Assembly (NCBI GenBank): GCA_027718005.1
Contig: JALLOP010000003.1
Coordinates: forward strand, 1-35,545
DNA length: 35,545 bases
DNA from: Patescibacteria group bacterium AH-259-L07
GTDB taxonomy: Bacteria; Patescibacteriota; Patescibacteriia; UBA2591; UBA6264
Reading direction: 5' to 3'
This document shows positions 1 to 35,545 of the stretch, piece by piece. A program made the translations under genes and the position numbers. Below the pieces are notes generated by a model, which saw nothing but the letters and a program-made list of their open reading frames with translations, did no database searches and had not been told where the DNA came from. Each line of letters opens with the position of its first letter. Positions within the stretch are counted from its first letter, which is position 1.

Positions 1-1
1 A

Positions 2-52
2 CATGGTTTTACTGTTGATGATATTCATAAAACTATTAAAGTACAACTATGA
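2..52 (+). CDS. C-terminal end of an upstream CDS (partial, HGFTVDDIHKTIKVQL*)
   Basis: Open frame from the window edge to a TGA that overlaps the thrC ATG (ATGA). Product not identifiable. Confidence 0.4.
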   Translation, partial: HGFTVDDIHKTIKVQL

Positions 53-1341
53 AGTTTTATAGTACGAACAATAAAAAATTACGAGCTTCATTAAGGAAAG
101 CGATTCTTAAGGGATTGGCTGAAGATGGAGGCCTGTTTATGCCAGAGAAGATCCCTCAGCTTTCTGCTGGATTTTTTATTAGTAGTGCAGATCTGTCTTT
201 TCAGGAAATTTCTCTTGAAGCGCTTCGGCCATATTTTGAGGACGATATTCCTATAAACATACTTCAGGAAATTATCAAGGGTGCATTTAATTTTGATGCG
301 CCGTTGGTGAGATTAGATGACAAAATCTATGTGTTAGAGCTTTTTCACGGACCGACATTAGCATTTAAAGATTTTAGTGCGCGGTTTATGGCGCGGGTGA
401 TGTCATATTTAATAAGAAATTCTGATGATGAGCTTTTTGTATTGGTGGCAACGTCTGGTGATACGGGCAGCGCAGTAGCAAATGGGTTTTTAGGAGTAGA
501 AGGAATTAAGGTAGTTATTCTTTACCCCAGCGGGAAAGTAAGCGAGATTCAAGAAAAGCAATTAACAACCATGGGTAATAATATTACCGCGCTCGAGATC
601 AAAGGAGCATATGATGATTGTCAAAAATTAGTAAAGGCTGCTTTTGTTGATAAAGAGTTATCTTATCAAATGCAATTAACTTCAGCAAATTCAATTAATA
701 TTGCGCGTCTCTTGCCGCAAATTTGCTACTATATGTATGCGTATGCTCAGTTGAAAGACAAAGAAGTTGTTTTTTCTGTGCCGAGCGGTAATTTTGGAAA
801 TCTTACTGCAGGGCTTATTGCAAAAAAGATGGGACTGCCAGTACGTATGTTTGTTGCCGCAACAAACATTAATGATAGTGTTCCGCGGTATTTAGAATCA
901 GGCAGATTTGAGCCGCATCCATCGTATTCTACAATATCCAATGCTATGGATGTGGGTAATCCAAGCAATTTTTCCCGGATGCTTGAATTGTATAATAATG
1001 ATATTGATGCAATGCGAAAGGATGTACACGGAGTACGTTTTACTGATAAGCAAACCAGAGGCATAATAAAACAGGTGCATCAACAGTATAATTATATTCT
1101 AGATCCACATGGCGCAGTTGGATATTTAGGTCTTAAAAATTTGGAAGCTAAGCTTCCAAATAATAGAAATGGCATTTTTTTAGAAACTGCGCATCCAGCT
1201 AAGTTTTTAGACGTTGTTCAGCCGCTCGTTAAAGAGAAAATACAGATTCCTTCTCGATTACAGAAATGTTTAGATAAGAAAAAACAGTCAATTGTATTGT
1301 CAAATAAGTTTGAGGAATTAAAATTATTTCTTTTGAGTTAG
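49..1341 (+). CDS. thrC: Threonine synthase
   Basis: Typical motifs: FHGPTLAFKDFSARFM (PLP lysine region), VATSGDTGSAVANGF, SVPSGNFGNLTAG; full-length 430 aa. Confidence 0.95.
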   Translation: MKFYSTNNKKLRASLRKAILKGLAEDGGLFMPEKIPQLSAGFFISSADLSFQEISLEALRPYFEDDIPINILQEIIKGAFNFDAPLVRLDDKIYVLELFHGPTLAFKDFSARFMARVMSYLIRNSDDELFVLVATSGDTGSAVANGFLGVEGIKVVILYPSGKVSEIQEKQLTTMGNNITALEIKGAYDDCQKLVKAAFVDKELSYQMQLTSANSINIARLLPQICYYMYAYAQLKDKEVVFSVPSGNFGNLTAGLIAKKMGLPVRMFVAATNINDSVPRYLESGRFEPHPSYSTISNAMDVGNPSNFSRMLELYNNDIDAMRKDVHGVRFTDKQTRGIIKQVHQQYNYILDPHGAVGYLGLKNLEAKLPNNRNGIFLETAHPAKFLDVVQPLVKEKIQIPSRLQKCLDKKKQSIVLSNKFEELKLFLLS

Positions 1342-1347
1342 GTTTTA

Positions 1348-1379
1348 GGGTCCCGACCTCCAAGAGGAGGTCGGGACCC
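1348..1379. repeat. Perfect 14-bp palindrome gggtcccgacctcc-aaga-ggaggtcgggaccc
   Basis: Direct reading. No T-tract follows. Shares its CCGACCTCC/GGAGGTCGG core with 10962-10992 inside rsmA. Confidence 0.85.
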
Positions 1380-1462
1380 GGAGGGGGCGTTTGAGGAATT
1401 AAAGTCATTTCTTTTGTCTTGATTTCTCACTTTGCTCGGGATGACAAAAAAAGTGGGATGAC

Positions 1463-1494
1463 AAAAAAGAGACATGGTATTCCATGCTCTTTTA
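1463..1494. terminator. Hairpin with A-tract and T-tract between convergent genes (likely bidirectional terminator)
   Basis: aaaaaagagacatgg-tatt-ccatgctctttta: one-nucleotide bulge, A-run on the left, T-run on the right, between thrC (+) and the 1492-3030 (-) gene. Confidence 0.55.
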
Positions 1495-2976
1495 GTATTC
1501 ATTAAATTCTCGATCATTATGGTCTTCTAAACGGCCGCGTCCGTATCTCCCCCCAAATGTATAAGTGCCAAATCCATATTCATCTACAAATATAAAGGTT
1601 TTAGTGACAAAATTTACATTAAGGGGTCCAAAATAGAAATCAGGGTCAGCAGCAGGCAGGCTATAAGTCCATACTTCATAGGTAATATCTCCTGTTCGCA
1701 GGCTTAAAAACTCTTTTTCTTTACGAGCATTATTTTGAGGGATTGGTGGTCCATATCTAATACAGACCATTTTTCGAAAGTCCCCCGTAAATGTATAGTG
1801 TTCATTTGCATATGCAACGCGGTAGTAGTGTTGTCCCATTTCATGTTTACCGCCGTGTTTTTTCCAGAATGCACGGTACAGTTTTTCTTTTTCCCTACCT
1901 TTTGCCTTTTTTAATTTTTTAATAACTTTTCGAGGCGGAGGATCAGTAATATAGGGTAGATTATTAATAAGTTCATTAAGCTCTACTGTTGTTTGCGGGA
2001 CAGGAGAGTAAATCCGTATTGCTTTGGCTACGCTGCGACTGCCGAGCTCAGCAATATCTGTATTTTTATCTTGTATTGAAGCTTGTAATACTAATTGATA
2101 TATACCATTTTTTGCATTTTGGGGAATACTAAATTGAATGCCGACAGTTTGCCGATGTACATTGGGGATAATTTCAAATATTTGTTTGCCTTCAACAACT
2201 TCATTTTTCTCAGAAAAGAGATTATACGTTATAACAAGTTGTTTATTATTATATGAGAGCAGTTGGTATGGCTGTGCATAATAAGCTTCAAAAACAGCAT
2301 TTATAGGGCAATGTGAATCAAGTGTTTGTGAGTTAAGCGGAACAATATCTGTTTTGTTTATTGTTGAATCAAGTATATCGTTAAAGAACTTTTTCCCTTC
2401 AGCAATACCGTTAAAAAATAAAGGATCAGACAAGTTTAGAGCGCCGGTATGAACATTTCTCATAATTATAGGAATAGTAATTTGAGACGGCGGCCTTGTG
2501 GTTGCCTTGTCAGTAATTCTAATGTTAAGTTGATAACTGCCTTGTCCTTTCAGACGTAATATCATCCCTGTATAGGTAAATGGATCTCTGGTTTTGTTAT
2601 AATCAGTTATAGCGCTCGTGGCTCCAGGGTTGCTTATATAGACAATCATAGAATCATTTTTATCATTGAAAATCCAGAGCTCGACATCATATTTTGCTTG
2701 AAATGTGCTATTATGTTTTGTAAATATAAGCTCAGAAAAAGGAATAATAGGGTAGGCAGACGCGACACTTTTTTCAAAAGAATCAGGGTCGGCAATATTA
2801 AATATTTCTGTGTAGAATCGCGGTTGTGTTTGCGATATATTATGAGGTTTTGATTGATCTAGTATTGATACGTTTTGTCTGATACCAGTACAGCCGATTA
2901 AGATAACTGAGAATAGTGCCATCACTTTCAGTGCTCGATTTTTCATCCCGTTAGAAATTCTTTGTTTTTCTAACAT
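1492..2976 (-). CDS. GWxTD-domain lipoprotein (paralog 1)
   Basis: The ORF track runs to 3030. An SD-like aaaggag precedes ATG at 2976. Signal and lipobox ..ALFSVILIGCTGI; C-terminal FRKMVCIRYGPPIP...YEVWTYS...FIFVDEYGFGTYTFGG matches the layout of GWxTD domains and of the neighbouring paralog. Confidence 0.75.
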   Translation of the reverse strand: MLEKQRISNGMKNRALKVMALFSVILIGCTGIRQNVSILDQSKPHNISQTQPRFYTEIFNIADPDSFEKSVASAYPIIPFSELIFTKHNSTFQAKYDVELWIFNDKNDSMIVYISNPGATSAITDYNKTRDPFTYTGMILRLKGQGSYQLNIRITDKATTRPPSQITIPIIMRNVHTGALNLSDPLFFNGIAEGKKFFNDILDSTINKTDIVPLNSQTLDSHCPINAVFEAYYAQPYQLLSYNNKQLVITYNLFSEKNEVVEGKQIFEIIPNVHRQTVGIQFSIPQNAKNGIYQLVLQASIQDKNTDIAELGSRSVAKAIRIYSPVPQTTVELNELINNLPYITDPPPRKVIKKLKKAKGREKEKLYRAFWKKHGGKHEMGQHYYRVAYANEHYTFTGDFRKMVCIRYGPPIPQNNARKEKEFLSLRTGDITYEVWTYSLPAADPDFYFGPLNVNFVTKTFIFVDEYGFGTYTFGGRYGRGRLEDHNDREFNEY

Positions 2977-3026
2977 TATTTCTCCTTTCTTTTCTCTGCC
3001 CCCGCTAGCAAAATTTCTAACGGGGT
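2947..3026. repeat. 13-bp inverted repeat cccgttagaaatt / aatttctaacggg spanning the start region of the lipoprotein gene
   Basis: Arms at 2947-2959 and 3014-3026, with a third tttctaac copy at 2967-2974. Confidence 0.8.
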
Positions 3027-3157
3027 TCATGGTTTACCTCCTTTCCGCGCCAAAATTTTTCAAAGAAAAACTTAGGCGGGTAAATGTAAAGGAACTGTTG
3101 ATTGTTTTTAAGGTAGCAGGGATATGTATTTGTGTCAACACCGTTAGAGGATTTGTC

Positions 3158-3192
3158 AAAAAAATTAAGCGCTGATTTTCAGCGCCTAATTT
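3158..3192 (-). terminator. Rho-independent terminator after the 3228-4640 gene
   Basis: On the minus strand: aaattaGGCGCTGAAAATCAGCGCttaattttttt (stem plus T-run). Confidence 0.8.
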
Positions 3193-3227
3193 CACTGTTG
3201 AGTTCGTAGAAGTTGTGTTCCGAGAGT

Positions 3228-4640
3228 TTAGTGTATCCGTATTTCACTGTTGAGTTCATGGAAGTTGTGCCACCGAATTTTACTGTATCCACCAGCACGC
3301 CCAAAGTCAAAGTCATTTATTCCAAAGTGGTCAACAAAGATGAAAACCTTATAATTATACTGGGTGTTTGTTAGATGAAAATAGAATGAGTGAGCTGCGG
3401 CATAATTAGGGTAGTGCCATAGTTCATACTTGATAGGAGGCACCCATCGCCAGTCGCTGCGTATCTCTTTGTCAGCAGGCGGGCCAAATTTAGTATATAC
3501 GCTTCCCATATCAGTGCGCCATCCACTATAGTATTTATTTGCATATTTGACGCGTGCATAAAATTGTCTCATCACATCGTATCCTTGCTCTTCCCAGAAA
3601 TTACGAAGTACTCGAGCTTTTTCTTCTGCGGTTCTTGCTTTTTTAAAGTTCTTTTTCATTGTGTAGGGATGCGGAATAAAGAGTTTTAATGGTGCAACCA
3701 TTTTTTTCATTTCAGATATTGATCGGGGAATTGGCGAGGCAAAGTAAACAGTTTTTACTACGGTACGACTCGCGAGCTCTCTCTTATTTGTTTCAGGGTT
3801 GTGTAAATGTGCGGTAAGTATTAATTGATATAATCCGTCTTGGAATTCTTCTGGTAGATTGATTTGAAGAGTAATAATATCTTGTTTTGTGGTAACAGAA
3901 GCAGTATTGAATTGTTTTTTAAGTATGAGTTTGGTATCATTTCGGAGTTCATATTCTACTGTTATAGGTATTAAGGTAGTTTCAGTTTGATTTGAGTAAT
4001 ATGTTTCAAATGCGCATACTAGATTGTTCCATGGGCTGAGCGCAGAAGCATTAAGTGGAACAAGCTGGGAAATAGCCTGAGCAGTGTTGATAAGGTCAAG
4101 GTTTTTAATAATTATCAGGTCGCTGATATCAAATTCAGGCGAGAGTGATGTTATGGTTGCCGGGATTTGTAAAAATGCTGATCTCTTTGCTATCTTGTCA
4201 GTAACTTTTATATCCAGTATATAGTCGCCTGGTTCTCCTGTATATGGGATTGGATAGACAAAGGACTTGTTGGTATTATCAGCGATTTGGGCATAGGAAA
4301 GAGGCGGCGTGGTAAGTTTGAATATCTTATATTCTGAGGTTCCATTTTCATGATTGATACGAAACTCAATATCGAGTTTTGCCTGGTGTTTACCTTTTAT
4401 TCCTTTTATTTTTTTAAATTTGAGCTCAGAAAAAGGAATGCCTACGTAAATGTTAAGAGCTGCTGTTTTAGAGGAATCAGAATTTTGTATATTTGCTGTT
4501 TCTGCAATAAACTGCGGATGGCCTGTTGATATGTTGCGATGGAGTGGTTCATCAAAAGCAGAGGGTCGTGGAACAATACCGGCACAGCCAATCAGAAATA
4601 TTGAAATTAAGATCATTACGGTCATTGCTATCTTTTTCAT
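3228..4640 (-). CDS. GWxTD-domain lipoprotein (paralog 2)
   Basis: MKKIAMTVMILISIFLIGCAGI lipobox; YYSGWRTDMGSVYTKFGPPAD...YELWHYP...FIFVDHFGINDFDFG contains the GWxTD motif. SD aaaggag upstream. Confidence 0.85.
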   Translation of the reverse strand: MKKIAMTVMILISIFLIGCAGIVPRPSAFDEPLHRNISTGHPQFIAETANIQNSDSSKTAALNIYVGIPFSELKFKKIKGIKGKHQAKLDIEFRINHENGTSEYKIFKLTTPPLSYAQIADNTNKSFVYPIPYTGEPGDYILDIKVTDKIAKRSAFLQIPATITSLSPEFDISDLIIIKNLDLINTAQAISQLVPLNASALSPWNNLVCAFETYYSNQTETTLIPITVEYELRNDTKLILKKQFNTASVTTKQDIITLQINLPEEFQDGLYQLILTAHLHNPETNKRELASRTVVKTVYFASPIPRSISEMKKMVAPLKLFIPHPYTMKKNFKKARTAEEKARVLRNFWEEQGYDVMRQFYARVKYANKYYSGWRTDMGSVYTKFGPPADKEIRSDWRWVPPIKYELWHYPNYAAAHSFYFHLTNTQYNYKVFIFVDHFGINDFDFGRAGGYSKIRWHNFHELNSEIRIH

Positions 4641-4710
4641 GATTTGTCTCCTTTGTAAAGGAACTGATTGTTAAAGCTTGGATAAAGATATTACTCCTTA
4701 CAAGCTTCAA

Positions 4711-4752
4711 GGTTCTGGCGAAGTCACGTTAAGCGTGACGAAGCCAGGTTCT
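4711..4752. other. Stem-loop upstream of the lipoprotein gene
   Basis: ctggc-gaa-gtcacg-ttaag-cgtgac-gaa-gccag: two stems separated by a symmetrical gaa/gaa internal loop. Confidence 0.6.
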
Positions 4753-5123
4753 TATTTTAATTGTATCTTATATTTTAAAGTTTGTCAAGGTTAATGTGGT
4801 TGCACCCCTAGAATGTCACCCTTTAGCGCACAGCCCCAAGGTCTTAGTTTTCCACAGAAATATCAAGCGATTTTTAAAAATTTTTAAAAAAGATGCCAGA
4901 GAAACTTGTCCAGAAAATGACATTTAAGCTTAATATAGCTTATGCTAGGGCACTGGAGAGTATTTTAGTAACCTTGAGCATCCTTCGCCCCTTTTAATTC
5001 TATCATGTGTGCTTTCTCTATCAAGGTGACATTTTGGTGAACAGTAAGGGGTGACATTATCGCTGGATAACAACAGAGCACGCAAGAGCAAGACTTGAGC
5101 ATGCAAAACAAAAAGTGTAAAAC

Positions 5124-5159
5124 AAAAAAAGCTGGTGACCGAAGCCCCAGCTTTTTTTT
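5124..5159 (-). terminator. Rho-independent terminator
   Basis: aaaaaaagctgg...ccagctttttttt hairpin downstream of the minus-strand 5180-6022 gene. Also terminator-like on the plus strand. Confidence 0.8.
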
Positions 5160-5179
5160 GTGAAGATTGGTTGAACGTA

Positions 5180-6022
5180 TTACTCCAGTGGTTCTGTTGA
5201 GCGAAAGATTCCGTCTTCCGTTCCAGCTAAGAGGTAACTGTTCGAGGTGATAGTAAGTGCCCAAATTGGAGAATTTGTTAAACCGGCGTTAATTTGCTCC
5301 CAGGTTTCGCCATTGTCAGTGGAGCGGAATGTCCCGTTGCTTTCAGTTCCGGCAAACACATCGCCGTTTGAATGAGTGGCAAGAGAAAGCACTTTATAGC
5401 CGACTAAGCCAGTTTGTCCCCAGGTTTTGCCGTTGTCAGTGGAGCGGAATGTCCCATCATCAGTTCCAGCTAAGAGATCATCGTCTGAATTAATGGTTAG
5501 GGAATGTATATATCGGTTTGTTAATCCAGTAGTATGTTGAATCCAATCCCGATCAACAGTGCTCCAGTGATAAATATAGCTGCCAGATGTTCCAACAAAA
5601 ACGTCATCGGTTGAGTTAATGGCTATCGAGAGTGCACGAAGTCCGAATCCTTTGTTTAACGTTTGTGTCCAGAAGCTATACGTATCATTGCCAGAACGAA
5701 AAACACCATCATAATACGTTCCGGCAAAGGCATCCGCGTCTGAATTAATGGCCAGAGAGAGTACCTTATAGCCGACTAAGCCAGTTTGTCCCCAGGTTTC
5801 GCCATTGTCAGTGGAGCGAAGCGCCCCGTTGTTTTCAGTTCCGGCAAAAACATCATTAGTTGGGCTGACAGCGAGGGATCTGACTATTCCATCATATCCT
5901 TGAGTTTGCTGCCAAAAAGGCGTTTCTTTGTCATCAGGAGTAGGGCCGGTCGGGCTTTTCTCACATCCGAGAAATACCAAGAAAATGCTGATGAGACCAA
6001 TCATTACTGTTCTTGCTTTCAT
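5180..6022 (-). CDS. Lipoprotein with Asp-box/BNR-like repeats (beta-propeller)
   Basis: Lipobox IFLVFLGCEKSPTGP; repeated [S/T]xDNGxTW Asp-box motifs (STDNGETWGQ, STDNGKTWGQ, STDNGETWEQ) and VLSLAINSDADAFAGT-type blade repeats. Confidence 0.85.
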   Translation of the reverse strand: MKARTVMIGLISIFLVFLGCEKSPTGPTPDDKETPFWQQTQGYDGIVRSLAVSPTNDVFAGTENNGALRSTDNGETWGQTGLVGYKVLSLAINSDADAFAGTYYDGVFRSGNDTYSFWTQTLNKGFGLRALSIAINSTDDVFVGTSGSYIYHWSTVDRDWIQHTTGLTNRYIHSLTINSDDDLLAGTDDGTFRSTDNGKTWGQTGLVGYKVLSLATHSNGDVFAGTESNGTFRSTDNGETWEQINAGLTNSPIWALTITSNSYLLAGTEDGIFRSTEPLE

Positions 6023-6152
6023 TTGTTTTTCCTCCTTTGTAAAGAGTGTTTTTACGGTTGAGCATACACCTTGTATGCTCTATTATCTATAGTATGACAG
6101 ATTTTAAAAAAATGTCAACCCCTCGCATCACCCCTTGCATCAAATCATAAAT

Positions 6153-6173
6153 AAAAATCCCTTATGGGATTTA
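6153..6173 (-). terminator. Terminator-like hairpin after the LysM-CHAP gene
   Basis: Minus strand: taaatccc-ataa-gggatttttatttatg. Confidence 0.6.
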
Positions 6174-6203
6174 GTGTAATGCTCACGACTGACGTCGCTT
6201 ACA

Positions 6204-7415
6204 TTACTTTGGGTAAATATAGCCAAGGATTTTCCAGCCGCCTTGCCATACCCCGGTTTTATTTTCAATCGTACGTTGTGAATAGGCACGCGGCTTAATG
6301 CCATTCATTTCTGAAATCGTAATAGTATTTTCATCAAAACTTTCTACATAGGCAACATGACCATAACGGCTGCATAACCAGCTCGTACAGGTCATGGCAA
6401 CAATTGCCCCTTCTCTTGGAGAATTCCCTGTTTCATATCCCGCGCGTTTTGCATTATAATACCAGGATTTTGCATGCCCCCATGAGGGAACGCATTGCCC
6501 CTCTTCATCAGCCCATTGATATGCCACCCAGGAAGTGCATTGTCGGGCAATAAATCTATGACATTTTGAAGTTTTCCACCAATCCCAAAAACCAGAATAA
6601 TCTTCGTTTACAAATACTGGTGTTTGGATTTTTGGTTTCGGGGCGGGAGGAGGAGAGCCATCAGGAATGATAAGAACTTCTCCTGGTTCAAGTATTGAGG
6701 TTATCGTAAGATTATTAAATTGAACAATATTTTCTACAGCGGCCCTATATTTTTGAGCGATAGAAGACAGGGTTTCTCCTGTTTTTACTTTGTGCGTAAT
6801 ACCGTTTGTTGGTAATATTTTCAGCTCATCACCTGGTTTAATAATTGACCAATAACTGAGATTATTTTCCCATAAAACCGTAGACCATTTTAGGCCAAAG
6901 TTTTCAGCAATAGAAGAGATGGTATCACCGGGCTGGACAATATAGGTTTCTATTTCAGATCGTGTTAATGGGGCAGGGTTGTTAAATTCAGTGGCAGGAG
7001 TAATTAATGCTGAATCTTCAAGGCTTAATGCAATTTCACTGATACTTGCCGTATCATCATATTGAAGTGCAGCAATTTCAAAGTCAAGTTGGGCAGTTTT
7101 ATCGATAGCAGCAGTTCCAGATTCAATAATGATTGCTTCATTTTTAGATGCAAAATAGGAAAATAAAGAATATGAAAAGAAAACAAAAGCACCGATAACC
7201 AGAAGTATCGGCAGCTTTTTTTTAAGCAAGGGATGGTTGTAAAATTTTTTTACGTTATTAATCCTTTTTTGTATATAAACATGAGTTAATTGATTGGGTT
7301 GGCTGGGTTGATTTCTTAATTTTTTTTCCACAAAATCTGGGCGGGCTTGTTTTGACAAGCGCTTAATGCTATTATATATTATACTGAATATACTGATAAA
7401 TCGGGATTTTTGCAT
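6204..7415 (-). CDS. Membrane-anchored peptidoglycan hydrolase: TM + 2x LysM + CHAP
   Basis: LPILLVIGAFVFFSYSLFSYF TM segment; LysM repeats YIVQPGDTISSIAENFGLKW and HKVKTGETLSSIAQKYRAAVENIVQFNNL; CHAP CTSWVAYQWADE...GHAKSW...GAIVAM...YGHVAYVES. Confidence 0.9.
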   Translation of the reverse strand: MQKSRFISIFSIIYNSIKRLSKQARPDFVEKKLRNQPSQPNQLTHVYIQKRINNVKKFYNHPLLKKKLPILLVIGAFVFFSYSLFSYFASKNEAIIIESGTAAIDKTAQLDFEIAALQYDDTASISEIALSLEDSALITPATEFNNPAPLTRSEIETYIVQPGDTISSIAENFGLKWSTVLWENNLSYWSIIKPGDELKILPTNGITHKVKTGETLSSIAQKYRAAVENIVQFNNLTITSILEPGEVLIIPDGSPPPAPKPKIQTPVFVNEDYSGFWDWWKTSKCHRFIARQCTSWVAYQWADEEGQCVPSWGHAKSWYYNAKRAGYETGNSPREGAIVAMTCTSWLCSRYGHVAYVESFDENTITISEMNGIKPRAYSQRTIENKTGVWQGGWKILGYIYPK

Positions 7416-7450
7416 AGGAGTATATTAGCAATATTATTAAAAAAGGCAAT

Positions 7451-10045
7451 ATGGCAGTTGGGGATAAGTATAACCATCAAAAAATTGAGCAAAAGTGGCA
7501 GAAAATATGGGAAGAGTTAGGGTTGTATAAAGCTCAGGATTTTAGCAAACGGCCAAAATCCTATATTTTAATTGAGTTCCCGTATCTTTCTGGAGATGGC
7601 TTACATGTAGGACATGGCAGGAGCTATAGCGCGCTCGATGCTATTGCGCGAAAACGGAGAATGCAAGGGTATAATGTGCTGTATCCCATAGGATGGGATG
7701 CATTTGGTTTGCCTACTGAAAATTATGCAATTAAAACCGGGATTCATCCCATTGAGATTACTAAGAAAAATGTTGCGTTATTCCGCCGCCAGCTCAAAAG
7801 CTTAGGGCTTTCATTTGATTGGTCTCGCGAGATTAATACTTCTGACCCAATATATTATAAATGGACGCAGTGGATTTTTTTAAAAATGTTCGAATGTGGC
7901 CTTGCCTATTTGGCAGAGATTCCTATTAATTGGTGTCCGGAATGCAAAATTGGGCTGGCTAATGAAGAAGTAATTGGTGGCAATTGTGAGCGATGCGGAA
8001 AAGAAGTAGAGCGGCGTCAACAAAAGCAATGGATGCTCAAAATTACTGCCTATGCTGATAGATTATTAAAAGATCTTGATGGGATTGATTATTTAGAAAA
8101 AATCAAAGCTCAGCAAGTACATTGGATTGGTCGATCAGAAGGGGTAACAGTAAAATTTAAAGTCAAAAGTTTCAGCCCAAGGCTGATCCGCCCCGGGCGG
8201 AAAAAGTCAAAGGTTGATGAAGTCGTTGAAGTTTTTACAACCAGGGCGGATACGTTGTTTGGGGTGACAGCGCTGGTGTTAGCACCAGAGCATAGGCTGA
8301 TCACTGATTGTTTATCATTGGTTGAGAATAGAAAAGAAGTTGAAGAATATATTAAGCAATCAAAGAAAAAATCAGAATTTGAAAGAACTGAATTAGAAAA
8401 AGAAAAAACAGGCGTACTGCTTAAAGGTATGTATGTCATTAATCCAGTCAATAATGAAAAAGTGCCTATTTGGATTGGCGATTATGTTGTTGCAACCTAC
8501 GGTGGTGGCGCGGTTATGGTGGTGCCTGCTCATGACAAACGAGATTATGCATTTGCAAAAAAATATGGTTTGGAAATTAGGGAAGTCGTAAAAGGCGGCG
8601 ATATTAGCAAAGAAGCATTTGTTGATTATGGGATATTAATAAATTCTGGGAAGTTTAGCGGGTTAGAGTCAAAGGAGGCCATTAAAAAAATTGGGAAATG
8701 GTTAGAACGGCATAAAAAAGGAGAACAAGAAGTTCAGTATAAGCTTCGTGATTGGGTGTTTTCTCGTCAGCATTATTGGGGGGAACCGATCCCGCTTGTT
8801 TTCTGCGAAAACTGCGCGGTCAAAATCAAAAATCAAAAATCAAAAATCAAAAATTTTAGTCAGGGAGAATTGTTAAATCCTGGATGGAAAGCTGTGCCGG
8901 AAGAGGATTTGCCACTTGAGCTGCCCTATGTGAAAAGCTATAAACCAACTGAAACAGGTGAGTCGCCGTTGGCACATATTAGTGAATGGGTTAATACCAC
9001 ATGTCCGAAATGCGGCTCAAAAGCAAAACGAGAAACCGATACCATGCCAAACTGGGCAGGTTCAAATTGGTATTTTCTCCGCTATATTGACCCCAAAAAT
9101 GATAAAGTCTTAGCAGATTATAAAAAACTGAAATATTGGCTGCCTGTTGATCTATACAACGGCGGTATGGAACATACTACGCTTCATCTGCTCTATTCCC
9201 GCTTTTGGCACAAATTCTTATATGACATCGGCGTTGTACCAACCTCAGAGCCATATAAAAGACGACGGTCTCATGGCATGGTATTAGCTGAAGACGGAAG
9301 AAAAATGAGTAAAAGTTTTGGCAATGTAATTAATACAGATGATATTGTTAATACTTTTGGCGCAGACGTGTTTCGTGTATATGAGATGTTTATGGGCCCG
9401 TTTGATCAAGCTATTGCATGGAATCCTAAGACAATATTGGGCGTAGATAGATTCCTGGCTAAAGTAAGAAATATTACCCTTGGTGTCATCCCGAGTTCGT
9501 CTACCTTGTCATCCCGAGCGAGCGGAGTTCCGATGAAATCGGAACAGGCGAGCGAGGGACGAGATGACAATTTAGAACAACTAATGCATCAAACAATCAA
9601 AAAGGTAAGCGAAGATCTGGATAATATGAAGTTCAATACCGCGGTTGCGGCGTTAATGGAGTACACAAATGAACTTATAACGCAATATGGAAAACTGAAA
9701 ACTGAATATATCGAAACGCTATTGTTGTTGTTGGCGCCGTTTGTACCGCATATAACTGAGGAGTTATGGCATCGAATCCATCCTAAATTATCAGAAAAAC
9801 GAAGTATATTTAAAGAACAATGGCCTGGATATAATCTAAGGTTAGCAAAGAGCAAAGAAATAGAGCTTGTTATTCAAATCAATGGTAAAGTACGTGATAA
9901 GACAAGGACAAATGCAGATATTTTAGAAAAACAGGCCGAGAAATTGGCATTAAAACAAAAAAAAATTCAAACGTATATAAAGGGAAAGAAAATTAAAAAG
10001 ATTATATTTATAAAAGGAAAGTTAATCAATCTAGTGATTGATTAA
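7451..10045 (+). CDS. leuS: Leucyl-tRNA synthetase
   Basis: FPYLSGDGLHVGHGRSY (HIGH-like), YPIGWDAFGLPTENYAIKTG, CPECK/CERCG zinc motif, DGRKMSKSFGNV (KMSKS). Confidence 0.97.
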   Translation: MAVGDKYNHQKIEQKWQKIWEELGLYKAQDFSKRPKSYILIEFPYLSGDGLHVGHGRSYSALDAIARKRRMQGYNVLYPIGWDAFGLPTENYAIKTGIHPIEITKKNVALFRRQLKSLGLSFDWSREINTSDPIYYKWTQWIFLKMFECGLAYLAEIPINWCPECKIGLANEEVIGGNCERCGKEVERRQQKQWMLKITAYADRLLKDLDGIDYLEKIKAQQVHWIGRSEGVTVKFKVKSFSPRLIRPGRKKSKVDEVVEVFTTRADTLFGVTALVLAPEHRLITDCLSLVENRKEVEEYIKQSKKKSEFERTELEKEKTGVLLKGMYVINPVNNEKVPIWIGDYVVATYGGGAVMVVPAHDKRDYAFAKKYGLEIREVVKGGDISKEAFVDYGILINSGKFSGLESKEAIKKIGKWLERHKKGEQEVQYKLRDWVFSRQHYWGEPIPLVFCENCAVKIKNQKSKIKNFSQGELLNPGWKAVPEEDLPLELPYVKSYKPTETGESPLAHISEWVNTTCPKCGSKAKRETDTMPNWAGSNWYFLRYIDPKNDKVLADYKKLKYWLPVDLYNGGMEHTTLHLLYSRFWHKFLYDIGVVPTSEPYKRRRSHGMVLAEDGRKMSKSFGNVINTDDIVNTFGADVFRVYEMFMGPFDQAIAWNPKTILGVDRFLAKVRNITLGVIPSSSTLSSRASGVPMKSEQASEGRDDNLEQLMHQTIKKVSEDLDNMKFNTAVAALMEYTNELITQYGKLKTEYIETLLLLLAPFVPHITEELWHRIHPKLSEKRSIFKEQWPGYNLRLAKSKEIELVIQINGKVRDKTRTNADILEKQAEKLALKQKKIQTYIKGKKIKKIIFIKGKLINLVID
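8173..8200. repeat. 28-bp double-hairpin element within leuS
   Basis: cagcc-caa-ggctg-at-ccgcc-ccg-ggcgg. Same stems as 24528-24555 in the opposite orientation. Confidence 0.85.
9506..9570. repeat. Nested palindromic element inserted in frame in leuS
   Basis: Outer ttgtcatc/gatgacaa; inner perfect hairpin ttccgat-gaa-atcggaa (9528-9544). Encodes a non-conserved-looking stretch SSSTLSSRASGVPMKSEQASEGRDD. Confidence 0.8.
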
Positions 10046-10219
10046 AAGTAAAAAGGGAAAACCAAAAATGAAAAACCACAAGGAAAAGTTCAAAACCGAA
10101 TTGAAATCGCAAAGGTTCTTAGAGCAAATATTTTCACTGCAAAAGGACGAAGATAGTTTTACGTTTTAAAATGTCGTTTTTACTTTTTCATTTTTAAATT
10201 TTAATTTAGTGAAGCGCTT

Positions 10220-11143
10220 ATGTCTTTATTACAACAGACAAAAAATTTGTGTAAACAATATCATATTACGCCCCTCAGACGTCGGGGACAAAATTTTTTA
10301 ATTAACCCTTTCATTGTAGAAAAAGTAATAGCAGCAGCAGGTTTAGATAAGAACGATATCGTAATAGAAGTTGGAGCAGGATTAGGGACATTAACAAAAC
10401 AAATAGCAAAACAGGTTAAAAAGGTAGTAGCGATAGAAATTGATAAAAAGCTGGTTCAAGTGTTAAGCGATGAATTATGTGATTACAAAAATGTAGAAAT
10501 AGTTCATGGCGACATACGAGATCCTACCAGCTACAAGCTACCAGCTACAAGCTATAAAATCGTGGCGAATTTGCCATTTAATATTACTGGTCTAACGTTA
10601 AGAAAATTTTTGGGGCGAAAGAATAGGCCGGAGGTAATGGTGGTGATTGTGCAAAAAGAAGTTGGCGAGCGAATTATAGCCCGTCCCTCAAAAAGGGGAC
10701 GGGATGACAAAAAAGGTAAAATGAATTTATTAGCTGTTTCAGTTCAATTTTATGCTCATCCTGAGATTATATTTTGTATAAGTAAAAATAATTTTTGGCC
10801 CAAGCCAAAGGTGGATTCAGTTATTTTAAAGATCGTTCCCTCGGGAGGGCTGACCTCCAAAAGAGGCCGGACTTTTGATGAGAAATTTTTTCAGATAGTG
10901 AAAGCTGGGTTTTTACATTCTCGGAAGTATTTACTTAACAATTTAGCAACCCTCCCCCTCCGACCCCCGACCTCCCGAGGAGGTCGGGGGTCTACAGCTT
11001 TAAAAAATAGTGCTATAATGATTAAATCATTAAAACAAGAATTGATGAAAATTTTTAACGAGATTGGGTTGAGTCCAAGAGTTAGGGCCCAGGAGTTGTC
11101 AGTGGAAAAGTGGGTCGCTTTAGTTAATAAATTATGCCAGTAG
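10220..11143 (+). CDS. rsmA: 16S rRNA (adenine(1518)-N(6)/adenine(1519)-N(6))-dimethyltransferase
   Basis: RRRGQNFLINPFIVEKVI, VIEVGAGLGTLTKQIA, VANLPFNITG, FWPKPKVDSVIL motifs. Confidence 0.95.
   Translation: MSLLQQTKNLCKQYHITPLRRRGQNFLINPFIVEKVIAAAGLDKNDIVIEVGAGLGTLTKQIAKQVKKVVAIEIDKKLVQVLSDELCDYKNVEIVHGDIRDPTSYKLPATSYKIVANLPFNITGLTLRKFLGRKNRPEVMVVIVQKEVGERIIARPSKRGRDDKKGKMNLLAVSVQFYAHPEIIFCISKNNFWPKPKVDSVILKIVPSGGLTSKRGRTFDEKFFQIVKAGFLHSRKYLLNNLATLPLRPPTSRGGRGSTALKNSAIMIKSLKQELMKIFNEIGLSPRVRAQELSVEKWVALVNKLCQ
10680..10703. repeat. Palindrome cccgtccc-tcaaaaag-gggacggg in rsmA
   Basis: 8-bp perfect stem inside the coding frame, followed by gggatgacaaaaaa. Confidence 0.8.
10962..10992. repeat. 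Perfect 14-bp palindrome gacccccgacctcc-cga-ggaggtcgggggtc in rsmA
   Basis: Direct reading. Encodes PPTSRGGRGS in frame. Core shared with 1348-1379. Confidence 0.85.
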
Positions 11144-11787
11144 AAAAACAAAATAGACGTTTAGTATTATTTCTTACAATTTTTAGTGTTTTTATTTTTG
11201 TAGTGGGTTATTTTCAGTTTAGGCATGCTATTTATGCGCCGTTTGGTGGTGTTTCTAAAGAACAAACATCACAGCAAATCGAACAGGAGTTATCTACATT
11301 AGTTTTACAAGACGTGGATAAAGACGGGCTAACTGATTTTGATGAACAGTTTGTATATTCTACTTCACCATATATTGCTGATACTGATAGTGATGCATAC
11401 TCTGATAAAGAAGAAGTTGATGCAGGGAGTAACCCTTTAGACCCAAAAAGCACTCCGTATGCGGTCAGAAAAGAGTCGGGAATTCAAACACAAAAAGAAG
11501 GGCCCGCCTCTGCTGAAGCTTCCGCCTCCACTAAAGTTTCGGCGGACAAAACGGCGGGCAAGGAGGAGATTTTAGAGAAAGTATTTCCGGCCCCGGAAAT
11601 AATAGAAGAACCTACCCAAATTTTTAAAGAAAATTTGACTGGGCAGGAGATTAGAGATTTGTTAATACAATCTGGAATAGATAAAGATATTGTGGATAAG
11701 ATGGATGACAAAACCTTAATAAAGTTGTATAATGAAACTATACAAGAAACTGGTATTAACCTAGAGAAATTACAAGGCGCTGAATAG
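11134..11787 (+). CDS. Membrane-anchored protein with TSP3/EF-hand-like Asp-rich repeats
   Basis: N-terminal TM (LVLFLTIFSVFIFVVGYFQF); DVDKDGLTDFDEQFVYSTSPYIADTDSDAYSDKEEVDAGSNPLDP. Start overlaps the rsmA stop. Confidence 0.7.
   Translation: MPVEKQNRRLVLFLTIFSVFIFVVGYFQFRHAIYAPFGGVSKEQTSQQIEQELSTLVLQDVDKDGLTDFDEQFVYSTSPYIADTDSDAYSDKEEVDAGSNPLDPKSTPYAVRKESGIQTQKEGPASAEASASTKVSADKTAGKEEILEKVFPAPEIIEEPTQIFKENLTGQEIRDLLIQSGIDKDIVDKMDDKTLIKLYNETIQETGINLEKLQGAE
11502..11559. repeat. Nested palindromic element in frame in the TSP3-like gene
   Basis: Outer gcccgcc (11502-11508)/ggcgggc (11553-11559), inner ccgcc (11522-11526)/ggcgg (11541-11545). Encodes PASAEASASTKVSADKTAGK. Confidence 0.8.
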
Positions 11788-11804
11788 AATAGAGGGCCAG
11801 TTTT

Positions 11805-14800
11805 GTGTTCGGTAATATTAATTTTATGAGTTACTCAGGGTTTAAAAAATCAGTTTTAGTTAGTTTGATCACTATTTTGATGTTAGTTAGTTTATTTTTG
11901 CCTAAAACGGTTCATGCTCAATTTTTGATTTCTGATCCTGCAGGATTACTTCGAGATATTGGTGAGTTTGCGTGGAAACAGGCTAAGGATTTGGCCAAGG
12001 CAGCGTGGAAGCACGGCGGTGCGTTAGCATACAAAAATACTGTTAACTTTTATTTAGGCGAGATGGCTAAGCAAAGCGCTGAATGGGTGGCGACCGGCGG
12101 AAAAGGGAAAAAACCTTTATTTGCAAGGGATCCTGCTTTTTGGTCCAAATTAGGCGATCAAGCATTAGGAGAATTGATTGATCAGTATTCAAAAGGTTTT
12201 ACCGGAAGAAGCTTATGTGATCCATTTGATCCTACCATTCGTTTTAAAATGCTGGTTTCTATGGACCCAAAGTATCGGGAGATTAAGTTTGATGAGCAAT
12301 TGCGGTGTCCGGTGAGCAAAATCAAACAACGAATAAAAGAGGCAAGCAAAAAAAAGCTTTTTGAGTTTGATTTTGATTTGCGTGATGGACCAGTTGCTGG
12401 GTATAAAGCAAACATGCGGATTATTATAGCAGGAGATAGTGTTTTAAATAAAAATTATACCGGGATCACCAATGCGACTCATGTTTGTTATTCAGATCCA
12501 TCTCTTGATTTGAGCCAGTTTCCTCTTGGGTGTTTAGGGATTTTTGGATTAGGAACGGTAAATAAGGGCGTTGAGAAATTAATTGATATTACGTATAAAC
12601 TTGAAGATATGGGGAAGGAGCTTGAGCGGATTATTACTATATTAAAGCTTTTTGAAGCAGATCAAACCGAGATACGAGAAAAATTAGATGAATTAAATCA
12701 ACAACATATAAAGGCGCAGGAGGACATAATAGCTGCAGAAAACGCAGGCGTGCCAAGGGATCACCTGATACTGTTTTTTCTTAACAAAGATAAAGACAGG
12801 ATAAGGAAACAAATAGATAAGCTTGAGAAAATGCGTATAGATAAAGCCGAACAGATTGAGGCAGTTAATGACCTTATTAAATTACAACGAGATTTAGTAG
12901 ATAATATATGGGCATGGGAATTACTAGATAAAAATCCTGACACACCTGATATTCCTGGTGGACCTCATACGCTTTCTTTTTGGAGCCATTATACTCCTAT
13001 TTGTTCTGCTTTAGGAGATATGAGAGAATACATGAATAACGATGGATGTTTTGAGATTTCTGCTTTAGCAGTAGGTACAAATTTTGCTCCACTTACTATA
13101 CAAGAGGCATATACTAATTCACTTGCATATACCAAACGAGCTAATTCATACGTAAGACAATTAGTTGACTGGGCAAACACATTAGGAGATATGATTGAGG
13201 ACACAAAACTAAGTGATGATAAGGTACTGGAGACCCCAGATCTTGATCCATTAGAGGATATTAATCGTATGTATAACCCTGAAGGCAGTGATATTGGCGT
13301 ATTAGCAAGAATAGAATCTGATCTGTTGCGAAAGCAAACAACCGAAGTAGAAAAGTCTAAATTTTTCCAAACACTTCAGGGGCAAATGAATTCGTTGACA
13401 ACACAAATTTCTGATTTAGTAAAAACGCCATCGATTTATGTGAGTGAATCTGCGAGTCAAGCAGTAGAACAAGGCACTGCTGGGCCATTACAGTATACTG
13501 AAGTTGCGGCAGTTGACGCGATTGGTATTTTTACCAATACGTTGATTAATAAACTTTTAAAACAAATTTTTGAGACTGGGTTTAATCCACAACTTACCCC
13601 AGAGCTTGCAGAGAGAACAAAGCCATTTTTAGATGATGAAGGAGAGTCCGGCAGTCCATGGAGTCCATCGCGCCAGCAAAGCCGAGCCCTGTTTGCTGAT
13701 TTAGCTACGGCTCAATTAAAACGAGGACGAGAAATAACGATTTATGATGAATTTAACGTTTGTCCAAAAAATCCAGCGTACGCACTCCCCACCAATTGTT
13801 TATTAGAAGATAAAGACGGTAATACAATATTGCGAGCAGTAGAGGAAGGGTTGACCATAGCAGATGTTATAGAGAAAGGATTGGGCAGCGGCGCTTTAGT
13901 TGGCCGGCCAAATAATAATACCGGTCTTTTAAGTTTGACTAATATTAAAAAGTTACGGCGGGCACGTATTTTCCCTCTCGGGTTAGAAATTGCTGCTTCT
14001 AAAATTTATAATGGAGAACTTGGTGAAGATCCTGAATACACCCTAGAAGATATTGTTAACGAGTTTAATCAAACAAATTCGTTGGGCACATGTACCGATT
14101 TCAACGGAAGTTTTGAAAATGATGTTAATGACGATAATATCCCAGATGGATGGGTTCTGGGAGGCGATGTTTCACTTGAGACAAGCGAGGTACATTCAGG
14201 TTCTGTTGCATTGCGATTGAGCGGGAGTGGGTGGACCTCTAAGGTACGGCGGACCATCCCTATAAAATCAAATACGGTGTATACCATTTCAACATATGCA
14301 AAAGCAGAGAATAATAAACAACTATTTATTGGTCTATATTTTTATGATAAAGATGGCAATCAATTATTAGCATCTGGTTCAGCTGATGAGATTAATATTA
14401 GCGGTGGATTTGACTGGAGAAAAGGATGCGGCGCATCCTCATGTTATGCAACTGGCAGCATTAGTTTAACCAATACGTATGAGCAGTATGCGTATAGTTT
14501 TCGTTCCTTGCCTGATGCAGCCAGTGTAGAGCTTGTTCCCGAAGGTGCAGCACTTGCTGGTGCTCAAAGCGGAGATGTATTAATTGATGATGTTCAATTG
14601 ACGAGAGGGCAAACTGCTTCAGAAGAATATATGGAGCCATCGCCATTTTGTCATTTAGTTGACTCGAATTGGATATTTAAGAATTTAACCTATCAATGTG
14701 AAACTATTGGTTATTCAGCAATTCCTTTGCCCGGCAGTACTCAGCGTCAGGAAACGTGTGTTGATCTGCGTGATTGTATTAATGAAGATGAAAATGGACA

Positions 14801-17800
14801 ATGTGATACCTGGGGGTATTGTACGCGTGAAAAAAATACATGGCGTTTTAGTGGTAATTCTTGCGATGAGCAGTATGCAACATGCAAGACCTATATACGC
14901 TCAAAAGATAAAAAGCAGGTTTCGTATATAGAAAGAACAGTTGATTTTGGTGAGTGTACTGAAGGCAGTGTTGGGTGTAAATGGTACTGTACTGATTGGG
15001 ACGAAGATAATGGGCGTTGGCAATGTGCTGAGCCGGGAAAGGCACAATGTATAATAACTTCGCCTGCGCCAAGCGGCGGACAAAATTGTGTTTGTGATGG
15101 GACTAACGGGTGTTCTTTTGGTTTTTGTACTGTTAGAGAGGGCGAGAAATCTTGTTTAGTTGATAGTCCTGGCAATGCAATATTTTTTAATACTAATGTT
15201 GAGCAGTGTTTACCCGAAGTTGAAGGATGTAATGAATATATTAGAACCGTAGATGCGCCGCCAGCCCCAGATGGCTCAATAGATGATGAAGCATATAACA
15301 TTAATGATATAATTTATTTAGCAAGCGCTCCCACGTGTCAAGCAAAATATGTAGGATGTCAAATCTATACCCCTTCTGATCAAGGAGTTGCGATTCCGGG
15401 AATTGTAAATGTAGATGATCGATGCGAGGCTCAATGTGTTGGGTATGAAACATTTCAACAAATGCCAACTCATTTTGATACAAATACGAGCTGGGTTAAT
15501 TTTATTCCCGAGACCGCGAAGATGTGTTCGGTTCCTGGATGTGAGGAATTTACTAATTTAGATACGGTGACGCAAGGAGGGGAAGGATTAGAGTATTATG
15601 CATATCTGCGGCACTGCGCCAAGCTTCCTGATGAGGCAGCAAGCTGCGCTAATTTTTATACATGGATTGGATCTGAAACTACGGGATACCAATTAAAACG
15701 GTATCAATTAAAAGCTGATAATAATAACGAGCCAGAAAGAGTTTCTGCTTATAGTGAGGCAAAGAATGTATGGGACAAATGTGAGGATGCGACTGATTCT
15801 TTTTTTAATCCACATTGTAAAGAATTTTATAACGAATCAGGCATATCATCGTATCGTTTATTTAGAAATACGATTAGCTGTTCAGAGGAGTGCTCTCCTT
15901 ATCGGAGAACTATTGATGGGTCTTCGCGTATGGCAATTCCAAATCAGGGAGAAGTATGTAGTTTAGCTGATGTTGGATGCTATGAATATAAAGGACCAAC
16001 TGCTAATAATATACGCATATTATTTACTGATGATTTTGAATCAGGAATAGTTACGCTATGGCAGGGTGGAGAAATTTCCTCAGAATCAGTCAATCCTCCT
16101 CCCAGTTCATCAATGGAAGTATCAGGGGGCGAGGCTTCAAAGAAAGTGGCTAGTTTGGTCGCGCAAAATAAATCATATTTCCTCTCTTTCTGGGTTAAAG
16201 GAATTAATAGTATTAGCGCTCGGTTTTCTTCACTATCTTCTCAACCAAGATCCGGGCTTGATGCAAGTGAATGGGAAGAAGTACAATTAGGCCCGTTTTA
16301 TTTTGATACGGCGCCTCAAACTAATGAAACACTGTTCATTACCGCTGCTGATATTTTCTATATTGACAATATTACGCTCAAAGAAATATCTGATGATGTA
16401 TATGCAATTAAGGATTCATGGTTTACGCCGCAAATTTGTGATCAAGATTTTCAAGACAATGATATCCTTGGCGCAAAGCTTGGGTGCCGTCTTTATACTG
16501 ATAAAGATAATGATCCACATTATTTAAAATCATTTACCCGTTTATGTAAAGATTCTGATGTCGGGTGTGAAGCATTAATTGATACACAAAATTATTCAGC
16601 TTCACGTACGGGCGGCACGTTTAATGATGACAATACTGATTCAAAAGATAATGTAACGGTTCCTGCTGATGAAGTAGTGTATCGTGTTAATGATAAAGAG
16701 TATTTTTGTCAGGCAAAAGATAAGGGGTGTGAGAAAATGGGGCTGCCTCAATTAAGGCAAGATAATACGGTAGAGCGCTATGATACGGTATATATAAAAA
16801 ATGATCCTGAGCTTTATACAAAAGAGCCACTGCTTTGCCAGATTGAAGATTTAGGGTGTGAGGCATATGAGGGCGAGGGCGGTAATAGATATTTTAAAGA
16901 TCCAGAGATTACTAATAAGCTGTGTGAGTATCGAGAAAATGTTTTGATAGGAGGAGAGGCTAAAGTTGGCTGGTTTAAGACTGACACTGATCAGCCATGT
17001 TATGATAATCCTGTTTATTATCAACCGGATAGTCTTACCTATGGTATTCGTTCAGCTTATAAAGTATGTGATGCCGGGGATAATATTGGCAACGCTTGTT
17101 TGAGTGATGCTGATTGTCAAGGAGAGACCTGTGTCAAGATCTATGATGGTTGGGTCGGGATTTGTCCGCGCAGTCAGAATAGTTGTACCGCGTTTTTTGA
17201 TCCAGGCTGGGCTGGCCGCAAAGGTACTAATATACAACAAGAGGGGGCAGAAGTTAGGAAACTTGAAACTGGTTTTAGGGAGGGAGATTTCCATATTGCC
17301 GTTCAAGCGGCTGCACCTGCGTTAGTATCATCATCATCATCATTTACACCTCTCCCCCAATATTATTATTATCTTAACAACGAGAGATTGGATAGAGGAG
17401 CAGAAGAATGTCAAGCGCAAGTTTCATTAAAACGAGGTTGTATCCTTTTCAACGATCCAAATATTTCTTCTTCATCATACAGTAGTTTGGCCACTTACAT
17501 AAAATCAGCTCAATCAGATGTTCCTGATGGGCCTGTAGTCCCTGTTGATTGTGAACCAACTCCTAAACCTGATTGTACTGATCCATTAAATGCAGAGCGT
17601 GAGTATTGTTTGTATTGTGATCCATATGGGCAGGAAAGAAATGATACGAATGCCATAATAAAGGTGCGCAGAGATCGGACTTGCGGTGAATGGTTGAGCT
17701 GTACTAGTTTTCATTTAGAGACTTCAGGGGGAACAACCCGTCAAGTTTGTGATGAAGTAAGTCGTTGTGATGAACTTGTTGGATCGGGAGAAGCCTCACG

Positions 17801-20150
17801 ATGTGCTAATTTTGTCGGACCACCCCCAGAAGTATTAACTGAAGAAGTGTATAAGAGCCGCGATATATCATTTTATGGCATGGATTACTCTGGCTATTCT
17901 TTACACAATATGTATCCAGTCGAAGAGTTAGTCCTTGCCGAAACGCAAGGAATTTATCGATTAACCTATGAAGGTACTGCTTCTGGAGTTGATGGAAAAG
18001 GAAATACGATTGAAAAAGCGTGCCGAATTTATCCAGAAAAGGATTCACCATTTAAGAAGAGCATAGGCCCGGGCGGTAATAATTATTATCCTGATGTTAC
18101 TGTTTGTGAAGATGAGAACGATCCGCAATGCCAATGCTCATATACCAAAGCAGAATATAGCGGCGCTGTTAAATATTATAATTCAGACAGCTCTGTACCG
18201 ATTGGGATTTGTATTGGCGGCAATGATAATGGCAAGGCATGTGTAACCAACAATGATTGCGATAAACAGAATTGTTCATTTAAGACAAAGCAGACACGGG
18301 CTGTTGGCGTAAGCGGATATTGTTTAGAGCCTGATGTGAGTAAAGAGCCAAGTCCTAATAAGCTAGATATTAATGTCTGTATTACCTGGTGGCCAGGACA
18401 GAGTTTAGGTGATCCAAGCGTAAATCAGCAGTTTAGAAGCGCAGGGTATGAGGCATCAGAAAACAGACAGTGGTATTGTCTAAATGAAATATTTGGACCT
18501 ACTGAGATTGTTTTTCAAGATACTAAGGCAGGAGGGTGTAGTAATAATTTTAATACTGAATGCGAGCTTATAACTTATTCGTTAGCAAACCTTTCTCCAC
18601 CCAATCCCGAAGTTCAATCAAAAGAAGTGGAAAAAATTAAAGTTAAACTCATAGTAGATGATGGAGCCGCAGATCAAGGTAAAAATTGTAGTAATGCAGA
18701 CTGGAGAGGTGATGTTGAATTAACGAGTGCTAATAATTGGACGCGCGGAAAACACAATGATGATGGTACGACTTCTGAGAGTAATACGTGGGATACTAGT
18801 TGTGTTGATGTTGGTGAAACAGCCGTAAAAGTAAGAGCCTGTTTTGGCAATACGTGTAATAATGGAGATGAGGATTTTTTAAATAGATTTGAATTTATAT
18901 TGTCTGACAAGTCTGGCGGTAAAGCAACGGTTGGGGTTAAGGATATAAGGATTTATCTTAAAACAGGGTGTGAATATATTGTTAATGTTGCTACGGACGG
19001 GAATATAACTACTGCATGGACTGATCGTTTATGGAGTGAGAGTAAGTATTATAAGGATAATGATGGCGCAGTAGAGTGCCGTCCCTATGGCACAGCTGAC
19101 ATTAGTGGCTCACCAGAAGAATTAGTTTTGGTAGGAGACGGCGAAGCATGTACATTAGGCCAGGCCAATGTTGCTTATAGTGAAGCAGGTCTACAAGATT
19201 TATTTGCTCGAATTGGTCAGAAAAAACAGTTTCTTTATAAGGTTCAAGATCAAACATGTGTAGGAGCACTTCAGGGGATGTGTACACTGGATTCGAGTAT
19301 ACCGTGTCATGAGAATGCCGATTGTGTTGATGAGGGATTCTGTATTGGACCGTTTCCACCTGATTTTGACAGCGCGTGTTCAAATACAGGAGATCGGTGC
19401 AATTCTGATAGTGACTGTTCCCAAAATTACGGGACGTGTAGTGGAGGGAATATAGGACATTGTTCTGTTACTACCGGTATAGAATGTAGGGAGCCTAATC
19501 CTGAAGAACTTACTCCTGATTGTCCACAAGGTGACGCTCTCATGAAGTATGTTGATGTAAATTTAGAGGTTAAAAATTGGGATATTACCAGCACTGCAGT
19601 ATCTCGCGCACCTCAGGTGGCTTCATTAGATTGTAGAACTAAGAGCACTTGTCTTGGTATAAATAAGGTTACGATTGGGAATTCTGACAGCGGAAATATT
19701 GATCGAGAAGAATCATATACTGCTAATTTAAAATTTTATGCATGGGCCAATGAGAACCATATGCCTATCAGAAATATTGCTATTGATTGGTTAGGCAATG
19801 GCGCAGAAGATATTTCTTATAAGGTAATGGCTAAAAATCATAGGCCATTTTGCGACGACAGGCCTACTCCTGGCGGAGATAGTTTTGGCGGCAGTGAGAA
19901 AGCTTGTGTTGAAGAGTATTGGGAATTTACACGTATTTTTAAATGCGTTGGTGATACGAGTGAAGGGTGGGGGGCATTTAAGAATGAAAATAGTATATGT
20001 GCTACGGCTTGCTGTTTTAAACCAACAGTGTATGTCAAAGATAATTGGGATTGGTGTAATGGCGAAGTATATGCTGGAGCGGATAGTAGATGTGTTAGTA
20101 TAAGTGGCGCGGGGACTTCGTACGATGGTGTAGTTATTGTGAGACCATGA
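11805..20150 (+). CDS. Giant secreted Cys-rich protein (2781 aa) at a T4SS-like locus
   Basis: Signal peptide (LVSLITILMLVSLFLPKTVHAQ), coiled-coil N-terminal region, CBM-like jelly-roll signature (GSFENDVNDDNIPDGWVLGGDVSLETSEVHSGSVALRLSG), many Cys motifs. Start may be GTG 11805 or ATG 11826. Confidence 0.8.
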   Translation: MFGNINFMSYSGFKKSVLVSLITILMLVSLFLPKTVHAQFLISDPAGLLRDIGEFAWKQAKDLAKAAWKHGGALAYKNTVNFYLGEMAKQSAEWVATGGKGKKPLFARDPAFWSKLGDQALGELIDQYSKGFTGRSLCDPFDPTIRFKMLVSMDPKYREIKFDEQLRCPVSKIKQRIKEASKKKLFEFDFDLRDGPVAGYKANMRIIIAGDSVLNKNYTGITNATHVCYSDPSLDLSQFPLGCLGIFGLGTVNKGVEKLIDITYKLEDMGKELERIITILKLFEADQTEIREKLDELNQQHIKAQEDIIAAENAGVPRDHLILFFLNKDKDRIRKQIDKLEKMRIDKAEQIEAVNDLIKLQRDLVDNIWAWELLDKNPDTPDIPGGPHTLSFWSHYTPICSALGDMREYMNNDGCFEISALAVGTNFAPLTIQEAYTNSLAYTKRANSYVRQLVDWANTLGDMIEDTKLSDDKVLETPDLDPLEDINRMYNPEGSDIGVLARIESDLLRKQTTEVEKSKFFQTLQGQMNSLTTQISDLVKTPSIYVSESASQAVEQGTAGPLQYTEVAAVDAIGIFTNTLINKLLKQIFETGFNPQLTPELAERTKPFLDDEGESGSPWSPSRQQSRALFADLATAQLKRGREITIYDEFNVCPKNPAYALPTNCLLEDKDGNTILRAVEEGLTIADVIEKGLGSGALVGRPNNNTGLLSLTNIKKLRRARIFPLGLEIAASKIYNGELGEDPEYTLEDIVNEFNQTNSLGTCTDFNGSFENDVNDDNIPDGWVLGGDVSLETSEVHSGSVALRLSGSGWTSKVRRTIPIKSNTVYTISTYAKAENNKQLFIGLYFYDKDGNQLLASGSADEINISGGFDWRKGCGASSCYATGSISLTNTYEQYAYSFRSLPDAASVELVPEGAALAGAQSGDVLIDDVQLTRGQTASEEYMEPSPFCHLVDSNWIFKNLTYQCETIGYSAIPLPGSTQRQETCVDLRDCINEDENGQCDTWGYCTREKNTWRFSGNSCDEQYATCKTYIRSKDKKQVSYIERTVDFGECTEGSVGCKWYCTDWDEDNGRWQCAEPGKAQCIITSPAPSGGQNCVCDGTNGCSFGFCTVREGEKSCLVDSPGNAIFFNTNVEQCLPEVEGCNEYIRTVDAPPAPDGSIDDEAYNINDIIYLASAPTCQAKYVGCQIYTPSDQGVAIPGIVNVDDRCEAQCVGYETFQQMPTHFDTNTSWVNFIPETAKMCSVPGCEEFTNLDTVTQGGEGLEYYAYLRHCAKLPDEAASCANFYTWIGSETTGYQLKRYQLKADNNNEPERVSAYSEAKNVWDKCEDATDSFFNPHCKEFYNESGISSYRLFRNTISCSEECSPYRRTIDGSSRMAIPNQGEVCSLADVGCYEYKGPTANNIRILFTDDFESGIVTLWQGGEISSESVNPPPSSSMEVSGGEASKKVASLVAQNKSYFLSFWVKGINSISARFSSLSSQPRSGLDASEWEEVQLGPFYFDTAPQTNETLFITAADIFYIDNITLKEISDDVYAIKDSWFTPQICDQDFQDNDILGAKLGCRLYTDKDNDPHYLKSFTRLCKDSDVGCEALIDTQNYSASRTGGTFNDDNTDSKDNVTVPADEVVYRVNDKEYFCQAKDKGCEKMGLPQLRQDNTVERYDTVYIKNDPELYTKEPLLCQIEDLGCEAYEGEGGNRYFKDPEITNKLCEYRENVLIGGEAKVGWFKTDTDQPCYDNPVYYQPDSLTYGIRSAYKVCDAGDNIGNACLSDADCQGETCVKIYDGWVGICPRSQNSCTAFFDPGWAGRKGTNIQQEGAEVRKLETGFREGDFHIAVQAAAPALVSSSSSFTPLPQYYYYLNNERLDRGAEECQAQVSLKRGCILFNDPNISSSSYSSLATYIKSAQSDVPDGPVVPVDCEPTPKPDCTDPLNAEREYCLYCDPYGQERNDTNAIIKVRRDRTCGEWLSCTSFHLETSGGTTRQVCDEVSRCDELVGSGEASRCANFVGPPPEVLTEEVYKSRDISFYGMDYSGYSLHNMYPVEELVLAETQGIYRLTYEGTASGVDGKGNTIEKACRIYPEKDSPFKKSIGPGGNNYYPDVTVCEDENDPQCQCSYTKAEYSGAVKYYNSDSSVPIGICIGGNDNGKACVTNNDCDKQNCSFKTKQTRAVGVSGYCLEPDVSKEPSPNKLDINVCITWWPGQSLGDPSVNQQFRSAGYEASENRQWYCLNEIFGPTEIVFQDTKAGGCSNNFNTECELITYSLANLSPPNPEVQSKEVEKIKVKLIVDDGAADQGKNCSNADWRGDVELTSANNWTRGKHNDDGTTSESNTWDTSCVDVGETAVKVRACFGNTCNNGDEDFLNRFEFILSDKSGGKATVGVKDIRIYLKTGCEYIVNVATDGNITTAWTDRLWSESKYYKDNDGAVECRPYGTADISGSPEELVLVGDGEACTLGQANVAYSEAGLQDLFARIGQKKQFLYKVQDQTCVGALQGMCTLDSSIPCHENADCVDEGFCIGPFPPDFDSACSNTGDRCNSDSDCSQNYGTCSGGNIGHCSVTTGIECREPNPEELTPDCPQGDALMKYVDVNLEVKNWDITSTAVSRAPQVASLDCRTKSTCLGINKVTIGNSDSGNIDREESYTANLKFYAWANENHMPIRNIAIDWLGNGAEDISYKVMAKNHRPFCDDRPTPGGDSFGGSEKACVEEYWEFTRIFKCVGDTSEGWGAFKNENSICATACCFKPTVYVKDNWDWCNGEVYAGADSRCVSISGAGTSYDGVVIVRP

Positions 20151-20196
20151 TAAACGTAATGCGTAATGCGTAATTTATTTTGAGTTTTGAAAAATA

Positions 20197-23100
20197 ATGA
20201 GATTTAATTTATTTCAAAAATTTGGATTCCTCCCAAATCGGGGGTCGGACCCCCGATTTTGGGGATTGTGGAATGACACAAAAAAGTGGTTTGTTTTACT
20301 GCTGTTTTTTATTGTTATTGGTGGTGTTTTAATTCCTGAACAAGCACATGCTCAGCTTTTTGGTATATTTAAAGCAGTTAATGAGGGCGTAGCGTCTTTA
20401 TTCGCAAATATATTTCTTTTATTGGCAAATTTGGTTGGTCAGCTTTTATCAGTCGTGATTTATGTATTAGTCCAAGTGGTTCAATATAATGGTTTTATTA
20501 GTTCTCCGGCAGTTTCAAAAGGATGGATTATTATCCGCGACTTGTTTAACATGTTTTTTGTGGTGATTTTGCTGGTTATTGCGTTTTCTGCGGTGTTAAA
20601 AATAGAGAAGTATCCATATAAGCGCATGTTGTCAGCTTTTTTAATTGCGGCCGTATTGGTGAATTTTTCTAAATTAATTTCCGGGGTATTAATTGATTTT
20701 AGTCAAATTTTAATGTTGACGTTTGTGAATGCGTTTAAAGATGTGGCAGGGGGCAATTTTGTTGAAATGTTAGGACTTAAAGAAATAATGAGTTTGAGTG
20801 CGAATGTCGGCGCAGAAGTGATTACTCCATGGAAAACAGCGATTACCATTATGTTAGGTTTTATTATGGCGCTCGTTGCATTGGTGGTAATGATAGTGGT
20901 GACCCTTATATTTGTATTTCGCATTGTAGGACTTTGGTTTTTAGTGGTGTTGTCTCCCTTAGCATTTATGGCGATGGTTCTACCATCAACACAAAGTTAT
21001 GGCAGGCAGTGGTGGCAAAAATTTACCAATTATTTAATTGTTGGGCCGGTATTGGCATTTTTTATTTGGCTTTCATTAGCCGTTGTGCAGGAACCTGGCG
21101 GCAGACAACTTTTACCCGCAACTGAAAGCATCGGTGGTGAGTTTAGCGTAGGCGTGTCCCAAATTGGCCAGCCCCAATATATGCTTAATTTTATCATTGG
21201 TATTGCCATGCTGATCGCATCACTTATGGTGGCAAAACAATTAGGCGTTGCCGGCGCGGGTCTCGCAACCCAGGCAGTTGGCAAGCTTCAAGGAGTTGCT
21301 ACGGGTGCTATTAAACTGCCGTTTAAAGGCATGAAATTCGGCGCAAAAGAGATGGTCAAGACTGCAGAAGCAGGAATAGGGATTCCCTTGACAAAAGAAC
21401 GGTGGCAGCAAGCATGGCAGACACGGCGAACAAAAGTTAAGGAAAAAAGAGAGGAAAAGTGGGCCAGGAGAAGAATGCCAGGACTTCCTGCTGGATATGA
21501 GGAGTGGGGAGATGTAATGTCATTGAAAGGATTAGCTTCATTTCCAAAACATATTATACAGGGTTTTACTGGAAAAGCGCAAAGACTACGTAAGGACGCA
21601 GAAGGAAAAGAGGATGTATATGACAAGATTGGACAGGGAATAAAAGCAAAAAGTTCCCGAGAAGATCGTGATAAGCTAGATAAAGATATTGATGAGACAA
21701 CTCAGGATATAATTACGGCTAAAAGGGATAGCAAAGACTTTGGGGCCAGGGGCACAATGACGTTCTCTCATTTTGATGATTTTTCAAAAACCTTAATACA
21801 AGAGAGAGATCTCCTGCGTGAATCAAAAGAGGCTAAGGATCAAAAGCGAGCAAAGGAATTAGATGATTTAATTAAGAGTCTTAAGATTGGGAGGGGCAGG
21901 GCTAAAAAGGCAGGACAACGAGAAGTTGGAGCAAGTAATTTAATATCTGATAGAGATTTATATAAAAATGAAGCGTCGAAATGGTATACTAAACAAATGC
22001 AGACCAAAGAAAGCCACCTGAATAATTTAACTGAGAAAAAAAAGAATACTGAATTTAGCGAAGGCGATCAAAGCGAGATTAAGAAAAATTTACAAGTTCT
22101 ACAGGCAGAGATACAAGAATTTGATATTGATGATACTGCAAAAACAGGTCTTTTAGATAATGTTAATAGTGCATTAAAAAATGTGAGCGTTCCCTTAGAT
22201 GAGTTGACACCGGAGGCAAGAAAAGAAATGGCAGATGCTATGTGGGATGTACAGCAAAAAATACAACAATTAAGAGATGAGGAGGAAATAGGAATGCCAG
22301 AAGCAGAAACCCCGCTTGAGCAAATACAAGACAGTCATTTCCGATTATCAAAAGACGTAATCGCGGATGAAGATATGAAAAAATTAAAAGAAGATCAGGA
22401 GAAAAGGAGGCAGGAAATTCTTGGTTTACGCGCTCAAGCTGAGATGATTAGCCCGACTACTATGACTCCGGATCAGCGAGAAGCCATAAACCGAGGCACA
22501 TATCGAGAATATGAAAAATTGAAAGGAATAGATAGTGCCCCAGAGTTAATGACATTATACGCTCGTGCAGAAAAAGAAAAAAATGCCAATCTTGCCCGAG
22601 CAGTAATTACAAAATTAAATGATCAATTTGACATTAATGAGCTTTTAGAAGTATATGATTTAGAACAGGGTTGGAAAGGTATGGCTGACTTAGCAGATAG
22701 ATTGAAAGAAAACTTTGATATTCCTGAACAGCAAGCATATTCATTTATGAATGATATCGGGGCGACAAATAAACTAAGAGGCAATTTTAAGTTTGTAATG
22801 CCCTTTAAGAAAGATCAAAAAACTGGCAGATTAGAGAAAGTTACCCAGAAGCAGCACGAAGAGTTTGCATATATTGAATCGGGAAAGATTGCTGCTCAGC
22901 AATTGTGGGGTAGAGGAAGTTGGGGAGGAGTATTTGCCAAGCATAAAGATCCAGTCACCGGTCAGCGCGTGCCCATTTATGATGATCTGGTTGGAAAAAT
23001 GTTTAAAAGAGCAATGGGGACAATCGAGTATGAAGGAGTTCATAGAAATAGATTGCTGCCCGAGATTACCGCGGGTTTATCTCATCCCAATGTTATGGGA

Positions 23101-23244
23101 GGACTGAAAGGGCTGCGCCCAGGGCTTGCTCCGGCTGATAGACAAAGACTTGATAATATTCTCTCATGGCTCGAGGGCCAGCAAGGGAGTTATTGGGGAA
23201 GAGAAGGCGGCGAAAAGATAGAACCGGTAATGAGTAGCGAGTAA
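20197..23244 (+). CDS. VirB6/TrbL-like polytopic membrane protein with a long C-terminal cytoplasmic extension
   Basis: Multiple TM helices (VWIIIRDLFNMFFVVILLVIAFSAVLKIEKYPYKRMLSAFLIAAVLVNFSKLI...VMIVVTLIFVFRIVGLWFLVVLSPLAFMAMVLP), then a charged ~600-aa tail. Confidence 0.75.
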   Translation: MRFNLFQKFGFLPNRGSDPRFWGLWNDTKKWFVLLLFFIVIGGVLIPEQAHAQLFGIFKAVNEGVASLFANIFLLLANLVGQLLSVVIYVLVQVVQYNGFISSPAVSKGWIIIRDLFNMFFVVILLVIAFSAVLKIEKYPYKRMLSAFLIAAVLVNFSKLISGVLIDFSQILMLTFVNAFKDVAGGNFVEMLGLKEIMSLSANVGAEVITPWKTAITIMLGFIMALVALVVMIVVTLIFVFRIVGLWFLVVLSPLAFMAMVLPSTQSYGRQWWQKFTNYLIVGPVLAFFIWLSLAVVQEPGGRQLLPATESIGGEFSVGVSQIGQPQYMLNFIIGIAMLIASLMVAKQLGVAGAGLATQAVGKLQGVATGAIKLPFKGMKFGAKEMVKTAEAGIGIPLTKERWQQAWQTRRTKVKEKREEKWARRRMPGLPAGYEEWGDVMSLKGLASFPKHIIQGFTGKAQRLRKDAEGKEDVYDKIGQGIKAKSSREDRDKLDKDIDETTQDIITAKRDSKDFGARGTMTFSHFDDFSKTLIQERDLLRESKEAKDQKRAKELDDLIKSLKIGRGRAKKAGQREVGASNLISDRDLYKNEASKWYTKQMQTKESHLNNLTEKKKNTEFSEGDQSEIKKNLQVLQAEIQEFDIDDTAKTGLLDNVNSALKNVSVPLDELTPEARKEMADAMWDVQQKIQQLRDEEEIGMPEAETPLEQIQDSHFRLSKDVIADEDMKKLKEDQEKRRQEILGLRAQAEMISPTTMTPDQREAINRGTYREYEKLKGIDSAPELMTLYARAEKEKNANLARAVITKLNDQFDINELLEVYDLEQGWKGMADLADRLKENFDIPEQQAYSFMNDIGATNKLRGNFKFVMPFKKDQKTGRLEKVTQKQHEEFAYIESGKIAAQQLWGRGSWGGVFAKHKDPVTGQRVPIYDDLVGKMFKRAMGTIEYEGVHRNRLLPEITAGLSHPNVMGGLKGLRPGLAPADRQRLDNILSWLEGQQGSYWGREGGEKIEPVMSSE
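20235..20259. repeat. Palindrome aaatcgggggt-cgg-acccccgattt near the start of the VirB6-like gene
   Basis: 11-bp perfect stem, 3-nt loop. Encodes NRGSDPRF in frame before the first TM. Confidence 0.85.
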
Positions 23245-23276
23245 AAGAAAATAAAAAATAGTGATTTACTAAAATT

Positions 23277-25202
23277 ATGGCAGAGAAACAATCCTCCTCT
23301 GCTAAACCTGTCCGTCCGGCAGGCGGAGCTTCGGAGGACAAAGAAAAAAAAATAGATTTTAAAGATAAAAAAGTAAGAAAGTCGCTCTATAAAGAGATTG
23401 GCCAGGGTTTTTATGATAATCCAACAAAGATTAAACAGTGGAATAAAAAACGAGCAGCCTTGGAGGAGTTTTTAAAAGAAAATAAGACGCTGCCTGAAGA
23501 TAATCCTTCTTTATATAAAGAATGTCAGGATTTATTAACTCGGCTTCAATGGTATTCATTTTTCTTTATTTCTTCAGACGATGCAGTTAATCTTTTTAAG
23601 TCGGGGATTAATATTGCGCTTTCGGAAAAGTCTTTTCCTCTAGAGACATATTTAAGTGTATTTTTGCTCAATATTCCTTCACTTACTTTACGAGATGAGT
23701 ATAAAGGAAAAATTCGCCAAGCAGTAGTAGAAAGTAAAAAAAGAATAACCTCAGGAGATATTAGAACAGTTGCTGATTGGCTTACATTGTATAATAGGGA
23801 ATTAGGAACAGGAGAAGTGGAAAAAGTAAGAGTGGCAGAATTTTTAAATAAAAATGAACATATTATTAAACTGTCTTCATCTGAAAAAACAAAGATCAAG
23901 AGGCTTTTTGAATTGTATGAAGAATTAAAAATTCCTGCTAACACTATTGAGGGACTTGAAGAAGAAGTATATGTGCTTAATGAACAAGGGGAACTAGAAT
24001 TTCATAAAAGAGGAAAGGTGGAAAATATAACAAGAGCAGTTGAGCGGGAAGAAGCAATGGAAGAAGCAAAAAAAAAGCCGTCCCCACCTCCACCAATTAA
24101 TTTAAACACCGCAATAAAGAATGCGATGGAGGGCGCAGGCCTTACATTACCTGACCAAGCATTACAAAAAAGATTTGAAAATATTGCTAAATCATATTTT
24201 GGTAATGTACGTACTGAAATTGAAACGCGCATTGTATTAAAACGGGATACAAAAGTTGGCGGTATGGGGCTTGATGACGAAACAGCAGATAAAGTTATAA
24301 ATATATTTAAAAAAGAAAAGCCGCAGGTCACTGTTGAAGAGCCAGTTAAAACGCCCGGCGTTAAACAGGCTATTTCTAAGCCAACGCCGGGCGTTAGCAA
24401 GAAACCGGATACAGGATTGGCTAAAGAATTAAGGCCGCCGGAGGAATTAATTGCTGCAGAGACAAGAATGCAGGCTGTGTCACGTAAACCAGAAGAAAAA
24501 CCTAAAAAAGCGCTTGAAGAAAAACTTCCGCCCAAGGCGGATCAGCCTCGGGCTGAAAAAGAACCGGAAATTAAACCAGAACCAAAATTAGAAGAAAAGC
24601 AAGCGCCAGTATCTGAACCTCGGCTTGTTCAAGAAAAAAAGGTTGAACCACCAAAAGAAGTAAAAATTGAGGAAAAAGTTGAACCCAAAAGAGCACCTCA
24701 GGCAGCGCCGAAAGCAGGGGCCCCTCCGCCTACTCCAGAGCCGCCCAAGGCAGAACCAGAAAAACCTCCATCTCCTGCGCCTATAAAACCAGTAACACCG
24801 CCAGTACCAGAAATAAGAAAACCAGCTGCCCAACCGCCAGAAGGAAAACCAATAGCCGAAGAAATAAGAGTTAAGCCGCGAGCACAGGGACCTGTTGATG
24901 AATTGCGGTATCTTACTTTAGGTGACTGGCGTAGATGGGGTTCAACTCAGGATGCGGCCCAAAAAATTCAAGATAAAATTAATTTATTAGCTGAAGAATC
25001 ATTAACTAAAAAAGCAGAAGCGGTAAAAGCATGGAAAGAGTCAGAAATTAGTAAATTGTATTTACAGCTTGGCGAGGAATCAATTAATGAGGGAAAATCA
25101 GTTGAAGAGGTTATTAAAGATCGCCAGCAGACTGGAAAACAAACTTTGACCAAAGAGGAGTTTGATGCAGTAGTAGGACTTAATCGAAAGCTACGCTTTT
25201 GA
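23277..25202 (+). CDS. Hypothetical protein with Pro/Lys/Glu-rich linker, T4SS-locus associated
   Basis: 641-aa ORF between the VirB6-like and PrgI genes; P/K/E-rich region ~aa 360-540; no recognised family. Confidence 0.7.
   Translation: MAEKQSSSAKPVRPAGGASEDKEKKIDFKDKKVRKSLYKEIGQGFYDNPTKIKQWNKKRAALEEFLKENKTLPEDNPSLYKECQDLLTRLQWYSFFFISSDDAVNLFKSGINIALSEKSFPLETYLSVFLLNIPSLTLRDEYKGKIRQAVVESKKRITSGDIRTVADWLTLYNRELGTGEVEKVRVAEFLNKNEHIIKLSSSEKTKIKRLFELYEELKIPANTIEGLEEEVYVLNEQGELEFHKRGKVENITRAVEREEAMEEAKKKPSPPPPINLNTAIKNAMEGAGLTLPDQALQKRFENIAKSYFGNVRTEIETRIVLKRDTKVGGMGLDDETADKVINIFKKEKPQVTVEEPVKTPGVKQAISKPTPGVSKKPDTGLAKELRPPEELIAAETRMQAVSRKPEEKPKKALEEKLPPKADQPRAEKEPEIKPEPKLEEKQAPVSEPRLVQEKKVEPPKEVKIEEKVEPKRAPQAAPKAGAPPPTPEPPKAEPEKPPSPAPIKPVTPPVPEIRKPAAQPPEGKPIAEEIRVKPRAQGPVDELRYLTLGDWRRWGSTQDAAQKIQDKINLLAEESLTKKAEAVKAWKESEISKLYLQLGEESINEGKSVEEVIKDRQQTGKQTLTKEEFDAVVGLNRKLRF
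23292..23338. repeat. Palindromic element just after the start codon of the 641-aa gene
   Basis: Outer tcctcc (23292-23297)/ggagga (23333-23338) with an inner GC-rich section gtccgtccggcaggcggagc. Encodes SSAKPVRPAGGASED. Confidence 0.65.
24349..24404. repeat. Pair of GCCNGGC palindromes in opposite orientation
   Basis: aacgcccggcgttaaac and aacgccgggcgtt in frame (TPGVK / TPGVS); family also seen at 31090, 32520 and 34105. Confidence 0.8.
24528..24555. repeat. 28-bp double-hairpin element, opposite orientation to 8173-8200
   Basis: ccgcc-caa-ggcgg-at-cagcc-tcg-ggctg followed by aaaaag. Confidence 0.85.
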
Positions 25203-25277
25203 TTGACAAAAGAACTGAAGAACGAATTGTTCATAGGTTCATAAGTTCTTAAGTTCATAAGTTTAAGCGAAGCGTTT

Positions 25278-25694
25278 ATGCAATTTGTCGTTCCACAATT
25301 TATTGATGTTGAGAGTAAAATTATTGGGCCGGTCACCCCCAAACAGTTTGTTATTCTTATCATTACCGCCCTGTTTTTGTTTGTTTCATATAAACTGGCT
25401 GATTTTACCTTATTTATTATTGAGGCAGTCATTATTTTTGGATTAGGCGTAACACTTGCATTTTTAAAAGTAAATGGTCAGCCGTTTTACTTTTTTCTCC
25501 TCAATATTGGTCATTCATTAAAGAAACCAAGTTTACGCATTTGGAAAAAAGAAATGATTCCTATTGTTGAAGAAAAAGGAAAAAAATTAAAAGAAGAAGA
25601 AAAGGTAGTTACGGCGCGAAAGCCTTTAGCCACATCCAAGCTTTCACAATTAGCGTTACAAGTTGACACGGGAGGAAGATATGAGGAGGAGTAA
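25278..25694 (+). CDS. PrgI family protein
   Basis: MQFVVPQFIDVESKIIGPVTPKQFVILI... with paired TM helices and an FFLLNIGHSLKKPSLRIWKKE tail, as in PrgI-family T4SS proteins. Confidence 0.85.
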   Translation: MQFVVPQFIDVESKIIGPVTPKQFVILIITALFLFVSYKLADFTLFIIEAVIIFGLGVTLAFLKVNGQPFYFFLLNIGHSLKKPSLRIWKKEMIPIVEEKGKKLKEEEKVVTARKPLATSKLSQLALQVDTGGRYEEE

Positions 25695-25699
25695 AATTT

Positions 25700-26374
25700 A
25701 TGGCAAAAGCAAAATCGAAAACTAAATTACCATCAACTCAAAAGTATTTAGATATTTCTGAGATTAGAAATGATTGTGTTGTGTTAACAAACGGCAGTTT
25801 GTGTGGTATTGTATTAACATCTTCTATTAACTTTGCCTTAAAATCAGAAGATGAACAAAAAGGTGTAATCTCCGGCTATGTGCAATTTTTAAATAGTTTA
25901 GATTTTCCTATGCAAATCATTATTCATAACAGGCCGTTTAATATTAAGCCATATCTTGCGCAGATAGAACAATTAAAAAAAGCGCAAACGAATGATTTAT
26001 TAAAAGATCAAATGGGTGAGTATAGTGATTTTATAAAGGAATTAGTTGGTATGGGTGAGATTATGAGCAGACGCTTTTATATTGTCGTTCCGTATAATCC
26101 CTTAGGCGATAAAAAGCGCGGATTTTTTTCTCGCTTATCTGATGTGTTTAGCGCGGCAAGGGTAGTTAAAATTAAAACAGAACGATTTGAAAAGTATCGA
26201 GAAGCGCTTTTTAAACGAGTTGATACAGTACGATCCGGTTTAAGTACGATTGGCGTGAGTGCAGCACCGCTCGATACCCAAAGTTTAATTGAATTTTTCT
26301 ACACCATTTATAACCCGGCTGAGTCAGAAATGCAAAAAATGACAGAAATGAAGAACCTCAGGGTTCAACAATGA
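25700..26374 (+). CDS. TraC/VirB4 N-terminal-domain-like protein
   Basis: STQKYLDISEIRNDCVVLTNGSLCGIVLTSSINFALKSEDEQ...FLNSLDFPMQIIIHNRPFN; sits directly before the VirB4 ATPase. Confidence 0.7.
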   Translation: MAKAKSKTKLPSTQKYLDISEIRNDCVVLTNGSLCGIVLTSSINFALKSEDEQKGVISGYVQFLNSLDFPMQIIIHNRPFNIKPYLAQIEQLKKAQTNDLLKDQMGEYSDFIKELVGMGEIMSRRFYIVVPYNPLGDKKRGFFSRLSDVFSAARVVKIKTERFEKYREALFKRVDTVRSGLSTIGVSAAPLDTQSLIEFFYTIYNPAESEMQKMTEMKNLRVQQ

Positions 26375-26487
26375 AGAATGCAGAATGAAGAATGAAGAAT
26401 TGGGGTAGAGCTCATTCATTATTCTAAATTCATCATTCATCATTGAAAATAATTCATCATTCTAAATTCATAATTCATAATTGTAAC

Positions 26488-29400
26488 ATGGCTATTGAAG
26501 TACCAACAACGGAGAAACAAACCTCACCAAAGAAGGCAAAGAAACAAAAAACCCGCCAAGATACAATTACTGCAGAGCAAGTTTTGGTTACAGAAGAGGC
26601 GTATCGTAGAGGGCTGGTGTCTATTCGCGATTTGATTGCCCCGTCTTCGCTGCAGGTTAGTCCTATGTATTTACAGCTTGGCAATCGATATTTGCGAACG
26701 ATTTTTGTAACCACATTCCCTCGATATATTTCAGTTGGCTGGTTTGCTCCCATTATTAATTTTAATGCCTCTTTAGATGTGGCAATGTTTTTCTATCCGG
26801 TTGAGGCAAAAATTGTGCTAAAGCAATTACAAAATCAAGTAGGCAATATTGAAGCACAATTGTCTGAAGAGCATGAAAAAGGCATGCCAAGAGACCCGGT
26901 AAAAGAAACTGCGTTAAAAGATATTGAACGACTACGCGATGAGTTAACAACTGGCGTTGAACATTTTTTCCAATTTTCTCTGTATGTGACCATTTATGCT
27001 AAAGATGAGAAAGAGTTAGATACCTTAACAGAGAAAATAGAAAATTTATTTGCGTCAAAGCTGGTATATACACGCCGGGCATTTTATCAAGCTGAACAAG
27101 GATTTGACTCAACCCTTCCTTTGGCAAATGACAAGATAATGGTTTCCATAAATATTAATTCATCACCTATTGCTTCAAGTTTCCCGTTCATCTCTGCTGA
27201 CCTTACTTCAGATAATGGCATTTTATATGGGATTAATCGGCATAATAATAGTTTGATTTTGTTTGATCGATTTTCCATGCCTAACGCCAATTTCACAATT
27301 TTCGCAAGTTCAGGCAGCGGTAAAAGCTTGACAAAAGACACTCCTGTTTTAGTAAAAGACAAAGGAAATATTCAGCTAATAGAGATCGGTCCTTTGGTTG
27401 AAAAAATAATTAAAAAGCGTGGAGCCGTTCAGATAGAGGATGAAATTGAAGGGGTAGTTGATCCAGGCCTTGAGGTTTATACTTTTAATAAAGAACTGAA
27501 GGGCGAATGGTCAAACGTTACAATTGCGGCGCGAAAAAAAGCGCCAAAAACGTTGTATCAATTTAAAACACAAAGCGGCAGATCAATTACCACCACCGGT
27601 GATCATAATATGTTGGTTTTACGAGAGGGGAAAGTAGTTGCTGACAAGAGTGATAATATTAAAGAAGGAGAATACGTGCCTTTGTCTCGAGAAATTTCTG
27701 GACCAAAAAATCCAACAAAAGACTTTAATCTGCTCACTCTTTTAAAGAATGCATATAACGTATATGTTGATGGTGCACAAGAATTTATACAACAACATTA
27801 TTCTGTTCTAAAGAACGCAAAAATTAATCCTAAGTTTGATAGATATCTATATAAATATCGCCAGCGCAGACGGATTCCATTAAGTTATTTTATGCAGATT
27901 TTACAGTATCTTAGTATAGAACCGGACAAAGAATTATGTCAAAAGGTAAAAGTTTGTTCTCGCAATAATAAAGGGAAAGAAAATACATATTTACCTGCCT
28001 TATTTGAGATTACGCCAGAATTTTTACGCATTTTAGGATATATTATAAGTGAGGGAACGACTGGCGATAAGTATGTTTTGATTACTAACACTAATCCAGA
28101 AGTGCAAGACGATATTAAACTATGCTTGAAGAAGTTAAATATTGCATATAATATTCGGGCAGGCGAAACATTTGCATTTATTGGAAGAGCATTTGTTGAG
28201 CTTATTAAAGCTATAGGAGCATATGGAAAATCAGGGGAAAAAAGGGTGCCGCCATTTATATTTAATCTCTCTAATGAACATATCGCCGAATTCTTAAAAG
28301 CATACTTTGAAGGAGATGGCGGCGTTGAGTCTGCTTCAATCAATGCGACTTCCAAGTCCGCTGACCTTATATCTGATCTTTCATATCTTTTAATGCGACA
28401 TGGTATTGTTTCGCGTTCTGGAGTAAAAAAGAAATGCGCTACCAACACCCTAGATAAAAAGATGAGAAGTTATTGGCATATAAGCATTACAGGACAGAGC
28501 AATTTAAAACAGTTTTTAAATAATATTAATTTTGTTTCTGTTCTTAAGAAGGAAAAGTTAAGAGCGTTGATAGGTAAGAATGAAAATACTAATGTTGATT
28601 TGGTGCCAGGAGTTCAAAATATTTTCAGGGAGGTATATGAATTATTTTCTTTTCAATTACATGGGCTGTCAGATATTAGCAACATCAAGAATGGATTTTA
28701 TAATCCCTCAAGAGATAAACTAAAGGAGCTAATCAAAAAAATTGAACAAAGAATTGAACAATTTAAAGAGTTGGAAAAAAAGTTTGAGATTTTAGAAACA
28801 TTGCCGCAATTATCTTCCATAATTGATACTGGTAAAAATAATAAAGAAATAAATACAGAGCTGTGGAGTAGTTTAGGACATAGTTGGCGATTAATGAAAA
28901 ATAAAGAAATCCGTCCACGTTCAGTAAATGTTTTTAAAGCAGTTAAAATTATTAATGGCGCATTATATTCTTTAACTGATATTAAACAAGCAGTTCATAC
29001 GGGTTTCAAACGAATGAATCTGTCCATAAAGCATTATAAGCATTCACTCAATACCTCGTTAGTTCATAAACCAGAGAGTAATATGCGATATGATATACTT
29101 TATGAAGCAGCCACTTTTGTTCAAGATAATTATCAGAGGATGCTTGAAAGGATTCCCCAAGTCGAAGAGAAATTGCAGCATCTTAAGCTGTTGGCTCATT
29201 CCGATCTATTTTGGGATCCGATTGTTGAGATTAAAAAACTTCAAAATAAAGGTAAATATGTATATGATTTAATGGTTGATAATGAGGTTTTCTTAGCTGG
29301 CCAAAATGGGATGTTTGTTCATAATTCATTTTTCGCTAAATTGGAGGTGCTGCGATCAATGATGATGGGGACTGATGTGATTATTATTGATCCGGAAAAA

Positions 29401-30375
29401 GAGTATAAGCATTTGTCTGATGCGGTAGGCGGGACATATGTAAATATCTCCTTAAGTGCAGACGCAAAATTAAACCCATTTGATTTACCGCGCGCTCAAT
29501 CAAAAGACGTAAAAACCACTGATTTGATTCGATCCGCTGTTATTACGGTAAAGGGATTGCTAAAAATTGCGATCGGGGCTCATATCGGGGAAGGAGTCAA
29601 AGGATTTACGCCGCAGGAAGATTCGTTGCTTGATCGAGCACTTTTAGAAACGTATGCGAAAAAAGATATTATTCCCGGTGCTGATTTATCTAGAGCAGAA
29701 ATGCCTACGATGAGCGATTTGCAGCAGGTTTTAGAAGGCATGGAAGGAGGTGCAGATTTAGCCCAGCGGCTTAAAAAATATACTGAAGGGACCTTTTCTG
29801 GATTTTTAAACCACCCCACGAATGTAAAAATGGATAATCAATTAGTCGCATTTTCAGTACGTGACTTAGAAGATGAACTGCGGCCATTAGCAATTTATAC
29901 TATTGTTAATTATGTGTGGAATACTGTTCGATCAGAGTTAAAAAAGAGAATTTTATTAATTGATGAGGCATGGTGGTTAATGCAAAATGAAGATTCGGCT
30001 AAATTTATCTTTGCATTGGTTAAGCGATGTAGAAAATATTATTTAGGTGTGACGACCATTACCCAAGATGTGGCTGACTTTTTAAACTCTCCCTATGGCC
30101 GCGGCGTTGTGACAAACTCTGCCATGCAATTATTGCTTAAGCAATCTACTGCTGCAATTGAGCAAGTTTCAAAAACATTTATGTTAACTGAGGGTGAGAA
30201 ATATTTGCTTTTGGAGTGCGGCGTAGGAGAAGGTATATTTTTTGCCGGACAAAAGCATGCCGCCATTAAAATTGTTGCATCATATTCTGAAGATCAGTTA
30301 ATTACGTCTGATCCGCAGCAATTGCTAGAAATTGAGCGGTCGAAGCAAGAGTTTGCCGAAAGCCAGGAGGAATAA
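26488..30375 (+). CDS. VirB4/TraC-family T4SS ATPase containing an intein
   Basis: The ORF track begins at 26443, but ATG 26488 (MAIEVPTTEK) is more plausible because 26443-26487 is repeat DNA. Walker A ASSGSGK|S...SFFAKLEVL, Walker B RILLIDEAWWLMQ, TITQDVADFLNSPYGRGVVTNSAMQLLLKQS. Confidence 0.9.
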   Translation: MAIEVPTTEKQTSPKKAKKQKTRQDTITAEQVLVTEEAYRRGLVSIRDLIAPSSLQVSPMYLQLGNRYLRTIFVTTFPRYISVGWFAPIINFNASLDVAMFFYPVEAKIVLKQLQNQVGNIEAQLSEEHEKGMPRDPVKETALKDIERLRDELTTGVEHFFQFSLYVTIYAKDEKELDTLTEKIENLFASKLVYTRRAFYQAEQGFDSTLPLANDKIMVSININSSPIASSFPFISADLTSDNGILYGINRHNNSLILFDRFSMPNANFTIFASSGSGKSLTKDTPVLVKDKGNIQLIEIGPLVEKIIKKRGAVQIEDEIEGVVDPGLEVYTFNKELKGEWSNVTIAARKKAPKTLYQFKTQSGRSITTTGDHNMLVLREGKVVADKSDNIKEGEYVPLSREISGPKNPTKDFNLLTLLKNAYNVYVDGAQEFIQQHYSVLKNAKINPKFDRYLYKYRQRRRIPLSYFMQILQYLSIEPDKELCQKVKVCSRNNKGKENTYLPALFEITPEFLRILGYIISEGTTGDKYVLITNTNPEVQDDIKLCLKKLNIAYNIRAGETFAFIGRAFVELIKAIGAYGKSGEKRVPPFIFNLSNEHIAEFLKAYFEGDGGVESASINATSKSADLISDLSYLLMRHGIVSRSGVKKKCATNTLDKKMRSYWHISITGQSNLKQFLNNINFVSVLKKEKLRALIGKNENTNVDLVPGVQNIFREVYELFSFQLHGLSDISNIKNGFYNPSRDKLKELIKKIEQRIEQFKELEKKFEILETLPQLSSIIDTGKNNKEINTELWSSLGHSWRLMKNKEIRPRSVNVFKAVKIINGALYSLTDIKQAVHTGFKRMNLSIKHYKHSLNTSLVHKPESNMRYDILYEAATFVQDNYQRMLERIPQVEEKLQHLKLLAHSDLFWDPIVEIKKLQNKGKYVYDLMVDNEVFLAGQNGMFVHNSFFAKLEVLRSMMMGTDVIIIDPEKEYKHLSDAVGGTYVNISLSADAKLNPFDLPRAQSKDVKTTDLIRSAVITVKGLLKIAIGAHIGEGVKGFTPQEDSLLDRALLETYAKKDIIPGADLSRAEMPTMSDLQQVLEGMEGGADLAQRLKKYTEGTFSGFLNHPTNVKMDNQLVAFSVRDLEDELRPLAIYTIVNYVWNTVRSELKKRILLIDEAWWLMQNEDSAKFIFALVKRCRKYYLGVTTITQDVADFLNSPYGRGVVTNSAMQLLLKQSTAAIEQVSKTFMLTEGEKYLLLECGVGEGIFFAGQKHAAIKIVASYSEDQLITSDPQQLLEIERSKQEFAESQEE
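27325..29325 (+). mobile_element. Intein with LAGLIDADG homing endonuclease inserted in Walker A
   Basis: Begins SLTKDTPVLV (Ser1) and ends FLAGQNGMFVHN|S. Block B TTGDHNMLVL. Endonuclease motifs LRILGYIISEG and IAEFLKAYFEGDGG. Removal restores GSGKSFFAKLEVL. 2001 nt / 667 aa. Confidence 0.92.
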
Positions 30376-30518
30376 TCCCTCACCCAGAAATTATAATGCT
30401 CAGCATTTTTGTCATGTTCTGGGGAAGGGAAATAAAATTAGAGAAATAAAAGGTTAGAACTAAGTAAATTAATAATTATGCTTCGCATTAAAAAATGCAT
30501 AATTTCTGGGTGAGGGAT
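30375..30518. repeat. 20-bp perfect inverted repeat atccctcacccagaaattat / ataatttctgggtgagggat
   Basis: Arms 30375-30394 and 30499-30518. Inner aattatgc...gcataatt pairing also possible. Right arm runs into the next start codon. Confidence 0.9.
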
Positions 30519-31080
30519 GAAAAAACAAATTTTAACTATAATCATAATTATACTAGCCGGAGTGGTGGTTTTTGCATTAGTTCAGAGCATACGAACAGGT
30601 ATAGTAAGCGAAAAAGGCCCAGTAGGATCTCAAAAAGAAGTTGAAAAACCAGAAGTGCCTAAAGAGACGGAAATGACTGAAGCGCCTGCAGAAGAGGAGG
30701 GGCAAATGCCATCAAAAACAGAATCAGAATTAAAGCTTCAAGCGCGCGCGTTTATACAGACCTATGGTACGTATTCGTCTGACAGCGGCTATGCAAACCT
30801 TGTGGGATTATTAGATTTTATGACTGATAAACTGCGGCAGGAAACACAAGCAAGAATTGACTCTGGTGTTGATAAGTCAGAAGGATTTTTTAGTATCATA
30901 GTTAAGGTGGGGTCAATTGAAACACTAAGCTTTATGTTTGACGCCAGAGCATTATTTACCGCGCAAACACAGGTTCAGGAAATGAAAAAAGGAGAGACAA
31001 AACTTTCTCAGCAAATAGTTGATGTATTGTTTATAAAAGTTGGAGATGATTGGCTGGTAGATGATATCGAATTTAAATAA
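30517..31080 (+). CDS. Single-TM protein, possibly VirB8/NTF2-like
   Basis: MKKQILTIIIIILAGVVVFALVQS TM, acidic linker, then ARAFIQTYGTYSSDSGYANLVGLLDFMTDKL...QIVDVLFIKVGDDWLVDDIEFK. Fold assignment is inference. Confidence 0.6.
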   Translation: MKKQILTIIIIILAGVVVFALVQSIRTGIVSEKGPVGSQKEVEKPEVPKETEMTEAPAEEEGQMPSKTESELKLQARAFIQTYGTYSSDSGYANLVGLLDFMTDKLRQETQARIDSGVDKSEGFFSIIVKVGSIETLSFMFDARALFTAQTQVQEMKKGETKLSQQIVDVLFIKVGDDWLVDDIEFK

Positions 31081-31089
31081 TAAATAGTA

Positions 31090-31114
31090 ATGTTTAAAGC
31101 CGGGCTTTAAACAT
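31090..31114. repeat. Palindrome atgtttaaag-ccggg-ctttaaacat
   Basis: Intergenic member of the GCCNGGC palindrome family, just upstream of the pilin gene. Confidence 0.8.
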
Positions 31115-31119
31115 ATATT

Positions 31120-32511
31120 ATGACTAAAAAGGTATTACTTTTATTAATAATAGCAGTTATTGGTTTTGCATTCGTGGCAATGCCTGTTTTGGCGTTGGGC
31201 CATAAAGAGCCGATAAAGTTTCAGCCGCAGGTGGAGATTCCTGGCTCAAAGTTTAAGCCAGGAGAAGAAATTGTCATTACCAAGGAAGGGACATCATTTG
31301 CTGAGTATCTTTCTGCATTTTTTGATTGGTCAATTCGGGCAATTGTACTTATTGGTGTGGTTATGATTATGGTTGGTGGATTTCAGTGGATGACCGCGGC
31401 AGGGAATGCGCCAAAAGTAGGACAGGCAAAAGCGCGAATTATATCTGCGTTAATCGGCATTGGTCTGGCGCTTGGCTCATATTCCATTTTAAACTTTATT
31501 TCTCCCTCTTTGACGCGGTTGGAGGGGATAAAACTGGGAGAGCCTCTAGGAAGAAAAGAGCTATTGGCGGGATTAAGTGAATCACCGTGTGGTAAATGTG
31601 GAAGTAATGAAATTTGTGTATATGAAGTAGTTGAGATAAGAGGAACAATAAGAGGTGAGTGTAAAGGTGGGCGGTTGATAACTAATGCTTTGCAGTGCGG
31701 CTTCGTGCATGAAACTGCTAATATACGGACTGTAGGGAACAAGTGCAGCATAGGCGAGCAGTGTAGTATAGAAGCTTCTAAAACAAAACTCCTTCCTACA
31801 ACCGACTATAAAGAGGCAAAGTGTTTAAAAGCAGAGACTGTGGCAGGGCAAAGTTGTACAGCAGAAAGAAAGGATGAAAATGGTGCAGTGATTGAGACTA
31901 TAGAGGGAATTTGTATAGATGCTGGCACTGAGGCAAGATATAAGGAATATAAAGAAGGGAAAGTGTCGGGCTATGTGTGTGCGCCAGGTGGATGCGGAGC
32001 AGGCTGGGATATTTGTTGTAGAAATTTGGGACTACAAGATCTTTATGATACTGTGTCTGGTTCGATATCTTACCCTGAAGCCTCTACCCCCATTGAAGAT
32101 TATCCAGATAATAGAAGGGTTAAGAAAGTTAGCCTTGAGGTAAAATCTTATTTACCAAAGTCAGAGGGAGGTGTTTATAGGTATTATGACACTGGTTCAG
32201 GGTATACTACTTATACTAAAGATAAAGATAGATATTCTCTTGATCCAAAAAACGCTATTTCAAGATCAAATATTGATGTAACTAAAGGCGTACAAGGTCT
32301 TTTACGGGTTATAATTCAGGATAAGGGACCCGATGTTGATGATACCTGTTGTATTGGAACAAAGGGGTATAGATTCAAAGATAATACTTTTACGGGAGGG
32401 GAAGCAAGATGCAAAGAAGAAGATGAGGACCTAGGATTGTTTTCCTTGTTTAAAGAAAATAATAAAAGTCAATTGTCCATTGATGTTAATGTATTAAAGT
32501 GCCTTCAATAA
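31120..32511 (+). CDS. VirB2/TrbC-like pilin domain fused to a Cys-rich C-terminal domain
   Basis: Signal peptide plus FFDWSIRAIVLIGVVMIMVGGFQWMTAAGNAPKVGQAKARIISALIGIGLALGSYSILNFISPSL (two-TM pilin-like layout), then ~330 aa with many Cys. Confidence 0.75.
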   Translation: MTKKVLLLLIIAVIGFAFVAMPVLALGHKEPIKFQPQVEIPGSKFKPGEEIVITKEGTSFAEYLSAFFDWSIRAIVLIGVVMIMVGGFQWMTAAGNAPKVGQAKARIISALIGIGLALGSYSILNFISPSLTRLEGIKLGEPLGRKELLAGLSESPCGKCGSNEICVYEVVEIRGTIRGECKGGRLITNALQCGFVHETANIRTVGNKCSIGEQCSIEASKTKLLPTTDYKEAKCLKAETVAGQSCTAERKDENGAVIETIEGICIDAGTEARYKEYKEGKVSGYVCAPGGCGAGWDICCRNLGLQDLYDTVSGSISYPEASTPIEDYPDNRRVKKVSLEVKSYLPKSEGGVYRYYDTGSGYTTYTKDKDRYSLDPKNAISRSNIDVTKGVQGLLRVIIQDKGPDVDDTCCIGTKGYRFKDNTFTGGEARCKEEDEDLGLFSLFKENNKSQLSIDVNVLKCLQ

Positions 32512-32519
32512 AAAGAAAT

Positions 32520-32540
32520 GTTTAACGCTGGGTGTTAAAC
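32520..32540. repeat. Palindrome gtttaacgctgggtgttaaac
   Basis: Intergenic family member upstream of the first HEPN-MNT leader. Confidence 0.75.
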
Positions 32541-32558
32541 GCCCTAAAAAGCTAACAT

Positions 32559-32663
32559 ATGGATAAGAAAAAGTTATTTATCCTGTTAAATAAAATCAAA
32601 GATTTTAGGCCAAAGGCCTATTTAACAGGGTGAATTAGTGATTGGTTTTATTGGAGTGGTCAT
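32559..32663 (+). pseudogene. Truncated copy of the 5' end of the 34191 gene, interrupted by a palindromic insert
   Basis: ATGGATAAGAAAAAGTTATTTATC + insert (cctgttaaata...tatttaacagg) + GTGATTGGTTTTATTGGAGTGGTCAT; 23/26 identical in the last segment to 34191+. Confidence 0.75.
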
Positions 32664-33065
32664 ATGACAAAGAATTTAAAATCTCAAGTTGAATATTGGA
32701 GAAATTCTGCACAACGCAATTGGAAAACTGCGTTAAGTTTGTTTGACTTAAAACATTATGATTCTTGTCTTTTCTTTTGTCATTTAACTTTAGAGAAAGC
32801 TTTAAAAGCATTGGTTGTCCAACAAATAAACAAGCCGGCGCCCTATATTCATGATTTAGCAAAATTATCTGAAATAGCTCAGTTGGAAACATCTGAAGAC
32901 CAGACTCAAAATTTAAGGACTATTACTGGATTTAATATGGCGGCTCGATACGACGATGTAAAACTTTCTTTTTACAAGAGATGCACAAGAGAATATACTC
33001 AAAAGTATTTAGAAATAACAAGAAAATTATACTCATGGTTAAAAAAACAATACCTCAAAAAGTAA
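32664..33065 (+). CDS. HEPN domain protein (module 1)
   Basis: FFCHLTLEKALKALVVQQINKPAPYIHDLAKL...FNMAARYDDVKLSFYKRCTREYTQKYLEI, HEPN (PF05168-like). Confidence 0.88.
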   Translation: MTKNLKSQVEYWRNSAQRNWKTALSLFDLKHYDSCLFFCHLTLEKALKALVVQQINKPAPYIHDLAKLSEIAQLETSEDQTQNLRTITGFNMAARYDDVKLSFYKRCTREYTQKYLEITRKLYSWLKKQYLKK

Positions 33066-33361
33066 AAAATGAGGTTAAGGAATATATTGATGTATTGAGG
33101 GCAGATAAATTGCCGATTACCAAAGCAATTGTATTTGGTTCATACGCGAAAGGCACCCAGCATAAGTGGAGCGATATTGACCTGTGTATTATTTCACCAA
33201 AATTTAAAAATGCATTTAATGCAATGCAATATTTATGGTCAAAACGTATTAAAGATTCAGGATTAACTATTGAGCCGGTTGGATTTAGCCCCAAAGATTT
33301 TAAAGATGATACATCTCTTACCTATGAGATAAAGCAGACAGGGGTAGAATTAAAGATTTAG
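33035..33361 (+). CDS. MNT-type nucleotidyltransferase (module 1)
   Basis: ITKAIVFGSYAKGTQHKWSDIDLCII (GSx10DxD). ORF track start 32981; ATG 33035 more plausible; overlaps the HEPN ORF. Confidence 0.9.
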   Translation: MVKKTIPQKVKNEVKEYIDVLRADKLPITKAIVFGSYAKGTQHKWSDIDLCIISPKFKNAFNAMQYLWSKRIKDSGLTIEPVGFSPKDFKDDTSLTYEIKQTGVELKI

Positions 33362-33372
33362 TTTTTATAAAA

Positions 33373-33413
33373 ATGGATAAGAAGAAATTATTATTTGTTG
33401 GAGTTGTTATATG
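33373..33413 (+). CDS. 13-aa leader ORF MDKKKLLFVGVVI*, truncated copy of the 34191 gene start
   Basis: ATGGATAAGAAGAAATTATTATTTGTTGGAGTTGTTATATGA; stop overlaps the HEPN ATG (ATGA). Confidence 0.6.
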
Positions 33414-33809
33414 ACAAAAAATTTAAAATCTCAAGTTGAATATTGGGTAAAGACATCTCAGCACGATTATAAAACAATGCTTGGCTTGTTTAGAATTAAA
33501 AGATATTCTGATTGTTTGTTCTACGGGCATATAGTTTTGGAAAAGATTCTAAAAGCATTGGTGGTTTATAAAACAAAAAAATATGCGCCCTATACCCATG
33601 ATCTTGTTTATTTAGTCAATTTGGCAGGTCTTAAATTAACAAATAGCCAGTTGAACCTTTTAGATAGGGCTAACCGTTTTAATATCAGAGCAAGATATCC
33701 GGATGCCAGACTTGAATTTTATAAAATTTGCAACAGGAAATACGCAGAGAAGTATTTAAAACAAATCAAAGTTTTATACAAATTTTTATGTCAAAAAATA
33801 AAGCTATAA
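33411..33809 (+). CDS. HEPN domain protein (module 2)
   Basis: Paralog of 32664-33065: MTKNLKSQVEYW start, FYGHIVLEKILKALVVYKTKKYAPYTHDL, FNIRARYPDARLEFYKICNRKYAEKYLK. Confidence 0.88.
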   Translation: MTKNLKSQVEYWVKTSQHDYKTMLGLFRIKRYSDCLFYGHIVLEKILKALVVYKTKKYAPYTHDLVYLVNLAGLKLTNSQLNLLDRANRFNIRARYPDARLEFYKICNRKYAEKYLKQIKVLYKFLCQKIKL

Positions 33810-34099
33810 AATCAGTTAGAAAATATATTGATACGCTTAAGCAAGAAAATTTTCCTTTGAGCGCTGTTTATATTTTCGGCTCGTATGCTAAGGGGAGAGC
33901 ACATTTTGGCAGTGACATTGACGTTGCTATAGTTTCTCCTAAATTAAGAGAAAATTGGGACGAAGTGGAAAGTTGGCTTTGGGAAAAAAGAAGAGGTATA
34001 GATGCGCTCATTGAGCCAGTTGGTTATGCGCCAGAAGATTTTACTGAAGCCGACCCTTTAGTATCCGAAATTAAGGCAACAGGCATAAGAGTATTATAG
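33788..34099 (+). CDS. MNT-type nucleotidyltransferase (module 2)
   Basis: VYIFGSYAKGRAHFGSDIDVAIVSP (GSx10DxD). ORF track start 33728; ATG 33788 more plausible. Confidence 0.9.
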   Translation: MSKNKAIKSVRKYIDTLKQENFPLSAVYIFGSYAKGRAHFGSDIDVAIVSPKLRENWDEVESWLWEKRRGIDALIEPVGYAPEDFTEADPLVSEIKATGIRVL

Positions 34100-34104
34100 A
34101 ACAA

Positions 34105-34128
34105 GTGTTTAAAGCCTGGCGTTAAACA
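34105..34128. repeat. Palindrome gtgtttaaagcctggcgttaaacat
   Basis: Intergenic family member, same relative position upstream of MDKKK as 32520-32540. Confidence 0.7.
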
Positions 34129-34190
34129 TTTATAAATGCAAAATTAATTCATCGCTCATTATTCTGAATTCATAATTCATCATTGTTTTT

Positions 34191-35489
34191 ATGGATAAGA
34201 AAAAGGTATTATTAGTTATCGGATTTATTGGAGTGGTCATTGTGATGGCAGTGCTTTTATATTTTGCGTTTTTTAAACGTCCGCCTGCACCACCCCCCGT
34301 AGTTGTTCCACCGGAGGAAGTAGAAGTAGTGAGACCAGCACGGTTGCCAGTGACACGAGAAATTTGGGAGCGGATGACGATTGAGGAGCGCATTACGCGC
34401 GGCTTGTCTGTATATGAGTTTGAAGAAGAGCGGGCAAAAGAAGTGACCGTGCCGCCAACAATTGAACGGCGCGTTGCACCTCAAATTGACGAGGTAGCGC
34501 AAGGCGGGAGAACCTGGATAAATCCAATATCAAGCGATCCAGTGCAAGGCGCAACCTTAGCTGCAGATGGACAAAATAATGTTTTTTATGATAAAAGTAC
34601 AGGCCAGTTTTATGAGATTGATAGTTTTGGCAATAAAACCTTATTAACTGATCAAGTTTTTTATAATGTAAGTGATGTTAATTGGGCGCCGACTAAAGAT
34701 CGGGCAATTATTGAATATCCTGACGGTTTTAAAGTAATGTATGATTTTGATAAAGATCAGCAATATACCCTGCCAAAAAACTGGGAAGAGTTTTCCTGGG
34801 ACTCAGCTGGCGGAAGAATCGCGTTTAAAGCAATGAGTAAGTATCCTGAAAATACGTGGCTGGCTGTTGCGCGTCCTGACGGATCCGGAGCAAAACCCAT
34901 TGAGCACATGGGAGACAATGCTGATAAAGTTACGGTTTCATGGTCCCCCAATAGTACGATAATTGCATTTTCAGCCACTGGAACACCGCGCGGGACATGG
35001 GAGCAGGAACTTCTTTTAATTGGCCAGCATGGAGAGAATTTTAAACCTTTAGTTGTTGATGGCCGCGGGTTTGAATCACGGTGGGCGCCAGAGGGCGATA
35101 AAATTGCCTATAGTGTATACAGTGCTGATTCTTTATACCAGCCCCGTTTATATATAGCTGGTGCTTCACCAGATAATATTGGAGAAAATAAAATAGCTAC
35201 GGGTTTAGCTACGTGGGCGCATAAATGCGCATTTAATAATGGCGGTTCGTACTTATATTGTGCCGTACCGCAGTTCTTGCCTGAAGGAGCAGGATTGGTT
35301 GCTGAATTGAGCGAAAATACACGCGATGATTTTTATAAGATAAATACTGCTACGGGAGAAGTTTCTTTTTTGGCCGAAGGAGCAATGGGAGGATATAATG
35401 TGCGCGATATGTATGTATCAGGTGATGACTCAGTTCTTTATTTTGTAGATGAAAATACAGAAAGACTAAGGAGCATTCGATTAAAATAA
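34191..35489 (+). CDS. Membrane-anchored TolB/PD40-like beta-propeller protein
   Basis: N-terminal TM MDKKKVLLVIGFIGVVIVMAVLLYFAFF, Pro-rich linker, blade-like repeats VNWAPTKDRAIIEYPDG, FSWDSAGGRIAFKA, VSWSPNSTIIAFSA, SRWAPEGDKIAYSV. Confidence 0.8.
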   Translation: MDKKKVLLVIGFIGVVIVMAVLLYFAFFKRPPAPPPVVVPPEEVEVVRPARLPVTREIWERMTIEERITRGLSVYEFEEERAKEVTVPPTIERRVAPQIDEVAQGGRTWINPISSDPVQGATLAADGQNNVFYDKSTGQFYEIDSFGNKTLLTDQVFYNVSDVNWAPTKDRAIIEYPDGFKVMYDFDKDQQYTLPKNWEEFSWDSAGGRIAFKAMSKYPENTWLAVARPDGSGAKPIEHMGDNADKVTVSWSPNSTIIAFSATGTPRGTWEQELLLIGQHGENFKPLVVDGRGFESRWAPEGDKIAYSVYSADSLYQPRLYIAGASPDNIGENKIATGLATWAHKCAFNNGGSYLYCAVPQFLPEGAGLVAELSENTRDDFYKINTATGEVSFLAEGAMGGYNVRDMYVSGDDSVLYFVDENTERLRSIRLK

Positions 35490-35545
35490 GTAACCCGTAA
35501 CGAGTAACGGATAATTAATTATTCGAGATGAGCTGTTTCAACTGA

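Follow-up and report, generated by a model that had tools for sequence, protein, structure and literature searches.

Two HEPN-MNT gene pairs behind repeated copies of a propeller gene's 5' end in a Patescibacteria genome: probable successive insertions with long target duplication

The movement of toxin-antitoxin pairs without transposases is a long-standing open question. The closest described behavior is that of restriction-modification (RM) genes, which insert with a long target duplication of variable length and can then be amplified in tandem (PMC3874152, PMC3031569); the review PMC3874152 credits the description of such target-duplicating insertion to Nobusato et al. 2000 and Furuta et al. 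2010. The gene pair considered here is the one already described as mobile MNT-HEPN two-gene modules, with insertion in one of two related genomes in Deinococcus and Thermus (Makarova et al. 2009, PMC2701414). Neither "target duplication" nor "direct repeat" appears in the text of PMC2701414, and among open-licence PMC papers we found no previous description of HEPN-MNT pairs with target duplication.

Here we describe two such pairs in the metagenome-assembled genome of Patescibacteria group bacterium AH-259-L07 (1,407,351 bases, 75.6% completeness). They form an array on one contig, in the order leader-HEPN1-MNT1-leader-HEPN2-MNT2-propeller, within the analyzed stretch of 35,545 nucleotides (the window). 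Its features are as follows.

31120..32511, + strand: T4SS pilin-domain protein, upstream neighbor (PF18895 T4SS_pilin, E 1.2e-5, slightly under the cut-off)
32520..32540, no strand: GTTTAA..TTAAAC palindrome preceding leader A
32559..32663, + strand: leader A, in which the start of the propeller gene recurs in truncated form, broken up by a double-hairpin element and reaching HEPN-1
32577..32634, no strand: double-hairpin palindromic element of 58 bp within leader A, from a genome family of at least 15
32664..33065, + strand: HEPN-1, putative toxin (PF05168, E 3e-18), 12 initial codons common with HEPN-2
33035..33361, + strand: MNT-1, putative antitoxin nucleotidyltransferase (PF01909, E 4e-13; GSX10DXD by inspection)
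33373..33414, + strand: leader B, MDKKKLLFVGVVI and stop, the stop overlapping the HEPN-2 ATG (ATGA)
33411..33809, + strand: HEPN-2, putative toxin of another clade (PF05168, E 3e-17), sister to the HEPN of G001:C3
33788..34099, + strand: MNT-2, putative antitoxin nucleotidyltransferase (PF01909, E 3.5e-10)
34107..34127, no strand: GTTTAA..TTAAAC palindrome preceding the propeller gene
34191..35489, + strand: propeller gene of the T4SS locus (weak PD40); the leaders derive from its first ~50 nt (copy C) or are sister to them

Between 32511 and 34191 there are HEPN and MNT genes only, with no transposase or integrase gene, and Rfam gave no matches within 30300-34400. In PADLOC the MNT proteins were weakly matched to PDC candidates and the HEPN proteins were unmatched.

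By analogy with RM genes, the layout of the array fits insertion with long target duplication. In both cases a small selfish gene pair is accompanied by a long, variable duplication (of the order of 100 bp) the unit carries no transposase, and tandem amplification may follow; direct repeats of tens to ~100 bp, variable in length, flank the pairs both in the window and at some other HEPN-MNT loci. The present case differs in that the pair is HEPN-MNT in Patescibacteria, that the duplicated piece is the 5' end of a gene turned leader of a toxin gene, and that successive pairs have the leader and the toxin start in common. Elements of the SXT/R391 type, integrating into prfC, replace its 5' end, displacing the original one and leaving a functional gene. 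The displaced 5' end and the retained gene are alike here, but there is no integrase or att site. Integron cassette arrays, which can carry toxin-antitoxin pairs, have the same repeat-cassette-repeat-cassette-repeat layout, whereas the repeats of this array are local, genome-specific sequence and no integrase accompanies it; nor do the loci share an attC-like common core, the flanking repeats varying from one locus to another.

Leaders and the propeller gene's 5' end

The preliminary description placed three related 5' segments ahead of the two HEPN genes and at the start of the propeller gene, and all the features it gave for them are present. The starts at 32559, 33373, and 34191 have in common the 15-mer ATGGATAAGAARAAR, which occurs exactly three times in the 1,407,351 bases, always on one strand and at the starts of this array, with no occurrence on the other strand or in the same-genus genome G001. 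When the genome was searched at the DNA level with the junction region 32634-32702, the other two copies were convincing (E 2e-16 and 2e-5) and the next match had an E-value of 0.08. Since the 15-mer and the junction search match these copies alone, the likeness of the leaders does not reflect a widespread codon habit. Starts of the MDKKK kind are frequent in A-rich genomes, which counts for reading the leaders as an independent small gene or as chance lysine-rich starts; with the 15-mer confined to the array and the match colinear along the whole leader, this reading is very improbable, and coincidental MDKKK starts were rejected.

Both leaders end with GVVI, and their ATA TGA overlaps the HEPN ATG, so that the common stopping codon and the ATGA overlap claimed earlier are seen at both HEPN starts. 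Each HEPN ATG is preceded at 7 nt by GGAG; SD-like motifs were seen at few other starts within the window. Without its 58-bp element leader A reads MDKKKLLVIGFIGVVI. As present it reads MDKKKLFILLNKIKDFRPKAYLTG and stop, its frame being broken and ending ~30 nt short of HEPN-1, and the GVVI frame is re-entered solely via an internal GTG at 32638. The GGAG, the ATGA overlap, and the third-position bias described below make the anatomy compatible with a role of the leader as a captured translation-initiation segment.

Copies A and C are identical at 27 of 30 positions (32634-32663 and 34211-34240). The differences between these two copies had been described as synonymous third-position changes, and this tendency stands, in a somewhat looser form, for all three leaders: among nine substitutions, eight fall at third codon positions (binomial 0.001) and seven are synonymous. 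The leader copies have thus diverged, so the events are either old or proceeded via diverged alleles. The earlier suggestion that these were once translated paralogous starts may hold, but the synonymous differences could equally come from a propeller allele that had diverged in a donor. The cassettes might then have come with a 5' fragment of such an allele from a donor strain already bearing them at this place, the repeats being imported alleles and not a duplicated target. The mostly third-position differences, and a similar case in genome G075 (see below), speak for this scenario, which however leaves the first insertion in the donor unexplained and for which no donor was found; we consider it rather unlikely.

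Ancestry of the two pairs and the course of insertion

In each pair a PF05168 HEPN gene overlaps a PF01909 nucleotidyltransferase gene. Inspection of the translations revealed the catalytic GSX10DXD motif in both MNT proteins (GSYAKGTQHKWSDID and GSYAKGRAHFGSDID), and in both HEPN proteins RY.D....FY in place of the RX4-6H motif, which is absent. We therefore speak of HEPN-MNT gene pairs and do not assert active type VII toxins; the toxin-antitoxin activity of both pairs is presumed.

HEPN-1 and HEPN-2 are 51% identical, and a branch with support 99/95 separates them in a tree that covers 32 HEPN proteins. HEPN-2 clusters with the HEPN of the same-genus genome G001 (98/92; 70% amino acid identity), which starts MSPKDLKEVVQYW and has no leader, while HEPN-1 belongs to a different group; a scan of contigs with HEPN-1 gave no matches. 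Simple tandem duplication of one cassette was rejected, the two HEPN proteins being in separate clades of the tree. At the same time, their initial 36 nt are identical at 35 positions, and identity drops to 57% immediately past a conserved YW. Given this near-identical start and the separate clades, the leader and the 12 initial codons are a single shared 5' module joined to two bodies that differ in descent. The N-termini of outgroup HEPN proteins were not decisive for the original owner of the 12-codon start.

Relatives of the propeller gene were found in 108 of the 116 genomes searched. In the inspected members of the family the propeller gene lies behind T4SS genes, immediately after the pilin gene, with no HEPN-MNT, and no cassette was seen upstream of it in the stretches read from other loci. 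The comparison of related genomes proposed earlier thus finds the cassettes missing at this site in relatives, and the pairs of the window are, judging by these loci, an insertion specific to this lineage. The genome G001 lacks the propeller gene and has only weak paralogues of the pilin gene, hence offers no empty site. A clean single-copy empty site was not found in a close relative; the relatives without the pair have diverged too far for the duplicated piece to be recognizable in single copy, and a scan of contigs with the propeller gene yielded four loci, none informative about the leader.

The separate clades, the cassette-free relatives, and the direct repeats at other HEPN-MNT pairs together argue for recurrent insertion and support the earlier suggestion of repeated integration or duplication at one site. 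With moderate confidence we propose insertion with long target duplication, in which two HEPN-MNT pairs of separate ancestry entered one after the other at the start of the propeller gene in a T4SS operon and the 5' end left behind serves as translation leader. What we infer about the order of insertions, the molecular mechanism, and the translation and function of the leader is the following. The landing site would be duplicated, so that a truncated 5' copy precedes the newcomer and the complete propeller gene survives behind it; the leftover 5' end, with its GGAG and ATGA overlap, would act as the leader. Incoming DNA would probably have been joined by recombination, either illegitimate or assisted by homology.

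The first view of the locus, with each of two cassettes inserted behind a copy of the gene start, holds in that a leader precedes each HEPN gene; the second event must have been less simple, as the shared module extends 12 codons into HEPN. One option is that a new HEPN body entered the resident HEPN at codon 12, duplicating the leader and 12 codons; the observed layout is what would be expected if HEPN-2 had come first, at the propeller start, and the HEPN-1 body had then entered HEPN-2 at codon 12. The other option, which gives an identical layout, is that the leader repeats underwent unequal crossing-over, amplifying the cassette, and that one body was replaced by a foreign HEPN-MNT.

Taken as a full alternative to successive insertion, the latter would start from a single HEPN-MNT insertion amplified by crossing-over between leaders A and C, one body being later replaced via homologous recombination, so that the leader repeats would have given rise to the second cassette instead of resulting from it. 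The middle leader does look hybrid, with upstream GTTTTTAT as in copy C and the downstream HEPN start as in copy A, and RM genes are known for tandem amplification between long target duplications (PMC3031569). However, an extra replacement step ending precisely at codon 12 would be needed, and the spacer behind MNT-1 (11 nt) is unlike that behind MNT-2 (91 nt). We regard this alternative as possible but doubtful.

Flanking repeats at other HEPN-MNT pairs

Flanking repeats were sought at 59 HEPN-MNT pairs from the class and phylum (57 once those of the window are excluded), by aligning the 300 nt preceding HEPN with the 300 nt following MNT on the same strand at a score threshold of at least 35. 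Gene units on the same contigs served as controls, along with the inverted orientation and flanks matched for non-coding content. Direct repeats at this threshold flank 14 of the 57 pairs versus 8 of 369 control units (p=1.8e-8); with non-coding-matched flanks the counts are 13/45 and 7/180 (p=5e-6). In addition, 16 of the 59 pairs exceed all but at most one of 200 dinucleotide shuffles (controls, 7/150).

Such repeats might also be dispersed intergenic repeats or repeated regulatory sequences that flank HEPN-MNT by chance, with the leaders of the window a separate local duplication. Of the 14 positive repeats, about 8 recur as additional partial copies within the region examined, and some control units show this too; such repeats may be dispersed, or spacers of an array. 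Filtering out repeats with further local copies halves the effect, but the excess persists, though in modest numbers: two-copy repeats alone are still over-represented (6/57 pairs versus 2/369 controls, p=1e-4). Direct repeats also far outnumber inverted ones, found at 2 of the 57 pairs, and those in G075 and the window are coding 5' ends. We regard this reading as unlikely.

In G075 a 67-nt repeat is the beginning of pfkB, the gene downstream, and a truncated copy of it is left preceding HEPN, with seven of ten differing codons synonymous. G075 in this respect repeats what is seen in the window, and an HEPN-MNT pair elsewhere does carry the 5' end of a neighboring gene, contrary to the finding that the preliminary description had named as fatal to its proposal. 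In G270 a promoter-like repeat of ~49 nt with TATAAT lies immediately 5' of secA, with a second copy ahead of the inserted genes. Other members of the G270 family show no cassette in the stretches read upstream of secA, and the promoters are too diverged for alignment. Taken together, the flanks suggest that part of the landing site is often duplicated when HEPN-MNT pairs insert.

Two other loci, both on the reverse strand, show further arrangements. At G270:C30 (L171, about 6105-6378) the inserted genes include a frame-broken MNT-like relic, which sits ahead of HEPN and behind the first secA-promoter-like repeat. At G299:C3 (L169, 9894-11763) a related repeat is found before, between, and after two HEPN-MNT pairs, with an extra copy at 7415.

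A broader proposal, which we put forward tentatively, is that HEPN-MNT pairs in Patescibacteria may be self-standing mobile cassettes that need no transposase to land in the 5' regions of genes, duplicate a long target there, stack at one site, and have the toxin driven by the target gene's 5' end or promoter in its duplicated copy. If true, the target duplication would spare the host gene and feed the cassette. The traces left, namely long direct repeats and in some cases the truncated start of a gene, would provide a means to find and date these insertions, and would tie toxin-antitoxin pairs to behavior known for RM genes. In streamlined genomes, a duplicated gene start may become the leader for a toxin gene.

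Palindromic elements and a VirB4-like frame

The palindrome noticed earlier as interrupting the first leader copy is present, but proved to be a member of a dispersed family, and it breaks the leader frame. The family has the layout TTYACCCTGTTAAAT-hairpin-hairpin-ATTTAACAGGGTRAA, and one copy was also found in G001. The RNA of the element region of leader A folds better than its shuffles (z -3.5). Element lengths range over 52-64 bp (52, 58, or 64, each 1 mod 3), and the inner hairpins vary among copies with pairing preserved. They resemble Rickettsia palindromic elements and are found within protein genes, always in one reading frame, where they encode xxPVKS....QFNRV(K/N); the hosts are ribosomal protein S9, ATP synthase delta, TsaE, UPF0102, a SNase homologue, and IS605 OrfB. 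Apart from window positions 32577-32634, the element loci are L066, L067, L069, L072, L141, and L144 of G000 and L065 of G001.

The GTTTAA..TTAAAC palindromes reported before the first and third leader copies are likewise there; they are not particular to these copies, as there are eight genome-wide, including another in the window at 31092. Those of the window (31092, 32520, and 34107) lie 8-12 nt 3' of stop codons.

Upstream of the array, the VirB4-like ATPase frame at 26443-30375 is 1310 aa long, compared with ~630 aa for the frames of its relatives. It appears to contain an intein-like insert directly past the P-loop GSGKS (from GSGKS-LTKDTPVLVKD to VHN-SFFAKLE).
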